Origin: Tateyamaria sp. syn59
GTDB lineage: Bacteria > Pseudomonadota > Alphaproteobacteria > Rhodobacterales > Rhodobacteraceae
Direction: 5' to 3'
Length of the DNA stretch: 64,000 nt
Assembly (NCBI RefSeq): GCF_007995245.1
Contig: NZ_VCBA01000003.1
Span: 437,184-501,183 of the forward strand
The notes under the pieces were generated by a model. It had not been told where the DNA came from and searched no databases. It worked only from the letters and a program-made list of their open reading frames with translations. Below are positions 1 through 64,000 of the stretch, in pieces (positions within the stretch are counted from its first letter, which is position 1; every line of letters begins with the position of its first letter). The translations under genes were made by a program, and so were the position numbers.

Positions 1-259
1 GCTTAGACGGCGCGGCTGCGCCACCCTCGGAGATGTTGGCGAGCAGGGCGTCTACGCCCACCGTTTCACCTTCGGCTGCGACGATGTCGGCGAGGGTGCC
101 AGCGGCGGGGCTGGGCACTTCGACCGTGACCTTGTCGGTTTCCAACTCACACAGCATCTCGTCCACCTCGACACTGTCGCCGGGTTTTTTGAACCAGGTG
201 GCGACGGTCGCTTCGGTGACGCTTTCGCCTAAGGTAGGCACGCGGACTTCGGTGGTCAT
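1..259 (-). CDS. sucB: Dihydrolipoyl succinyltransferase (2-oxoglutarate dehydrogenase E2), N-terminal part
   Basis: This is the first 86 codons of the E2 core of the 2-oxoglutarate dehydrogenase complex; the gene runs off the left edge. The visible part is a biotinyl/lipoyl domain. It opens [13 protein letters not shown] and carries the lipoylation motif [11 protein letters not shown] around residue 43, where the lysine would bear the lipoyl group that shuttles succinyl units. The ATG lies 4 bp downstream of the sucA stop, so the two genes are co-transcribed and probably translationally coupled. The N-terminal sequence and the sucA neighbour make sucB much more likely than the pyruvate or branched-chain E2. 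Confidence 0.93.
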
Positions 260-263
260 GGTC

Positions 264-3221
264 TTATCCTTCGATGGTCAGCGCTTCGTTCACGAGGGCT
301 GCTTGTTGTGCTTTGTGCTGGCTGGCGAGCCCCGTGGCGGGGCTGGCAGAGGTGGCGCGGCCGACATAGAGGGGCCGTGTGTGCTTGGCCTTGATCCGGC
401 TGAGGACCCATTCGATGTTGGGCTCGATGAAGGTCCAGGCGCCCTGGTTCTTGGGCTCTTCCTGGCACCAAACCATCTCGGCCCCTTTGAACCGCTCCAA
501 TTCCTTGACCAGAGAGATTGCGGGGAAGGGATAGTATTGTTCGATCCGCATGATGTAGATGTCGTCAATTCCGCGGGCGTCGCGCTCTTCGAGCAGGTCG
601 TAATAGACTTTGCCCGAGCACATCACGACGCGCTTGATCTTGTCATCCTTGGCCAGCTTGGTCTCTGAATTGCCCAACTCGGCGTCGTCCCAAAGGACAC
701 GGTGGAAGCTGCTGCCGTTGGTGAACTCCTCGGCCTTGCTGACGGCCAGTTTGTGGCGCAGCAGAGATTTGGGCGTCATCAGGATCAGCGGTTTGCGGAA
801 GTCGCGGTGGATCTGCCGGCGCAGGATGTGGAAGTAGTTGGCGGGCGTTGTGCAGTTGGCAACGATCCAGTTGTCCTGACCGCACATCTGCAGGAAGCGT
901 TCGAGCCGGGCCGAGGAGTGCTCCGGGCCCTGGCCTTCAAAGCCATGGGGCAGGAGGACGACGAGGCCGGACATGCGGAGCCATTTTGACTCACCCGACG
1001 AGATGAACTGGTCGAACATGATCTGCGCGCCGTTGGCGAAGTCGCCGAACTGTGCCTCCCACAGCGTGAGCGCGTTGGGTTCGGCCATGGAGTAGCCATA
1101 TTCGAACCCAAGTACCGCATATTCCGACAGCATCGAGTCGATGACTTCGTACTGCGCCTGGCCGGCGCGGATATTGTTGAGGGGGTAGAACCGTTCTTCC
1201 GTCTCCTGGTTCACGAAGCCGGAGTGGCGTTGGCTGAACGTGCCGCGGGTCGAGTCCTGACCTGCCAGGCGCACCGGAAATCCTTCGGTCAGAAGCGAGC
1301 CGAAGGCCAGTGCCTCCCCCGTGGCCCAGTCGAACCCTTCGCCGCTGTCGAACATCTTTTTCTTGGCGTCGATCAGGCGGCCCACGGTCTTGTGCATGGG
1401 AAAGCCGTCGGGCGCAAAGGTCAGCGCCTTGCCCACATCGGCCAGTGTTTCGGGCGCGATGGCCGTCTTGCCGCGCTGGTAGTCGTCCTTGTTCTTGTCG
1501 AGATGGGACCACTTGCCGTCCAGCCAGTCAGCCTTGTTCGGTTTATAGTCCTTCCCCGCTTCGAACTCGTCATTCATGCGCGCCTGAAATGCGGCTTTCA
1601 TATCCTCGATCTCGCCCTCGGGGATCAGGCCGTCCTTGACCAGCCGCTCGGTGTAGAGCGTGAGGGTCGTTTTGTGCTTCTTGATCTTCTTGTACATCAC
1701 CGGGTTGGTGAACATGGGCTCGTCGCCCTCGTTATGTCCGAACCGGCGGTAGCAGAAGATGTCGATCACGACGTCCTTGCGGAACTTCTGGCGGAACTCG
1801 GTTGCCACCTTGGCGGCGTGCACCACGGCCTCCGGGTCGTCGCCGTTCACGTGGAAAATCGGTGCCTCGACCACCAGCGCATTGTCGGTGGGATAGGGGG
1901 AGGAGCGCGAGAAGTGCGGTGCGGTGGTAAACCCGATCTGGTTGTTCACCACGATGTGCATGGTGCCGCCGGTGCGGTGACCCCGCAGACCCGAAAGCGC
2001 GAAGCATTCGGCCACGACGCCCTGACCGGCAAAGGCAGCATCGCCGTGCAGCAGGATCGGCATAACAGCGGTGCGGTCGTGGTCGTTCAACTGGTCCTGT
2101 TTCGCGCGCGCCTTGCCCAGAACCACCGGGTTCACAGCTTCGAGGTGCGAGGGGTTGGCGGTCAGTGACAGGTGCACTTCGTTGCCGTCAAACTCGCGGT
2201 CCGAGGACGCGCCGAGGTGGTACTTTACATCGCCCGAGCCATCGACGTCTTCCGGCTTGAAGCTGCCGCCCTGGAATTCGTTGAAGATCGCTTTGTAGGG
2301 TTTCGCCATCACGTTGGCGAGAACGGACAGACGCCCCCTGTGGGGCATGCCGATGACAATCTCTTTCACACCCAGCGCGCCACCGCGCTTGATGATCTGC
2401 TCCATCGCGGGGATCAGGCTTTCGCCGCCATCAAGGCCAAAGCGCTTGGTGCCCATGTACTTGACGTGCAGGAACTTCTCGAACCCCTCGGCCTCGACCA
2501 TCTTGTTCAGGATGGCCTTGCGCCCTTCGCGGGTGAACTGGATTTCTTTGCCGAACCCTTCGATCCGTTCCTTGAGCCAGCTGGCTTCTTCGGGGTTCGA
2601 GATGTGCATGTATTGCAGGGCAAAGGTGCCGCAATAGGTGCGCTTCACGATAGCCACGATCTCGCGCATGGTGGCGACCTGCAGGCCCAGCACATTGTCG
2701 ATAAAGATCGGGCGGTCCATGTCGGCTTCGGTGAAGCCGTAGGATTTGGGGTCGAGTTCCGGGTGCGGGGTCTGGTCACGCATGCCCAGCGGGTCGAGGT
2801 CCGCCACGAGGTGCCCCCGGATCCGGTAAGCGCGGATGATCATCAGGGCGCGGATGCTGTCGAGCACAGCGCGCTTGATCTGGTCGTCACTGACCTCGAC
2901 GCCCTTTTCCGCCGCCTTCGCCTTGATCTTGTCGCCCGCGCCTTTGACTTCGGCCGGCGCGGCCCATTCACCGGTCAGAGCCTGGGTCAGATCGTCACCG
3001 GGTTGCGGCGGCCAATCGGTGCGCGCCCAGGACGGCCCCTCCGCCTCGCGTTTGACGCTGACCTCATCATCGCCCATCGCCTTGAAGAACGCCTGCCAAC
3101 TTTCGTCGACCGCGCCTGGGTTGTTGGCATAACGGGCATACATCTGTTCGAGGTATTCCGCATTGTGTCCCTGCATGAAGGACGAGGCATGGAACTGGTC
3201 GTTGGGGGATTGGTCGGTCAT
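264..3221 (-). CDS. sucA: 2-oxoglutarate dehydrogenase E1 component
   Basis: This 985-residue thiamine-diphosphate enzyme decarboxylates 2-oxoglutarate and passes the succinyl group to the lipoyl arm of SucB. Family landmarks are present in order: an N-terminal E2-binding segment ([10 protein letters not shown]), the active-site stretch [38 protein letters not shown] and the ThDP-binding FGHNEGDEP, then [15 protein letters not shown] and [20 protein letters not shown] in the C-terminal transketolase-like half. The length is normal for OdhA/SucA. I chose the ATG at 3221, preceded by GGAG, over a GTG nine bases upstream. It follows a sulfotransferase gene by 52 bp and sits directly before sucB in the suc operon. 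Confidence 0.97.
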
Positions 3222-3273
3222 TGCAATCACTCCGGTGGGATGTTTGGGGTCGCGGATGGGCGAAGGTCAGATG

Positions 3274-3993
3274 TCATTGGGCGGCTCCAATCATGCTGGA
3301 GTTCTGTCCGATCAGGCCCGCGTCTGCCGGATCGGTGGAATAGCGGAATTGCTCGAACGCGCTGCGCTCGAGATCCAGAAACTTGCGTGTTCGGGCGGTG
3401 TTGAAGAAGTCGGCAACGGGACTACCCGCCAGCCTGTCATTGCCGGGCTTCAGATGCGCGAGCTCTGCAGACAGCGCTGGCGCCCCGATGCGGCTGAGGG
3501 CCGTGTCGACATCGCTTGCAAAATCCTCGAACCGAATGGCGAAGTCCAAGCACCACGCGCCATTAACCTTGAACATCGTCTCCTGCGTGCGCACCGGAAA
3601 CTCATCCAGAAACGCGTCGAAGCGTTGCAACAAGACGTCGAAGCCCTGCTCGTCCTCCTTGTTGACCCGGAGGCGAAACAGGAACTGTGAGAGGATGCGG
3701 GAGAATGGGTTTCGGACGACCGAGAACTTGAAGTAACCCCGCCAGAGATCTGGAGGCACTTGGTCGTGTATCTCTTGCCCGGTCTGGTGATGGTACCATT
3801 TGGGTTGCACCGGCTCGTCGCCCAGACGACCGCGAAACCCGACGACACCGCATTCGGTTTCAAGCGCAGGCGTCTTGTTCGGGACGGTCTCTCCGGACGG
3901 GACGCACAAATGCTGCAACAGCCGTTCAACAGATGTGCCACCGGACTTCGGTGACTTGATAAAGATGAACTTATGACTGTGGCTGATAAGCAT
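3274..3993 (-). CDS. Sulfotransferase family 2-like protein inside the suc operon
   Basis: This 239-residue protein looks like a PAPS-dependent sulfotransferase (Sulfotransfer_2 type). The 5'-phosphosulfate loop is the N-terminal FIKSPKSGGTSVERLL (about residues 11-26) and the 3'-phosphate site is VVRNPFSRILSQFLFR near residue 100. Such enzymes usually sulfate surface polysaccharides; the acceptor cannot be read here. It lies between sucD (58 bp gap) and sucA (52 bp gap) on the same strand, so it is probably co-transcribed with the TCA genes although it has no TCA role. No strong ribosome site precedes the ATG, and base composition looks lower in GC than in its neighbours, which suggests later insertion. 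Confidence 0.82.
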   Translation of the reverse strand: MLISHSHKFIFIKSPKSGGTSVERLLQHLCVPSGETVPNKTPALETECGVVGFRGRLGDEPVQPKWYHHQTGQEIHDQVPPDLWRGYFKFSVVRNPFSRILSQFLFRLRVNKEDEQGFDVLLQRFDAFLDEFPVRTQETMFKVNGAWCLDFAIRFEDFASDVDTALSRIGAPALSAELAHLKPGNDRLAGSPVADFFNTARTRKFLDLERSAFEQFRYSTDPADAGLIGQNSSMIGAAQ

Positions 3994-4051
3994 GGTGTTG
4001 CAGAGCCCGAGACTTGCCGCGCTGGCCCGTGCCAGCGCAGCAGATATCCGT

Positions 4052-4936
4052 CTAACCCTTGATCGCCTCCATCACGGCCTCACCCAGCGTCGCGGGGCTG
4101 TCGGCCACCACGATGCCAGCCGAGCGCATCGCTTCGATCTTGTCCTCGGCACCGCCCTTGCCACCGGCGACAATCGCGCCCGCGTGGCCCATGCGGCGGC
4201 CCGGAGGGGCGGTGCGGCCTGCGATGAAACCGGCGGTGGGCTTCCAGCGGCCCTTCTTCTTCTCATCGGCGAGGAATTGGGCGGCGTCTTCTTCGGCCGA
4301 GCCACCGATCTCACCGATCATGATGATGCTTTCGGTTTCGTCATCGGCCAGGAACATCTCCAGAACGTCGATATGCTCGGTCCCCTTGATCGGGTCACCG
4401 CCGATGCCCACGGCGCTCGACTGGCCCAGGCCCATATCCGTTGTCTGTTTCACGGCCTCATACGTAAGCGTGCCCGAACGGCTCACGACACCCACGCTCC
4501 CGCGCTTGTGAATGTGGCCGGGCATGATGCCGATCTTGCAGGCGTCAGGCGTGATGACACCGGGGCAGTTGGGTCCGATCAGGCGGGACGAGGAGCTTTC
4601 CAGCGCGCGCTGCACCTTCATCATGTCCAGCACCGGGATGCCTTCGGTGATGCAGACAATCAGGGGCATTTCGGCGTCGATGGCCTCGAGGATCGAGTCC
4701 GCAGCAAAAGGGGGCGGCACGTAGATGACAGAGGCGTTGGCTTCGGTCTTTTCCATCGCCTCGTGGACCGAGTTGAAGACCGGCAGATCCAGGTGCGTCT
4801 GGCCGCCTTTGCCGGGGGTCACACCGCCCACCATCTTGGTGCCGTATGCAATGGCCTGCTCTGTGTGGAACGTGCCCTGCGAGCCGGTCAGGCCCTGGCA
4901 GATCACCTTGGTGTTTTCGTCAATCAATACGGCCAT
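4052..4936 (-). CDS. sucD: Succinyl-CoA ligase (ADP-forming) alpha subunit
   Basis: SucD binds CoA and carries the phosphohistidine in the succinyl-CoA to succinate step that yields ATP or GTP. The 294-residue product shows the N-terminal CoA-binding Rossmann segment ([17 protein letters not shown]), GGVTPGKGG, the GPNCPG loop, [20 protein letters not shown], and the active histidine in [11 protein letters not shown] near the C terminus. Length and motifs are standard. It is separated from its partner sucC by a methyltransferase and a lipoprotein gene, which is not the usual sucCD adjacency. An AAGGAG ribosome site precedes the ATG. Confidence 0.97.
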
Positions 4937-4981
4937 TGTGGTCGTCTCCTTCGGGGGTGTCTTGGGTATGTGAGGGGCGTG

Positions 4982-5776
4982 TCATGCGGGGGTGGTCCCC
5001 TTGCGCAACAACGCTTTGATGTTGTCATCGACCGGCAGGCCGACCCGGTTGATCAGTTCGACGGTAAAGCCCGCGCGTCGCGCAACATCGCGCAGGCTAT
5101 AGAGGGTGAAGTAGGTGACGTGGTCGGGATAGCGGAAGCCGCACCATTTGGGCCCGACAACCCGGCGGTTGAGCGAGCCGAAATTGGGCACTCGGACATA
5201 GGCCGCGCCGCCCGGCTTCAACGCGCGCCAGACGCCTTTGAGCACGCCCATCAGGTCGACCTCGTGTTCAAGGTAGCTGTGCATGACGACGCCGTCGAAC
5301 ATCTCGGGCTCGAAATCCCAGATGGCTTCGGCCCCGGCGCCGTGCACGCAGTATCCGCCGCGCTTGCGCATCCAGTCGTCGGCATAGGCATGCAGCGCCT
5401 TGCTGAGTTCGATGCCGTAAGGGGTCATCGGCTCGGGTACGTTCATCAGGTTGCCGCAACCGATGTCCAGCACCTTGCCGTTGTTGAACCATGCGCCCAT
5501 GCGGTGTTGGTTCGACTTGTGCGTCAGCTTTAGCTTTTTGCGTAGGGACCGGATCGCCGGGGAGAGAGATGTCGACCCCTTGGTCGTGACCTTCTTCTCT
5601 TCATAGGTTTTTTCCCAGGCGAAATCCTCTTCCAGCGCAACATAGTCGACCGGATTGCGTAGGTAGGTCAGATCGCAGGTTCCGCAGCGGGCCACGATGT
5701 AAGGTGCAGGCGAGTAGTCCGGCAGGGGTGTCGCCTCGGTCGCGTCGCAGCTGGGGCAGGCGCGCAGATCGGTCAT
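4982..5776 (-). CDS. SAM-dependent methyltransferase with N-terminal zinc-ribbon
   Basis: The 264-residue product begins with a four-cysteine knuckle (C7-x2-C10 and C31-x2-C34) and then a class I methyltransferase fold whose SAM-binding motif VLDIGCGN spans about residues 102-109. This architecture is common among sugar- or surface-polymer-modifying methyltransferases; the substrate is unknown. A very good AGGAGG ribosome site sits just before the ATG. It ends 45 bp before sucD on the same strand and so interrupts the sucC-sucD pair. A gap of 202 bp separates it from the upstream lipoprotein gene; I see no gene in that gap. Confidence 0.85.
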   Translation of the reverse strand: MTDLRACPSCDATEATPLPDYSPAPYIVARCGTCDLTYLRNPVDYVALEEDFAWEKTYEEKKVTTKGSTSLSPAIRSLRKKLKLTHKSNQHRMGAWFNNGKVLDIGCGNLMNVPEPMTPYGIELSKALHAYADDWMRKRGGYCVHGAGAEAIWDFEPEMFDGVVMHSYLEHEVDLMGVLKGVWRALKPGGAAYVRVPNFGSLNRRVVGPKWCGFRYPDHVTYFTLYSLRDVARRAGFTVELINRVGLPVDDNIKALLRKGTTPA

Positions 5777-5978
5777 TGCTGCACCTCCTTGCCCGCTGGT
5801 GGAAGGTCCGCGCCGACACCTTCTTGCTCAACATGCGCGCCAATATGGACCGCTGCAACCTGGCTTGGCAGCAACGCGCGCCCTTCGACAAAGGTGTGGA
5901 TGCCCGGAAGGACCGATGCTGCAGCCGGAGCGGTCAACGCGACACACGTGCTGATGGCCAAGGGGATATGTCGAGCGC

Positions 5979-6686
5979 TCAGCGCCACGTGATCCACGCT
6001 CCTGTCAGCTGCTGGCCCAGGAAATTGCGGCGAGTGTTGATCTTGAGTTCGGTACCGGCAGGCGCACCCGCGATGGCCCACGTCTGATCCGCATTCTGGG
6101 CCGCCACTTCACGCAGACTGTACCCGGCGCCGGTGACGGTGGCGACCAGTGCGGTCGCTGTCGCGGTCGGGTCTTCTTTTCGGACAGAGATCAGGCACTG
6201 GTTGATGCCTGCGCGTCCCACGCCGACCGCCGCTTCAAGCTGAATACTTCCGGGGCGTTGCCCGGTCACGAGAAAGTTCGATCCAAAGTCACTCGGCGCC
6301 ACGCCGAAATCGCGCCTGCTGACCTGGCGCAGCCGTTCCAGCACGCCAGACATGGACGGAAGGGAGGCGACACACGCATCGCCAAAGGCTTGTGCTGCAA
6401 GTGCGATGGTGGTCGTGGGGCGGGCGCGTTGTGGCACGTTCGCGGTTTGGGCAACCGGCGTTGCCGCGGGCGCCCGCCCATCCACCGTTGTGCGGATCTG
6501 GGAGGTTGGAATGTCAGCGGCACGCGGGCGCTGGGCCACGGGAACTTGACGTTCCTCCAGCCAAACGGCGCTTGCGGCCAGACCCACGGGCGGGAAGTTG
6601 TCCTGCACCGGGATGTCCGGTCGGCGTTCGCTGCTGCAGGCCGCAAGGCCCGCACACAGCGTCACAATCACACCAACGCGCCGCAT
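5979..6686 (-). CDS. Putative lipoprotein between sucC and sucD
   Basis: The 235-residue protein starts MRRVGVIVTLCAGLAACSS. That is a signal peptide ending in a lipobox (LAAC), so it should be a lipid-anchored envelope protein with Cys17 as the modified residue. The mature part has a Pro/Ala-rich linker up to about residue 85, then a folded domain with two cysteines and no motif I recognise. It begins only 3 bp after the sucC stop, so it belongs to the suc operon. Its function is unknown. A much shorter lipoprotein also sits inside the sdh operon (20828-21157). Confidence 0.75.
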   Translation of the reverse strand: MRRVGVIVTLCAGLAACSSERRPDIPVQDNFPPVGLAASAVWLEERQVPVAQRPRAADIPTSQIRTTVDGRAPAATPVAQTANVPQRARPTTTIALAAQAFGDACVASLPSMSGVLERLRQVSRRDFGVAPSDFGSNFLVTGQRPGSIQLEAAVGVGRAGINQCLISVRKEDPTATATALVATVTGAGYSLREVAAQNADQTWAIAGAPAGTELKINTRRNFLGQQLTGAWITWR

Positions 6687-6689
6687 GGC

Positions 6690-7883
6690 TTAGCCCTTGA
6701 CCGCTTTCACGATTTTCTGCGCGCCGTCCTTCAGGTCGTCGGCGGCAATCACATCGAGGCCGGAGTTGTTGATGATGTCCTTGCCCTGCTGCACATTCGT
6801 GCCCTCAAGACGCACTACAAGCGGCACCTGCAGGCCCACCTCTTTCACGGCAGCGACAACGCCCTCTGCGATCACATCGCAGCGCATGATGCCGCCGAAG
6901 ATGTTCACGAGGATGCCTTTGACGTTGGGGTCAGAGGTGATGATCTTGAAGGCTTCGGTCACCTTTTCCTTGGTCGCACCGCCACCCACGTCGAGGAAGT
7001 TGGCAGGCTCGGCCCCGTAGAGTTTGATGATGTCCATTGTCGCCATGGCCAGGCCTGCGCCGTTCACCATGCACCCGATCTCTCCATCCAGTGCGATGTA
7101 GTTCAGGTCGTACTTGGAGGCCGCGAGTTCCTTGGGGTCTTCCTCGGTCTCGTCGCGCAGCTCGTTGATGTCGGCGTGCCGGTAGATGGCGTTGCCGTCG
7201 AAGCTGACCTTGGCATCCAGCACTTTCAGGTCACCGCTGTCGGTCACGATCAGCGGGTTGATCTCGAGCATCTCCATGTCTTTTTCCATGAAGGCTTTGT
7301 AGAGCAGACCCATAAGACCCACGCACTGCTTCACCTGCTTGCCTTCGAGGCCCAGCATGAAGGCGATGCGGCGGCCATGGTAGGCTTGGTAGCCGGTGGC
7401 CGGATCAACGCTGAAGCTCAGGATTTTCTCAGGTGTTTCGGCCGCGACTTCTTCGATGTCCATCCCGCCCTCGGTCGAGCAGACAAAGGACACGCGGCTT
7501 GTCACGCGGTCGACCAGTAGCGCCAGGTACATCTCGGTCTCGATGCCCGAGCCGTCTTCGATGTAGATGCGGTTGACTTGCTTGCCTGCCGGACCAGTTT
7601 GGTGAGTAACAAGTGTGCGCCCCAGCATCTTTTTGGCTTCTTCAGCGGCCTCCTCGACCGACTTGGTCAGGCGGACACCGCCTTTGTCTCCGGCGTCGGC
7701 CTCCTTGAAGCTGCCCTTGCCGCGGCCACCCGCGTGGATCTGTGCCTTGACCACCCACATCGGGCCATCCAATGCGCCTGCGGCTGTCTTTGCGTCTTCG
7801 GCCCGCAGGACGACGCGCCCGTCCGAGACCGGGGCCCCGTAGCTGCGCAAAAGGGCTTTGGCCTGGTATTCATGGATGTTCAT
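6690..7883 (-). CDS. sucC: Succinyl-CoA ligase (ADP-forming) beta subunit
   Basis: This is the nucleotide- and succinate-binding subunit of succinyl-CoA ligase, 397 residues, with an ATP-grasp N-terminal half ([16 protein letters not shown], then [14 protein letters not shown]) and a C-terminal flavodoxin-like half ([19 protein letters not shown]). The open frame extends 48 codons upstream, but the conserved N terminus and normal family length fix the start at 7883. It is the first gene of the suc operon. A paired palindromic operator lies 115 bp upstream of the start codon, matching the arrangement upstream of sdhC. Confidence 0.97.
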
Positions 7884-7994
7884 GGCGGTTTGATCCCGTA
7901 TAGATACGTCAACGTTGGACCTATTCGACCAACACAGAACCGTGCGTAAACGGAAAATATGTCGCACCAGCGGTTTTAGGCGTAGAAAACCGGA

Positions 7995-8032
7995 TTTTGT
8001 GATCACTGCATGAAAACGTGTGATCACAAAAT
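7995..8032. promoter_or_regulatory. Paired GTGATCAC operator upstream of sucC
   Basis: Two perfect 8-bp palindromes GTGATCAC occur at 7999-8006 and 8020-8027, 13 bp apart (21 bp centre to centre, two helical turns). They sit inside the larger mirror arms TTTTGTGATCAC and GTGATCACAAAA. The near site lies 115 bp upstream of the sucC ATG, and the pair also lies 68 bp upstream of the divergent glycosyltransferase. The same arrangement occurs at 17230-17258 in front of sdhC. A dimeric or tetrameric regulator is inferred; which protein binds is unknown. Confidence 0.75.
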
Positions 8033-8095
8033 TAAATATGTTAAGGAATCAAACGTCAGATGTCGCAATTTCCTATAAAATCAAAGGAAAACGAC

Positions 8096-9094
8096 ATGCG
8101 GTGGGGAACGGTCCTTACGGCAAACGAACCGGCGGCCCTCGTTGAGACGAATGTGCGCTGGCATTTGGCGACCGGAGCCTCATTGGTTTTCGTGTTCCTG
8201 GACGACCCTGATGACCCTGCGGCCGACCGATTGTCTGCAATACCAGGTTGCGTGGTGCGACGCTGCGACGAGGGGTATTGGCGGGTGCTGCGCCCGCACA
8301 AGGGGCGGCCCGCCTCGCAGATGCGGCGGCAGACCATCAATGCGAACTGGGCGCAGAACCAATGCGACCTGGACTGGCTCTTTCACATAGATGCGGACGA
8401 GTTCATCTGGCAGGACAGCGACCTGGCCGCGGAATTGGCTGCACATGACGACCCGCAGAGCGAACTCAACTTACCGGTGTTCGAGCGTTTGTTTCCTGAC
8501 CGCCCCCAAGCCACTCTGTTCGACGGACAGTTTCGCGCAACGTCAGACCTTGCGGATAAGGAGGCCGAGACGGCCTTTGGCCCCTTCACCTGCTTTATGA
8601 AGCGCGGCCAGTATTCACATGGTGCAGGCAAGAGCGGTGTGCAGGTGGGTGCCGGTTTGCGCCTTGGCGTGCACAACGCGACACGCAAGGGCTCCGAAGG
8701 GCGGCAGCGGCGCGCTGGCAAGCGGGTGTCGACGGCGGCCCGACTTCTGCATTTCGACGGCATTACGCCGCTGCATTGGCTGGCCAAGGCGCTCCGCTAC
8801 CGCCAGAGCCCGCCCGAGGTACAAGCCGCGATCCTGCAACCGCACCGTGCGGCGCAAATTGAGTGGCTGCTGGACAATGCCGCTAATCCGGAACAGGCCC
8901 TCAAGGCACATCACGCGCTCTTTGGGCTTAGCGCTGCGCGGCGCACGCAGCTGGCCCGCTTTGACCTGTTGCGCGAGGTGCCATTCGATCCGGCCCTCGT
9001 GCTTGGCACGGCGTGTCCCGATCTGAGTGTCGAGGGCTTTGACGCCGATCTGATGCGGCGCAATCCCGAATTGGCTGGTGTTATCGGGGCCTAG
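8096..9094 (+). CDS. Glycosyltransferase family 2-type protein
   Basis: The 332-residue product resembles the family 2-like glycosyltransferases common in roseobacters. It opens MRWGTVLTANEP and has the metal/sugar-nucleotide motif HIDADEF near residue 100, followed by a helical C-terminal half. It probably transfers a sugar to a surface polymer; donor and acceptor are unknown. I chose the ATG at 8096 because AAGGA lies 7 bp upstream and homologues typically begin MRWGTV. An in-frame ATG at 8060 with a more distant AAGGA is the alternative. It is divergent from sucC and shares the intervening operator region. Its stop codon overlaps that of the convergent cyclase gene in a CTAG palindrome. 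Confidence 0.82.
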   Translation: MRWGTVLTANEPAALVETNVRWHLATGASLVFVFLDDPDDPAADRLSAIPGCVVRRCDEGYWRVLRPHKGRPASQMRRQTINANWAQNQCDLDWLFHIDADEFIWQDSDLAAELAAHDDPQSELNLPVFERLFPDRPQATLFDGQFRATSDLADKEAETAFGPFTCFMKRGQYSHGAGKSGVQVGAGLRLGVHNATRKGSEGRQRRAGKRVSTAARLLHFDGITPLHWLAKALRYRQSPPEVQAAILQPHRAAQIEWLLDNAANPEQALKAHHALFGLSAARRTQLARFDLLREVPFDPALVLGTACPDLSVEGFDADLMRRNPELAGVIGA

Positions 9095-9915
9095 GTCGGA
9101 CTTGCCGGTTCCACCGCGTCTTTATACGCCTTCCACTTTGTATAAAGCAGGTAGAGCAGCGCAATCTGAGGTATGGCCGTGACCAAAAACGGCAAGCCGG
9201 CTGTGATATCCACCACAACCACAAAGCCCAAGGCGCCGAGGATACGATTTCGATCCTTCTTGAACTTCAGCCGGATGGGGCTTTCGTCGACCGCAAGCGC
9301 GGGCGGCGCCGTGTCATCAACCGGAGTGGGCGGTGCCTCGCTCGGCGTCACCTTCGGCCCAAGATTGTTCAGCAGGCGCGGTGCCGTGACTCCCTCGGCG
9401 ATAACGGCATAGATGCCAATCTCGTCCGCGAGGTGTTTGGGCGTTGTCGGCCCCAGCGGCCGCATCTCGACCGTGCCCAGATTGTTGCGCGCCGTGTCAT
9501 AAACGTATTGCGACACCAGAATGCCGCCCACCTCCGCCATCTCCTGCAGGCGTGCGGCAAGGTTCACGCCGTCCCCCAGCAGGTCTTCGCCTTCGATGAT
9601 CACGTCGCCCAGGTGTATGCCTAGCCGAAACGGCAACAGATCCGGGCGAGCGTTGATGGTCCGCTGGATGTCGATGGCGCAGCGCACGGCGCCGACAACG
9701 GACGGAATATCTGCGATGAGCCCGTCACCGGACGTGTTGGCAATGCGCCCGCCACATCTGGAAATGGCAGCATCAATGATAGCGCGGGTGCCACGCAGCG
9801 CGCGCACGGTGCCTTCCTCATCCACGCTCATCCGACCGGAATAGTTCGCAGCATCTGCGGCCAGCACCGTGGTCAGCTTACGTTCTATGGGGCGCGTCTC
9901 TGGCATGTGAACCAT
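9091..9915 (-). CDS. Class III adenylate/guanylate cyclase with C-terminal membrane anchor
   Basis: The 274-residue protein carries a class III nucleotide cyclase homology domain over about residues 10-175. Metal-binding aspartates are visible as Asp21 (LAADAANYS) and Asp64 (NTSGDG), followed by FRLGIHLGDVIIEGEDLLGDG and VNLAARLQ. After a Pro-rich linker, two hydrophobic segments near residues 225-260 should anchor the C terminus in the membrane, so the catalytic domain is N-terminal and cytoplasmic. It probably makes cAMP; the signal is unknown. Transcription from mdh should stop at the hairpin just upstream. No ribosome site is visible before either candidate ATG (9915 or 9906). Confidence 0.85.
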   Translation of the reverse strand: MVHMPETRPIERKLTTVLAADAANYSGRMSVDEEGTVRALRGTRAIIDAAISRCGGRIANTSGDGLIADIPSVVGAVRCAIDIQRTINARPDLLPFRLGIHLGDVIIEGEDLLGDGVNLAARLQEMAEVGGILVSQYVYDTARNNLGTVEMRPLGPTTPKHLADEIGIYAVIAEGVTAPRLLNNLGPKVTPSEAPPTPVDDTAPPALAVDESPIRLKFKKDRNRILGALGFVVVVDITAGLPFLVTAIPQIALLYLLYTKWKAYKDAVEPASPT

Positions 9916-9924
9916 ATAAACATG

Positions 9925-9954
9925 AAAAGGGCCGGATGCGATGACATCCGGCCC
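9925..9954 (-). terminator. Rho-independent terminator of mdh
   Basis: A perfect 10-bp stem (GGGCCGGATG at 9929-9938 pairing with 9945-9954) with a 6-nt loop is followed on the minus strand by TTTT. It lies 24 bp past the mdh stop and only 14 bp before the cyclase start codon. Cyclase expression therefore needs either read-through or a promoter overlapping the hairpin. Confidence 0.85.
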
Positions 9955-9977
9955 TCAAAATCAAACCTGTTGCAGGT

Positions 9978-11857
<1,880 letters not shown>

Positions 11858-11861
<4 letters not shown>

Positions 11862-12295
11862 CGATGCGCGCACTCACGGCTGGCGACACGGAACAGGCCA
11901 TGGAACTGTATCGTCATCTGGTCGGTGACGCGCCGCTTGGGGCGTATGAGGCCTTTGCCGCTGTCGTGACCCATGCCGGTACGACCGTTCTTGGCGTGTT
12001 TTCCGACACGACACTCGTCGCCATGGCGACCCTGCATATCCTGCCAAACGTGACGCAGGGCGGGCGCCCGTACGCTCTGGTCGAAAACGTTGTTACGCAT
12101 CGCGATCATCGCGGCACCGGGCAGGGACGGCGGGTCATGCAGGCGGTGATTGACGCCGCGTGGGACGCTGAGTGCTACAAGATCATGCTGCTGACCGGGC
12201 GCACAGCAGAGGCACGCGGGTTTTACGAAAGGCTTGGCTTCGGCGCGGATGAAAAATGGGGCATGACCATCCGCCGCGCACCCGTGCGGCGCTGA
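11858..12295 (+). CDS. GNAT family N-acetyltransferase
   Basis: This 145-residue single-domain GNAT protein has the acetyl-CoA binding motif A, VVTHRDHRGTGQGRRVMQAV, in the middle and the typical C-terminal ARGFYERLGFGAD. The acceptor substrate is unknown. Its ATG overlaps the TauE stop codon by four bases, so the two are translationally coupled. A second in-frame ATG two codons later is possible. Confidence 0.85.
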
Positions 12296-12299
12296 CGCT

Positions 12300-12400
12300 G
12301 GCGGATCAGGATCCGCCTTACTCCCTTGCGGCAAAGAAAAGGCGCCCCGTAGAGCGCCCATGTCAATCTTTGCAGTCGTAAGGCGGACGTGTCGTCCGCC
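12300..12400. repeat. Composite inverted-repeat (REP-like) element
   Basis: Three small hairpins lie between convergent genes: GGCGGATC/GATCCGCC (12300-12317), GGCGC/GCGCC (12341-12358) and GGCGGAC/GTCCGCC (12382-12400). The outer two are related: TCCGCCTTAC at 12312-12321 is the exact reverse complement of GTAAGGCGGA at 12378-12387. The block can therefore fold as one long interrupted stem, resembling an extragenic palindromic repeat. Confidence 0.5.
12335..12358 (-). terminator. Terminator for the secreted protein gene at 12405-12722
   Basis: On the minus strand a GC stem (GGCGC arms at 12341-12345 and 12354-12358, with further partial pairing) is followed by TTTTCTTT. It lies about 46 bp past the stop of the upstream minus-strand gene. 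Confidence 0.55.
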
Positions 12401-12404
12401 CGTT

Positions 12405-12722
12405 TCAGGCGTCGCTACCCTTTGCAGGCAGCGCCTCGGCCAGCGCCTCGAACGCCTGACCGCTCGCCACAAGGCAGGTCATCCCGTTGGGTGTCGTCAC
12501 CGTAATCGTCCACGTGCCGCTTTCTTCTGAAGCAAACACCTCGATCACCGAGTTGTTGGCACCCAGACCCATGGACTGCCGCGTCTCGCCATACCCCTCG
12601 GCCAGGCGGCTCACCACCATGTCGCGTGGACCGCAATTGCGTGCCTGTTGCGCCTGCGTTGCCTGCACCATCGCCGCGAGCGCCAGAACACCCGTTGTCA
12701 TCACATTCATCATCCGTGTCAT
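12405..12722 (-). CDS. Small secreted protein of unknown function
   Basis: The 105-residue product begins MTRMMNVMTTGVLALAAM and has a clear Sec signal peptide cleaved near QATQA. The mature part is about 80 residues with two cysteines (RNCGPRD and GMTCLV), which could form a disulfide in the periplasm, and a segment ETRQSMGLGANN. Proteins like this recur in roseobacters but have no assigned function. I placed the start at 12722, with AAAGG upstream; the frame is open another 14 codons. It is convergent with the acetyltransferase gene. Confidence 0.7.
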   Translation of the reverse strand: MTRMMNVMTTGVLALAAMVQATQAQQARNCGPRDMVVSRLAEGYGETRQSMGLGANNSVIEVFASEESGTWTITVTTPNGMTCLVASGQAFEALAEALPAKGSDA

Positions 12723-13076
12723 CACGTTCAGCCTTTCACAATGGAAGGCGTCACCTCTGGTCATCTGGCCCAGCCGGAACCCCGGCGATGACCGGGCGGC
12801 CCCGGTTCACACCCGACATTCTGCGCGTTCCGTGAAGTGTTCGGCGGCCCTGCCGAAACGGCCCTCCCCGCGCTGTCAGATTGGGGCAAATGTGCGGATG
12901 GAGGCTTGAATAATGGTTAACGCACCGTCCGCAGGTCGTTCCAATTTGATGAAAGCCCGCAGCATCAGACGAAAGTCGGCACGTCATTTCTGCAATGCAG
13001 CAAAATAGCGCTTGAACTATCTGGCAAAAAATGGCCCTTTCCGCGCAACTTTATGACTCGCTAAGGATCGCACGCC
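12723..13076. other. Intergenic region between divergent genes
   Basis: I find no gene in these 354 bp. It should hold the promoters of the secreted-protein gene (minus) and of mcl2 (plus). Two short GC palindromes are present: ACCGGG/CCCGGT at 12791-12806 and TTCGGC/GCCGAA at 12840-12857. The half nearest mcl2 is AT-richer. Confidence 0.5.
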
Positions 13077-13931
13077 ATGGCCCTCGACCGTCCTCTCCGC
13101 TCCGTTCTCTATATCCCTGGGTCCAAACCGCGGGCGCTGGACAAGGCGCGGGGCCTGCCGGTTGATGCCATAATATTTGACTTAGAAGATGCCGTATCGA
13201 TCGAAGAAAAGGAAAGCGCGCGCGCCACGCTGGCCGAGGCGCTGGCGCAGGGCGGCTACGGTGCACGGCTGAGAATCGTAAGGATTAACGGGTTCGACAC
13301 AAAGTGGGGCCGCGACGACGCGCAAGCGGCCAAGGAAATGGGTGCGGACGCGATCCTGCTGCCAAAGGTCAACAGCCCCGCTGACCTCGATGCACTTGCC
13401 GAGATCACCGGCGACACGCCGCTCTGGGCGATGATGGAGACGCCGTTGGGTATGATCAACGCACCCGCTATCGGCGCGCATCCCAAGCTGCAGGGCATGG
13501 TCATGGGCACAAACGATCTGGCCAAGGAACTGCAAACCCGCTTCCGTCCCGACCGGCTGCCGCTGCAAACGGGCCTTGGCCTCTGCCTACTCGCCGCCAA
13601 GGCGCATGGCTGCGCCATCGTCGATGGTGTCTACAATGCGTTCAAGGATGAGGACGGGCTCAAAATCGAATGCGACCAGGGCCGCGACATGGGGTTTGAC
13701 GGCAAGACACTGATCCACCCTGCACAGGTGGACATCGCCAACGCCGCCTTCTCACCGTCCGAGGCCGAGATCGACCTCGCCCGCCGCCAAATCACTGCCT
13801 TCGAAGAGGTCGAGGCCAGTGGGCAAGGTGTTGCCGTTGTTGATGGACGTATCGTCGAGAATCTGCACATCGTCACCGCGCGTGAGACGTTGGCCAAGGC
13901 CGATGCCATCGCGGACATGGCAAAAGGATAA
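13077..13931 (+). CDS. mcl2: (3S)-malyl-CoA thioesterase, HpcH/HpaI-CitE family
   Basis: This 284-residue CitE-like TIM-barrel protein has VLYIPGSKPRALDKA at the N terminus, FDLEDAV (acidic metal site), LLPKV, AMMETPLGMINA and GTNDLAKEL. Homologues of this length in Rhodobacterales hydrolyse (3S)-malyl-CoA to malate and CoA in the ethylmalonyl-CoA pathway (Mcl2); the related lyase Mcl1 is longer (about 318 residues). The call as Mcl2 rests on length and on the mesaconyl-CoA hydratase gene three genes downstream in the same operon. Gaps to the next genes are 3-4 bp. Confidence 0.85.
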   Translation: MALDRPLRSVLYIPGSKPRALDKARGLPVDAIIFDLEDAVSIEEKESARATLAEALAQGGYGARLRIVRINGFDTKWGRDDAQAAKEMGADAILLPKVNSPADLDALAEITGDTPLWAMMETPLGMINAPAIGAHPKLQGMVMGTNDLAKELQTRFRPDRLPLQTGLGLCLLAAKAHGCAIVDGVYNAFKDEDGLKIECDQGRDMGFDGKTLIHPAQVDIANAAFSPSEAEIDLARRQITAFEEVEASGQGVAVVDGRIVENLHIVTARETLAKADAIADMAKG

Positions 13932-13934
13932 ACG

Positions 13935-14489
13935 ATGTATTGGATCATTCTGGTTGCGGGTGTCGCTCTGTGGTGGGCGGCGCATCTGTTCAAACGTATC
14001 GCGCCCGAGCGGCGAGCTGCGATGGGCGATCCGGGCAAGGGCGCAGTTGCAATCGGTGTGGTTCTGTCCATTGTGCTTATGGTGATCGGCTACCGCGGCG
14101 TAGATTTCATCAATGTCTGGTTCCCGCCCAGTTTCACGATCCATATCAATAATCTGGCAATGCTGATCGCGATCTACCTGCTCAGCCCTGCGCCAAAGCG
14201 GGGCAAGCTGGTGTCCGGCATGCGCCATCCCATGCTGACCGGTTTTTCAATCTGGGCCATCGCGCACTTGCTGGTGAACGGCGATCTTGCCTCGATCATC
14301 CTGTTTGGCGGTCTGCTGATCTGGGCCATCGCCACGGCACGCATCATCAACGCAGCCGAACCCGACTGGCAACGCGGACCCGAGGGGACGCTCGCCAAGG
14401 ACGCCATGTTCTTCGCGGGCTCCATCATCCTGCTAGGCGTCATTGGCTGGATCCACAACTGGCTGGGTGTCTGGCCGTTCCCGAGTTAA
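13935..14489 (+). CDS. nnrU: NnrU family membrane protein
   Basis: The 184-residue protein has about five hydrophobic segments and matches the NnrU pattern (WWAAHLFKR near the start, GMRHPMLTG in the middle). NnrU is linked to nitric-oxide and nitrite metabolism in some denitrifiers, but many members, including this one, sit outside such loci and their role is open. It starts 3 bp after mcl2 and ends 4 bp before the next gene, so it is part of the mcl2-mch operon. Confidence 0.8.
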   Translation: MYWIILVAGVALWWAAHLFKRIAPERRAAMGDPGKGAVAIGVVLSIVLMVIGYRGVDFINVWFPPSFTIHINNLAMLIAIYLLSPAPKRGKLVSGMRHPMLTGFSIWAIAHLLVNGDLASIILFGGLLIWAIATARIINAAEPDWQRGPEGTLAKDAMFFAGSIILLGVIGWIHNWLGVWPFPS

Positions 14490-14493
14490 GCCC

Positions 14494-14697
14494 ATGAAAC
14501 TCTACCGTTTTCTGTCCGAAGAGGACACATCCGCCTTCTGCCACAAGGTGACCGCCGCGCTGAATGCGGGCTGGGAGCTGCATGGCTCACCCACGCAGAC
14601 CTGGGATCATGCTGCAGGCGTCATGCGCTGTGGGCAGGCGGTCATAAAGGACGTGCCGGGGGACTACACCCCGGACATCAAACTAGGGGAACAGTAA
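14494..14697 (+). CDS. DUF1737 small protein
   Basis: This 67-residue soluble protein has the DUF1737 pattern: MKLYRFLSEEDTSAFCHKV, then LNAGWELHGSPTQTWD and a C-terminal CGQAVIKD. The function is unknown. I set the start at 14494 because the conserved domain begins there. Its TAA stop shares a base with the ATG of mch (TAATG), so the two are coupled. The position suggests some accessory part in acetyl-CoA assimilation, which is inference only. Confidence 0.8.
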   Translation: MKLYRFLSEEDTSAFCHKVTAALNAGWELHGSPTQTWDHAAGVMRCGQAVIKDVPGDYTPDIKLGEQ

Positions 14698-15728
14698 TGG
14701 CCAAAACCAATTCGGGCCGGTTTTTCGAAGATTACAGCGTCGGTGACGTGCTGACCCACGCGGTGCCGCGCACGGTCGGGGCAGGGGAACGGGCGCTCTA
14801 CCACGCGCTCTATCCCGCACGTCACGCGCTTTATTCGTCGGACACGTTTGCGCAGGCGTCCGGGCTCGCGGCCTCGCCGCTTGATGACATGATCGCGTTC
14901 CACACCGTCTTTGGCAAAACCGTTCCGGATGTGTCGCTGAACGCGGTGGCTAATCTCGGTTATGCGGAAGGGCGTTGGCTGAAGCCTGTCTGGCCCGGTG
15001 ACACGCTGACCTCGGAATCCGAAGTGATCGGGGTCAAACAGAATTCCAACGGCAAGTCGGGCGTGGTCTATGTGCGCACGACCGGTCGGAATCAGCAGGG
15101 CGAAGCGGTGCTGGAATATGTGCGCTGGGTCATGGTGCGCAAAGGGAACCTCAATGCCCCCTCGCCAGAGACGGTGATCCCCGAGCTGAACAAGGTTGTC
15201 CCCGCGGGGACACTTGCCGTGCCTGGGGGGCTGACATTCGAAAACTACGACTTTGATCTGGCGGGTGAGCCGCATCGCTGGGGTGATTACGAGGTCGGTG
15301 AACAGATCGACCATGTGGACGGTGTGACCATCGAGGAAGCCGAGCACATGATGGCCACGCGCCTCTGGCAAAACACGGCGAAGGTGCACTTCGACACTTC
15401 TGCGCGCCCAGATGGTACGCGCCTGATCTATGGCGGGCACGTGATTTCCATGGCGCGCGCGTTGTCGTTCAGCGGGCTGGCGAATGCACAGATGGTCGTG
15501 GGGCTGAATGCAGGCGCCCACGCCAACCCTTGCCTTGCGGGCGATACCGTGCGCGCGTGGTCCGAGGTGCTGGACAAGGCCGAAACCTCGGCACCTGGCG
15601 TCGGTGCAATCCGGCTGCGGCTAGTCGCGACCAAGGGCGGCGCCCCCTTCCAGCTGCGCGGTGAGGACGGCAAATACTTGCCGGAAGTGTTGCTTGACTT
15701 GGATTACTGGGCCTTGATGCCAATTTAA
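14697..15728 (+). CDS. mch: Mesaconyl-C1-CoA hydratase (beta-methylmalyl-CoA dehydratase), MaoC family
   Basis: The 343-residue protein has two MaoC-like hotdog domains, as in the mesaconyl-CoA hydratase of Rhodobacter sphaeroides (also 343 residues). It interconverts mesaconyl-C1-CoA and beta-methylmalyl-CoA in the ethylmalonyl-CoA pathway. Visible features are GRFFEDYSVGDVLTHAVPRTV at the start, the ASPLDDMIAFHTVFGKTV segment of the first domain, and YEVGEQIDHVDG opening the second. It is the last gene of the mcl2-nnrU-DUF1737-mch operon. Confidence 0.92.
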   Translation: MAKTNSGRFFEDYSVGDVLTHAVPRTVGAGERALYHALYPARHALYSSDTFAQASGLAASPLDDMIAFHTVFGKTVPDVSLNAVANLGYAEGRWLKPVWPGDTLTSESEVIGVKQNSNGKSGVVYVRTTGRNQQGEAVLEYVRWVMVRKGNLNAPSPETVIPELNKVVPAGTLAVPGGLTFENYDFDLAGEPHRWGDYEVGEQIDHVDGVTIEEAEHMMATRLWQNTAKVHFDTSARPDGTRLIYGGHVISMARALSFSGLANAQMVVGLNAGAHANPCLAGDTVRAWSEVLDKAETSAPGVGAIRLRLVATKGGAPFQLRGEDGKYLPEVLLDLDYWALMPI

Positions 15729-15799
15729 GAAACGGTGGGTGACGCGCGTCTGACGACGACGCCCCACCCGCCGTCCCGCATGGCGCAAGGAGTGAAGTG

Positions 15800-16510
15800 A
15801 TGTTGCGTTACGTTTTGCCCTGTTTGATGCTCGCCGGACCCGCTGTGGCCGATGACGGGCGCGAGGCGTTTGTCGAAGCCAATCTGCTCGGCATCTTCTA
15901 TCACGAACTGGGCCACGCCCTGATCGACATTCTCGCGCTGCCCGTCTTTGGACATGAGGAAGACGCGGCCGATGTCGCCTCCGTCCTGCTGATCGACGGG
16001 CTTTATGACGAAGATGCCGCCCAATCGCTGGCCTATGACACCGCCTTTGGCTTTCTGGCCGAGGCGGATTTTGCAGGCGACGTCGCCTATTGGGACGTGC
16101 ACGGCCCGGACGAGCAACGGTTCTACAACACCGTCTGCCTGTTCTACGGCGCCAACCCCGACGCACGCGAAGATTTCGCCATCGACCTCGGCCTGCCGGA
16201 AGAGCGTGCAGAAACATGCCCCGAAGAGTTCCAACTGGCGCTCGACAGTTGGGGCCCAGCCTTTGACGAGATCGCAGGGCGCGGCAGCTCAATTCTGTTC
16301 AATGACGGTGGCCATAACCTGCTGACGACCGACGTGATGGCGGCTGAAGTGGCCGCCTTGAACGAAGATTTCGACCTGCCTACCCCTCTGATCGTGCGCG
16401 TGGAGTCTTGTGGTGAGGCGAACGCATTCTATGACCTCGGTACCACCGAAATCATCATGTGCACCGAGTTCGAGGATCATCTGCGCGCGCTCTACGATCA
16501 ATTGGGCTAG
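15800..16510 (+). CDS. DUF4344-type putative secreted metallopeptidase
   Basis: The 236-residue product has a short signal peptide (MLRYVLPCLMLAGPAVA) and then a zinc-protease motif HELGH (about residues 35-39) in FYHELGHALIDIL, with a downstream EEDAAD that may supply the third ligand. This is the DUF4344 pattern. It should act in the periplasm; substrate unknown. I prefer the ATG at 15800 with AAGGAG 7 bp upstream over the GTG just before it. A 71-bp gap separates it from mch. Confidence 0.83.
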   Translation: MLRYVLPCLMLAGPAVADDGREAFVEANLLGIFYHELGHALIDILALPVFGHEEDAADVASVLLIDGLYDEDAAQSLAYDTAFGFLAEADFAGDVAYWDVHGPDEQRFYNTVCLFYGANPDAREDFAIDLGLPEERAETCPEEFQLALDSWGPAFDEIAGRGSSILFNDGGHNLLTTDVMAAEVAALNEDFDLPTPLIVRVESCGEANAFYDLGTTEIIMCTEFEDHLRALYDQLG

Positions 16511-16561
16511 ACGCAATTTTGTGACGTGCGTCGCGCCTGTCGGGCGGCTAGGCTCGGGCCT

Positions 16562-17221
16562 ATGTGGCGCGCGGTGTGTATCTATTTTCTGATCAGTGCT
16601 CCGGTGCAGGCATGCCAGCTTGCGCTGCTGTTGGCCGTGGATGTGTCGGGCTCGGTCGACCGCGATGAATACCGCATCCAGATGGACGGTCTGGCCCATG
16701 CCTTGCGCGATGGGATTGTCGCCGACGCGTTGGTCGAGCAAGAGGCCCAGGTCGGTCTTGTCCAATGGACCGGTGCCTCGCGTCAGAAGCAGACAATTCC
16801 TTGGACGCCGATGCACTCGCACAGAGATGTCCTGGCTCTGGCCGAACGGATCGAAAACGACACGCGGATCTGGCGCAATTACTCAACCGCTATCGGAGAG
16901 GCGCTCGCCGTCTCGCGCACGGCCTTTGGGGCCGTCGCCTATTGCACCCGCAAGGTCATCGACGTATCGGGTGACGGCGTGTCGAACGAAGGCATCGAAC
17001 CGGCGGAACAGCGCGTGGCCCTGAACGACGCGGACATCACCGTGAACGCCATCGCCATTGAAACCGACGACACGGATCTGACGGCCTATTTCTTTGAAAA
17101 CGTGATCACCGGGCCCGGCGCTTTTGTGGTCACGGCGCAGGGATTCGAAGACTACCCGGAGCAGATCAAGCGGAAGTTGCAGCGCGAGACGATCCGGCAG
17201 GTGACTTATTTTGCAGAGTAG
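16562..17221 (+). CDS. DUF1194 protein with von Willebrand A-like fold, exported
   Basis: The 219-residue protein has an N-terminal signal peptide (MWRAVCIYFLISAPVQAC) followed directly by a metal-ion-dependent adhesion-type motif DVSGSVD and later VIDVSGDGVSNEG. Together these mark the DUF1194 family, related to vWA domains. It probably binds a divalent metal and a protein partner in the periplasm; the role is unknown. I chose the ATG at 16562 because the signal peptide begins there. It ends just 8 bp before the first sdh operator palindrome. Confidence 0.82.
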   Translation: MWRAVCIYFLISAPVQACQLALLLAVDVSGSVDRDEYRIQMDGLAHALRDGIVADALVEQEAQVGLVQWTGASRQKQTIPWTPMHSHRDVLALAERIENDTRIWRNYSTAIGEALAVSRTAFGAVAYCTRKVIDVSGDGVSNEGIEPAEQRVALNDADITVNAIAIETDDTDLTAYFFENVITGPGAFVVTAQGFEDYPEQIKRKLQRETIRQVTYFAE

Positions 17222-17229
17222 CGATGCTT

Positions 17230-17258
17230 GTGATCACGCAAATTTCCGCCGTGATCAC
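17230..17258. promoter_or_regulatory. Paired GTGATCAC operator upstream of sdhC
   Basis: GTGATCAC occurs at 17230-17237 and 17251-17258, separated by 13 bp (21 bp centre to centre). The inner edge lies 114 bp upstream of the sdhC ATG. Spacing and distance match the operator at 7995-8032 upstream of sucC. A further inverted pair TTTGC/GCAAA (17260-17279) follows immediately and may be a second binding site. The binding protein is unknown. Confidence 0.75.
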
Positions 17259-17372
17259 ATTTGCGCAGAATCTTGCAAATGCGCCAAAAAACCGCGCCAT
17301 TCCGCGGGTCCTCGCGCGTGACTCGCGCGTAAAAAGGAGTATGAAAGGGCAGCCGAGGATAAAGGAAGCAAC

Positions 17373-17756
17373 ATGGCCGACGTAAATCGGGGCAACCGCC
17401 CGCTCTCGCCACACCTGCAAATCTATCGCCCACAATGGACATCCATCTCGTCCATCATGGTGCGGATCACAGGCATCGGCTGCCTCATTGCCTCCGTGCT
17501 TGTCGTGAGCTGGCTCTTGGCCGCAGCAACATCCGAAGCCGCCTTTTCAGCCATCGACGGTCTTTTGCGCAGTGTTCTCGGTACGCTCATCCTGGTCGCG
17601 GCCATGTGGGGCATATTCTATCACATGCTGGGTCGTTTGCGGCACGTGCTGTGGGATTTCGGCTATCTTGTGCAAGTGCCCGTGTCCGAGGACATGGCCA
17701 AAGGCATGTTCATCGGCGCCACGCTGCTCACCGTTTTTGTCCTCGTCGTGGCCTAA
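17373..17756 (+). CDS. sdhC: Succinate dehydrogenase cytochrome b556 subunit
   Basis: The 127-residue membrane anchor of complex II has RPLSPHLQIY near the N terminus, three transmembrane helices, the quinone-site pair Ser27/Arg31 in SISSIMVRITG, and the heme-ligand region HMLGRLRHVLWD (His84 and His91). AAGGA precedes the ATG by 7 bp. It opens the operon sdhC-sdhD-sdhA-sulfotransferase-lipoprotein-sdhB. Confidence 0.95.
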   Translation: MADVNRGNRPLSPHLQIYRPQWTSISSIMVRITGIGCLIASVLVVSWLLAAATSEAAFSAIDGLLRSVLGTLILVAAMWGIFYHMLGRLRHVLWDFGYLVQVPVSEDMAKGMFIGATLLTVFVLVVA

Positions 17757-17768
17757 GGAGGGTTTGAC

Positions 17769-18140
17769 ATGCGTTTTTTGACAGATCGCAAACGCGCCGC
17801 CGGTCTCGGCTCCGGTCGTGAAGGCACCCACCACCATTGGCAGATGCTGGTCAGCTCCATCCTGCTGGTGCCGTTGGTTCCAATCCTTGTCCTGCTCTTC
17901 GCATCCGCGTTGGGCGGAAACCACGCCGAGGTTCTGGCCTTCTTCAGCCGTCCGATCCCGGCCATCCTGATGGGGCTGGCGCTGATTGTTGTCATTCAGC
18001 ACCTGATGCGCGAGGCGCACGCGGCCATCGAAGACTACATCCACGGCACCGCAGGTAAGTTGACGCTGATCGCAACCACCGCATTTGCCTACATCATGAT
18101 CGCGGCAGGATTGTTCGCGATTGCGCGCATCGCGCTTTGA
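17769..18140 (+). CDS. sdhD: Succinate dehydrogenase hydrophobic membrane anchor subunit
   Basis: The 123-residue protein has three transmembrane helices and the HHHWQMLVSSILLVP and QHLMREAHAAIEDYIHG segments typical of SdhD, where a histidine and an aspartate take part in heme and quinone binding. It pairs with SdhC to hold the catalytic subunits at the inner membrane. It starts 12 bp after sdhC with an AAGGAGGG ribosome site. Confidence 0.93.
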   Translation: MRFLTDRKRAAGLGSGREGTHHHWQMLVSSILLVPLVPILVLLFASALGGNHAEVLAFFSRPIPAILMGLALIVVIQHLMREAHAAIEDYIHGTAGKLTLIATTAFAYIMIAAGLFAIARIAL

Positions 18141-18190
18141 ATTGACGACGGCACGCCTCGCCAGCGTTGCTTTGAAAACAGGAGGCCAAA

Positions 18191-19996
18191 ATGGCTGCAT
18201 ATGATTACGAGACGCATGAATATGACGTCGTGGTCGTCGGTGCCGGTGGTGCCGGACTGCGCGCCACTTTGGGGATGGCCGAACAGGGCCTGCGCACCGC
18301 TTGCGTGACCAAGGTGTTCCCGACCCGCTCGCACACCGTTGCGGCACAAGGGGGCATTGCTGCGTCGCTGTCGAACATGGGGCCCGACAACTGGCAGTGG
18401 CACATGTATGACACGGTCAAGGGGTCCGACTGGCTGGGCGACACGGATGCGATGGAATACCTCGCCCGCGAAGCGCCCAAGGCGGTTTACGAACTGGAAC
18501 ACTACGGCGTGCCGTTTTCGCGCACGGAAGAGGGCAAAATCTACCAACGCCCCTTCGGCGGCCACACCACCGAATTTGGCGAAGGCCCCCCCGTGCAGCG
18601 CACCTGCGCGGCCGCCGACCGGACCGGCCACGCGATCCTGCACACGCTCTATGGTCAGTCGCTCAAGAACAACGCCGAGTTCTACATCGAATACTTCGCC
18701 ATCGACCTGATCATGTCGGATGACGGCGTATGTCAGGGCGTGCTGTGCTGGAAACTCGATGACGGCACCATGCATCTCTTTGCCGCCAAGATGGTTGTTC
18801 TGGCGACAGGCGGCTATGGCCGCGCCTACTTCTCGGCCACATCGGCCCACACCTGCACCGGCGACGGCGGCGGCATGACGGCCCGCGCCGGTCTGCCCCT
18901 GCAGGACATGGAGTTTGTGCAATTTCACCCCACCGGCATCTACGGTTCGGGCTGCCTGATCACCGAAGGCGCGCGGGGCGAGGGCGGTTACCTCACCAAC
19001 TCCGAGGGCGAGCGTTTCATGGAACGCTATGCACCGACCTACAAAGATCTCGCATCGCGTGACGTGGTCAGCCGCTGCATGACAATGGAAATCCGCGAAG
19101 GGCGCGGTGTGGGCGCCGATGGCGACCACATCCATCTGCACCTCAACCACCTGCCGCCGGAAACGCTGGCCGAACGGCTGCCCGGCATCTCGGAAAGCGC
19201 GCGCATCTTTGCAGGCGTCGACCTGACCAAAGAACCGATCCCGGTTCTGCCCACTGTGCACTACAACATGGGCGGCATCCCCACGAATTACTGGGGCGAA
19301 GTGCTGGCTCCGACCAAGGACAACCCCGACAACGTCTCGCCCGGCCTGATGGCCGTGGGCGAAGCGGGCTGTGCCTCGGTCCATGGTGCGAACCGTTTGG
19401 GGTCAAACTCGCTCATTGACCTCGTGGTCTTTGGCCGCGCCGCCGCCATCCGCGCCAAGGATGTGGTGGATGCCGACGCGCCGGTGCCGACGCCCAACAA
19501 ACGCTCTGTCGAGGCTGCGTTCAGCCGTTTCGACGGCCTGCGCTATGCCAAAGGCCACGTGCCCACGGCTGAACTGCGGCTGGAAATGCAGCGCACCATG
19601 CAGCAGGACGCCGCCGTCTTCCGTACGGACAAGACGCTGGCCGAGGGCGAAGAGAAGATGAAGGCGGTCGCTGAAAAGCAGTCCGATCTGCAGGTCACCG
19701 ACACGTCGCTTGTCTGGAACTCAGACCTGATGGAGACGCTGGAGCTGACGAACCTCATGCCCAACGCGGTCGCCACGATCACGGCAGCCGCCGCGCGTAA
19801 GGAAAGCCGCGGCGCCCACGCGCACGAGGACTATCCCGACCGCGATGATGAGAACTGGCGCAAGCACAGCCTCGTCTGGTTCAAGGGCAATGAGGCGTCG
19901 CTCGGCTTTCGTGGCGTGCATCTGCAGCCGCTGACCAGCCACAACGATGGCGGCATCGACCTCAAGAAAATCGCGCCGAAAGCGCGGGTGTACTAA
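18191..19996 (+). CDS. sdhA: Succinate dehydrogenase flavoprotein subunit
   Basis: This 601-residue catalytic subunit oxidises succinate to fumarate. The dinucleotide loop [12 protein letters not shown] is at about residues 14-25, the covalently flavinylated histidine is expected in SHTVAAQGG (His48), and the active-site stretch [21 protein letters not shown] and the C-terminal SLVWFKG region are intact. Length and motifs are normal. AGGAGG precedes the ATG. It is followed after only 7 bp by a sulfotransferase-like gene rather than by sdhB. Confidence 0.97.
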
Positions 19997-20003
19997 GGTC
20001 CAC

Positions 20004-20831
20004 ATGGATCAGGCGTTGCACAGCACGGATGATGCAGGGCTTGTCCCCGGACGGGTGCTGCGCATCTATGGCATGCGGCGGTCGGGCAACCACGCGCTGA
20101 TCAATTGGATCATGCGCAACGCGCCCGGCGGCAACGGCCTTTTCATGAACAACTGTCGCCACGGCGGTGACCCCATCGTGACCTGCAGCAGCCTGTCGCT
20201 GTTCGAAGGTGGGTCCGAGGTGGGGCAGGGCGGCAAGTGGAAGCGGATCGACCGCGCCGGGGCCAAGCCGTTTACCGCCGTCTCCTACGAAGACCGCGTG
20301 CCGCCTGCGACACCCAAAGCGCTCTTCGCAGCCGCCGAAACGCTCGTCATCATCTACCGCAGCTTCCTGCACTGGGCCGCGTCCCTTCTGCGCAAGATCC
20401 AGGGCAACGACGGCTTCGGCCCGCTCGACCGCAACCGGATCATGGGGCGCGCCGTCAGCACCTATTCGGACATGCTGACGCGGGTAAAGGACGACGACGT
20501 GGTCCCGCTCTGCTACGACAGCTGGACCGCCGATGAGCACTACCGCGAAGAGGCGCTGACCCGCCTCAACCTGCCGGGCAAAGACCTGTCGCTCGGAACA
20601 GTCCAACGTTTTGGCGGCGGCTCCTCCTTCCAGGACGCAACCGCCGCCGCTGACCTCAAAATCGACCAACGCAGCGCGCAAATGGCAGATGACCACGAAT
20701 ACCAGATGCTGCTCTGGACCGCGGCGCGGGACGACAGCTTCATGACCAAGCTCGCGCAGCACTTCCCTGGCGACGCCAAAAGGCTCGAAACTCTGCGCAG
20801 CACGGCAAGTGCACAGGTGGTGCTGCCATGA
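20004..20831 (+). CDS. Sulfotransferase-like P-loop protein inside the sdh operon
   Basis: This 275-residue protein has an N-terminal phosphate-binding loop GMRRSGNHALINWI (about residues 23-36) similar to the PAPS loop of sulfotransferases, and a YRSFLHWAASLLRKIQG stretch that may form the 3'-phosphate site. It is probably a sulfotransferase or related P-loop transferase for an envelope glycan; the substrate is unknown. It starts 7 bp after sdhA and its stop overlaps the next ATG (ATGA), so it is firmly within the sdh transcript. Compare the sulfotransferase inside the suc operon; the two are not close copies. Confidence 0.72.
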   Translation: MDQALHSTDDAGLVPGRVLRIYGMRRSGNHALINWIMRNAPGGNGLFMNNCRHGGDPIVTCSSLSLFEGGSEVGQGGKWKRIDRAGAKPFTAVSYEDRVPPATPKALFAAAETLVIIYRSFLHWAASLLRKIQGNDGFGPLDRNRIMGRAVSTYSDMLTRVKDDDVVPLCYDSWTADEHYREEALTRLNLPGKDLSLGTVQRFGGGSSFQDATAAADLKIDQRSAQMADDHEYQMLLWTAARDDSFMTKLAQHFPGDAKRLETLRSTASAQVVLP

Positions 20832-21157
20832 TCCGCGCCGCCGCCCTCATCGCCGCCCTCACGCTCACCGCCTGCGCCGAGACCACCCAAGCGGTGGACA
20901 ACGTTGCCCGCCGCAGCGCCAAGGCGGCGGTGGCAGAAACCCTCGTCACCCGCTTCCCCGCCGTACCGCAACAGGCCGTGACCCCCTTCACCGACTGCGT
21001 GATTGACAACGCCTCGGCCCGCGAGATCGGTGAATTTGCCAAGGATGCCGTGATCGGCGTCTCCGAAACAACCGCCGCTCTTGTACGTTCCGTGCTCGAA
21101 CGGCCAGCCACACAACAGTGCATCGTCGGGGCGGGTCTCTCCGTCCTGACCGCGTGA
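20828..21157 (+). CDS. Small putative lipoprotein in the sdh operon
   Basis: The 109-residue product begins [18 protein letters not shown], a signal peptide with lipobox LTAC (Cys16 lipidated). The mature part is alanine-rich and helical with two further cysteines (FTDCVID and QQCIVG) that could pair. It overlaps the preceding stop by 4 bases and lies 13 bp before sdhB. No function is known; a role in envelope biology rather than electron transfer seems likelier, but nothing visible decides this. Confidence 0.72.
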
Positions 21158-21170
21158 AAGGAGAACCGCA

Positions 21171-21950
21171 ATGGTCCAACTGACGCTTCCCAAAAACTCC
21201 CGCATGATGACGGGCAAGACATGGCCCAAGCCCGAGGGCGCCACGAATGTGCGCAAGTTCAGCATCTACCGCTGGAACCCCGATGACGGCAAAAACCCGC
21301 AGGTCGACACCTATTTCGTCGACCTCGACGATTGCGGCCCGATGATCCTCGACGCGCTGATCTACATCAAGAACAAGATCGACCCGACACTCACCTTCCG
21401 CCGCTCCTGCCGCGAGGGGATCTGCGGGTCATGTGCGATGAACATCGACGGCATCAACACGCTCGCCTGCATCTACGGCATGGACGAGGTGAAGGGCGAC
21501 GTCAAAATCTACCCCCTGCCGCACATGCCGGTGGTCAAGGACCTAATCCCCGACCTCACCCATTTCTACGCCCAGCACGCCAGCATCATGCCGTGGCTGG
21601 AAACCAAGACGAACCGTCCCGCCAAGGAGTGGAAGCAGAGCATCGAGGATCGCAAGAAGCTCGACGGCCTCTATGAATGCGTCATGTGCGCCTCCTGCTC
21701 AACGGCCTGCCCCAGCTACTGGTGGAACGGCGACCGCTACCTCGGGCCGGCAGCGCTGCTGCACGCTTACCGCTGGATCATCGACTCGCGCGACGAGGCA
21801 ACAGGCGAACGGCTCGACGACCTGGAGGACCCGTTCAAGCTCTATCGCTGCCACACGATCATGAACTGTGCCAAGACCTGCCCCAAGGGCCTGAACCCGG
21901 CCGAGGCGATTGCGAACATCAAGAAGATGATGGTCGAACGCACCGTCTGA
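21171..21950 (+). CDS. sdhB: Succinate dehydrogenase iron-sulfur subunit
   Basis: This 259-residue subunit carries electrons from SdhA to quinone. The three clusters are all visible: 2Fe-2S at Cys80, 85, 88 and 100 ([10 protein letters not shown]); 4Fe-4S at Cys170, 173, 176 with Cys180 ([13 protein letters not shown]); and 3Fe-4S at Cys227, 233, 237 ([15 protein letters not shown]). GGAGA precedes the ATG. It is the last gene of the sdh operon and is followed by a GC-rich tandem hairpin. Confidence 0.97.
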
Positions 21951-21963
21951 TTTGAACGATTGA

Positions 21964-22008
21964 AAAAAGGCGGCTCCGCCGAGGCGGCTCCGCCGAGGCG
22001 GAGCCGCT
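21964..22008. repeat. Tandem 14-bp palindromic repeat acting as a bidirectional terminator
   Basis: Just after sdhB the unit GGCGGCTCCGCCGA occurs twice in tandem and is followed by GGCGGAGCCGC, so several alternative stems can form (GGCTCCGCC with GGCGGAGCC, for example). On the minus strand the stems are followed by TTTTTTC, as expected for a terminator of the convergent gene at 22120. On the plus strand only TTGT follows. Copy number may vary by slippage. Confidence 0.6.
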
Positions 22009-22119
22009 TGTAGCGTGCCGCATTGGGTTTCTTGTGCATCTCATAGGACCAAGCAGGCGATCAGTTTCCAGGGTGCGACGAGGCACAGCCGCACAGCGTG
22101 GCTTCACCGATGTCTTGGG

Positions 22120-23085
22120 TCAAAGGTGTCTCGGCGTTGCAAACAGTTTAAAGGTATTTTGGAAAGGCGGAAATGCAGGCAGTCCGCGCGCCGCGTCCAA
22201 AGCGCGATATGCGGCAACAACTTCATGCCGCCGATGTGCAATGATCGTTCTGGCATAGAACTTCTCGTAGTCCTCGTATGTGAGCGCACCCTTTGGACTA
22301 ACAAAATGCGTTGCCCACCCGTGAATTTTGATCTCATCCAGATAGCTTAGGCGCGTGCTCTCATCTTTGATGTCGTCATCAGAGGCCCGCGTTTCTGCCT
22401 GGACAAATTCAAAGAATTTTCGGTGCCTCAGGTCTTCATATTCCCTGATCTCTCCAGATGTGAAACGTTCAAAGGCTGCTCGGCCTTTTTCAAAATCTCC
22501 TTTGATGTTCGTCTGAATGATATTTCGTGTATGTCTTAGGCCGGTTTCACGGATGTCCCCCGTTTCAATGCCGCCCAGATATTCCTCCGACAATCTCTTG
22601 GTCTGATGCGCGACGAGGCGCGGAAAAGTCCGGTCGTGTTCGACAGCCCGCCACGCGTGCATCATGGCGTCAGGCGCGCGCATAATGTGTAGAAAATTGG
22701 TCTCGGCATAGAAGTCTTCAAACGCGTCAATCGGCAGGAAATGTGCCGCCCATCCAGCGATATGGCTTTCAAGTCCTGCAGAAGAGTTGTGCATTGTGAG
22801 AGGGTTGTCAGGGATATTCAGGCGCTTTGTTTCGGCGACAAGATGGCGGTAGAACGCACGCTGCATGTCTGTCGCCTCGGGGCGTGACCCATCAATGAGA
22901 TCAGTATGAGACTTGAGCAGAATGTCGTTTCTCAGTGACGTCCATGCGTTGAACCGTTCGGCGCGCTCTTCTTTACTGGGCGCCTTGCTTGTCGCGCGTG
23001 AAAAGGCCCATAAAAGCCGTTCTCTGTAGCCGTAGAGTATCTCGTCCAGCGAATAGTAAAGGTTTTTCCAGAATCCGATATTCAT
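22120..23085 (-). CDS. Unrecognised protein built of two related halves
   Basis: I do not recognise this 321-residue protein. It has no signal peptide or membrane segment. Residues about 75-157 and 220-305 align with each other. Shared blocks include HIAGWAAHFLP / KIHGWATHFVS, FEDFYAETNF / YEDYEKFYART, and a closing AWRAVEHDRTFPRL / AYRALDAARGLPAF, so the gene arose by internal duplication. Base composition is clearly lower in GC than the neighbours, suggesting acquisition. The start at 23085 (MNIGFWKNLYYS) is preferred; the frame is open 23 codons further without a good domain. It is convergent with sdhB. Confidence 0.65.
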   Translation of the reverse strand: MNIGFWKNLYYSLDEILYGYRERLLWAFSRATSKAPSKEERAERFNAWTSLRNDILLKSHTDLIDGSRPEATDMQRAFYRHLVAETKRLNIPDNPLTMHNSSAGLESHIAGWAAHFLPIDAFEDFYAETNFLHIMRAPDAMMHAWRAVEHDRTFPRLVAHQTKRLSEEYLGGIETGDIRETGLRHTRNIIQTNIKGDFEKGRAAFERFTSGEIREYEDLRHRKFFEFVQAETRASDDDIKDESTRLSYLDEIKIHGWATHFVSPKGALTYEDYEKFYARTIIAHRRHEVVAAYRALDAARGLPAFPPFQNTFKLFATPRHL

Positions 23086-23257
23086 CTGATGTCGTCCCTG
23101 TGCCGCGTTTTGGTGGGGTGTAGCGCGCGCATTGGTGCTTTTTGATGGCGACAAACGTGAGTGTTGTTGTCATCAAACAAGTGGTCAGAACCAGAAATTG
23201 GTTTGCTGCATTGGATGCAAGAGTGCTGAATGGCAGGGTCAGAATAAAGGGGCAGAT

Positions 23258-24103
23258 ATGCCAGATGCACCAAACCACGCCGCCGCCCACCGTGCCCTGC
23301 CGCCGGTGATCTGCTATCCCACCGACACCCTGCCGCAGCCGGATATGGCTGCCTATGCGCGCGCCCGTGACGGCATGACCAAGCTGTCCGAAGTGCTTGC
23401 ATCGCCACGCGAGGCCGCGACATTCGCGGTTCCCGCCGGTCATATCTTCCGCATCTCGTCCATCGAAGGGCCACAGGTCGGCGATCTGAACCTTTGGAAC
23501 CTGCATGACCTGACCGAACGGTTCTATTCCGGCAAAACCCGCGCCCTGCACGGCACCCATGTGAACACCGGCGACAGGCTCTGGAGCAACTTTCCAACCC
23601 TGCGCCCTATGGCCACAATCATTCACGACACGCTGGACTGGTACGGCATCGACGATTTCGGCGGCGGCGTGCATGACGTGATCGGCACGCGCTGTGACCC
23701 CTATACCGGCAACCTGCTGCAAGGCGGGCACTACCACCACTGTTGCCATTCCAACCTGACCCGCGCCCTCTCGGATCACACGGATCTGCCGCTGGCCGAG
23801 GCCGAGCCGCATATCCACGACGTCATGAACGTCTTCATGTGCACCGGCTTCACCCGCGACACCGGCCAGTATTTCATGAAAGCCTCACCTGTCCGACCCG
23901 GCGATCACATCGACTTTTTGGCCGAGATTGATCTGCTCGGCGCACTCAGCGCTTGTCCGGGCGGGGATTGCGGGTCCGAGCATTCCTCCGATGTGGCTCC
24001 CTGCCACCCGCTCAAGATCGAAGTCTTCGCACCCACAACGGGTGCGCTTGATGCGTGGCAAAGTCCGCCAGCCAACGGCTACGATCGGACCCACGGTCGC
24101 TAA
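23258..24103 (+). CDS. DUF1989 / urea carboxylase-associated family protein
   Basis: The 281-residue product fits the DUF1989 family, whose members often sit beside urea amidolyase or guanidine genes. It shows VPAGHIFRISSIEGPQVGDLNLWN, the cysteine/histidine-rich GTRCDPYTG and HYHHCCHSNL segments, and CPGGDCGSEHS near the C terminus, a likely metal site. No urea carboxylase or amidolyase gene is near, so the substrate is open. I chose the ATG at 23258, which follows AAGGGG by 6 bp, over an upstream open frame of 42 poorly conserved codons. Confidence 0.8.
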   Translation: MPDAPNHAAAHRALPPVICYPTDTLPQPDMAAYARARDGMTKLSEVLASPREAATFAVPAGHIFRISSIEGPQVGDLNLWNLHDLTERFYSGKTRALHGTHVNTGDRLWSNFPTLRPMATIIHDTLDWYGIDDFGGGVHDVIGTRCDPYTGNLLQGGHYHHCCHSNLTRALSDHTDLPLAEAEPHIHDVMNVFMCTGFTRDTGQYFMKASPVRPGDHIDFLAEIDLLGALSACPGGDCGSEHSSDVAPCHPLKIEVFAPTTGALDAWQSPPANGYDRTHGR

Positions 24104-24356
24104 GACAGCGCCCCAGTCCATCCTTCCCTGTTTAAAATAATCCCCGCCGGAGGCTCCCACCGTCGCAAGGCGCAGCGACGATGGTCTAACGCTTTGCCAA
24201 TCCGGTTGAGGCCCGCTTGGCTCCGATGCGGGTGAACAAAGTGTAAAGGCACCGCACGGTCCCGGTGCGCGCGCGGTGCACAGGTTATGTACGAATAGTG
24301 TACGCAATGTGCATGCGCCGTTGTCGATTTAAGCTATTGACTAAAAATCAAAAACC
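24104..24356. other. Intergenic region between convergent genes
   Basis: No gene, and no convincing terminator, was seen in these 253 bp between the convergent DUF1989 and deoD genes. The part around 24280-24356 is AT-richer than average. Confidence 0.4.
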
Positions 24357-25061
24357 TCACGAAAACGCCGCCTCTAGCGCAATTTCCACCATGTCCCCGA
24401 ACGTGCGCTCTCTGTCTTCCGACGGCAACGCCTCGCCCGTCTGCAAATGATCGCTCACCGTCAGCACCGCCAGCGCCCGGCGCCCGTGCCGTGCCGCGAG
24501 TGTGTAGAGCTCCGCCGCCTCCATCTCGACCCCGAGAATGCCGTGCCGCACCATCTGCTCATCCAGATCCGGTCGCTCCGCATAGAACACGTCCGAAGAA
24601 TAGATCCCGCCCACATGCGTTGTTGTCCCCTTGGCCTCCGCCGCCTTCACTGCGGCGGCGAGCAGGGGGTAGTTCGCACAGGGCGCGTAGTTGATTTCCT
24701 TGAAAAAACTGGAGGACGGCGACGTGATCGTCGTGGCCGTCATGGCAATGATCACATCGCGGATCCCAACATGCGGCTGCATCCCGCCACATGACCCGAT
24801 CCGGATCAGGGTCTGTGCCCCATAGGTCGAAATCAACTCATTCGCATAGATCGACAGGGACGGCATTCCCATGCCGGACCCCTGAATGGTCACCCGGTTG
24901 CCTTTCCACATGCCCGTGAACCCAAGCATGCCGCGCACCTCGTTGACCAGTTCGGCATTGTCCAAGAACGTCTCTGCCGCCCATTTGGCGCGGTAGGGGT
25001 CACCCGGCATCAAAACGGTCTCGGCAATCTGGCCCTCGGCGGCACCGATGTGAACGGTCAT
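24357..25061 (-). CDS. deoD: Purine nucleoside phosphorylase, DeoD type
   Basis: The enzyme phosphorolyses purine nucleosides to base and ribose-1-phosphate. The 234-residue hexameric-type protein shows [37 protein letters not shown] and the nucleoside-binding [12 protein letters not shown], followed by VSDHLQTGE. The ATG at 25061 has GGAG 7 bp upstream. It may act on nucleosides imported by the BMP-type transporter at 36510-41280, although the loci are apart. Confidence 0.95.
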
Positions 25062-25361
25062 GGTCAACTCCTTATGCTGAAACAGGACGCCCGCTTAACG
25101 CGCTTTCGGGGAAAGGAGAACACCATGTCGGTGAAATCACGAAACGAAAACGGAACCGGTCGTAAAAACAGGGCGCATTTCATGTCAACCCGTCCAAATG
25201 ACCGATCAATGGCGCCTTGTGGATCACCAGCTAACTTTTGAAAACGGTCTGCTATCTGCGGCATTTTCGGATCAGGCGACTTGGCCGAACGCATCCGTAT
25301 GCTTTTTAATCGTGCCCCTCAAAGCTAAGGGGGCACGATTCAAGAATGTGCGCGATGTTGC
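25062..25361. other. Intergenic region with an 11-bp stem hairpin
   Basis: No gene is visible. A hairpin with arms AATCGTGCCCC (25308-25318) and GGGGCACGATT (25330-25340) and an 11-nt loop lies 21 bp after the H-NS-like gene's stop. It lacks a T-run on the minus strand, so it may be a weak terminator or an RNA-stabilising end. The remainder should contain the deoD promoter. Confidence 0.5.
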
Positions 25362-25685
25362 CTAGATTTCCAGGCTTTCCGGCGCTGTACCCGCTTCGAC
25401 AGCGGCTTTGAACCAGTTTGGTTGCCGACCTTTTCCGGTCCAGGTCTGCGTCGGATTTTCCGGGTTCATGTATTTGGGCTCTGCGCTCGATGCTTTTGCA
25501 CCACCGCGGCCAGCTTTTTTGCCGGTCAGTTCGTCGAGTGAAAAGCCGAACTCTGCTGCGGCCCGTTGTGCCGCTGCGAGGGCGTCCTGCTTTTCCGACT
25601 TCCGTCTTTGCACAATCGCCTCGTCGACATCAGCGCGCAACGCTTCCAGCTCTTTTCGGCTCATTTTGTCGAGTTTTATTGCCAT
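25362..25685 (-). CDS. H-NS family nucleoid-associated protein
   Basis: The 107-residue protein has an N-terminal coiled-coil-forming half (LDKMSRKELEALRADVDEAI, then a QRRKSEKQDALAAAQ stretch) and a C-terminal DNA-binding motif YMNPENPTQTWTGKGRQP, the AT-hook-like core of H-NS/HvrA/BpH3-type proteins. It should bind AT-rich DNA and repress acquired or stress genes. In Rhodobacter the relative HvrA acts on photosynthesis and nitrogen genes; the targets here are unknown. The start at 25685 is chosen because the conserved domain begins there; 20 extra upstream codons are open. Confidence 0.85.
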   Translation of the reverse strand: MAIKLDKMSRKELEALRADVDEAIVQRRKSEKQDALAAAQRAAAEFGFSLDELTGKKAGRGGAKASSAEPKYMNPENPTQTWTGKGRQPNWFKAAVEAGTAPESLEI

Positions 25686-25917
25686 TTGCTTTTCCAGTTC
25701 TTGTGTCAGTACCAGCCCTATTCGAAAAAAACCGCCGAGTATCAATAGTCTGGCTGCGCATTTTTTGTGTCAACGGCGGTAACTTGCTCGTTATGCGCGT
25801 TTCTTTCGACCATCAGTGGAAGGTAAAATACATATTTTTAGAGTTCCCGCCATAGTAGTAAGTTTGGCGCGGCCTTATTTTCGCTAAGGGAAAATGAAGC
25901 ACGCGGGCACAGCAACC

Positions 25918-25944
25918 AAAAAAGAACCGCCCATTGGGCGGCTC
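25918..25944 (-). terminator. Rho-independent terminator of ecm
   Basis: On the minus strand a stem formed by CCGCCC/GGGCGG (25927-25932 and 25936-25941, with flanking pairs and one mismatch) is followed by a run of T residues (TTCTTTTTT). It lies about 34 bp after the ecm stop. Confidence 0.8.
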
Positions 25945-25977
25945 CGCTGGATTACAGATTGATGTGGGTGTGCGTCC

Positions 25978-27948
25978 CTACTCCGCGGCAACGGCCTGCG
26001 GATCGGCGAGGGTCACAATGTCCATCATGATGGTGTTCAGTTCGAAATCCTTGGGCGTGTAGACACGGGCAACACCCATTGCGCGCAGCCTGTCGGCATC
26101 ATCGTCAGGGATGATGCCGCCAACGATCACTGGCACGTGGTTCAGCCCTTCCGCCTGCATGCGTTGCATCAGGTCCTCCACCAGCGGGATGTGGCTGCCC
26201 GACAGGATCGACAGGCCGACCACATGCGCGTCATCCTCGCGCGCGGCGGTCACAATCTCTTCCGGTGTCAGGCGGATCCCTTCGTAGGCAATCTCCATTC
26301 CGCAATCCCGCGCGCGTACGGCAATCTGCTCGGCGCCATTCGAATGCCCATCAAGCCCTGGTTTGCCAACCAGGAATTTCAGACGACGGCCCAAACGGTC
26401 GCTGACCGCATTCACCGCATCACGCAGGTCATCCAGGCCTTCGGTCATGTTCGACCGGCCCGAGGATACGCCCGTGGGGCCGCGATATTCGCCATGGACC
26501 GCGCGCATCTGCGCCGCCCACTCGCCGGTGGTCACACCCGCCTTTGCACATACGATCGAGGCGGGCATGACGTTCTTGCCAGCCTCCGCAGCCGCACGCA
26601 GATCCGCCAGCGCCTCTGCAACCGCCGCCGGATCACGGTCGGCCCGCCACGCATTTAGCCGGTCAATCTGGTCCTGTTCCACCGCCGGATCGACAACCAT
26701 GATTCCGCCATCGCCGGTCATCAAGGGCGAGGCTTCGCCCGCCTGATACTTGTTCACACCGACCACGACGGTTTCGCCCTTTTCGATCCGGTTCAGCCGT
26801 TCCGCATTCGATTGCACCAATTGCGCTTTCATATAGTCGATGGCTGCAATGGCCCCGCCCATGGCATCGAGGTTGTCCAACTCGTGCCGCGCACCGTTCT
26901 TCAATTCCTCGACCTTGGCATCGACGGTCGGGTTGCCGTCAAACAGATCGTCGTATTCCAGCAGGTCCGTTTCAAAGGCCATGATCTGCTGCATCCGCAT
27001 CGACCATTGCTGATCCCAAGGGCGGGGCAGGCCAAGCGCCTCGTTCCAGGCGGGCAATTGCACCGCGCGCGCGCGCGCCTTTTTAGACAGTGTAACGGCA
27101 AGCATTTCGATCAGAATACGGTAGACGTTGTTTTCCGGTTGCTGTTCGGTGAGGCCCAGCGAATTGACCTGAACGCCGTAGCGGAAACGTCGGAATTTCG
27201 GATCGGTGACGCCATAGCGCGTCTCGCAAATCTCGTCCCACAAATCCACAAACGCACGCATTTTGCACATTTCAGTGACAAAACGAATGCCTGCATTCAC
27301 GAAGAAGGAAATACGTCCCACGACAGCTGGGAAATCCGCGGGATCAATCCGCGGTTTCAGTTCGTCCAGAACGGCTGTGGCCGTCGCAAGGGCAAAAGCC
27401 AATTCCTGCTCCGGCGTCGCGCCCGCTTCCTGCAGGTGATAGGAACACACGTTCATCGGGTTCCATTTCGGCACATTCGTGTAGCAGTATTCGGCTACGT
27501 CCGCGATCATCTTCAGCGATGGTTTCGGCGGGCAGATATACGTACCGCGGCTCAGGTATTCCTTGATCAGGTCATTCTGCACCGTGCCCTGAAGTTTCGA
27601 CGTGTCCGCGCCCTGTTCCTCGGCCACGGCAATGTAGAGTGACAGCAGCCAGGGGGCCGTGGCATTGATCGTCATCGACGTGTTCATCTGCTCCAGCGGG
27701 ATCTGATCAAAGAGCGTGCGCATGTCGCCCAGATGCGCCACTGGCACACCGACCTTGCCCACTTCACCGCGCGCCAGCACGTGGTCGCTGTCATAGCCCG
27801 TCTGCGTCGGCAGATCGAAGGCAACGGACAGGCCGGTCTGGCCCTTGGCCAGGTTCGACCGGTAAAGCGCATTTGACGCCGCAGCCGTCGAGTGGCCCGC
27901 ATAGGTGCGGATCAACCAGGGGCGGTCTTTCTGTTCAGGCTGCGACAT
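25978..27948 (-). CDS. ecm: Ethylmalonyl-CoA mutase
   Basis: This coenzyme-B12 enzyme rearranges (2R)-ethylmalonyl-CoA to methylsuccinyl-CoA. The 656-residue protein has the mutase TIM barrel (TGLSVAFDLPTQTGYDSDH, MNTSMTINATAPWLL) and a C-terminal cobalamin domain with DGHSNGAEQ, LSILSGSH and VGGIIPDDD. The general scaffold is shared with methylmalonyl-CoA mutase. The single-subunit length near 655 and the neighbouring ccr gene point to ecm. It is transcribed after a small membrane protein gene and ends at a clear terminator. Confidence 0.94.
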   Translation of the reverse strand: MSQPEQKDRPWLIRTYAGHSTAAASNALYRSNLAKGQTGLSVAFDLPTQTGYDSDHVLARGEVGKVGVPVAHLGDMRTLFDQIPLEQMNTSMTINATAPWLLSLYIAVAEEQGADTSKLQGTVQNDLIKEYLSRGTYICPPKPSLKMIADVAEYCYTNVPKWNPMNVCSYHLQEAGATPEQELAFALATATAVLDELKPRIDPADFPAVVGRISFFVNAGIRFVTEMCKMRAFVDLWDEICETRYGVTDPKFRRFRYGVQVNSLGLTEQQPENNVYRILIEMLAVTLSKKARARAVQLPAWNEALGLPRPWDQQWSMRMQQIMAFETDLLEYDDLFDGNPTVDAKVEELKNGARHELDNLDAMGGAIAAIDYMKAQLVQSNAERLNRIEKGETVVVGVNKYQAGEASPLMTGDGGIMVVDPAVEQDQIDRLNAWRADRDPAAVAEALADLRAAAEAGKNVMPASIVCAKAGVTTGEWAAQMRAVHGEYRGPTGVSSGRSNMTEGLDDLRDAVNAVSDRLGRRLKFLVGKPGLDGHSNGAEQIAVRARDCGMEIAYEGIRLTPEEIVTAAREDDAHVVGLSILSGSHIPLVEDLMQRMQAEGLNHVPVIVGGIIPDDDADRLRAMGVARVYTPKDFELNTIMMDIVTLADPQAVAAE

Positions 27949-28017
27949 GGGCGATCTCCTGTGAATCGGGCGCGTAACAAAATTTCGTCTGATCGGAGGT
28001 ATATGTAATTTTCTGGC

Positions 28018-28419
28018 TCAGTCAATCCGCTGCGTTGCGGCATTTTTCCGGCGTTGGGGCCAAACCGCGACGACGAACATCAGCCAGCCCAGCACACCCA
28101 CGCTGTGCGCAGCCAGGCTTTCTGGTCCGGTAAAAGTGAGCAGAGCAACGATTTCCTCCGGCGGGGGCGGTGCCTGAATCACAGATTGGGCCGGCAAGTT
28201 GTCAAAGATCATGCGGTAGTACGTGTAGTACCCCTGGGGCGAGGCCCAGACAAAGGTGATGAAGGCCACCAGCCACACCGGCACACGAATGATCAGGGGG
28301 CGTCGCTGCACCAGTACCCACGTGAACCCCAGCGCTAAAAGCGCAAACAGCGCGGACACAGCGACCAGTCCGATCTGCTCCAAGGTCGTCAGCGTGTGAA
28401 TGGAATCCGCGTCATACAT
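28018..28419 (-). CDS. Conserved membrane protein upstream of ecm
   Basis: The 133-residue protein has three hydrophobic segments (about residues 15-38, 44-62 and 105-122) and a Pro-rich loop QAPPPPEE between the second and third. I do not recognise a family. It lies 69 bp upstream of ecm on the same strand and is divergent from the acyltransferase gene, so it may be co-transcribed with ecm. The function is unknown. Confidence 0.72.
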   Translation of the reverse strand: MYDADSIHTLTTLEQIGLVAVSALFALLALGFTWVLVQRRPLIIRVPVWLVAFITFVWASPQGYYTYYRMIFDNLPAQSVIQAPPPPEEIVALLTFTGPESLAAHSVGVLGWLMFVVAVWPQRRKNAATQRID

Positions 28420-28501
28420 CCCCTCTTTTTCCTAGGAAGCGCCGCCAAAGGCCAGCCCATTTCCCTTGCCCCCGTCCCCGGCGCCTGCGAGGGTTCCCGC
28501 A

Positions 28502-29890
28502 ATGATGACGACCGTTGAACTCCCCCTTTGGCTTTTTGTGCTGATTGTGCTGTTCGCGGCTGTGACCTTTGCCTCGCACTTCCTGTTCCCGTCCGTCCGC
28601 TGGTTCTTTCGCCGCAGGCTGGAACGGGCGGTGGCGCAGTTGAACGAACGTCTGACGCGGCCGATCGAACCGTTCAAGCTGGCGCGGCGGCACGACATGA
28701 TCCAGCGCCTGATCTATGACCCGGAGGTGTCCGAGGCGATTGTCCAGCACGCCAATGACAACGACGTTCCGGAGAACGTTGCGTTCGAACAGGCTCGCCG
28801 CTACGCGCGAGAAATTGTACCCAGCTTTTCCGCCTTTGCCTATTTCAGTTTCGGCGCGCGGGCGGCGCGGTGGTTGGCAACAGCACTCTATAATGTGCGG
28901 ACCGGGCTGAACAATGATCAGCAGATCCAAAGCGCCGACCCCAACGCAACGGTCGTCTTTGTAATGAACCACCGCAGCAACATGGACTACGTGCTGGTCA
29001 CCTACCTAGCGGCGCAGGCGTCGGCCCTCAGCTATGCGGTCGGGGAGTGGGCGCGGGTCTGGCCGCTGTCGCGGCTGATCAAGTCCATGGGGGCTTACTT
29101 CATCCGGCGCAAATCGCGTGGCGCGCTCTATCGCGCGGTGCTGGCCCGATATGTGCGCATGGCGACTGAGGGTGGCGTAACACAAGCGATCTTCCCCGAG
29201 GGTGGGCTAAGCGTGAACGGCAAACTCATGCCTCTGAAAAAGGGGCTCTTGTCCTATGTGGTCGATGGCTACGACCCGAAGAAGCGCGATGTCGTCTTTG
29301 TTCCTGTCGCACTCAACTACGACCGCGTGCTCGAAGATCGTGTGCTGATCGCCGCCGATGCGCGCGGTGACAGGCGCTTTGGCGTGAGCATCACCGTTGT
29401 CATGGCCGAGATCCTACGCCTTCTGTGGCAATGGATCAGGGGCCGGTACCGCAAGTTTGGCACCGCATCGGTGGTCTTTGGCCCACCCGTGTCACTCGCT
29501 GCCCTCGGTGAGGACGTGGAGCTGGACGAACTTGCCGAAACGCTGCGCGACCGCATTCAAGACGTCATGCCGGTGCCATTCGTGCCCCTGCTGTGCCGCT
29601 TGTTTCTCATGTCACCGGACCCGCTGCCCGATCAGGATCTGGTGCATGAGGTCAAGGCCGCAATGCCGCCGACCCGCGGCACGCGCCCTCCGTTGCTCGA
29701 CCAGGATCTGCGCGACCGCGTTCTGCGCGCGATGACGGATATGGAAACACGCGGGATGGTCAAAAAGGTGTCTGACACATGGGTTATGCTGGCGGAAGAA
29801 GAGGCGCTCGTGCGCTTTTATGCTAATTCCATCGACGATTTGTATCCCGACAGCATCGCCATCGGCAATGCTGCGCGCGCAAAGTCATAA
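28502..29890 (+). CDS. PlsB-like glycerol-3-phosphate/lysophospholipid acyltransferase
   Basis: The 462-residue protein has an N-terminal membrane helix and a PlsC/PlsB-type acyltransferase core. The catalytic block is MNHRSNMDYVL (H-x4-D), followed by the block II-like FIRRKSRG and the substrate motif FPEGGLSVNGK, then FVPVALNYDRV. It should acylate glycerol-3-phosphate or a lysolipid at the inner membrane. The start is at the paired ATGs 28502/28505, with GAGGG upstream. Genes of this kind lie between ecm and ccr in related genomes; whether the link is functional is not known. Confidence 0.85.
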   Translation: MMTTVELPLWLFVLIVLFAAVTFASHFLFPSVRWFFRRRLERAVAQLNERLTRPIEPFKLARRHDMIQRLIYDPEVSEAIVQHANDNDVPENVAFEQARRYAREIVPSFSAFAYFSFGARAARWLATALYNVRTGLNNDQQIQSADPNATVVFVMNHRSNMDYVLVTYLAAQASALSYAVGEWARVWPLSRLIKSMGAYFIRRKSRGALYRAVLARYVRMATEGGVTQAIFPEGGLSVNGKLMPLKKGLLSYVVDGYDPKKRDVVFVPVALNYDRVLEDRVLIAADARGDRRFGVSITVVMAEILRLLWQWIRGRYRKFGTASVVFGPPVSLAALGEDVELDELAETLRDRIQDVMPVPFVPLLCRLFLMSPDPLPDQDLVHEVKAAMPPTRGTRPPLLDQDLRDRVLRAMTDMETRGMVKKVSDTWVMLAEEEALVRFYANSIDDLYPDSIAIGNAARAKS

Positions 29891-30000
29891 AATTACAAAA
29901 ACACCAAAGTATGTGTTGCTTTATTTCGTGACGAGCCATATTCAGCCCTAACGCGGTCGATTCTGCACTGCGGCACAGATTTTCTAACCCGGAGGCTGAC

Positions 30001-31281
30001 ATGGCACTCGACACTGGCATCGCGTCCTACGACGCACCTGAAAAAGACCTCTACGAGATGGGTGAAATCCCGCCCATGGGGTATGTCCCGAAACAGATGT
30101 ACGCGTGGGCGATCCGTCGCGAGCGGCATGGTGAGCCAGACACGGCGATGCAGTTGGAAGTGGTGGATGTGCCCACGCTCGACAGCCACGAGGTGCTGGT
30201 GCTCGTGATGGCGGCCGGTGTGAATTACAACGGGGTCTGGGCCTCGCTTGGCAAGCCGATTTCACCCTTTGATGGTCACGGACAGCCCTTCCACATCGCC
30301 GGTTCCGACGCCTCGGGCATCGTTTGGGCCGTGGGTGATAAGGTGAAACGCTGGAAAGTCGGCGACGAGGTTGTCATCCACTGTAACCAGGACGATGGCG
30401 ACGACGAGCACTGCAATGGTGGCGATCCGATGTATTCGGACACGCAGCGCATCTGGGGTTATGAGACGCCCGATGGCTCCTTTGCCCAGTTCACCAATGT
30501 GCAGGCGCAGCAATTGATGCCGCGTCCCAAGCACCTGACCTGGGAAGAAAGCGCTTGCTACACGCTGACACTGGCGACCGCTTACCGCATGCTCTTCGGT
30601 CACGAGCCGCATGACCTGAAGCCGGGACAGAACGTTCTGGTCTGGGGCGCATCGGGTGGTCTGGGCTCCTACGCCATCCAACTGATCAACACGGCGGGCG
30701 CCAACGCGATCGGCGTCATCTCGGACGAGACCAAGCGCGATTTTGTAATGGATCTGGGCGCCAAGGGCGTCATCAACCGCAAGGACTTCAACTGCTGGGG
30801 CCAGCTGCCCACGGTCAACACGCCTGAATATGCGGCCTGGCTGAAAGAGGCGCGCAAGTTCGGCAAGGCGATCTGGGACATCACCGGCAAGGGCGTGAAT
30901 GTCGACATGGTGTTCGAACATCCGGGCGAAAGCACGTTCCCCGTTTCGTCGCTGGTCTGCAAGAAGGGCGGCATGGTCGTGATCTGCGCGGGCACCACTG
31001 GCTTCAACTGCACCTTCGACGTCCGTTACATGTGGATGCACCAGAAGCGCCTGCAGGGCAGCCACTTTGCCCACCTCAAGCAGGCCGCAGCCGCCAACCA
31101 CCTAATGGTCGAGCGCCGCCTTGATCCGTGCATGTCCGAAGTGTTCGCCTGGGACGATCTGCGCGAGGCGCACATGAAGATGCTGCGCAACGAGCACAAG
31201 CCCGGCAACATGTCGGTGCTGGTGCAGGCGCCGAAGACAGGTCTGCGCACGCTTGAGGATGCGGTTGAGGCCGGCCGTTAA
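30001..31281 (+). CDS. ccr: Crotonyl-CoA carboxylase/reductase
   Basis: Ccr reductively carboxylates crotonyl-CoA with NADPH and CO2 to (2S)-ethylmalonyl-CoA, the defining step of the ethylmalonyl-CoA pathway. The 426-residue protein is a medium-chain dehydrogenase/reductase relative. The CO2-site region GVNYNGVWASLG is near residues 73-84, the NADPH loop is VWGASGGLGSYA, and the family-specific HCNQDDGDDEHCNGGDPM insertion and FEHPGESTFPVS are present. GGAGG precedes the ATG. A strong terminator follows, so it is probably monocistronic from its own promoter in 29891-30000. Confidence 0.96.
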   Translation: MALDTGIASYDAPEKDLYEMGEIPPMGYVPKQMYAWAIRRERHGEPDTAMQLEVVDVPTLDSHEVLVLVMAAGVNYNGVWASLGKPISPFDGHGQPFHIAGSDASGIVWAVGDKVKRWKVGDEVVIHCNQDDGDDEHCNGGDPMYSDTQRIWGYETPDGSFAQFTNVQAQQLMPRPKHLTWEESACYTLTLATAYRMLFGHEPHDLKPGQNVLVWGASGGLGSYAIQLINTAGANAIGVISDETKRDFVMDLGAKGVINRKDFNCWGQLPTVNTPEYAAWLKEARKFGKAIWDITGKGVNVDMVFEHPGESTFPVSSLVCKKGGMVVICAGTTGFNCTFDVRYMWMHQKRLQGSHFAHLKQAAAANHLMVERRLDPCMSEVFAWDDLREAHMKMLRNEHKPGNMSVLVQAPKTGLRTLEDAVEAGR

Positions 31282-31308
31282 CGCCTTACACGCAGAAGAA
31301 GAGTATAA

Positions 31309-31346
31309 ATGCCCGCGAATCACCTCATGGTTTCGCGGGCATTTTT
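31309..31346 (+). terminator. Rho-independent terminator of ccr
   Basis: An 11-bp stem ATGCCCGCGAA (31309-31319) pairs with 31332-31342 around a 12-nt loop and is followed by TTTTT. It separates ccr from the quorum-sensing locus. Confidence 0.92.
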
Positions 31347-31437
31347 CTGTTCCAAGGCGCGCCTAATGCGATCAAGGGCTTAGAAAATGCTCCCTCGCTA
31401 TTTCTGGGGAGGGGAAATACGTGAATTTTCAGGCAGA

Positions 31438-31477
31438 GTTAACACATGCTATAGTTGTGTTAACCATTCATTAACCA
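31438..31477. promoter_or_regulatory. Palindromic operator candidate upstream of the luxR locus
   Basis: GTTAACAC (31438-31445) and its perfect inverse GTGTTAAC (31457-31464) are separated by 11 bp (19 bp centre to centre). A direct repeat TTAACCA follows at 31461-31467 and 31472-31478. The block ends about 20 bp before the small gene at 31497, in an AT-rich promoter-like segment. A lux-box-type or other dimer-binding role is possible; the binding protein is unknown. Confidence 0.55.
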
Positions 31478-31496
31478 CTCGAGAGTGAGTCTGACC

Positions 31497-31703
31497 ATGA
31501 AAAGTGACTGGATACTAGACGTTCTGACGGACCTGAAGACCTTTGCCCGCGCCAACGAAATGCCCGCTCTAGCCGAGCAGTTGGATGACACCGCAATCGT
31601 CGCAATGGCCGAGATCGCCGCGATGAAGGAAACCAAAGATGGTCAGCGCCACGACGGCGAGGCAGCCGTTGGAACCTATTTTGGAGGATTTGGAACAAGC
31701 TGA
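31497..31703 (+). CDS. Small protein preceding and overlapping luxR
   Basis: This 68-residue acidic, helical product begins MKSDWILDVLTDLKTFARAN and continues LAEQLDDTAIVAMAEIAA. It has no membrane segment. The last 65 bp overlap the start of luxR in another frame. The first 45 or so residues look like a conserved folded helix pair, while the tail encoded within the overlap looks unconstrained. Small proteins of this type precede luxR genes in other roseobacters as far as I recall. It could modulate LuxR or serve translational coupling; the function is unknown. Confidence 0.6.
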   Translation: MKSDWILDVLTDLKTFARANEMPALAEQLDDTAIVAMAEIAAMKETKDGQRHDGEAAVGTYFGGFGTS

Positions 31704-32370
31704 AGGGCTCGCCGCCCTCCAGTCGGCCTCCGAAGAAATACGCGACCATTATGGTGTCGATCACGTGGTGTATCACTGGGTCGACTCCGCCGGGGATCAG
31801 TACGGTTGCGGCACATATTCGGACACATGGCGGGACCGGTATCTTGAGCAGAATTATCTGCGGGTCGATCCGGTCATTCTTGGGTGTTTTCAAAGATTTC
31901 ACCCGGTCGACTGGAAGCGACTTGATTGGAGCAGCAAGCCCGCCCGCACGTTCCAGGCCGAAGCCATCGCTCACGGGGTTGGGAACCAGGGATTTTCCGT
32001 TCCAATTCGGGGGCCCAACGGGCAGTTTGCGCTTTTTACGACCAGCCACTCATGTGACGACGATACATGGGCCACATGGACAGAGGCGCATCGCCGGGAC
32101 CTGATCCTCATTGCACACACGTTTAACGAAAAGGCGCTCGAATTCGAACCGGACCGGGCGCCTGAACAGTCCCAGGCGCTCAGCCCGCGCGAGGTTGATG
32201 CGATGACATTTCTGGCGATGGGATACAGTCGCGCGCAGGTGGCCGACACGCTGTCGATCTCGGAACACACTTTGCGCGTCTACATCGAAAGCGCCCGGTT
32301 CAAGCTCGGCGCGATGAATACGACACACGCCGTTGCTCGAGCCATGAGCAGGGGTTTGATCGTGGTGTAA
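31639..32370 (+). CDS. luxR: LuxR-type quorum-sensing transcription regulator
   Basis: The 243-residue regulator has an N-terminal autoinducer-binding domain with the conserved tryptophan, tyrosine and aspartate pattern (TYSDTWRDRYLEQNYLRVDPVI, quoted in part: SDTWRDRYLEQNY and RVDPV; then DWKRLDWS). It ends in a LuxR helix-turn-helix (LSPREVDAMTFLAMGYSRAQ and SEHTLRVYIESARFKLGA). It should bind an acyl-homoserine lactone made by the adjacent LuxI and control target promoters. The ATG at 31639 has AAGGA upstream and lies inside the preceding small gene, implying coupling. Confidence 0.92.
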   Translation: MVSATTARQPLEPILEDLEQAEGLAALQSASEEIRDHYGVDHVVYHWVDSAGDQYGCGTYSDTWRDRYLEQNYLRVDPVILGCFQRFHPVDWKRLDWSSKPARTFQAEAIAHGVGNQGFSVPIRGPNGQFALFTTSHSCDDDTWATWTEAHRRDLILIAHTFNEKALEFEPDRAPEQSQALSPREVDAMTFLAMGYSRAQVADTLSISEHTLRVYIESARFKLGAMNTTHAVARAMSRGLIVV

Positions 32371-32483
32371 GCCTGCGCGTTGCTCGTGCAGACAACTCTC
32401 CGTACGATTGTATTTCTGGACGTTAACGCACGTATCGGTAGTCTTTTGGTCATACCTGCCCCGGTCTGACAAGGAATACCCAA

Positions 32484-33119
32484 ATGCTGCGTTACATTTA
32501 TGCCTCCGATCTCGGTGATCACCCCAAACTTGCCCGTACGATGTTCCGCGACCGCGCGGACCAGTTCAAAACCCGGCTTGGCTGGGACGTGCATGTGGAC
32601 AAGGACGGGTATGAGCGTGACGAGTATGACGATCTGAACCCGCTCTATGTCATCTGGGAAGAGCCCGACGGCTCCCACGGCGGCTCCATGCGCTTCTTGC
32701 CCACCACGGGCCGCACCATGGTAAACGAGCATTTCGATGATCTGATCTCCGGCCCCATCACCAGTCCGGTGATCTGGGAATGCACTCGCTTCTGCCTGAC
32801 GCGCGGCGCGGGCAGCCATGTGGCCGCGGCGTTGATGTTGGGCGGCGGCGAGATCATGCAGAACTTCGGGATCGAGCATTTCGTCGGTGTGTTCGATGCG
32901 CGCATGGTGCGCATCTACCGCATGATCGGCTCGTCTCCGGATGTGCTGGGTAGCGCAGGCGAAGGGCGTGATCAGATCAGCGTCGGCCTGTGGCATTTTG
33001 ATGAAGGTGCAGCCGCTGCAGTGGCCGAGCGTGCAGGCGTGCCCATGGAACGTTCGCGCCAGTGGTTCGACCTCGCTTTCGGCACCACATCCCGCCGGGA
33101 ACTCGCCCGCATTGCCTGA
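32484..33119 (+). CDS. luxI: Acyl-homoserine-lactone synthase
   Basis: The 211-residue LuxI-type enzyme makes an N-acyl-homoserine lactone from SAM and an acyl-ACP. Conserved positions are visible: the arginine/phenylalanine/tryptophan of FRDRADQFKTRLGWDV, the acidic ERDEYDD, GSMRFLPTTG and the catalytic-core glutamate/arginine of WECTRFCL. The acyl chain length cannot be read off. AAGGA precedes the ATG. It lies 113 bp after luxR on the same strand; the gap has no perfect lux box. Confidence 0.94.
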   Translation: MLRYIYASDLGDHPKLARTMFRDRADQFKTRLGWDVHVDKDGYERDEYDDLNPLYVIWEEPDGSHGGSMRFLPTTGRTMVNEHFDDLISGPITSPVIWECTRFCLTRGAGSHVAAALMLGGGEIMQNFGIEHFVGVFDARMVRIYRMIGSSPDVLGSAGEGRDQISVGLWHFDEGAAAAVAERAGVPMERSRQWFDLAFGTTSRRELARIA

Positions 33120-33160
33120 TCCCGCTGGCACCTGCCGCGCCCCGACTATAGGGTCGCGGC

Positions 33161-34690
33161 ATGTTAACCGCTCTTGCCCTTTCTGATGATCAAGCGTCCG
33201 CCTATGACACCGTGACCGAGATGTTGCGCGGGGCGGGCATCGACCTGGATGATGCGCTGCTGAACCCGCCAAAATCCTCGGCTACTTCCGTGATGGCTAT
33301 TACGGGCAAGGCTGGGTCGGGCAAGACACTGCTGCTCTCGGAACTCTACAAAGCGCTTGAAGCGGCAGGGGTCGAGGTCGTCTCGGGCGACTACGAATCC
33401 CGCAAGCGCAAGGACCGGCGCACGCTTGCCATTCTTGCCCCGACGAACAAGGCGGCCAGTGTGTTGCGCTTTCGTGGCGTGCCAGCAACCACGATCCACC
33501 GCATCCTCTACACACCCGTCTACGACCCCGAATACGAACGCATTGCTGAATGGCTTGCGGGAAATGGCGATCGGCCAGAGGTCGAGGGGTTGACAGACGA
33601 GGCACTCGACCGCGCGCACGCCTTCTACCAGACCAACAAGTCGATCCCGGGCGCGTTGGCGGCCGCCGGTCTGCGTGGCAGCGACTTCATCACCGGCTGG
33701 AAACGGCGCGAGGAGCCGCTCGATATCGGCTTCATCGACGAAGCCTCCATGCTCGATGACAAGCAGTTCGAGGATCTCAAGGACATCTTCCCGACCCTGC
33801 TGCTCTTCGGTGATCCCGCGCAGCTGGCTCCGGTGAACCAGTCCGGCGCCATGGTGTTCGACAAGCTGCCGGAAAAGCGGGTGATGAACCTGGGTCGCAT
33901 CCACCGTCAGGCGGCCGACAACCCGATCCTGGATCTCGCGCACGCGCTGGCTGACCCGCAGGTCGATTTCTACCGTTTCGAAAAGATGGTGGAGGAAGCG
34001 GCCACAAAAGACGACCGCGTCGTTTGGGGCCAGCGGGTCGAGGTGGATCTGATGGCCCGCAGTCCTGTTCTCGTCTGGCGCAACGCGACACGCATCCGGC
34101 TTATCAATGCGTTTCGCGCCGTCTACGATGCACCCCAGGATCGCCTAATCGAAGGCGAGCCGCTGATCTGTGACGGTCTGGAATTGCCTTTGAAACACCG
34201 CAAGAAGCGGCTCGATCTTGAAGCGCGCGGGCTGATCAAGGGCGCGCAGGTTGTCTATCTGGGCGAGGGGCGCAAACCCGGGTTCTCCCGGTTGCACGTG
34301 ATCGGGGCTGAAGACCCGCAAGTCTCTGCTGCGTCTATCGTGAAGATAGAAAAACCCGACGAAGAAGAGCCGTTCATCCCCTACGCGGCCCGCATGGGCG
34401 CGACATTTCTCCATGGTGCAGCGGTAACCATCCACAAGGCGCAGGGATCGCAGTGGGAAACGGTGCAGGTCTTTGCGCCGGACCTGTACGCTGCCGCGCG
34501 GATGAATCGTACAGAGGCTGGACAACCGCTCTGGAAGCGGCTGGCTTACGTCGCCATCACCCGCGCGCAGGACAGGCTGATCTGGGTGGTGCGGAACCGG
34601 CTATCGAAACCCTCTGGGCCTTTGCGCGTGGATGACCTGCGCACTGTGCCCGCAGCCAAGCTGACCCTCGCCTCAGAAGACCCAGCGTAG
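33161..34690 (+). CDS. RecD-like superfamily 1B DNA helicase/ATPase
   Basis: The 509-residue protein has a UvrD/RecD-type helicase core: Walker A ITGKAGSGKT (about residues 47-56), motif Ia ILAPTNKAA, Walker B IGFIDEAS, motif III GDPAQLAPVNQ, and C-terminal motifs TIHKAQGSQWETV and YVAITRAQDRLI. It lacks the RecD N-terminal partner-binding domain and is shorter than RecD2. It may be a stand-alone 5'-3' helicase in repair or restart. It starts 41 bp after luxI and could be co-transcribed, although a functional link is doubtful. Confidence 0.88.
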   Translation: MLTALALSDDQASAYDTVTEMLRGAGIDLDDALLNPPKSSATSVMAITGKAGSGKTLLLSELYKALEAAGVEVVSGDYESRKRKDRRTLAILAPTNKAASVLRFRGVPATTIHRILYTPVYDPEYERIAEWLAGNGDRPEVEGLTDEALDRAHAFYQTNKSIPGALAAAGLRGSDFITGWKRREEPLDIGFIDEASMLDDKQFEDLKDIFPTLLLFGDPAQLAPVNQSGAMVFDKLPEKRVMNLGRIHRQAADNPILDLAHALADPQVDFYRFEKMVEEAATKDDRVVWGQRVEVDLMARSPVLVWRNATRIRLINAFRAVYDAPQDRLIEGEPLICDGLELPLKHRKKRLDLEARGLIKGAQVVYLGEGRKPGFSRLHVIGAEDPQVSAASIVKIEKPDEEEPFIPYAARMGATFLHGAAVTIHKAQGSQWETVQVFAPDLYAAARMNRTEAGQPLWKRLAYVAITRAQDRLIWVVRNRLSKPSGPLRVDDLRTVPAAKLTLASEDPA

Positions 34691-34715
34691 GGGCGCACCG
34701 ACTGCGCACTTCCCC

Positions 34716-35468
34716 TCAGTTTCTCAGCAGCGAAAACGCAGCCGATGCGGTCCAACCCGCGGCGATGGCAATGGCCAGCGACATGATCCCGTACCAGAAC
34801 GGGTTTTCGCGGCTCAGCGTGAACAACCACCGTTCCAATCCCACCTTGCGCACGTCGATAGCGGTCTCGTAGCTCGCCACGACTTGCCCTTCTCGGGTCA
34901 GAAAGATCCGCGTCTCGTAGGCGCCTTCGGTCAAGGCTGCGGGCAGTCGAATGCGTGTGCGAAACAAAGTGTCCTGATCCACGATCACCGTATCCTCAAG
35001 CAGCTGATAGGTGCCTGCACTTGTGTTGATCCGGATCAGCGCGGCGACATAGGCGCTGGCATCCAGCACGGTGTTCGGCGTGTCGACGCTGCGCAATTTG
35101 CTGGGAACCGATACCTTGTGCAACAAGTTGTCACGGATGCCCAGCACATCGTCCAGGGGCGCGTTCGTTGCCACCGCGTAGAAGCTAGGGGCACCATCCA
35201 GCTCGACCGCATCCGTGTTGACCCAGATGCCAAAGCGACGCTCCTTACGGCGGACTGTAACCGGCTCGGGCGGGCCGGCGATGGTGACGATCACGCCCAA
35301 TTCGCTCTCGGGGATCGTCGTTTCGCGTTTCACCGCACCAAAGATCAGGATCTCTGATCCGTCAAAGCTGGTGGTAATCGCAACCTCGTCCTGGCTCAGC
35401 CCTAGCACAACTTCCTCGGCCCGCACGGGCAGGGCGAAGAGCAGCGCGATGAGCAGCCAGCGCAGCAT
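34716..35468 (-). CDS. TIGR02186 family transmembrane protein
   Basis: The 250-residue protein has a signal peptide (MLRWLLIALLFALPVRA), a mostly beta extracytoplasmic domain, and one C-terminal membrane helix (FWYGIMSLAIAIAAGWTASA). It fits the TIGR02186 family, which accompanies TauE/SafE carriers in alphaproteobacteria. Its ATG overlaps the stop of the upstream TauE gene (ATGA), so the two are coupled, and it probably forms a periplasmic partner of that permease. This role is inferred from the pairing. Confidence 0.85.
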   Translation of the reverse strand: MLRWLLIALLFALPVRAEEVVLGLSQDEVAITTSFDGSEILIFGAVKRETTIPESELGVIVTIAGPPEPVTVRRKERRFGIWVNTDAVELDGAPSFYAVATNAPLDDVLGIRDNLLHKVSVPSKLRSVDTPNTVLDASAYVAALIRINTSAGTYQLLEDTVIVDQDTLFRTRIRLPAALTEGAYETRIFLTREGQVVASYETAIDVRKVGLERWLFTLSRENPFWYGIMSLAIAIAAGWTASAAFSLLRN

Positions 35469-36385
35469 CAATGCCCCTCCACCGCGCCGACGGAGTACAA
35501 CTCGTACGGCGTGACCAGCAGGTCAAAGGCCAGCTTGCCGCACACCGCAAGCACCATGAGCGCCAGCAGAATGCGCAGCTGTTCAGCTTTCATCCGCACC
35601 CCGATGCGCGTGCCGACTTGCGCGCCAATCACGCCACCGATGAGAAGCAGCACCGCCAGCACCACGTCCACGGTATAGTTCGTGGTGGCGTGCAACATGG
35701 TCGTAAAGGCCGTGACAAAGATGATCTGGAACAGCGACGTACCCACAACCACCTTGGTCGGCATGCCCAGCAGATAGATCATGGCAGGCACCATGATGAA
35801 CCCGCCACCGACGCCCATGATGGCGGCCAGCACACCGACGCTGAGGCCAACCAGCAATGGCGGAATGACCGAAATATAGAGACCCGAGACCCGGAACCGC
35901 ATCTTGAAGGGCAGCTTGTGGATAAGCCCGTGCTTTTTGCGCGTGGGGATCGCTGTGCCCTTGGCCGTCTTGCGGATCGCGTTCAGGCTTTCGACAAACA
36001 TGAGCGCGCCGATCACGCCAAGGAAGACGACGTAGCAAAGGCGCACCAGCAGATCGACCTGGCCCAGCGACTTGAGATAGTTGAACAAGAGCACGCCGAG
36101 TGCCGCGCCTATGAGGCCGCCTATCAGAAGGACGGTCCCCATCCTCAAATCCACGGTCTTGCGCCTGAGATGCGCCAGTACGCCCGAGAATGAGGAGGCG
36201 ACGATCTGGTTCGCCTCGGTCGCTACGGCCACCGCCGGTGGGATGCCGATAAAGAACAAAAGCGGGGTCATCAGGAACCCGCCGCCCACGCCGAACATGC
36301 CAGAAAGGATGCCCACCATACCGCCCAGTCCCAAAAGCAGGAACGCGTTGACCGATACCTCGGCGATGGGCAGGTAGATTTGCAT
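35468..36385 (-). CDS. TauE/SafE family sulfite/organosulfonate exporter
   Basis: The 305-residue membrane protein has the two-repeat TauE/SafE design. Glycine-rich motifs GMFGVGGGFLMTPLLFF and AIMGVGGGFIMVPAMIYL head each half, and a basic cytoplasmic loop (about residues 145-170) lies between them. It probably exports sulfite or a related anion. I chose the ATG at 36385 because the first membrane region follows; 17 further upstream codons are open. It is coupled to the TIGR02186 gene downstream and differs from the shorter TauE protein at 11109-11861. Confidence 0.88.
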   Translation of the reverse strand: MQIYLPIAEVSVNAFLLLGLGGMVGILSGMFGVGGGFLMTPLLFFIGIPPAVAVATEANQIVASSFSGVLAHLRRKTVDLRMGTVLLIGGLIGAALGVLLFNYLKSLGQVDLLVRLCYVVFLGVIGALMFVESLNAIRKTAKGTAIPTRKKHGLIHKLPFKMRFRVSGLYISVIPPLLVGLSVGVLAAIMGVGGGFIMVPAMIYLLGMPTKVVVGTSLFQIIFVTAFTTMLHATTNYTVDVVLAVLLLIGGVIGAQVGTRIGVRMKAEQLRILLALMVLAVCGKLAFDLLVTPYELYSVGAVEGH

Positions 36386-36509
36386 GAACACTGTTAGGAC
36401 GGGGGCGGATGGGAAATCAAGATGTCTCGCCGCCATGCAGCTGACTGGGCTCAGGTTTGTGAAGAATCTGGACCTATCGCAGGGCGCATAATGGTCGTGC
36501 GCCTTGCGA

Positions 36510-37484
36510 TCAGCGTTCCTTCACATAGGGCTCGCCACCCGCGCGCGGCGGAATGGCCTTGCCCACGAACCCGGCCAGGATCACGACCGTCAGGATATAG
36601 GGCAGCGCATCCAAGAGTTGCACCTGCACCCGGAAGCCCAAAGCGCCCTCGATAATGTCAGGCCGCAGCGCGATGGCTTGCAGGTATCCGAACAGCAGCG
36701 TCGCCCAAAGGGCGTGCCAGGGCCGCCACTTGGCAAAGATTAGCGCTGCCAACGCGATGAACCCGCGCCCCGCTGTCATGTCTTTCACGAACCCAGCCTG
36801 CAGACCGGTCGCCAGATACGCCCCTGCGATCCCGCACAGGACTCCACAGATGCCCACCGCGACAAAGCGCAGACCCACGACCGATACACCTGCGGTATCC
36901 ACCGCCGCCGGGTTCTCGCCCACCGCCCGCAGGCGCAGGCCAAAGCGCGTGCGGAAGAGCAGCCACCACGTTCCCGGCACCGCCAAAAGCGCGACGTAGA
37001 CAAGGATCGAATGGCCCGAGATCAGCTCGGCATAAATCGGGCCAATAAACGGCACACTGCGCGCCGCCTCGGCAAAGGGTAGGACAATCGGCTCGAACCG
37101 CCCGCCGCCAATCAGCGACGGGGTGCGCCCACCCTGCTGGAACCAGTCCTGCGCGATCAGCACCGTCAGCCCCGCAGCCAGAAAGTTGATGGCCACGCCA
37201 GAGATCAACTGATTGCCGCGGAAGGTGATCGAGGCCAGTCCATGGATGCCGGACAGTGCCATGGACGCAGCGATCCCGGCCAAAAGACCAAGCCAAACGG
37301 ATCCGGTCAACGCAGCCACAGCCGCAGAGAAAAAGGCTGCAAACAGCATCTTGCCTTCTAGGCCAATGTCAAAAATGCCAGCCCGTTCGGAGAACAGACC
37401 GGCCAGGCAGGCCAGCAACAGCGGCGTCGCCAGCCGTACGGTTGAATCAAGGACAGACAGGTCGAAAAGGGCAAGAATATCCAT
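36510..37484 (-). CDS. Nucleoside ABC transporter permease (second)
   Basis: The 324-residue permease of the BPD_transp_2 (branched-chain/ribose type) family has about eight helices and the conserved GLFSERAGIFDIGLEGKML and NPAAVDTAGVSV segments, matching YufQ/BmpG-like nucleoside permeases. The start at 37484 lies 4 bp after the stop of the first permease gene; 25 open codons further upstream overlap that gene and are not conserved. It is the last gene of the four-gene transporter operon. Confidence 0.9.
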   Translation of the reverse strand: MDILALFDLSVLDSTVRLATPLLLACLAGLFSERAGIFDIGLEGKMLFAAFFSAAVAALTGSVWLGLLAGIAASMALSGIHGLASITFRGNQLISGVAINFLAAGLTVLIAQDWFQQGGRTPSLIGGGRFEPIVLPFAEAARSVPFIGPIYAELISGHSILVYVALLAVPGTWWLLFRTRFGLRLRAVGENPAAVDTAGVSVVGLRFVAVGICGVLCGIAGAYLATGLQAGFVKDMTAGRGFIALAALIFAKWRPWHALWATLLFGYLQAIALRPDIIEGALGFRVQVQLLDALPYILTVVILAGFVGKAIPPRAGGEPYVKER

Positions 37485-37488
37485 GATC

Positions 37489-38613
37489 CTACTCCGCCGC
37501 CTGCTTGCGTTCGGGCTTGGGTGCCCGCGCGACGCGTGCGGCCAGGAACATCCGCTCAAGCGGCATCCGCACCATGTTGTCGAGCGCGCCGGTGAACAGG
37601 ATCACCAGTGCTTGGATCACCACGATCAGCTCGCGCGGGATCGACGTCCAGAGCGCCAACTCAGCCCCACCCTGGTAAAGAAAGCCAAAAAGTATCGCCG
37701 CCAGAAACACCCCAAACGGATGGCTGCGTCCCATCAGCGCCACCGCGATGCCGATAAAGCCGGCGCCCTCAACCGCGTTCAGGACCAGCCGCTCCGCCTC
37801 ACCCATAACGTTGTTGATGGCCATCATCCCCGCAAGCGCACCAGAGATCAGCATCGCCACCATGGTGATGCGCACGGCTCCGATGCCTGCGTATTTCGCA
37901 GCGCGTCCCGACTTGCCATAGGAGCGTATTTCAAGGCCCAGCGGCGTGCGCCAGATCAATAGCCAGACCAGAACGCAGGCGATAATGGCGATCAGCAGGG
38001 ACACGTTCGCAGGCGCAGCCCGCGAGAAATCAATGCCAATCGGGGCCAATATCTGGTGCAGGTTGGGTAGGTGCACCGTTTCGGGAAAGCGCGCGGTGGC
38101 AGGGTCCATCGCCCCTTGCGGACGCAACTGGTTCACCAGCATGTAGTTCAGCACCGCCGCCGCGATGAAGTTGAACATGATCGTCGTAATCACGATGTGG
38201 CTGCCGCGCTTCGCTTGCAGATAGGCCGGAATTGCGGCCCAGAGCGCGCCAAAGACAGCTGCCCCCAGCGTTGCGGCCAGCAAGGCGACAGTCCAATGCG
38301 GCCACGGGATAAACAGCAGCACAAGGGCCACGCCCAGCCCCCCCAACATCGCCTGTCCCTCGCCGCCGATGTTGAACAACCCGGCATGGAAGGCGACCGA
38401 CACCGCCAACCCCGTGAACATGAAATTCGTGGCGTAATACAGGGTATAGCCCCAGCCATAGGTCGAACCCAGCGCACCTGTGACCATCAGGTTTACAGCC
38501 GCGACCGGGTCTTCACCGATGGCGAGAATGACCAGCGCCGACAGGATCGCCGCCAGGATCAGGGAAATCAATGGGACCAGAATGACCTCGGCCCATTTTG
38601 GCATCACATCCAT
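37489..38613 (-). CDS. Nucleoside ABC transporter permease (first)
   Basis: The 374-residue BPD_transp_2 permease has the signature GLAVSVAFHAGLFNIGGEGQ and YGKSGRAAKYAGIG, as in YufP/BmpF-type permeases that pair with a shorter YufQ-like partner. It has about nine membrane helices and a basic C-terminal tail. It lies 3 bp after the ATPase gene and 4 bp before the second permease, so the transporter is one tight operon. Confidence 0.9.
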   Translation of the reverse strand: MDVMPKWAEVILVPLISLILAAILSALVILAIGEDPVAAVNLMVTGALGSTYGWGYTLYYATNFMFTGLAVSVAFHAGLFNIGGEGQAMLGGLGVALVLLFIPWPHWTVALLAATLGAAVFGALWAAIPAYLQAKRGSHIVITTIMFNFIAAAVLNYMLVNQLRPQGAMDPATARFPETVHLPNLHQILAPIGIDFSRAAPANVSLLIAIIACVLVWLLIWRTPLGLEIRSYGKSGRAAKYAGIGAVRITMVAMLISGALAGMMAINNVMGEAERLVLNAVEGAGFIGIAVALMGRSHPFGVFLAAILFGFLYQGGAELALWTSIPRELIVVIQALVILFTGALDNMVRMPLERMFLAARVARAPKPERKQAAE

Positions 38614-38616
38614 GTC

Positions 38617-40212
38617 TCAGGCCTCCTTCGACGCATCGCCATGCGCATGGGCAAGGTTGGCTTCGATCTCGGCGAAGTCATGCGGTTTGTCAGTGTCGGT
38701 TATGCCCGCCATCAGCAGCCCCAGTTCTTTTTCGTCCGTGGCATCAGTCTGGCGTTCACCCATGATCTGTCCGTCGAACATGACGGCCACACGGTCGGCC
38801 AAGCCCAGGATCTCTTCCAACTCGACCGACACCAGCAGGATCGCTTTGCCCTGATCGCGTAGGGCCACGATTTGCTGATGGATGAATTCAATGGCGCCGA
38901 TGTCCACGCCGCGCGTGGGTTGGCCGATGAGCAGCAGGTCCGGGTTCCGCTCGATCTCGCGCGCCAGCACGATCTTTTGCTGGTTCCCGCCGGAAAAGTT
39001 CTTGGCCGCCAGATGCGGGTGCGGCGGGCGCACATCGAAGCGTTCCATCTTGTCGGCGGTGTCTGCTTTGATCGCGGCGTTGTTCGACAGCAGACCCGAG
39101 GTATAGGCCCCATCACGATGGTAGCCGAACGCCGTGTTTTCCCATGCGGCGAAGTCCATGATCAGCCCCTCACGCTGCCGGTCCTCCGGCACATGGGCGA
39201 TGCCCCGGTCCCGGCGCGAGCGCCCGTCGGAATGCTTCCCGCTCAGATCAATCTGCGTCCCGTTCAGGGTGATCGACCCGGTGGCATCGGCATAGCCGCC
39301 CAACACTTCGAGCAGTTCCGACTGCCCATTGCCCGCAACACCAGCAATGCCCACGATCTCGCCCGCACGGACCTGTAGGTCGATGCCCTTGACGCGCTCA
39401 ACGCCTTGTTCGTCCACGACTTTCAGGTTCTTGACGTCCAGAACAACCTCACCGGGCGTCGCGGGTTTCTTGTCCACCCGCAACAGCACCTTGCGACCCA
39501 CCATCAACTCAGCCAGCTCTTCCGGGCTGGTCTCGGCGGTCTTGACCGTGGCCGTCATCTCGCCGCGGCGCATCACGCTGACTGTGTCGGTGATGTCCAT
39601 GATCTCGCGCAGCTTGTGGGTGATTAGGATGATCGTCTTGCCCTCGTCCTTCAGCCGCCCGAGGATGCGGAACAGCTGATCGGCCTCGGCGGGCGTCAGC
39701 ACGCCAGTGGGCTCATCGAGGATCAGAATGTTGGCCTGCCGGTAGAGTGCCTTGAGGATCTCGACACGCTGCTGCATGCCCACGCCAATCTCTTCGATGA
39801 CGGCGTCCGGATTGACCTTCAGGTCATATTCTTTTTCCAGATCCAGCAGGGTCTTGCGGGCCTTGGATAGTGAGGGCCGGAGTAATCCACCGTCTTCGGC
39901 GCCGAGAATGATGTTTTCCAGCACAGTGAAGTTCTCAACCAGCTTGAAGTGCTGGAACACCATGCCGATGCCTGCGGCGATGGCGGCCTGGCTGTCGGGA
40001 ATCTCGGTTTTCTGACCGGAAATGAAAATCTCGCCCGCGTCAGCCTTGTAGAACCCATAGAGGATCGACATCAGCGTGGATTTGCCCGCGCCGTTTTCCC
40101 CGATGATCCCGTGGATCGTGCCGGGCATGACCCGGATCGAGATGTCCTTGTTGGCCTGTACGGGGCCGAAGGCCTTGGAGATGCCTTTGAGTTCGATGGC
40201 GGGGGCAGTCAT
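38617..40212 (-). CDS. Nucleoside ABC transporter ATP-binding protein (two NBDs)
   Basis: The 531-residue protein contains two fused nucleotide-binding domains, as in RbsA/YufO-type ATPases. The first has Walker A GENGAGKST and Walker B LILDEPTG. The second has GVAGNGQSE, the FSGGNQQK signature and a degenerate Walker B (LLIGQPTRGVD, where glutamine replaces the usual aspartate-glutamate pattern), which is normal for this class. It powers purine-nucleoside uptake with the two permeases and the BMP protein. The start at 40212 opens MTAPAIELKGISKAFG. Confidence 0.93.
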   Translation of the reverse strand: MTAPAIELKGISKAFGPVQANKDISIRVMPGTIHGIIGENGAGKSTLMSILYGFYKADAGEIFISGQKTEIPDSQAAIAAGIGMVFQHFKLVENFTVLENIILGAEDGGLLRPSLSKARKTLLDLEKEYDLKVNPDAVIEEIGVGMQQRVEILKALYRQANILILDEPTGVLTPAEADQLFRILGRLKDEGKTIILITHKLREIMDITDTVSVMRRGEMTATVKTAETSPEELAELMVGRKVLLRVDKKPATPGEVVLDVKNLKVVDEQGVERVKGIDLQVRAGEIVGIAGVAGNGQSELLEVLGGYADATGSITLNGTQIDLSGKHSDGRSRRDRGIAHVPEDRQREGLIMDFAAWENTAFGYHRDGAYTSGLLSNNAAIKADTADKMERFDVRPPHPHLAAKNFSGGNQQKIVLAREIERNPDLLLIGQPTRGVDIGAIEFIHQQIVALRDQGKAILLVSVELEEILGLADRVAVMFDGQIMGERQTDATDEKELGLLMAGITDTDKPHDFAEIEANLAHAHGDASKEA

Positions 40213-40234
40213 GGGCGGGCCTTCGCTTGGAAAA

Positions 40235-40266
40235 GGGGCCGCGCCACGGGCATGTGGCACGGCCCC
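40235..40266. promoter_or_regulatory. Strong intercistronic hairpin between BMP and ATPase genes
   Basis: A 12-pair stem with one mismatch (GGGGCCG-C-GCCAC at 40235-40247 with 40254-40266) closes a 6-nt loop. On the minus strand it is followed by TTTT. It lies 18 bp past the BMP stop and before the ATPase start. Such hairpins usually give partial termination or stabilise the upstream message, so more binding protein than transporter is made. Confidence 0.7.
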
Positions 40267-40284
40267 GAAGTCAGGTCGCGCGGC

Positions 40285-41280
40285 TTAGAAGCTCAGCGCG
40301 GGGCAGCTGTCGTCCGACATGTAGTCGTGAACCGTCAACTCACCCGCCGCAATCGCGGCCGAAGCCTCGTCCACGGCGGTTTTCATTTCGGCAGACACCA
40401 GTCCTTCGTTGTGCTCGTCCAGCGCATAGCCCACGCCGCCGTTGGCCAGGCCCATGACGTTGAAACCGGTTTCCATGTCAGGACCGTCGGTGAAGGCCTG
40501 GTACACCGCGTTGTCCACGCGCTTCATCATCGACGTCAGAACTTTGCCGGAGTGCAGGTAGTTCTGATTGCTGTCGACGCCGATCGACAGGATGTCCTCG
40601 TCTGCGGCTGTCTGCAGCACGCCCACGCCGGTACCGCCCGCGGCGGCATAGACCACGTCAGCGCCCTGGGAAATCTGCGCCTTGGTCAGCTCGGAGCCCT
40701 TCACCGGGTCGTTCCACGCCGCGGGCGTCGTGCCGGTCATGTTGGCAATGACGGTGGCATCGGGGTTCACGGCCACAACGCCTTGCGCATAGCCGCAGGC
40801 GAATTTGCGGATCAGCGGGATGTCCATGCCGCCGATGAAGCCGACGGTGCCGGACTCCGACGCCTTGGCCGCCATCATGCCTACAAGGTACGAACCTTCG
40901 TGCTCGTTAAACACGACCGAACGCACGTTGGGGGCGTCCACGACCATGTCGATGATGGTGAATGCGGTGTCGGGATAGTCGGCTGCGACCTGGCCCAGCG
41001 CGTCAGCGAAGGCAAAGCCTGCCATAACGATGGGGTTGGCGCCGGATTCGGCAAAGCGGCGCAGCGCCTGCTCGCGCTGCGCTTCGGATTGCAGTTCGAT
41101 CTCGCGGAAGCTGTTGCCGGTCTCTTCGGCCCAGCGTTGCGCGCCGTTGAAGGCCGCTTCGTTAAAGGATTTGTCGAACTTGCCGCCCAGATCGAAGATC
41201 AGCGCGGGTTCAGCCAGCGCAGCACCTGCGGACAGGGCCATCGCCGCGGTCGCGCCAAGGAATTTCTGCATCATGGTCAT
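40285..41280 (-). CDS. BMP/PnrA-type purine nucleoside-binding protein
   Basis: The 331-residue periplasmic binding protein of the BMP family (basic membrane protein, PnrA-like) starts with a Sec signal peptide (QKFLGATAAMALSAGAALA). It shows the family motifs LIFDLGGKFDKSFNEAAF, VMAGFAFADAL, NEHEGSYLVGMMAA, VGFIGGMDIP and IGVDSNQNY. It should bind purine nucleosides and hand them to the ABC permeases encoded downstream. It is the first gene of the operon and is separated from the ATPase gene by a strong hairpin. Confidence 0.93.
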   Translation of the reverse strand: MTMMQKFLGATAAMALSAGAALAEPALIFDLGGKFDKSFNEAAFNGAQRWAEETGNSFREIELQSEAQREQALRRFAESGANPIVMAGFAFADALGQVAADYPDTAFTIIDMVVDAPNVRSVVFNEHEGSYLVGMMAAKASESGTVGFIGGMDIPLIRKFACGYAQGVVAVNPDATVIANMTGTTPAAWNDPVKGSELTKAQISQGADVVYAAAGGTGVGVLQTAADEDILSIGVDSNQNYLHSGKVLTSMMKRVDNAVYQAFTDGPDMETGFNVMGLANGGVGYALDEHNEGLVSAEMKTAVDEASAAIAAGELTVHDYMSDDSCPALSF

Positions 41281-41455
41281 GTATCAGGTCTCCCAGTTTT
41301 TCGTGGTTGGGGCGTCGGCAGCAGGCCACCAGACGCCCGGGATCAAAAGATCATAGGGAATTAGGCCGCAGGGCAGGGGGAGCGTCAACCGCTTTTTGAC
41401 CAATTGGGCAGGTGTGAACGGGGCTGACCTTGCGCAATGCTGCATGGGTGGGCAG

Positions 41456-41510
41456 GGGGGCTGTCTGCCCCCGCTTCGCCCTAGGGGCGAAGCTCCCCCG
41501 AGGATTTTTT
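41456..41510. repeat. REP-like hairpin element at the 3' end of rimI
   Basis: GGGGGC/GCCCCC (41456-41472) is followed by a 9-bp stem GCTTCGCCC/GGGCGAAGC (41473-41493) and then GCTCCCCCGAGGATTTTTTT. As far as I recall, GCTCCCCCGAGGAT-type blocks are scattered through Rhodobacterales genomes near gene ends. The element overlaps the last codons of rimI, whose C-terminal tail KKSSGELRP comes from it. Confidence 0.5.
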
Positions 41511-41927
41511 TGAAACAGGGAAGGGGAGGTGTGCGCGCATGATCAGCGCGTCGATACGGATGTTCTTGCGGCGGTAGTATGCCTCGCGTTTCGCTGCAGT
41601 TTCAAAGCCATAGCGCTGATAGAGGTGAATGGCCGCTGCGTTGTCTGCAGCCACGTCCAGGAACGCTTCTGTGCAGCTCATTGTCGCCTTTTCCATCCAG
41701 TCCGCCATCAGGCGCGCACCGATCCCGCGCCTTTGTGCGGCGGGCGCCACGGCGATTGTCAGTAGCTCTGCTTCACCGGCGATTCCGCGCCACAGCGCAA
41801 AACCATGCGCCGACGTCTCCAGGCGGGTGAGGGGATTCGCGAGAAGTTCCTCGAACTCCTTGGCCGTCCACGGGCGTTCATGCGTAAAGGCGGCGCGGTG
41901 AATGGCTGCCAGGGCGTCCGGCGTCAT
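41481..41927 (-). CDS. rimI: Ribosomal protein S18-alanine N-acetyltransferase (RimI)
   Basis: This 148-residue GNAT protein has the acetyl-CoA loop VAPAAQRRGIGARLMADWM and the RimI-like C-terminal AIHLYQRYGFETAAKREAYY. It probably acetylates the N terminus of ribosomal protein S18. The call is strengthened by the four-base overlap with tsaB, a common partner. The last residues come from a REP-like hairpin and are atypical. Confidence 0.87.
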   Translation of the reverse strand: MTPDALAAIHRAAFTHERPWTAKEFEELLANPLTRLETSAHGFALWRGIAGEAELLTIAVAPAAQRRGIGARLMADWMEKATMSCTEAFLDVAADNAAAIHLYQRYGFETAAKREAYYRRKNIRIDALIMRAHLPFPVSKKSSGELRP

Positions 41928-42496
41928 GCGATGATTGGCGGCGGCGCATCGCGCGCCGGGGCGGCATCGGGCGCACGCACGTAAAACGGAGCGGGTGCGG
42001 CGGCCGCATCCGGGTAGTGCCGCATAGCGCAGTGGGCGATGGCGGTGGCCAGTTCTGCCGGTGAGGGGTGCGGTGCGGGATTGCGCACGCTGTCCAATGG
42101 CACCAGCTGCGGCCCGGGGCCTTGCGTAATGTATACCATGTCGCGCGGTGCGGGGATGGCTATGGTGGTGCCCACAGGCGCCAGCAAAGCCCGCGCCTCA
42201 AACCCCGTCACGCCATAGGCCGTGCAGCCCAGGCCCAGGGCCAGCCCGCGCGCCGCCGACACCCCGATCCGAATACCCGTGAAATTGCCGGGACCCGTCC
42301 CGACGGCCAGGGCATCCAGATCGGTCCACGCCACGCCTTGACCCGTAAGCACTTCTTCGAGCAGACCCATCAATCGCTCGGCCTGCCCCCGCGCCATATC
42401 TTCGCCGACCGCCGCCAGCAGCGCATCGCCCCGCAGCAATGCTGCCGTGCAATGGGCCGCCGACGTGTCAAAGCCGAGGATCAGCGGCGCGGTCAT
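41924..42496 (-). CDS. tsaB: tRNA threonylcarbamoyladenosine biosynthesis protein TsaB
   Basis: This 190-residue ASKHA-fold protein supports TsaD in making the t6A37 modification of tRNAs. The N-terminal phosphate-type motif ILGFDTSAAHCTAALL and the VGTGPGNFTGIRIGVSAARGLALG segment are diagnostic. It is on the short side for TsaB, with an Ala/Pro-rich C terminus. It overlaps the GFA gene upstream and rimI downstream by four bases each. Confidence 0.92.
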   Translation of the reverse strand: MTAPLILGFDTSAAHCTAALLRGDALLAAVGEDMARGQAERLMGLLEEVLTGQGVAWTDLDALAVGTGPGNFTGIRIGVSAARGLALGLGCTAYGVTGFEARALLAPVGTTIAIPAPRDMVYITQGPGPQLVPLDSVRNPAPHPSPAELATAIAHCAMRHYPDAAAAPAPFYVRAPDAAPARDAPPPIIA

Positions 42497-42915
42497 TCGG
42501 CTGCCCGGTTCAGCGCCTCGCGCGCCGAGGCATCGGCGCGTGGCAGGTCATCCGCGATATGCAGCCAGGGCAGGGCGCTGTCCGCGTGGCTGTGCATCTC
42601 TGGCACAAGCGTCTCCGCCTGGTCGATGATCCCCACCGGGACATATATCTGATCCGGCAGGTAATCGAAAGCCGCGGCCAAAGGCGCATGACAGGTCGGG
42701 CAGGTCCACCGCTCGACACCCGGCGCCCCGAAAAACGGCTCAGACAACTGCGCCACGACGTCAGTCTTTTCGAATGCAGCAAAGGCGGCCACCGGGGCTC
42801 CGGTCCACCGCCTGCAATCGCCACAATGACAATAAGCCACCGTCAGGGGTGGCTTATTGAACGTCAGTCGGGACGCACCGCAATAGCACCGTGCCGTCAA
42901 TGGCTCAGACAGCAA
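42493..42915 (-). CDS. GFA family (glutathione-dependent formaldehyde-activating-like) protein
   Basis: The 140-residue zinc-binding protein of the GFA/CENP-V fold has the expected cysteines: Cys10 and Cys12 (RCYCGA), Cys29, 31 and 34 (YCHCGDCRRWTGAP), and Cys72 and 75 (WTCPTCHAPL). Few members have a proven activity, so the formaldehyde link is by family name only. It overlaps nfu by 11 bp upstream and tsaB by 4 bp downstream. Confidence 0.88.
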   Translation of the reverse strand: MLSEPLTARCYCGASRLTFNKPPLTVAYCHCGDCRRWTGAPVAAFAAFEKTDVVAQLSEPFFGAPGVERWTCPTCHAPLAAAFDYLPDQIYVPVGIIDQAETLVPEMHSHADSALPWLHIADDLPRADASAREALNRAAE

Positions 42916-43468
42916 CAGGGCGCACCTCGGTCACCTCGGGGATGTAGTGACGCAGCAGATTCTCGATGCCCATCTTCAGCGTCAGGGTCGAGGACGGGCA
43001 GCCCGCGCATGCGCCCTGCATATGCAGATAGACGACACCGCGGTCAAAGCCGTGGAAGGTGATGTCACCGCCATCCTGCGCCACGGCAGGACGGACGCGG
43101 CTGTCGAGCAGTTCCTTGATCTGGCCCACAACGGCAGCATCTTCGCCATCATGCTCGGCATGGCCCGAGGCGGGGGCGTGGCCTTCGCTCATCACCGGCT
43201 GGCCGGACTGGAAATGCTCCATGATCGCGCCCAGCAGCGCTGGCTTGATGTGGTCCCAATCGACCGCGTCGGCCTTGGTCACGGTCACGAAATCGGTGCC
43301 AAAGAACACGCCTGTGACGCCTTCGACCGCGAACACGCGCTGCGCCAGCGGGGACTTGTCAGCGGCATCTGCCGTCGGGAAATCTGCAGTGCCCATCTCG
43401 AGCACGGTTTGACCTGGCAGGAACTTGAGCGTGGCGGGGTTCGGTGTGGATTCGGTCTGGATGAACAT
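42905..43468 (-). CDS. Nfu-type iron-sulfur cluster scaffold/carrier
   Basis: The 187-residue protein has an N-terminal Nfu_N domain (MFIQTESTPNPATLKFLPG) and a C-terminal NifU-like domain with the cluster-binding Cys154-x2-Cys157 in GACAGCPSSTLTLK. It should carry 4Fe-4S clusters to apoproteins such as aconitase-type enzymes or radical SAM proteins like RimO. It is the first gene of the nfu-GFA-tsaB-rimI operon, and all junctions overlap. Its promoter should lie in 43469-43646, shared with the divergent RTX gene. Confidence 0.92.
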   Translation of the reverse strand: MFIQTESTPNPATLKFLPGQTVLEMGTADFPTADAADKSPLAQRVFAVEGVTGVFFGTDFVTVTKADAVDWDHIKPALLGAIMEHFQSGQPVMSEGHAPASGHAEHDGEDAAVVGQIKELLDSRVRPAVAQDGGDITFHGFDRGVVYLHMQGACAGCPSSTLTLKMGIENLLRHYIPEVTEVRPVAV

Positions 43469-43646
43469 GGGGCAACTCCTGAGTGCTCCACTCGGATATG
43501 CGGACCATGGGCCCGCGTGTCAAGGATTGGAACGATTCTAATCTAATCCGATGTAAATCGCCAGACCCGTAAAACGTAACACTTAACCGATCCTTGGGGG
43601 CCGGCGCCTACACCACTGCCTTGAGCCAAAAGAAAAGAGCAGTGCC

Positions 43647-45629
43647 ATGAGTTCGTTTTACACCGTCGGCGGTTACGCCCAGAACGCCTTTTATGTGACG
43701 TCTGACGGAAAGGTGTTGCTGGACCCGAATTTCGACGCAAGTGAAGACGCGTATCGCTGGGAGATCGAGGAATACGACAACGGCGTCCAGTTCGATGGCG
43801 ACGACAACGGCCAAGGGGATGAGATCGGGGACAACGATCAATACGCCCACAAATACGATGCCCAGGGCAACCTGATTGCCGAGGGGAACGTCTATCTCGA
43901 AGAAAGCTGGACGCTGACCGACGGCGACGGCAATACGATCACGCTCTACAAGGTCGAAAGCAACGGCACGCATTCCGGTTGGGTGGCGGACGGGGAAATT
44001 ATCCCCGGTGTGTCCTATGATTATTCGGGGCCAAATGATGTCGTGACGGCGAACCAGCCCCGTTACGACGAACTGCACTATCCCACCTACGATCCCGACA
44101 ACGTCAACAGCTACGACGGCGGTGACTTCGACGATTACGCCTATGCCGGTGACGGCGCCGACACGGTCTATGGTGATGGTGGCGATGACCGCATTTACGG
44201 CGGCGGCGGCAACGACAACCTCTATGGCGGGGATGGCAGCGATACGATCGACGGCGGGTCGGGCGACGACTACATCGCCTACGGGCGTGGAGGAGACTCC
44301 GTTCGTGGCGGTGATGGCAACGACACAATCGACGAGGCGGCGGGCAATCCGGAATACGACTATGACGACACGATCGACGCCGGTGCAGGCGACGACAAGG
44401 TCTATGCCGGGTGGGGCGACGACTATATCGACGGTGGCACCGGCGACGATGAGCTGCACGGCTCAGAGGGCGACGACACCATTCTCGGCGGGGCTGGGAA
44501 CGACACCATTTATGGCGGCGTCGGCAATGACCAGATCACCGGCGGGGCGGGCAATGACCTGATTTACGCCGGTGACGGGAACGACACGGTCGATGGGGGC
44601 GACGACAACGACACGATCTACGGTGAAGCCGGGAATGACCAGCTGTCGGGCGGGGCGGGTGACGACAGTATTGATGGCGGCGCCGGGGACGACACGTTGT
44701 CCGGCGGTGACGGCAACGACCGGATCGACGGCGGGACAGGCAGCAATACTGTCACAGGCGGCTCCGGCGATGACGCATTTGTCCAGTCGCAAGATGGTGC
44801 CACAACCGTCACCGATTTCGACATCAGCGACGATGACGGTGACGGCAGCTACAACGACCAGCTGGATGTCTCCGAATTGCGCACGCTGGACGGGCGTCCG
44901 GTCACGGCGTTCGATGTGGTGGTCACGGATGACGGCAATGGCAACGCCAAGCTGACGTTCCCCGAAGGCGAAACGATTGTCTTGCAGGGCGTGTCACCTG
45001 CGCAGATGTCCTCAGCCCAGCAGTTGAATTCGGCGGGAATCCCCTGTTTCACCGCAGGCACGCGGATCGCCACGGCGCATGGTCTCATGCCGGTCGAGGC
45101 GCTCAAACCCGGTGACCGGGTCCAGACGCGGGACAACGGCCTGCGGCCCATCCGGTGGATCGGTACGCGGGCGGTGGACCGGCACGATCTGGAAACGAAC
45201 CCGATGCTGCGCCCTGTTCACATCGCGCCCGGAACCTTTGGCAACAGCCGCGCCCTGCGGCTCTCGGCCCAGCACGCGCTGGCTCTCAACACGGCACAGG
45301 GCACCACCCAACTGGTCCGCGCCGGACATCTCGCGCGCCTGCACGGGGGTGCGGTGCGCGTGGCAAACGGCGTGCGCCGCGTCACGTATTATCATCTGCT
45401 TCTGGACAGCCACGACCTGATCCTGGCCGAGGGTGCCGCCTGCGAAAGCTTCTATCCCGGGCCGTGGGGGCTTCTGTCGATCGGGCCGACGGCAACGCGC
45501 GACCTCTTGCGCCTGATGCCGGGCCTTGGCAACCGGACCGTGGCCGACATCTACGGCCCCACGGCGCACCCGGTCGCACGCTTCGGACGGCTGCCGCCCG
45601 ACCTGCGCGACCTTGCCATCGCGTCCTAG
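43647..45629 (+). CDS. RTX (hemolysin-type calcium-binding) protein with C-terminal Hint domain
   Basis: The 660-residue very acidic protein has three parts. An N-terminal region of about 160 residues has no recognised fold and no Sec signal. Residues about 165-380 are RTX nonapeptide repeats (GGxGxDxUx, for example GGAGNDTIYGG and GGDGNDRIDGG) that bind calcium. A C-terminal Hint (Hedgehog/intein) domain begins at Cys467 in IPCFTAGTRIAT and includes LSAQHALAL. It is probably exported by a type I system and may cleave itself at the Hint cysteine. No exporter gene is adjacent. Confidence 0.9.
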   Translation: MSSFYTVGGYAQNAFYVTSDGKVLLDPNFDASEDAYRWEIEEYDNGVQFDGDDNGQGDEIGDNDQYAHKYDAQGNLIAEGNVYLEESWTLTDGDGNTITLYKVESNGTHSGWVADGEIIPGVSYDYSGPNDVVTANQPRYDELHYPTYDPDNVNSYDGGDFDDYAYAGDGADTVYGDGGDDRIYGGGGNDNLYGGDGSDTIDGGSGDDYIAYGRGGDSVRGGDGNDTIDEAAGNPEYDYDDTIDAGAGDDKVYAGWGDDYIDGGTGDDELHGSEGDDTILGGAGNDTIYGGVGNDQITGGAGNDLIYAGDGNDTVDGGDDNDTIYGEAGNDQLSGGAGDDSIDGGAGDDTLSGGDGNDRIDGGTGSNTVTGGSGDDAFVQSQDGATTVTDFDISDDDGDGSYNDQLDVSELRTLDGRPVTAFDVVVTDDGNGNAKLTFPEGETIVLQGVSPAQMSSAQQLNSAGIPCFTAGTRIATAHGLMPVEALKPGDRVQTRDNGLRPIRWIGTRAVDRHDLETNPMLRPVHIAPGTFGNSRALRLSAQHALALNTAQGTTQLVRAGHLARLHGGAVRVANGVRRVTYYHLLLDSHDLILAEGAACESFYPGPWGLLSIGPTATRDLLRLMPGLGNRTVADIYGPTAHPVARFGRLPPDLRDLAIAS

Positions 45630-46081
45630 GTGATCGCTTCCAGCTTTTCCTTGCTCAGATCGCCCGGCACGATGGTTATGGGAATGGGCAGGGCGCCCGC
45701 GTTCCGGCTGAGCTGCGTGACCAGAGGGCCTGGGCCCTTTTTATCCGTGCCCGCGCCCAGCACCAGCACGCCGATCTCGGCGTCTTCATGGACCTGCGCC
45801 ATGATCTCGTCCACCGGTTGGCCCTCGCGAATGACCAGCTCGGGGTCGATCCCCTGCTTGTCGCGCATCCATTTTGCGAACACCTCGAAGTGGGCGTGGA
45901 TACGCTCGCGCGACTCCTCGCGCATGACGTTGCCCACACCGATCCAGTGATTGAACTCATCGGGCGGGATCACCGACAGGATGGCCACACCACCGCCCGT
46001 ATGGCTGGCGCGCATCGCGGCAAAGCGCATCGCGTTCAGGCACTCTCGGCTGTCATCCAGCACCACCAGGAATTTGCGCAT
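45626..46081 (-). CDS. Universal stress protein (UspA family)
   Basis: The 151-residue Usp-fold protein starts MRKFLVVLDDSREC and has VLVLGAGTDKKGPGPLV near the ATP-binding position; the usual G-x2-G-x9-G-S/T motif is only partly kept, so nucleotide binding is uncertain. It probably acts as a stress-linked regulator. Its stop is shared, as the palindrome CTAG, with the convergent RTX gene. Confidence 0.88.
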   Translation of the reverse strand: MRKFLVVLDDSRECLNAMRFAAMRASHTGGGVAILSVIPPDEFNHWIGVGNVMREESRERIHAHFEVFAKWMRDKQGIDPELVIREGQPVDEIMAQVHEDAEIGVLVLGAGTDKKGPGPLVTQLSRNAGALPIPITIVPGDLSKEKLEAIT

Positions 46082-46145
46082 CGGGTCCTCCGCCTAAGTT
46101 CGGGCACAATGGCCCAAGGACCTTGCCCGTGCAATCCCGACAATC

Positions 46146-46742
46146 TCAGGCAGCGCGCGCATGGGCCAGGGCCTGCTCCAACCGATCGTTGCCCCAAAAC
46201 AGCGCGCCATCGACCACAAAACTGGGCGCACCGAACAGGCCCCGCTCCAGCGCTTCGTCCGTGGACCGGCGCAGCAGCGCCTTGCCCTCCGGCGTGGTTG
46301 CAGCGGCGATGACAGCCGCACTGTCCTGCCCGATCTCATCGACAATCGAGGCAATAACCTTTTCATCCGCAATGTCCCGATCTTCCGCGAAGTTCGCCCG
46401 ATATACCGCGCGCACAAAGGCGCCCACCCAAGCGGCGTCTGCATGCGTCGCCGCAATACGCGCCGCCAGAAGACTGCCGCGGGGAAAGGACGACGGTTTG
46501 ACAAATGGCAGGCCCAAATCGGCGCAACACCGTTCCATATCCGTCCACATGTAGGCGCCCTTCACCGGGTACAGGTTAAACGGCGAGTCCGTCAGGCCCT
46601 GCGCGCCAAAGACCGGGCCCAAAAGGAACTGACGCCACAGCAGCGGCACACCTGCGTCGGCACAGGCCTCTTCAATCCGGGCTGCAGCCAAATAGCTGTA
46701 AGTGCTGGCAAACTCGAACCAGAACTCGACCGGCTTAACCAT
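46146..46742 (-). CDS. 2-hydroxychromene-2-carboxylate isomerase-like (DsbA-fold, kappa GST)
   Basis: The 198-residue thioredoxin-fold protein has the N-terminal FWFEFASTYSYLAA with the glutathione-activating serine of the HCCA isomerase / kappa-GST family, PVFGAQGLTDSPFNLYP, and the C-terminal FGAPSFVVDGALFWGNDRL. In naphthalene degraders the family isomerises 2-hydroxychromene-2-carboxylate, but no such pathway is nearby. It overlaps the aminotransferase gene by 8 bp and is translated from the same message. Confidence 0.86.
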   Translation of the reverse strand: MVKPVEFWFEFASTYSYLAAARIEEACADAGVPLLWRQFLLGPVFGAQGLTDSPFNLYPVKGAYMWTDMERCCADLGLPFVKPSSFPRGSLLAARIAATHADAAWVGAFVRAVYRANFAEDRDIADEKVIASIVDEIGQDSAAVIAAATTPEGKALLRRSTDEALERGLFGAPSFVVDGALFWGNDRLEQALAHARAA

Positions 46743-47598
46743 TGCTGGCGGCCCAATCCCAATACATCTGACGCACCCGGCGCGTCACAGGGCCAACCTG
46801 GTACGAGGTATCCTCAAAGGCCGACACAGGCGTGACCTTCATCATATTGCCGGACATGAATACCTCGTCCGCATCTTCGAAATCGGCGAATGACAGCACC
46901 TTTTCTACCACCTCGATCCCGTCCGCGCGCATATTCTCTATATGTCGGGCACGGGTGATGCCGGCCAGGAACGTGCCATTCGGAATGGGGGTAAAGGCGA
47001 CACCATCCTTGACCATGAACACGTTGGCCGTGGCACTTTCCGCGACATTGCCCATTGCATCCGCCACCAGCGCATTGCCAAAGCCGCGGGCACGGACCTC
47101 GGCCAGCATCCGTGCGTTGTTGGGGTAGAGGCACCCCGCCTTGGCGTTCACCACATTGTCCTCCAGCACCGGACGGCGGAACCGCGTGCGCGCCAGTGTG
47201 GTCGATGCGCTCTCCGGGGCCATGGGGATCTCTTCCAGGCTGATGGCAAAGCCAGTGGAGCCTTCCTTGGGCACAATTCCCAACTCGCCGCCCTCAAGCG
47301 CCCAATACATCGGGCGGATATACACCGCCTGATTGGGGCTATACGCCTCCAGCCCTTCGCGGACCATGGCGACCATGTCTTCGGTGCTGACAGTGGGCGT
47401 GATCATCAGCGCCTTGGCCGACCGGTTCACGCGCGCGCAGTGCGCCTCCAGATCCGGTGCCAAACCGTTAACGTATCGTGCACCGTCAAAAACTGTCGTG
47501 CCCAGCCAACTGCCATGATCTGCGGCGCGCATGACCGCCACATCGGCGTCATGCCACGCACCTTCATAGTAGGTGCGCACATTCGTTCCCGTCGCCAT
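46735..47598 (-). CDS. Branched-chain amino acid aminotransferase family (PLP class IV)
   Basis: This 287-residue fold-type IV PLP enzyme has the cofactor lysine expected at Lys153 (VVNAKAGCLYPN) and the C-terminal phosphate-binding GTFLAGITRARHI and SGNMMKVTPV segments. It is close to branched-chain aminotransferases (leucine, isoleucine, valine with 2-oxoglutarate). A D-amino-acid or aminodeoxychorismate relative is possible, so I leave the symbol blank. It leads the two-gene operon with the isomerase-like gene. Confidence 0.87.
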   Translation of the reverse strand: MATGTNVRTYYEGAWHDADVAVMRAADHGSWLGTTVFDGARYVNGLAPDLEAHCARVNRSAKALMITPTVSTEDMVAMVREGLEAYSPNQAVYIRPMYWALEGGELGIVPKEGSTGFAISLEEIPMAPESASTTLARTRFRRPVLEDNVVNAKAGCLYPNNARMLAEVRARGFGNALVADAMGNVAESATANVFMVKDGVAFTPIPNGTFLAGITRARHIENMRADGIEVVEKVLSFADFEDADEVFMSGNMMKVTPVSAFEDTSYQVGPVTRRVRQMYWDWAASNG

Positions 47599-47658
47599 CC
47601 CGGTTCTCCCTCGTTTGGCCGACAGGCTAGCAGAGACAGGTCAGGCGTCCAGACCCTT

Positions 47659-47898
47659 TCACTTGGGCTCTTTGCGCAGCTGATAGACGCCTTCGGGCAG
47701 GTCAAGTGCCGCCGCCAGATCGCGGGCCTGTTCCGGGGACAATGTGATCTTGACCATACTGTCGCTGCGCGGGTCGTATTGCTCGACCGTGATCACCTCG
47801 GCAAAGGCGTTGATGACCACATCTTCCTGCAGAGGGGCCGCCCCATCGTCGACCAGCGTGATCACCGATGCGTCAAATTCGTGCTCAATCGTAAACAT
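47659..47898 (-). CDS. Small conserved acidic protein, function unknown
   Basis: The 79-residue protein MFTIEHEFDASVITLVDDG... has a predicted beta-alpha layout, a helix with LSPEQARDLAAAL and no cysteines or membrane segments. I do not recognise a family with a known role. It lies 60 bp upstream of the aminotransferase gene on the same strand and might lead that operon. Confidence 0.7.
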   Translation of the reverse strand: MFTIEHEFDASVITLVDDGAAPLQEDVVINAFAEVITVEQYDPRSDSMVKITLSPEQARDLAAALDLPEGVYQLRKEPK

Positions 47899-48017
47899 GT
47901 CGGAAACCTATTCCATGGGCAAACCATTGCATAGAGCACACGGCTGCGTGATGAGGGCTGGAAGCCACCCCCTTGCATGATACAGTCTGATGCGTCTTGG
48001 AACGAAAGGACATCGGT

Positions 48018-48743
48018 TTGATCTCTCGCATAATGGCCGCGCTGACGGCCCTGGCCTTCGTGGCCGCATGTGACGACGCGGTTGTAACCACGGCCCCGAC
48101 AAACACCTCTGCGCCCACTGCGACGGTCGCACCGGCCGAGGTGCCCGATGAGTTGCGGACGCGCCAGCAATCCGCGCGCGCCTTTGCTCAGGTCGTTCAG
48201 CGGGTGGAGCCTGTGGCCGAGCGTGAATGTCGCGCCCGGACCCGCAACGTGAACTGCGATTTCAAGATCCTTGTCGACGATCGCGCAGGCGTGCCGTCGA
48301 ATGCGTTTCAGACACTGGATGACAATGGTCGTCCGATCATCGTGTTCACGCAGTCCCTGATCGACGATGCCCGCAACGTGGATGAATTGGCCTTTGTGAT
48401 GGGCCACGAGGCGGCTCACCACGTGCGCGGCCACATTGCCCGTCAGCGCGAGAACGCGGCTGCCGGTGCGGTCATCTTTGGCGGGCTGGCGACGCTGACG
48501 GGCGGCGATGCGGCTGCAGCCCAGCGGATCGGTGCGCAGGTCGGCGCGCGGACCTATTCGAAGGACTTCGAACTGGAGGCTGACGCGCTGGGCACCATCC
48601 TGACCGCACGCGCCGGCTATGATCCTGTGCGCGGTTCTCAATTCTTCAATCGCATTCCGGATCCGGGCGACCGTTTCCTTGGCACCCACCCGCCCAATGC
48701 GCAACGGCTCGAGATCGTGCGCAGAACGGCAGCCGGGCTTTAA
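48018..48743 (+). CDS. M48 family metallopeptidase lipoprotein
   Basis: The 241-residue protein has a lipoprotein signal (ISRIMAALTALAFVAAC, lipidated Cys18) and a zinc-protease domain of M48 type: GHEAAHHVRGH with His130, Glu131 and His134, and FELEADALG supplying the third ligand. It probably processes or degrades outer-membrane or periplasmic proteins, like BepA/LoiP relatives. I chose a TTG start at 48018: AAAGGA lies 7 bp upstream and it gives the signal peptide its arginine. The next ATG (48033) gives an N terminus with no positive charge. Confidence 0.86.
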   Translation: MISRIMAALTALAFVAACDDAVVTTAPTNTSAPTATVAPAEVPDELRTRQQSARAFAQVVQRVEPVAERECRARTRNVNCDFKILVDDRAGVPSNAFQTLDDNGRPIIVFTQSLIDDARNVDELAFVMGHEAAHHVRGHIARQRENAAAGAVIFGGLATLTGGDAAAAQRIGAQVGARTYSKDFELEADALGTILTARAGYDPVRGSQFFNRIPDPGDRFLGTHPPNAQRLEIVRRTAAGL

Positions 48744-49018
48744 ACCGGTGTCTGGTGCCGCGCGCGCAGCCGCACCAGAATGCCGATCAACGACATGGCG
48801 ACCCAAAAGATCTGCAGCATCGCCGACGCCAGGTTAAAGCTGGCCATCAGCCCCATCAGCACGCAACTCGCCGCCACCAGGTTGATCGTGAAATAGGCCA
48901 GGCAATCGCTGCTCAGGCAGCGGGTGGTCAACAGGCTGTAATTCGTCACATAAAGCGCAAAGCCCAATATGCCGATCAGCTCATAGACCGCGAGAGGCGG
49001 CAACAGTGAAATCATCAT
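48740..49018 (-). CDS. CBU_0592-like small membrane protein
   Basis: The 92-residue protein has three hydrophobic segments with the pattern ELIGILGFALYVTNYSLL and INLVAASCVLMGLMASFNLASAMLQ, as in the CBU_0592 family of proteins of unknown role. The start is one of two adjacent ATGs at 49018/49015. Its TAA stop overlaps the M48 gene's stop in the palindrome TTAA. Confidence 0.78.
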   Translation of the reverse strand: MMISLLPPLAVYELIGILGFALYVTNYSLLTTRCLSSDCLAYFTINLVAASCVLMGLMASFNLASAMLQIFWVAMSLIGILVRLRARHQTPV

Positions 49019-49075
49019 GGAAAAATACCCCGGTGTGAAATGGTTTTTCGTTTATCAATGCACCGGAAGTAGCAC

Positions 49076-49462
49076 ATGCGGACCCGTCTGTCGGGTCCGG
49101 GAATCCCGACCTTGAGGCAACTTGGCCATATCCTGACCGACCGTGGGTCCAAATATGCTGTATCGGGCAGCGCGGTGACCTCGCGTGCGGACATTGATGC
49201 AGCCCTCAAGCACCTCAAGCGCGACCGGACCTACGCCAGGGCCACCCACAACAGCTGGGGCGCGATGCTGCAAGACGGCGGCGCCATCAAGGGCGACGAT
49301 GGAGAGGCGGGTGCTGGCATGGTCATCCTGCGTATGCTCGAACGCGAGGGCCTGACCGACCACCTTGTCGTCGTGACCCGCTGGTACGGCGGCAAACACC
49401 TGGGCGGCGATCGGTTCCGCCATGTGCAAACCTGTGTGCGTACCTATCTCGACCAGATTTGA
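49076..49462 (+). CDS. YigZ/IMPACT family protein
   Basis: The 128-residue protein carries the UPF0029/IMPACT N-terminal domain: ILTDRGSKYAVSG at the start, THNSWGAML, GDDGEAGAGM and the characteristic VVVTRWYGGKHLGGDRFRHV. It lacks the C-terminal domain of full-length YigZ (about 200 residues). The family is linked to translation control in eukaryotes; the bacterial role is unclear. Confidence 0.88.
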   Translation: MRTRLSGPGIPTLRQLGHILTDRGSKYAVSGSAVTSRADIDAALKHLKRDRTYARATHNSWGAMLQDGGAIKGDDGEAGAGMVILRMLEREGLTDHLVVVTRWYGGKHLGGDRFRHVQTCVRTYLDQI

Positions 49463-49536
49463 CCTGGATCAATGTTGGGCAGCGGTCCAGTCCGGCACAG
49501 TCGGGCCATCCTATTCACTCGAAAGGACGACCCAGA

Positions 49537-49797
49537 ATGACCGATGCCCGCCTCAAGACCCACGCCGATCTTGTCGACCGCATGGCCTCCGCCCGCGGGG
49601 TCGACCTCGAAGAAGCCGCGCTGCGTGCCCATCTCACCCCTGGCGACATTTCGGACCTGGTCCTGAACTGCGTCGGCTGCACCAAGCCTGACACCTGTGC
49701 CCAGTGGTTGACCGCCCAACAGGGCACCGTTTCGGAAACTCCCGGCTATTGCCGAAACGCCGATGCGTTTGCAGAGCTGGCCAAGGCCTCAGACTGA
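49537..49797 (+). CDS. DUF6455 small protein
   Basis: This 86-residue soluble protein has the cysteine set of DUF6455: CVGCTKPDTC in the middle and GYCRNA near the end, a possible metal or redox site. GAAAGGA lies upstream of the ATG at 49537; 26 further codons are open but unlikely. Its last 9 bp overlap the convergent hemolysin III gene. The function is unknown. Confidence 0.78.
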   Translation: MTDARLKTHADLVDRMASARGVDLEEAALRAHLTPGDISDLVLNCVGCTKPDTCAQWLTAQQGTVSETPGYCRNADAFAELAKASD

Positions 49798-50421
49798 CAC
49801 ACCCAACGCCACAGCGCCAAAGAAACAGGCCGACGCGGCCAGTACGAAGCTGTGCCAGATCGCGTTTTGAAACCTCAGCGCCTTAGCCGCGTAGAATACC
49901 GTGCCCAGCGAATAAAGCCCCCCGCCCGCCGCGATCAGCGCGGTGGACGCGCCCGGCAATGCTTGCCACATCGGCCAGATCAACAGCACGCTCGCCCAGC
50001 CCATCGCCAGGTAAAGCGCCAGTGACCCCCGCGCATCCGTGGCCCAAAAGCTCAGCTTCGCCACGGCACCCACCAGCGCCACCAGCCAAACCGCCGCCAG
50101 CACCACATAGGCGAACGCTGACCCGATCAGCACGACGAGCGGCGTGTAAGTCCCTGCAATCTTGAGGTAAATGGCCGCGTGATCAATCCGGTGAAACACC
50201 GGACGCGACGCCTCCCACGGCAGCAAGTGGTACAAGGCCGAGGCAAGCAGCGCAAAAACCGCAAGCCCTGCATAAACGCTCGTAGCCGCGATCTGTGCGA
50301 TGCCTTGCGTCTGCGCCACATGCACGACCAACATCGCAGCGCCAGTCATACCCGCCCCCAGACCAAGGACATGGACCGACGCATCGGCAATCGTTTCGCG
50401 GGCGGAATGTGGGTAAGGCAT
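49789..50421 (-). CDS. Hemolysin III (PAQR) family membrane protein
   Basis: The 210-residue protein has seven hydrophobic segments and the HlyIII/PAQR pattern: ASALYHLLPW, FHRIDHAAIYLKIAGTYTP (metal-binding histidine region) and a C-terminal FQNAIWHSFVLAASACFF. The histidines of the first and last blocks should form the zinc site. Despite the name, few members are hemolysins; many act in lipid or membrane homeostasis. The start at 50421 (MPYPHSARET) is chosen at the conserved N terminus. Confidence 0.88.
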   Translation of the reverse strand: MPYPHSARETIADASVHVLGLGAGMTGAAMLVVHVAQTQGIAQIAATSVYAGLAVFALLASALYHLLPWEASRPVFHRIDHAAIYLKIAGTYTPLVVLIGSAFAYVVLAAVWLVALVGAVAKLSFWATDARGSLALYLAMGWASVLLIWPMWQALPGASTALIAAGGGLYSLGTVFYAAKALRFQNAIWHSFVLAASACFFGAVALGVSV

Positions 50422-50467
50422 GCGCGCACCGTGACGACAGTAACGCGTCCAGTCTATGCACAAATCC

Positions 50468-50851
50468 TCACGAAGTGGTTGACGTCGCTGCCCTTTGCCG
50501 ACGCAGATGCCAGCGGTAGATCAGTGGGGCCAGCACATGATCGTAGGTCTTGGAGGCCAGCCAATGCACGCCTGGCAGGGACACCAAGCGCGCCAACCAG
50601 CGATACCGCGGCATGTCCTGCCACAGCACGATAAACGCGGGGATGCCGGAATACATCCGGCCGTCCTTCAACACATACAACCGCTGTGCCGCTGCATCCC
50701 GATCCATCCTCCAATCGGCCATCTCGGCCTGGTTCAGATCCTCAAACCGAATGGGCAGGGAACGATCGCCACTATACTTTGCATAGTGGCTGATCTCGAA
50801 ATTGCAGACCGGGCAGTCGGCATTGTACAGAACGCGGGTGTCATCACTCAT
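50468..50851 (-). CDS. DCC family thiol-disulfide oxidoreductase (DUF393)
   Basis: The 127-residue protein begins MSDDTRVLYNADCPVCNFE, with the redox motif Cys13-x2-Cys16 of the DUF393/DCC family, followed by DLNQAEMADWRMD and IPAFIVLWQDMP. It is likely a small thiol-disulfide oxidoreductase; the partner is unknown. Starting at 50851 puts the motif in the normal place; 25 upstream codons are open but overlap the next gene. Confidence 0.87.
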   Translation of the reverse strand: MSDDTRVLYNADCPVCNFEISHYAKYSGDRSLPIRFEDLNQAEMADWRMDRDAAAQRLYVLKDGRMYSGIPAFIVLWQDMPRYRWLARLVSLPGVHWLASKTYDHVLAPLIYRWHLRRQRAATSTTS

Positions 50852-50903
50852 GCTAAAAAAATAGGCGCGCGCACAGCCCCGCCAACAGACAAACGGTCGC
50901 AAC

Positions 50904-51251
50904 CTACCGCGGCTTGTTCCCGTCAATCCAGCGCGACATCATCACCTTGTCCTTGAAGCACTCCGCCGGGATCTGACGCCGCTTCAGCCGCGCAATCCGT
51001 TCGGCAAACTGTACCTGCTTGGCACTTGGATAGGCGGCAAAGCGGCCCTCGGGCGCCTTCGGTTTGGCTTGGTCAATCCACGCCGACAGGCCCGCTTTGT
51101 CGCGAAACAGAGATGTCGGCAGCACACGCCCCGTCTTGGCAGCCAGCGTCCGCGCATAGGCGATCTGCTTTTCGGTGGCGGGCTGCGCATCAAGCGGCAA
51201 AGCGGTCTGCACCGGTTCAAACAGACCGGGAAGGGTGGGATGAATGGACAT
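50904..51251 (-). CDS. Two-repeat small protein under a LexA box
   Basis: The 115-residue basic protein consists of two related blocks of about 40 residues. One reads ATEKQIAYARTLAAKTG with DKAGLSAWIDQAKP, the other PSAKQVQFAERIARLKR with DKVMMSRWIDGNKP. Each resembles the short DUF3072-like pattern (KQ-x-n-Y/F...LT/DK-A...WID). No enzyme motif is present. A GGAG ribosome site precedes the ATG, and a perfect GAAC-N7-GAAC site lies 20 bp upstream, so the gene should be induced by DNA damage. Its role in the SOS response is unknown. Confidence 0.75.
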   Translation of the reverse strand: MSIHPTLPGLFEPVQTALPLDAQPATEKQIAYARTLAAKTGRVLPTSLFRDKAGLSAWIDQAKPKAPEGRFAAYPSAKQVQFAERIARLKRRQIPAECFKDKVMMSRWIDGNKPR

Positions 51252-51271
51252 ATCTGTTCTCCTACCGTGAG

Positions 51272-51286
51272 GAACAAATATAGAAC
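51272..51286. promoter_or_regulatory. LexA (SOS) box
   Basis: GAAC-AAATATA-GAAC matches exactly the alphaproteobacterial LexA operator GAACN7GAAC (GTTCN7GTTC on the gene's strand) described in Rhodobacter and relatives. It lies 20 bp upstream of the start codon at 51251, within the expected promoter. Confidence 0.8.
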
Positions 51287-51324
51287 ATAGTTAACGTGTT
51301 TTCAAGCAATGCAGTGCAAACACC

Positions 51325-51516
51325 TCAGCCCAGCCAGGATTTCATTAAACCAATCAAAGGCTTGAGAGGCTCGTCTGACCCGTGCAGCAGTCCGAGTGCG
51401 ACCACGCTCAACAAACCTGCCCCGAGCAAAAACAACATCACGGCCCCCAGGCCAGTGCCTTTGGCTTTGCCCACCTCCAGATGGGCGGCTCCGATCAGTT
51501 TCAGCAATGCGGTCAT
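51325..51516 (-). CDS. Small single-span membrane protein
   Basis: The 63-residue protein has one hydrophobic helix (about residues 23-44: LGAVMLFLLGAGLLSVVALGLL) and a short C-terminal tail. GGAGGA sits 8 bp before the ATG, which supports translation. I do not recognise a family. It lies between the LexA-box gene and rimO on the same strand as both. Confidence 0.55.
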   Translation of the reverse strand: MTALLKLIGAAHLEVGKAKGTGLGAVMLFLLGAGLLSVVALGLLHGSDEPLKPLIGLMKSWLG

Positions 51517-51692
51517 CGTCCGGTCCTCCGTCCTTTGGCGCCGTGGCGCATCCGTCGGAACCAGACTTGACGGGTTTGCAGGAAATTTTGGTTAATGCGT
51601 CGTCACGCCGAGAGACTTTTTCAGCAACGCGCGCCGCACGTGCGCAGTAAGGCGACCATATCGCCAAGTCAGCATGCGCATAAGGCTATGAT

Positions 51693-53066
51693 TTATTTGA
51701 TCAAACGGCCCCAAAGATCATATTCGCCAGCCTCGTCCACCTCGACGGTGACGATATCGCCGGGGCGCAAATCTTCGAATCCGTCGTCAACGAAGAGATT
51801 GCCATCGATCTCAGGGGCGTCGGCTTTGGTTCGGCACGTGGCCGCCTCGTCATCGACCTCGTCTACAATAACTTCCATCCTTGTGCCCACTTTGGCCGCC
51901 AGCTTCGCCTCGGAAATGGCCTGCGCCTTTTCCATGAACCGCTCCCAACGCTCCTGCTTGATCTCTGGGGCCACATGATCCGGCAATGCGTTTGACCGCG
52001 CCCCATCTACATTTTCGTACTGAAAGCAGCCCACCCGATCCAGCTGCGCCTCGTCCATCCAGTCCAGTAAGGTCTGAAACTCGTCCTCAGTTTCTCCCGG
52101 GTAGCCAACGATAAACGTGGATCGCAGCGTGATCTCGGGACAAATCGACCGCCATTCCGCGATCCGGTCGAGCGTCCGTTCTGCCGCGGCAGGCCGCGCC
52201 ATGCGCCGCAGCGTATCGGTGTGGGCATGTTGGAAAGGAATGTCGAGATATGGCAAGACCAATCCCTCGGCCATCAACGGAATAAGCTCACGCACATGTG
52301 GATAAGGATAGACGTAGTGCAAGCGAAGCCAAGCGCCGAGCGACCCGAGATCGCGCGCCAGATCGGTGATATGCGCCCGATGTCCTTTGTCTTCCGCGTG
52401 TTTGATGTCCACGCCATAGGCCGAGGTGTCCTGCGAAATCACCAGCAGTTCCTTAACCCCAACCTCGACCAGCTTCTCCGCCTCGCGCACCACCGCATGG
52501 GCCGGGCGGGACGCAAGCCGGCCACGCATGTCGGGGATGATGCAGAACTTGCACTTGTGGTTACAGCCCTCTGAAATCTTGAGGTAACTGAAATGCCTGG
52601 GCGTGAGGCTGACGCCAGAGGCTGGCAGCAGATCGATGAACGGGTCCGGGTCCGGTGGCACGGCGGCATGTACCGCATCCAGCACCTGTTCATATTGATG
52701 CGGTCCGGTGACGGCCAACACCTTCGGGTGTGCACCGGTAATATACTCCGGCTCCGCCCCCAGACAGCCCGTCACGATCACGCGGCCGTTCTCGTCCAGC
52801 GCCTCGCCAATGGCTTCCAGGCTTTCTGCCTTGGCACTGTCCAGAAAACCGCATGTGTTCACGATCACCGCATCCGCCCCACTGTAGTCGGGCGAGATGC
52901 CGTAGCCTTCGGCCCGCAACCGGGTCAGGATGCGCTCGCTGTCCACCAGCGCCTTGGGGCAGCCAAGCGATACCATCCCGATGGTCGGCTGGCCGGAACG
53001 GCGGGTGCCGTCCAGCTTGGCGCGGGGTGCAAGATCTGGGCGAAGGTCAGGCGGGTTCTGGCTCAT
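51693..53066 (-). CDS. rimO: Ribosomal protein S12 methylthiotransferase RimO
   Basis: RimO adds a methylthio group to an aspartate of ribosomal protein S12. The 457-residue protein has the N-terminal UPF0004 cluster cysteines (Cys36 in [13 protein letters not shown], Cys72 in NTCGF, Cys101 in GCLGAEP), the radical-SAM triad Cys168-x3-Cys172-x2-Cys175 ([10 protein letters not shown]) and a C-terminal TRAM domain. The start at 53066 follows GAGG; an ATG four codons upstream is the alternative. Confidence 0.96.
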
Positions 53067-53180
53067 GCTCTGCCTCATATGTGAACTCCGCCCCCGCGAA
53101 AAGGCGGGAAAAGGGTTGGGGTGCGACCGCACGCTGCGTTAGGCTGATGTCAACACGTCATCAGAACGGGAGCAGTCGCA

Positions 53181-55157
53181 ATGAAATGGATCATCCGCCT
53201 GATCGGGTTCGTCCTCGTCCTGTCGCTTGTAGCGATCGGGTCGATCTTCCTGCTGCCCGCCGACCGCATCGGCGCCATCGCTGCTGACCAGATCCGCAAG
53301 GCAACGGGCCGCGATGTCACGATCATAGGCGTTTCGATGACCCTCTGGCCCGTGCTCGGTGTCCGCGCCGACGGGCTCGAGGTCGGCAATGCCGACTGGT
53401 CCGAACAGGGGCCCATGCTTACGGCGGAGAATGCAGCGATTGGCGTGGACATGATGGCATATATCCGGGATCGCGAAATCCGCATCACCAACGTCGAGGC
53501 GACGCGCCCCACGATCCGGCTGGAAAGCCGCGCGGACGGGCGGGCCAGCTGGATTTTCACCGACGCCAGCGGTGCGGCGCAGATCGAGGCGGAGACGCCC
53601 GCTCCATCGACCGACAGCGCGCCACAGGCCCTGTCGATCCAGAAGCTCGAGGTCACGGATGCCACCCTGATTTACGACGCCGAGGGCGCGGATCTCGTGT
53701 CCTATTCCGGCGTGGACCTGACCCTTGACTGGCCCGAAAGACTGGGCCCTGCCACGATCGCCGCGACATTGCGCCCCGCGGGGACAGAGGTACAGGTGGA
53801 CGCCACGATCGGTGGCTTCGCGGGCTTTATCACCGGCCAAGTGCAACCGCTGAATGCCACGGTCGACGCTGGCGGCGGGCGCGTCACCCTCGACGGGCGT
53901 GCGAGCACAGCGGGCGACGTGGCCGGGGCGTTGGGCGTGAGCCTGCCCAGCACTGACGCGTTCATGTCCGCGCTTGGCCTGTCCCCGCCGGGACTGCCGC
54001 CAAAACTGGGCAGGGCGGTTGAGATGTCGACGCAGCTGACCCTCACCTCGGACCGGCGCCTGTCGCTGCGCGACTTGCGCGCGGATCTTGAGGGCAACGC
54101 GCTGAGCGGTGCGGCGGACATCAGCCTCAACGGCACGCCGGTCGTCAATGCGCAGTTCAACGCGGGCGCGCTCGATCTGCGCGGTGCAACCGGATCGGCG
54201 GCCTCGGGCGGCGGGTCAGCGACCGGGGGCGGTTCTGCACCTGCGCCGACGGGCAGCGGATGGCCGAAGGACCCAATTGATGCGAGCGGTCTGGCGGCCT
54301 TTAACGGAGAGATCGCGCTGACCGCGTCCTCCATCGACCTCGGCCAGTTCAAACTGGGTCAGACCCGCACGCTCCTGCGCAATGACCGCAGCCGCATGGT
54401 GTTCGAGCTGCGCGAGGTTGCAGCCTACGGCGGAACGCTTGTGGGCGAGTTCGTGGTCAACAACCGCTCCGGCCTCAGCGTCGGTGGCAACATGAACATG
54501 CGCGGGCTGTCGCTTCAGCCCTTTCTGCGGGACGCCGCGGACCTGGAGATGCTGACGGGTGCGGCGAACATGGACCTGCGCTTTCTGGGGGTTGGGCAAA
54601 GTGTTGATGCGATCATGCGGTCACTTTCGGGCAACGGATCGTTCAACGTGGCGCGCGGCACGATTGAGGGGATCGACCTTGATGGCCTGCTCAAGTTCGG
54701 GCGCGGCAATGGGCGCACGACCGTCTTTGACGCGATGAGCGCGAGCTATCGGATGGAGAATGGCAACCTGTTCAACGATGACCTTCTGGTGGTGTTGCGC
54801 AGTTTTGAGGCGCGCGGAAATGGTCGGATCGGGCTGGGTCAGCAAGACATCGACTACCTTTTTACGCCGACGGCATTGAAGGGCGAGGACGGCCCGGATC
54901 TCGCGATCCCGGTGCGCATCCGCGGGCCGTGGGCTGACCCGAAAATCCTGCCAGATCTGGATGCCGCGATTGACCTGCGGCTTGATGAGAAACTGGAGGC
55001 TGAAAAGGAGGCGTTGAAGGCCAAGGCAGAACAGCAGGTGCGCGAGAAAGTGGCTGAGGAACTTGGGGTCACGGATCAGGGTCAAAGCCTTGGAGATGCG
55101 GCCAAGCAGAAGTTGGAAGACGAGGTCAAAAAGGGGCTTCGGGGACTGTTTGACTGA
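53181..55157 (+). CDS. AsmA family protein
   Basis: The 658-residue protein has one N-terminal membrane helix (MKWIIRLIGFVLVLSLVAIG) and a long periplasmic beta-rich body of the AsmA type, with the family N-terminal GRDVTIIGVSMTLWPVLGV, a Gly/Ser-rich linker around residues 337-360 and the C-terminal AsmA_2-like section (LRFLGVGQSVDAIMRSLSG). The last 60 residues are a charged, coiled-coil-prone tail. AsmA-like proteins are thought to bridge the periplasm and move phospholipids to the outer membrane. Confidence 0.9.
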   Translation: MKWIIRLIGFVLVLSLVAIGSIFLLPADRIGAIAADQIRKATGRDVTIIGVSMTLWPVLGVRADGLEVGNADWSEQGPMLTAENAAIGVDMMAYIRDREIRITNVEATRPTIRLESRADGRASWIFTDASGAAQIEAETPAPSTDSAPQALSIQKLEVTDATLIYDAEGADLVSYSGVDLTLDWPERLGPATIAATLRPAGTEVQVDATIGGFAGFITGQVQPLNATVDAGGGRVTLDGRASTAGDVAGALGVSLPSTDAFMSALGLSPPGLPPKLGRAVEMSTQLTLTSDRRLSLRDLRADLEGNALSGAADISLNGTPVVNAQFNAGALDLRGATGSAASGGGSATGGGSAPAPTGSGWPKDPIDASGLAAFNGEIALTASSIDLGQFKLGQTRTLLRNDRSRMVFELREVAAYGGTLVGEFVVNNRSGLSVGGNMNMRGLSLQPFLRDAADLEMLTGAANMDLRFLGVGQSVDAIMRSLSGNGSFNVARGTIEGIDLDGLLKFGRGNGRTTVFDAMSASYRMENGNLFNDDLLVVLRSFEARGNGRIGLGQQDIDYLFTPTALKGEDGPDLAIPVRIRGPWADPKILPDLDAAIDLRLDEKLEAEKEALKAKAEQQVREKVAEELGVTDQGQSLGDAAKQKLEDEVKKGLRGLFD

Positions 55158-55398
55158 TCTGTCTCCGCGGGGACACGCTGTTCGGGAGCTTTGCCGTATT
55201 TTAGGCTTTGTCTTGTCTGCGCGTGAAATCAGGGACTTCGGCCTATGCGCGGTGCATTATGTCAAACTTAACCGGATGTCCGATAGGCTGTGCGCGAAGG
55301 CGGGCGGCACTTTGATCGCGCCCTGAGCGGTGCATTGCTTTGGCCTGTGGAAGTCTGGTGATCGCGACCGAGATGCGGGTTTGTTCGACACGACCCGG
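55158..55398. other. Gene-free stretch after AsmA
   Basis: I see no gene or clear terminator here. The missing C-terminal half of the decayed phosphomannomutase gene would be expected in this area on the minus strand but is absent. Confidence 0.4.
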
Positions 55399-56105
55399 TC
55401 AGGCGTTCGGCTCGGGGTTGGGGTTGTAGTGTGGAAAGCTGCAGTCGAGGGTGGCGTGCCGCTCCACCACCGTGGCCCCGATGCGGCGCAGCAGGTCCGG
55501 TGCAAAGGCTGCCGCCGTCCCTTTTCCTGCGGCGCAGACAACGGTGAACTTGCGTGTCAGTTTGAAATCGCGTGCGAGGTCGTCGGGATACGTGTCGCAT
55601 ACGCCTTCCACGAAATCATACCCTCCGCCCCGGCGCGGTTCACCGGCTCCGTTCAGGACGATGTTGCGCAGCTCTGCCATGTCGTCGGGGCCGTGGGTGA
55701 GAGGGCATTCGAAGCCCATCTTCACCCCTGTCTAACCGTTGGGATTATGGGAGGCGATGACCATGGCAACCGCCGGGACATCAATGTGGAATTGCGCGAA
55801 ATAGGCCATCGGTGACAGCGCAGGGCCGATGTCATGGACGCGGATGCCCCCCTGCATCAGCCCCAGGATCAGGGCGTCTTTGACCGAAAGCGAATAGTCG
55901 CGATAGCCGTTGCCAACCACGATATCCGGCCTGATCCCCGCCTGTGCATCTGTGTGCCAAGCCCCAAGCCGAGGGCTGTGATGCCGGGTAGGTTGATCTG
56001 TTCGGGATATCTCCAGCGTGCGTCGTGTTCCCGAAACCCTGTCGGAGCAATCATGGGGTCGCGTAGGAAAACCCAGGTGTTCGGTGTAACGGTGGTCTGC
56101 GGTTT
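55399..56105 (-). pseudogene. Decayed phosphomannomutase/phosphoglucomutase
   Basis: Three adjacent reading-frame pieces on the minus strand reconstruct the N-terminal half of a phosphohexomutase. The first reads TVTPNTWVFLRDPMIAPTGF through LGLGLGTQMH. The second reads VVGNGYRDYSLSVKDAL through the active-site serine loop ASHNPNG. The third reads MGFECPLTHGPDDMAELR through HYNPNPEPNA. Lesions: a one-base frameshift near 55935-55945; an in-frame TAG at 55732-55734 where the family has Trp (NPNGWTG); and loss of everything after the second domain, including the DGDGDR metal loop and sugar-binding domain. No start codon is visible after the kdsA stop. Confidence 0.85.
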
Positions 56106-56117
56106 GACCCTGTGCGG

Positions 56118-56951
56118 TCAGACGGACACGGGCCGCGCCTTTGCCAGCGCGTCGAACTGCATGAGCGTGTCGATGAGTTGCGGCATCTGGTCGAGGTAGA
56201 TCATGTTCGGCCCGTCCGAGGGTGCCGTGTCAGGGTCGGGGTGCGTTTCGATGAACACCGCCGCGACGCCGATGGCGACGGCGGCCCGCGCCATGACGGG
56301 GGCAAACTCGCGTTGCCCGCCGGAAGAGCCGCCCTTGCCCCCCGGTTGCTGGACCGAGTGCGTGGCATCCATCACGACCGGGTAGCCCGTTTGGGCCATT
56401 TGCGGCAGCGACCGCATGTCAGCCACCAGTGTATTGTAGCCAAAAGATGTGCCCCGTTCCGTCAAAAGGATGCGGGTGTTGCCGGTGCTTTCCACCTTGG
56501 TCACGATGTTGGGCATTTCCCAGGGTGCAAGGAATTGACCCTTTTTTATGTTCACGACCGCGCCGGTGTTCCCTGCGGCCAGCAGCATGTCGGTCTGGCG
56601 GCAGAGAAAGGCGGGGATTTGCAAGATGTCGGCCACTTCGGCCACGGGGGCGCACTGTGCTTCGGTATGCACATCCGTCAGGACCGGGACGCCGATTGCG
56701 TCCTTGACCGACTGCAGGGCCTTGAGCCCTTCGTCGAGGCCAAGGCCGCGCCCGCCGGTGAGCGAGGTGCGGTTGGCCTTGTCGTAGCTGGCCTTGAAGA
56801 CGTATTGCGCGCCTGCGGCGTCGCAGACTTCTTTCATGCGGCCCGCGATCTCTTGGCCAAGATCAACGTCTTCCAGGGCGCAGGGCCCAGCGATCACGGT
56901 CAGGGGCCGGTCATTGCCGATGGTCAGACCGGCGACGTCAACGTGTTTCAT
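56118..56951 (-). CDS. kdsA: 3-deoxy-8-phosphooctulonate (KDO-8-P) synthase
   Basis: The enzyme condenses arabinose-5-phosphate and PEP to KDO-8-phosphate for lipopolysaccharide and capsule. The 277-residue protein has [42 protein letters not shown], the [10 protein letters not shown] stretch and [11 protein letters not shown]. It follows the capsule-export gene by 1 bp and lies just before the decayed phosphomannomutase, so it belongs to a surface-polysaccharide operon with KpsE- and KpsT-like genes. Confidence 0.95.
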
Positions 56952-56952
56952 A

Positions 56953-58635
56953 TCAGCTTGTCACCTGTTCTCTGAGGATCGACGCAGTGAGCGAGATCAT
57001 CAGGTAGATGCCTGCAAAGACGAGGAAAGCCAAGATCGTGTTTTCGAATGCGCGGGGGTAGGTCGGTTCCTCGGGTGCGATGGGTTCAACCGCGACCGTG
57101 AGGTAGCGCACCTGCCGCGAGGCTTCGACGCGGGCCTGTTCCATCTGTTGCAGGGCCGATTGCAGCATCATGTCGCGCGAGGCGAGGTCGGCCTGGGCGA
57201 TCTGGATGCGGGCGGCCAGTTCAGCGAGGGAGTTTGCGCCCTGGCTGACGTCGGTCATCTTGTTATTGAGCGCGACAAGCTGGTTATTGAGGATCTGTAA
57301 AGTGCCGCGTGCGCCGTCCACGCGGCTTTGGTTGGGGCGCGTATTGTTGAGCAGGCTGGCAAGCTCAATCTCTTTCTCGATGATCTGGGTTTCAACGGTG
57401 CTGATCTGCGTGCGCAGCGAAGCGATCACGCCTTCGGGGTCGAGCGTGGACCCCTCGATCTGGAGGCGGACGAGGTTTTCCTGAGCGGCACGGCGTTCTT
57501 CTTCTGCCCTTTCGAACCCTTCGCGGGCGTCGCGCATCTGGTCGTCCCGCTTTTGAAACGAGAGGTTGTTCACCCGCTGTTCGGCGTAGTCTATAAGCTG
57601 GTTCGAGAAATCGGCCGAGACGGCAGGATCAGCGGCCGCCACCTCCATGCGGATCATACCCTCGGTCGGATCATAGCCGATTTTGACGTTTTTCTTGTAT
57701 GTCTTGTAGGCTTCTTCGTTTGTGGGATCTTCGCTCAGCCGTTGGATCGGGTCGATCCAGTTCTGGGTGAAGTGCGTTTTAAAGCCGACATCGCGGTCAA
57801 GCCGCAGCATGGCGTCCTTGGATTGCAGGAAGCCCTGCACCGCGATGCTGTCGGCGTTGGTGGCAAATTGCGTGGGCAGAAGCCCGCCCAGCGGACCGGA
57901 GCCGCCGGACCCCTCGTTCTGGATGATCAGAAATTCGGACTTGGTCGCGTACATGGGTGTCGCGATCTGGTAGAAATAGTAACCCGCCAGAAAAGTCGGC
58001 AGGATCACGAAGAAGGCGAGCCGGACCAGCAGGAGGCCCATTTTCTTGCGGCGGCGGCGACCGATGTCGCGCTGGATGTTCTGGATTTCCTGAGTGCGCC
58101 GTTCCGCAGGGCTCAGTTCGGTCGAAGGCAGCTGTTGGCGCGCCAATTGAACTGTTTGCGGCAGTTGCGCGCGCCCGGACCCTGCGCCGCCGGTGGTGGC
58201 AGGCAGGTTGGCAAAGGCGTCGGGTGCGCCGCCCTCATGCGGTTCAGCGCCCGCTTGCGGCACCACCAGCTCGAGCATGTTGGAGCGTTGGAACGGGTCG
58301 ATGCCCTTGGCCCGCAACAGGCGCACGGCGTCGAAGTCTGAGGTGGGCGCCAGCCCATGTTTCTGCGCGACACGGCGCGCCATGCGCAACTGGCGACCGG
58401 TCAGCCCTTCCTGGCGGATGGCATCGACGGTATTTTCGCTTTGTACCTGCTGGGCCGAGGCAACCTCACCGCTCTTGGCAGGGGGTGGGGTTGGTTTGGG
58501 CTCCGCATGCGCGGTGTCGACCGGTGGCTCTGGCGCTTCGGTCGCCTCGGCACGCGCCGCGTTTGCGGCTGCCGTTCCGGGCATCGGCGCTGTCCGCTTG
58601 ATGCGGAATTTTCTAGCTTTGGGTTTCGTAGTCAT
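56953..58635 (-). CDS. Capsule polysaccharide export inner-membrane protein (KpsE-like)
   Basis: The 560-residue protein has a cytoplasmic Pro/Ala-rich N-terminal region of about 195 residues, a first membrane helix ([20 protein letters not shown]), a large periplasmic part with heptad-rich coiled coil (about residues 375-520), and a C-terminal helix ([19 protein letters not shown]). This is the polysaccharide co-polymerase/KpsE layout that links an ABC exporter to the outer-membrane channel. The N-terminal region is longer than in E. coli KpsE. The ATG at 58635 lies 23 bp inside the end of the ATPase gene. Confidence 0.88.
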
Positions 58636-59272
58636 AGAGCCGTTTCGCCTCTTCGAGCGTGTCGAACATGTGCAGTTTGCCGTCGAGCAGGACCGCGGCA
58701 GAGCGCGCGAATTTCTCGAGCGTCTGGGCCTGGTGCGACACGATGATGATGGTCGTGGTGCGCAGCCGCTCCTGCAGCACTTCGCCCGCCTTGCGGTTGA
58801 ATTCCACATCGGTGGAGGAGGGCATCCCCTCGTCAATCAGGTAGATGTCAAAGTCGAGAGCCAGCATGAGTGCGAAGGAAAACCGCGCCCGCATCCCCGA
58901 CGAATAGGTGCCGAGCGGCTGGTCGAAATATTCGCCCAGATTGCAGAGCCAGCGGCAGAAGCTTTCGACATAGTCGGGGTCAAGCCCGTAGAGCCGCGCG
59001 ATGTAACGGGAGTTTTCCAGCGCCGAGATCTTGGGCAGCACGCCCCCCATGAAGCCCAGCGGAAACGAGATGTTGCAGCTGCGCCGGATCTCGCCCTCAT
59101 CCGGTTTTTCCAAGCCAGCCATCATGTTGATCAGGGTCGTCTTGCCGGTGCCGTTGGGGGCAAGCACGCCGAAGGAGTTGCCCAATTCCACTTGGAATGA
59201 CACGCGGTCAAGGATCACCTTGCGCTGTGTGCCTGTCCAGAAGGACTTGGATACGTTTTCAAACTCCAGCAT
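58613..59272 (-). CDS. kpsT: Capsule polysaccharide ABC transporter ATPase (KpsT-like)
   Basis: The 219-residue ATPase has Walker A LAPNGTGKTT (about residues 37-46), the signature YSSGMRARFSFAL and Walker B FDIYLIDEGM, as in KpsT/Wzt-type exporters without the C-terminal carbohydrate-binding extension. It should energise export of a capsular polysaccharide. The matching KpsM-like permease gene is not in this window. It overlaps the KpsE-like gene and is first in the kpsT-kpsE-kdsA operon. Confidence 0.9.
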   Translation of the reverse strand: MLEFENVSKSFWTGTQRKVILDRVSFQVELGNSFGVLAPNGTGKTTLINMMAGLEKPDEGEIRRSCNISFPLGFMGGVLPKISALENSRYIARLYGLDPDYVESFCRWLCNLGEYFDQPLGTYSSGMRARFSFALMLALDFDIYLIDEGMPSSTDVEFNRKAGEVLQERLRTTTIIIVSHQAQTLEKFARSAAVLLDGKLHMFDTLEEAKRLYDYETQS

Positions 59273-60079
59273 CTCTGGCTGCTCCGCGGCGTCTGCTCTG
59301 CCTCCGCACCCTCAGGTGGGCGACCCGTGCCCCCATTACCAGAGGGGTGTTAACGGTCTAATCACCGACTTTGGCCATATTATGTCCAAAGTGCTGTCAA
59401 ATGTATAGGTTTTGCGGGGGACTGTCGCTGCGGAATAAACAGTTCTGCGCCCTTGCCACACAGTTGTGACAGGGGCGTGAGGCGCGGAGCGTTGTAAGGC
59501 GACGCATTGTACGTGCCTTCGCGACCGACCTTTCCTTTGCCGAAGCGTAGCCTTGTCTTTGATCAGTATAGGCTGGCAGATCGAACCTGCCCTGTCAAAA
59601 CTGGTTTTGAGCGAAACCCTAATGGGCGATTGTCTCTACAATCTGTTCCTGGAAACGGTTGAAGGTCGTTTAGCAAGAGTTGAATAAAACACTGCGCACC
59701 TTTTCAGAGTTGGTCTTGTGTCTGGTCTTTTTTGCACGGTCATCACCGTTGGCCTTAATGAGATCCGCAGATCACGTTCCTACCTGCCAAGAGGGCTGCA
59801 GCGCCCTAAACATTCGGCGGATTGTCCTCATCGTTACCGCTGAAGTGTACACCGTCACATCAACTCGTCTTGCTATGTCGTTGTCCTTTTCATTTTCAGG
59901 CCGTGTGCTGTCTGTCAGCTTTGTTCCTCGTCAGCACGGTCCACGTGATCCGAGCCGTCTTATTCGCCGTGGCCCGACTTAGTTCCGGGTCTCTGTCTCG
60001 TTTCCACCCGTTGGTGTGTACGATGTGCCAGAAACCCTCTGTGATCAAACCAGCCTGAACTATCCCACCGGCTCTGACG
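59273..60079. other. Gene-poor 0.8 kb region
   Basis: No convincing gene is visible on either strand. Short open frames exist on the plus strand but lack ribosome sites and recognisable sequence. Base composition falls below that of the flanks, especially 59550-59950. The right end of the capsule operon's promoter should lie at 59273-59450. The remainder may be decayed DNA or a regulatory or untranslated region. Confidence 0.45.
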
Positions 60080-62161
60080 TTACACCGCTTCCCGCAGTGT
60101 GGGCTGCCCCGCGCGGTTCAAACGGTCACGACAAAGCGCTGCGATGGCGGGTACGGCGGCACGGCGGTCCGCAAAGCGAACCGCAATCGCGACATGCCGC
60201 GCGAGCGACACCCAGCGCATGGTGTCGATACGATGCGGGTCCGGCAGTGTGCGGAGTTCTGCGTAGCCTTCGAGGAAGTCGCGCACAAGGTCGTCGTACG
60301 CATGGCCGTCCCCCCCTCGGCGAAGGTCGAGCTCGGTCAGATGCGCGATAAAGTTGCCGAGATCAATCGCCGCATCGCCGATTGCATGAAGGTCGAGATC
60401 GACCAGCCAGGTGGTCTCCGGGCCGACAATGATCTGATCAAAATAGAAGTCGCGATGAAGCCCGACATCGACCGCAGGCGGGAGCGTGGCCATGCATTCA
60501 GAGGCGAGCCATGCGAGGTCGGCTTCCGGGCCATCCAAAACCGCCCGTGACAACACGGCCAACTCGTTATCATGACTCCAGTGACGGTTGGTCTGCGGGG
60601 CAGTGCAGTGCAGCGCCGCCAGCGCGCGTCCTGTTTTGCGCATGGCACTGGCCGCATGAGGCGTTGCGATGAGCTGGCCTAGCGGCGTGCCATACACCTC
60701 TTCCTGAAACCAGACGGGGATGTCCTCGGCGACGCCCACGACGCGCGGTACGCCGATACCATCCCTCCCATTCAGGCCCGCAGCCCTGAGCCCTGACTGT
60801 ATCCTAGGCGCAGTGTCGTCGTGCCCCTTGGCGCGCAGTTTTCCCAATACAGCGCGAACGGAGCCTTCATACCGGATCATCGCCCGGCGATGGGGCTTCA
60901 GACGCGTAAGGGTCGCCTTGTTTGCTGCGAAAGCGGTAGCGCAGGCACGTGGGTCGAGCGCCGCAGCAAGGTGCGGGGTCGACGGATATCCGCCGTCCAA
61001 GACCGCCGTGATCTGATTGAGCACCGCTGCGATCTCGCGGTCCCAGCCTGGACGACGGGCGCGAAACCCGTCGGTGGCGCGCGACATCAGCACATGGGCG
61101 CGATAGGTCGCAATGTCTGCGTCGGAGGCGCTGCCGCCAGCGGCGCGGTAGCCCGCGATGAGCGCATCCCCTGCCGCATCGGTTCCGTCAACCCCGCGCA
61201 GGCGGTCCAAGTCAAGCACAGCCAGCGCCGTCCCGATGTCGTGGGCCGCCGGTCCGATACAGGCGCGGTCCCAGTCGAGGATGCGGGGGCCTTCAGGTCC
61301 GCAGACGATTTGATCGGCACTGAAGTCGCCGTGTAGCGCTGTCGCAGGACCACCAGGGAGGACGGGCATGCGTGCAGCCACATCACGCGCCGCCTCATCC
61401 AATTCCGGGGCCAGCCAACCCAGCCGCTCGGCCACGGCGTCTGCCTCAACAGGGCGTAAGCGAGGCAGGTCCATCGGCGGGGCCATCTTGTGCGCGGCGG
61501 CCAAGGCCCGTCCTGCCTGCACGTAGTTATCAAGTGATGCGTCTTCGTCCAACGTCTGACCCGGTATCCACTGCGTCGCAATGGCGCCATCTTCGGCTGA
61601 TACGGATAGTAGCGGCGCCCCGCCAGCGGCTTCACCGGCCCGAGCGCCCGCGAGGGCGCGCGCGAACGCGTCTGGGTGGGCATGGAGCTTCAGAAGAGCG
61701 CGTGGACCGTCCGGTCCGTCGGCGCGGAGCACCAAACGGCGCCCTGGCTTGAAGCGAAGAAGTTTGAGTGTGCAGCCCGAAAGACCCATCCGCGCCAGAA
61801 GTGCCTCACGCGAGGACGGATCGGCCAGCGCACGCGCTGCCTTCGGCCGACGCATCAGGGACAAGGGAACAAGCACGGTTTGCACGTCATCCAGGAAAAT
61901 CACGCCGTTCTGCCACGCCGGACGGTCGCGCACTTCGCGGTAGCGCGCCGTCGTGTAGGACGCTGCCGTCCAGGCGCCGAGCGTTCCATCCTCGGGCATC
62001 AGCCCGGCCACGCAGCTCGTCCATGGCTTGTAGAGCAGATAAGATGTCCGGAGACCCTTCAGCCCGGCGCGCATCGCTATGGCTGGCGCGTGCAGAACGC
62101 CAGCCAGGCCGGGCAGCTCGGGCTCGCGCATGGCGAGCGCCGCATCAGGATGCAATTGCAT
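60080..62161 (-). CDS. Protein with two fused aminoglycoside-phosphotransferase-like kinase domains
   Basis: The 693-residue protein contains two APH-type kinase domains in tandem. Catalytic loops are HGDFSADQI (His277) with ILDWDRA (about 295-299), and HRDFYFDQI (His569) with LVDLDLH (about 587-592). In both, the asparagine of the usual HxDxxxxN loop is replaced by glutamine. N-lobe lysine regions ALLKLHA and LGKLRAK precede each. The substrate could be a small molecule, sugar or lipid. The start at 62161 has AGAGGAG upstream and overlaps the ABC exporter gene by 17 bp, so the two are coupled. Confidence 0.82.
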   Translation of the reverse strand: MQLHPDAALAMREPELPGLAGVLHAPAIAMRAGLKGLRTSYLLYKPWTSCVAGLMPEDGTLGAWTAASYTTARYREVRDRPAWQNGVIFLDDVQTVLVPLSLMRRPKAARALADPSSREALLARMGLSGCTLKLLRFKPGRRLVLRADGPDGPRALLKLHAHPDAFARALAGARAGEAAGGAPLLSVSAEDGAIATQWIPGQTLDEDASLDNYVQAGRALAAAHKMAPPMDLPRLRPVEADAVAERLGWLAPELDEAARDVAARMPVLPGGPATALHGDFSADQIVCGPEGPRILDWDRACIGPAAHDIGTALAVLDLDRLRGVDGTDAAGDALIAGYRAAGGSASDADIATYRAHVLMSRATDGFRARRPGWDREIAAVLNQITAVLDGGYPSTPHLAAALDPRACATAFAANKATLTRLKPHRRAMIRYEGSVRAVLGKLRAKGHDDTAPRIQSGLRAAGLNGRDGIGVPRVVGVAEDIPVWFQEEVYGTPLGQLIATPHAASAMRKTGRALAALHCTAPQTNRHWSHDNELAVLSRAVLDGPEADLAWLASECMATLPPAVDVGLHRDFYFDQIIVGPETTWLVDLDLHAIGDAAIDLGNFIAHLTELDLRRGGDGHAYDDLVRDFLEGYAELRTLPDPHRIDTMRWVSLARHVAIAVRFADRRAAVPAIAALCRDRLNRAGQPTLREAV

Positions 62162-63962
62162 GGGGTCGGTCTCCTCTTTGACGGGCATGCGCGGCGGCGA
62201 ACCAACCGCCATCACGCAGCAGCATCTTGGGTGCGCCATCCTCGACCACGCGTCCGCCATCCAACACCACGACCCGGTCACAGTCAGACGCAAGTGCGAG
62301 GTCATGGGTGATCAGCAGCGTCGTGCGACCGCGCGATACACGCGCGATGGCGCTTGAGACGATAGCCTCCGAAGGGCCATCAAGCCCGGTGGTCGGCTCA
62401 TCCAGGATCAGGATCGGAGTGCGACGCAAGAGCGCGCGGGCAAGCGACAGGCGCTGGCGTTGCCCAGCCGAAAGCGACCCGCCCCGCTCGGCGATGACGG
62501 CATCGAGGCCACCGTCCATAGCTGTCACGAAGTCCTCGGCTGCGGCGGCCTGAAGCGCATTCTTGATCTCGTCATCCTCAACATCGTGGCTCAGCCCGAG
62601 CAAGAGGTTCTCGCGTACGGTGCCGGAAACGATCAGCGGCTCCTGCGGCACGAGGGCGATCTGCGCCCGAAGCGAGGCGAAGGTTGCATCGCGCAGGTCC
62701 ATGCCATCAGCCGTTACGCGACCCGCGTCAGGATCGTGCAGGCGCAGTGCCAGTGCCGCGAGCGTCGACTTGCCCGTGCCGGATGGTCCAACCAAAGCAA
62801 TACGTTCGCCCGGCGCGACCTTCAGGTTGAGATTGTCAAACACCGGCGTGCCGCCCGGATGCCCGAAGCGGACGCCTTCAAAGGCCATTGCACCCGAAAG
62901 CGCCGGGGCCGGTACGGCACCCTCGCGGTCACGCACAGCGTCGGTTTCGTCAAGCAGGCCGACGACGCGCTCACCCGCGGCGAGCGCCTTCGCAAGGCGG
63001 GCGGCGTACTTGGCATAGCCGCGCACTGGGCGGAACGTATGCTTGAGGTAGGTGACGAAGATCAGCAGATCGCCGGGCGTAATACGGCCCGAAAGCACTT
63101 GCAGAGTGCCGAAGAACAGGATTGCGGCCAATCCGACACCCGCCAGGACATCAACCGACCGCTCCAGTCCCGCAGTCAGACGCGCGCCTCGAAGGCCCGC
63201 CTTCATGTCGCCCTCGTTGGCACCCCCGAAGACCGCTGCCGTCCGCGCCTCCAGGCCCAACGCCTGGACCGAACGGATGCCAGCCAGCGTCTCGGTCGAG
63301 GTGGCCGCAAGATGGCCCTGGCGTTTGCGTTGTGTGCGGCTGACTTCGCGGATGCGGCCTGTCAGCACGCGCGACAGGATCATCAGGATGGGTAGGGGTG
63401 CCAGCGCCACAAGCGCAAGCTGCCAGTCGAGCCACAGCATGACCCCGACCATGCCGCCGAAGATCAACACATTTGCCGCCAGCGGCATCGCTGCCGTGAC
63501 CATCGTCTCCTTGAGCATGCCCACGTCACCCACGAGGCGCATCGTCAGATCACCCGACCGCGCGCGGGTATGAAACCCGACCGACAGCGATTGCAGATGT
63601 GAAAACAGATCAGCGCGCACGCGTGTCAGCACCGTATTGCCCACCCGCGCAAAGCCCATCGTCGCGAGGAATTGGAAAAGGGCGCGCAAAAGGACCGCTG
63701 CAAGCAGCCCGAACGCGCAGAGCGTCAGCACCAGCATCGGGTCGTATCCTGCCAGCGCAGGCGCGCCCGACGCGGATGGCACGACGCTGTCGATCACGAA
63801 CTTCAGCGCCCACGGCTCGGCCAGCTTCGCAACGGTGGCAAGGATGAGGGCGATGACCGACCCCGCAAGAACGACGCGATGTCCGCGCAGGTAAGGCGCA
63901 AGGCGGCGCACGATCCGGCCCAGGCCCGGCAGCGTCTCTGAAAGGGTGTCGGGGCGGCTCAT
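62145..63962 (-). CDS. ABC exporter with fused membrane and ATPase domains
   Basis: The 605-residue half-transporter of the MsbA/lipid and drug exporter class has six membrane helices over about residues 30-310, then a nucleotide-binding domain with Walker A VGPSGTGKST, Q-loop VPQEPLI, signature LSAGQRQRLSLARAL, Walker B ILILDEPTTG and the H-loop ITHDLAL. It should act as a homodimer; the cargo is unknown. It overlaps both the kinase gene downstream and an upstream gene (ATGA), so all are one operon. Confidence 0.92.
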   Translation of the reverse strand: MSRPDTLSETLPGLGRIVRRLAPYLRGHRVVLAGSVIALILATVAKLAEPWALKFVIDSVVPSASGAPALAGYDPMLVLTLCAFGLLAAVLLRALFQFLATMGFARVGNTVLTRVRADLFSHLQSLSVGFHTRARSGDLTMRLVGDVGMLKETMVTAAMPLAANVLIFGGMVGVMLWLDWQLALVALAPLPILMILSRVLTGRIREVSRTQRKRQGHLAATSTETLAGIRSVQALGLEARTAAVFGGANEGDMKAGLRGARLTAGLERSVDVLAGVGLAAILFFGTLQVLSGRITPGDLLIFVTYLKHTFRPVRGYAKYAARLAKALAAGERVVGLLDETDAVRDREGAVPAPALSGAMAFEGVRFGHPGGTPVFDNLNLKVAPGERIALVGPSGTGKSTLAALALRLHDPDAGRVTADGMDLRDATFASLRAQIALVPQEPLIVSGTVRENLLLGLSHDVEDDEIKNALQAAAAEDFVTAMDGGLDAVIAERGGSLSAGQRQRLSLARALLRRTPILILDEPTTGLDGPSEAIVSSAIARVSRGRTTLLITHDLALASDCDRVVVLDGGRVVEDGAPKMLLRDGGWFAAAHARQRGDRPHAIAS

Positions 63963-64000
63963 GCGGCGTGGCGCTTCGGCAGGGCCCGCTCCAGCAGGCG
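63959..64000 (-). CDS. 3' end of an upstream gene (last 13 codons)
   Basis: In the frame that ends with the TGA overlapping the ABC exporter's ATG, the sequence reads RLLERALPKRHAA and stops. It is probably the C terminus of the operon's preceding gene; too little is present to name it. Confidence 0.5.
   Translation of the reverse strand, partial: RLLERALPKRHAA

Follow-up and report, generated by a model that had tools for sequence, protein, structure and literature searches.

A conserved tandem operator before the suc and sdh operons of Tateyamaria sp. syn59 and its probable AkgR-type regulator

Among described systems, the one closest to the locus studied here is AkgR of Rhodobacter sphaeroides, a regulator named in an mBio study of 2015 in which RSP_0981 is reported to activate TCA genes directly. 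In its passages on this GntR-family protein, PMC4344238 predicts succinyl-CoA synthetase, succinate dehydrogenase and the 2-oxoglutarate dehydrogenase complex as its targets, and both the family and the predicted suc/sdh targets correspond to the operons marked here. Since a suc/sdh regulon is thus described for RSP_0981/AkgR, the observed system is not a new regulon: the operator pair is real and highly conserved, and the regulon is already known in the relative R. sphaeroides. The AkgR regulon passages of PMC4344238 contain neither the half-site autoregulation that is probable here nor the phased A/T tracts found here.

A second central carbon regulator of alphaproteobacteria, CceR, is likewise predicted at sdh in R. 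sphaeroides; it differs from an AkgR-type regulator in family (LacI), motif and the greater breadth of its regulon. According to the relevant passages of PMC11323563, several TCA enzymes belong to the CceR regulon of R. sphaeroides and lie outside that of Paracoccus denitrificans, where another control is therefore expected; AkgR would fit this role. RSP_0981 was encountered in PMC4344238 only in the literature searched, and among the matches listed for GTGATCAC and TGTGATCACA none was relevant by title. The mBio 2015 AkgR paper aside, no report of an autoregulatory half-site, an N12/N13 rule or phased tracts was found in the literature searched.

Paired sites before sucC and sdhC

In the window, by which the whole analysed stretch of 64,000 nucleotides is meant, exact matches to GTGATCAC-N13-GTGATCAC lie at 7999-8027 and 17230-17258, with their half-sites 21 bp apart (Table 1). 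The inner edge is separated by 115 bp from the start codon of sucC (minus strand, start codon 7883) and by 114 bp from that of sdhC (start codon 17373). Placement, spacing and distances agree exactly with the original prediction, which had also held two identical sites at the same distance before two TCA operons to be very improbable by chance; 100 dinucleotide shuffles of the window gave no GTGATCAC-N13-GTGATCAC match. The motif is rare genome-wide as well: with a spacer of 5-25 bp allowed, paired GTGATCAC was found in the 4.57 Mb genome at these two places only, and the reversed-pattern control gave no match. That there is no third copy holds for the window, but a single half-site stands before the regulator gene outside it (see below). 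The palindrome TGTGATCACA occurs at six places in the genome, once each at sucC, akgR and fumC and three times within long ORFs.

Table 1. Features of the suc and sdh loci (window positions)
Feature	Coordinates	Strand	Basis or remarks
suc operon operator (predicted)	7995..8031	.	half-sites 7999-8006 and 8020-8027; TTTT and AAAA flanks
sdh operon operator (predicted)	17228..17259	.	half-sites 17230-17237 and 17251-17258; aligned with 65 sdhC promoters
A/T tracts, ~10 bp phase, operator to sucC core promoter	7956..7989	-	alignment positions 39-72; tract near 61 missing here
A/T tracts, ~10 bp phase, operator to sdhC core promoter	17268..17301	+	alignment positions 39-72
predicted sucC core promoter	7923..7951	-	-35 GTTTAC 7951-7946, -10 TCGAAT 7928-7923
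predicted sdhC core promoter	17318..17345	+	-35 GTGACT 17318-17323, -10 TATGAA 17340-17345
sucC, succinyl-CoA synthetase beta subunit, first in target operon	6690..7883	-	Pfam ATP-grasp_2 and Ligase_CoA
sucD, succinyl-CoA synthetase alpha subunit	4052..4936	-	Pfam CoA_binding and Ligase_CoA
sucA, 2-oxoglutarate dehydrogenase E1	264..3230	-	ORF; named by eye
sdhC, succinate dehydrogenase cytochrome b subunit, first in target operon	17373..17756	+	Pfam Sdh_cyt
sdhA, succinate dehydrogenase flavoprotein	18191..19996	+	ORF; named by eye
sdhB, succinate dehydrogenase iron-sulfur protein	21171..21950	+	ORF; named by eye

The suc operon has three further ORFs in its interior (3274-3993, 4982-5776 and 5979-6686), which by eye are sulfotransferase-, methyltransferase- and lipoprotein-like, and another sulfotransferase-like ORF (19947-20831, by eye) is located between sdhA and sdhB; for TCA-cycle operons these are odd passengers. 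A LuxR-type regulator with an autoinducer-binding domain (31639-32370) is found amid central-metabolism genes. Divergent to sucC, a glycosyltransferase-like ORF (8060-9094, Glyco_tranf_2_4) begins 32 bp from the operator; the idea that the sucC site serves this gene was rejected, as such an ORF is present in just 12 of 98 sucC loci.

Conservation was analyzed in 295 genomes from 294 genera of the same family as the source. The exact N13 pattern was present in 249 of them (by hand count about 177 with two copies, 67 with one and five with three), while the reversed-pattern control gave none in any genome. The N12 form was detected in 49 genomes, including 16 of the 46 without N13, and one or the other form in 265. 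These two spacings were searched family-wide, spacings of 10-16 bp in 30 sucC loci and of 5-25 bp in the own genome. A further 337 genomes were drawn from the whole class. Four of the five own-family members among them matched; two of the other 332 matched, once each, which is chance level as the reversed control also matches in one. A scan of named genomes listed at least 120 stretches, among which most were from Rhodobacteraceae or relatives by title; those listed from some unrelated taxa look like chance matches.

Within the loci compared (own included, some sites counted twice), 89 of 197 N13 sites lay before sucC and 74 before sdhC, and 34 were assigned to neither; the last group includes matches in unrelated taxa and sites close to locus ends. 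Two of these 34 were inspected, one before a fumarase-like gene (genome G042) and one directly before sucA. All 30 N12 loci had the site before sucC (18) or sdhC (12). With 163 of the 197 sites at sucC or sdhC, in addition to the family-wide N13 count, the paired site is indeed kept before suc and sdh in relatives. The operator-to-start distance ranges from 95 to 149 bp in 79 distinct sucC promoters and from 107 to 204 bp in 65 sdhC promoters. Because of this variation the near-equal distances in the window are incidental, and the weight that had been placed on them was misplaced.

At C1:540747, 94 bp upstream of the own fumC, there is a single TGTGATCACA half-site, while G042 carries the full tandem before fumC. 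In a survey of 61 genomes, 56 had a fumC match and 30 loci were read; an exact half-site was present in two of these, and fumC was rejected as a general third target. As the other 28 lack the exact half-site, its presence at fumC is sporadic.

A candidate regulator and the half-site at its own gene

The own genome has 19 GntR-domain loci, none of them in the window. Near the sites (20 stretches and other loci) no relatives of these 19 proteins were detected (best E 0.015), and a regulator encoded beside the sites was rejected, since the window has no GntR gene and the loci then compared no GntR relative. A GntR domain search in five named genomes gave 10-26 matches each, and in three of the five, Rhodobacter ruber, Rhodovulum steppense and Defluviimonas nitratireducens, the distance between one GntR gene and the nearest site is about 9-13 kb. 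This gene closes the suc cluster of Defluviimonas, right after lpd, and in Rhodobacter ruber it lies one gene past lpd (gene names by eye). The three proteins share 74-80% identity with the own GntR protein L167, versus at most 36% with the other own GntR proteins (over at least 100 residues). Another own GntR protein, L171, had been the first guess and was dropped when the gene order in the named relatives led to L167.

L167 comprises 216 aa, is encoded outside the window (C6:144963-145610) and consists of a GntR winged-helix domain (PF00392, 54.2 bits, cut-off 27) and an FCD ligand-binding domain (PF07729, 64 bits, cut-off 24.3), the latter being what we take to be a defining trait of AkgR. 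Judged by family and targets, L167 is very probably an AkgR-type regulator like RSP_0981. The locus numbers of R. sphaeroides suggest that RSP_0981 is located beyond sdh and does not adjoin lpd. A regulator match at E<=1e-30 was obtained in 274 of the 295 family genomes; in many of them (e.g. G002 and G193) another regulator-like protein also passes this threshold. The closest solved sequence relative is McbR of E. coli (PDB 4p9f, E=1.2e-19), which resembles the regulator in sequence but differs in its targets; we know of no tandem TCA operators for McbR.

In 33 regulator proteins, N137-x3-H141, H184 and D206 are invariant (216-aa numbering). The metal ligands of FCD proteins are D-x3-H, H and H, and the invariant residues appear to sit at these places, which makes a metal-held acid in an altered pocket possible. 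A TCA-cycle acid or a CoA ester is the ligand suggested by the protein family and its target genes.

Upstream of the L167 gene a single GTGATCAC begins 16 bp before the start codon. The half-site was found within -150 to +30 in 32 of 33 regulator genes, a set that comprises the 30 family genes with the highest scores, the own gene among them, and the three from named relatives; the gene of R. ruber (L192) is the one without it, and L204 has two. By comparison, 2 of 510 background windows of 250 bp had an exact half-site; these windows came from the 30 fumC loci, the two with a site at fumC among them. In 26 of the 32 genes the half-site is preceded by a TTGAC that begins 18 bp ahead of it, and in the other six this distance is 16-20 bp; a direct count in the own gene gives 19 bp. 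With this spacing the half-site would cover the -10 region of an akgR promoter that has almost no leader, and a repression by the regulator of its own gene through the lone half-site is probable, as far as promoter sequence can tell.

Promoter geometry and the proposed mode of action

The majority consensus of 79 sucC promoters, TTTGTGATCACA-N11-TGTGATCACAAA, is common to the set of 65 sdhC promoters, where the flanks are weaker; as both sets were picked by exact 8-mers, the invariance of 16 bases in them is by construction. Downstream of the operator, A/T-rich tracts recur around positions 31, 41, 51, 61 and 71, and both promoter sets show autocorrelation maxima at 10 and 20 bp. Between positions 30 and 74 the phase coherence was 0.89 for sucC (79) and 0.88 for sdhC (65); the control region upstream of the operator had R values of only 0.36 (sucC) and 0.21 (sdhC). 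When the operator flank was omitted, the coherence was 0.85 and 0.87. The N12 promoters gave 0.89 (18 sucC) and 0.94 (12 sdhC), with upstream controls of 0.30 and 0.70. When the column profile was permuted, both test regions passed (0 of 5000); this test does not discriminate, since the upstream sucC control passed as well (0 of 5000, period 10.6) and the sdhC control nearly did (60 of 5000). Given one high control, the A/T phasing may in part be a general promoter trait of these genomes.

In the alignment of the 79 sucC promoters, positions 77-78 have a conserved TT and positions 101-104 a conserved A/T, and GTGAC is seen near positions 89-93 in many of the sdhC rows shown. A consensus promoter scan recovered neither predicted core promoter and gave no strong consensus match at sucC or sdhC. 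The likely -35 elements of this genome occupy positions 77-82 (sucC) and 89-94 (sdhC), about one helical turn apart, and by their position the operator would be centred near -97 and -108, respectively. Such a location fits class-I activation as it is generally understood, in which the alpha C-terminal domains occupy the face that the activator is bound to.

Conservation, spacing, co-occurrence with the regulator, the half-site at the regulator gene and phasing are the observations on which we base our explanation, a tandem AkgR-type operator that activates suc and sdh and is combined with a self-limiting half-site; from them we infer binding, dimers, activation, repression and start sites. As a whole we hold this explanation to be likely, with good confidence. 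Two AkgR-type dimers would bind each site, each reading one TGTGATCACA-like palindrome, and the spacing of 20-21 bp, about two helical turns, would place both on one face of the helix. With transcription predicted to begin at 7916 (sucC, minus strand) and 17352 (sdhC, plus strand), the bound pair, at about -97 or -108 from these starts, would then activate RNA polymerase in a class-I manner. The A/T tracts phased at about 10 bp probably assist, by curving the DNA or by receiving the alpha C-terminal domains, and the same protein on the half-site over its own -10 region would limit its own synthesis. The original prediction that one regulator coordinates suc and sdh from paired sites on one DNA face is supported by the 20/21 bp arrangement in 265 of 295 genomes, the dimers being presumed from it.

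Alternatively, AkgR could bind the same sites and repress suc and sdh until relieved by its ligand. Most GntR regulators are repressors, and the overlap of the half-site at akgR with the -10 region would be in keeping with this; however, about 47 bp (suc) and 59 bp (sdh) separate the end of the operator from the predicted -35 downstream of it, which would suit a repressor poorly, and the mBio 2015 study is reported to describe activation of TCA genes by AkgR. We consider repression of suc and sdh improbable.

Joint occurrence of regulator and site

Regulator and site (N12 or N13) occurred together in 261 of the 295 genomes, the regulator only in 13, the site only in four and neither in 17 (Fisher p=3.5e-16). 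With N13 alone the corresponding numbers were 245, 29, 4 and 17 (p=4e-12). The 21 genomes without a regulator match are 20 that were listed and G264, assigned by elimination. SucC was matched in 40 of the 46 genomes lacking N13, and the sucC locus was read in 30. Where the regulator match was strong (16 loci), 13 loci had a perfect N12 site and two an N13 site with one mismatch; one (G201), whose SucC match does not include the start of sucC, allows no verdict. None of the 11 loci without the regulator had a site: 6-8 mismatches were counted for N13 and 3-7 for the other spacers (10-16). One of these, G017, has three mismatches at N12, 130 bp from sucC, and this stretch is perhaps an operator remnant. 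None of the three loci with a weak regulator match had a site either. In one of them, G157, TTTGTGATAACAAA is located at the usual distance from sucC and may be a decayed operator.

Three genomes run counter to this trend, as G019, G033 and G273 have the site despite only a weak regulator match (E 1e-39 to 1e-56). The site without a regulator match was found in four of the 21 genomes, two of which are 77% complete (G096, G264) and two of which consist of 320 contigs each (G114, 100% complete; G256, 93%). Among the 13 genomes with a regulator match and no exact site, six have a weak match only (G054, G109, G122, G157, G195, G281), two have a site with one mismatch and five are without verdict.

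A SucC tree of 52 rows combined the own gene and 22 relatives with all of the 30 loci except G201, with G033 labelled as regulator-bearing on its weak match. Its 14 rows without or with a weak regulator need 10 changes, at least two of them forced by well-supported branches, and 29 of 500 shuffles were as low as 10. Shared descent is thereby lessened, not removed, as an explanation, since the absence is scattered on a one-gene tree with many open forks.

A different transcription factor with the same phylogenetic spread might bind the sites, the regulator gene being just one more target. One regulator was tested in depth, and the control GntR protein L157, present in 15 of 295 genomes, is too rare to serve as a comparator for specificity, which leaves room for this reading. 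It is opposed by the joint absence of regulator and site, by the half-site that 32 of 33 regulator genes carry in their promoter and by the prediction for RSP_0981 in the published passages, and we regard another factor as more doubtful still than repression.

The repeated palindrome is also an inverted repeat, in which TTTTGTGATCAC can pair with GTGATCACAAAA, and could in principle form an RNA hairpin of an attenuator or riboswitch-like leader. Against this, the predicted core promoter lies downstream of the element, akgR has the motif in single copy, and the exact arms are kept in 261 of the 274 regulator-bearing genomes, which leaves little room for compensatory change, although a search by exact pattern cannot show covariation. 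Rfam gave no match at gathering thresholds in positions 1-24000 of the window, and hence no known suc/sdh RNA leader. An RNA hairpin can be practically discounted. A CRP operator is TGTGA-N6-TCACA, and the TGTGA and TCACA halves resemble it but abut without a spacer in both elements, in line with the original view that the sites are not simply CRP. CceR (RSP_1663), for its part, is predicted at sdh of R. sphaeroides in PMC4344238, but its motif [AGT]GTT-N6-8-AAC[ACT] is absent from both elements, as there is no GTT within 7995-8031 or 17228-17259, and PMC4344238 states that no CRP-like proteins are predicted for R. sphaeroides, so that a CRP/FNR-type or CceR site is hardly conceivable.

These findings link a regulator that is described but has received little study with an exact operator, with a loop that is probably self-limiting and with a promoter geometry fixed throughout a family to which, judging from the titles of the matches listed, the marine roseobacters belong. 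With even chances of being right, one small regulator would act as a hard-wired homeostat of the succinyl-CoA/succinate node, in which tandem sites and phased tracts activate and the lone half-site self-limits, with operator and helical phase nearly fixed throughout the family and spacer and flanks drifting freely. The few genomes without both regulator and site would be natural knock-outs, and the small size of the regulon opens spacing, helical phase and the control of the TCA cycle to direct test.
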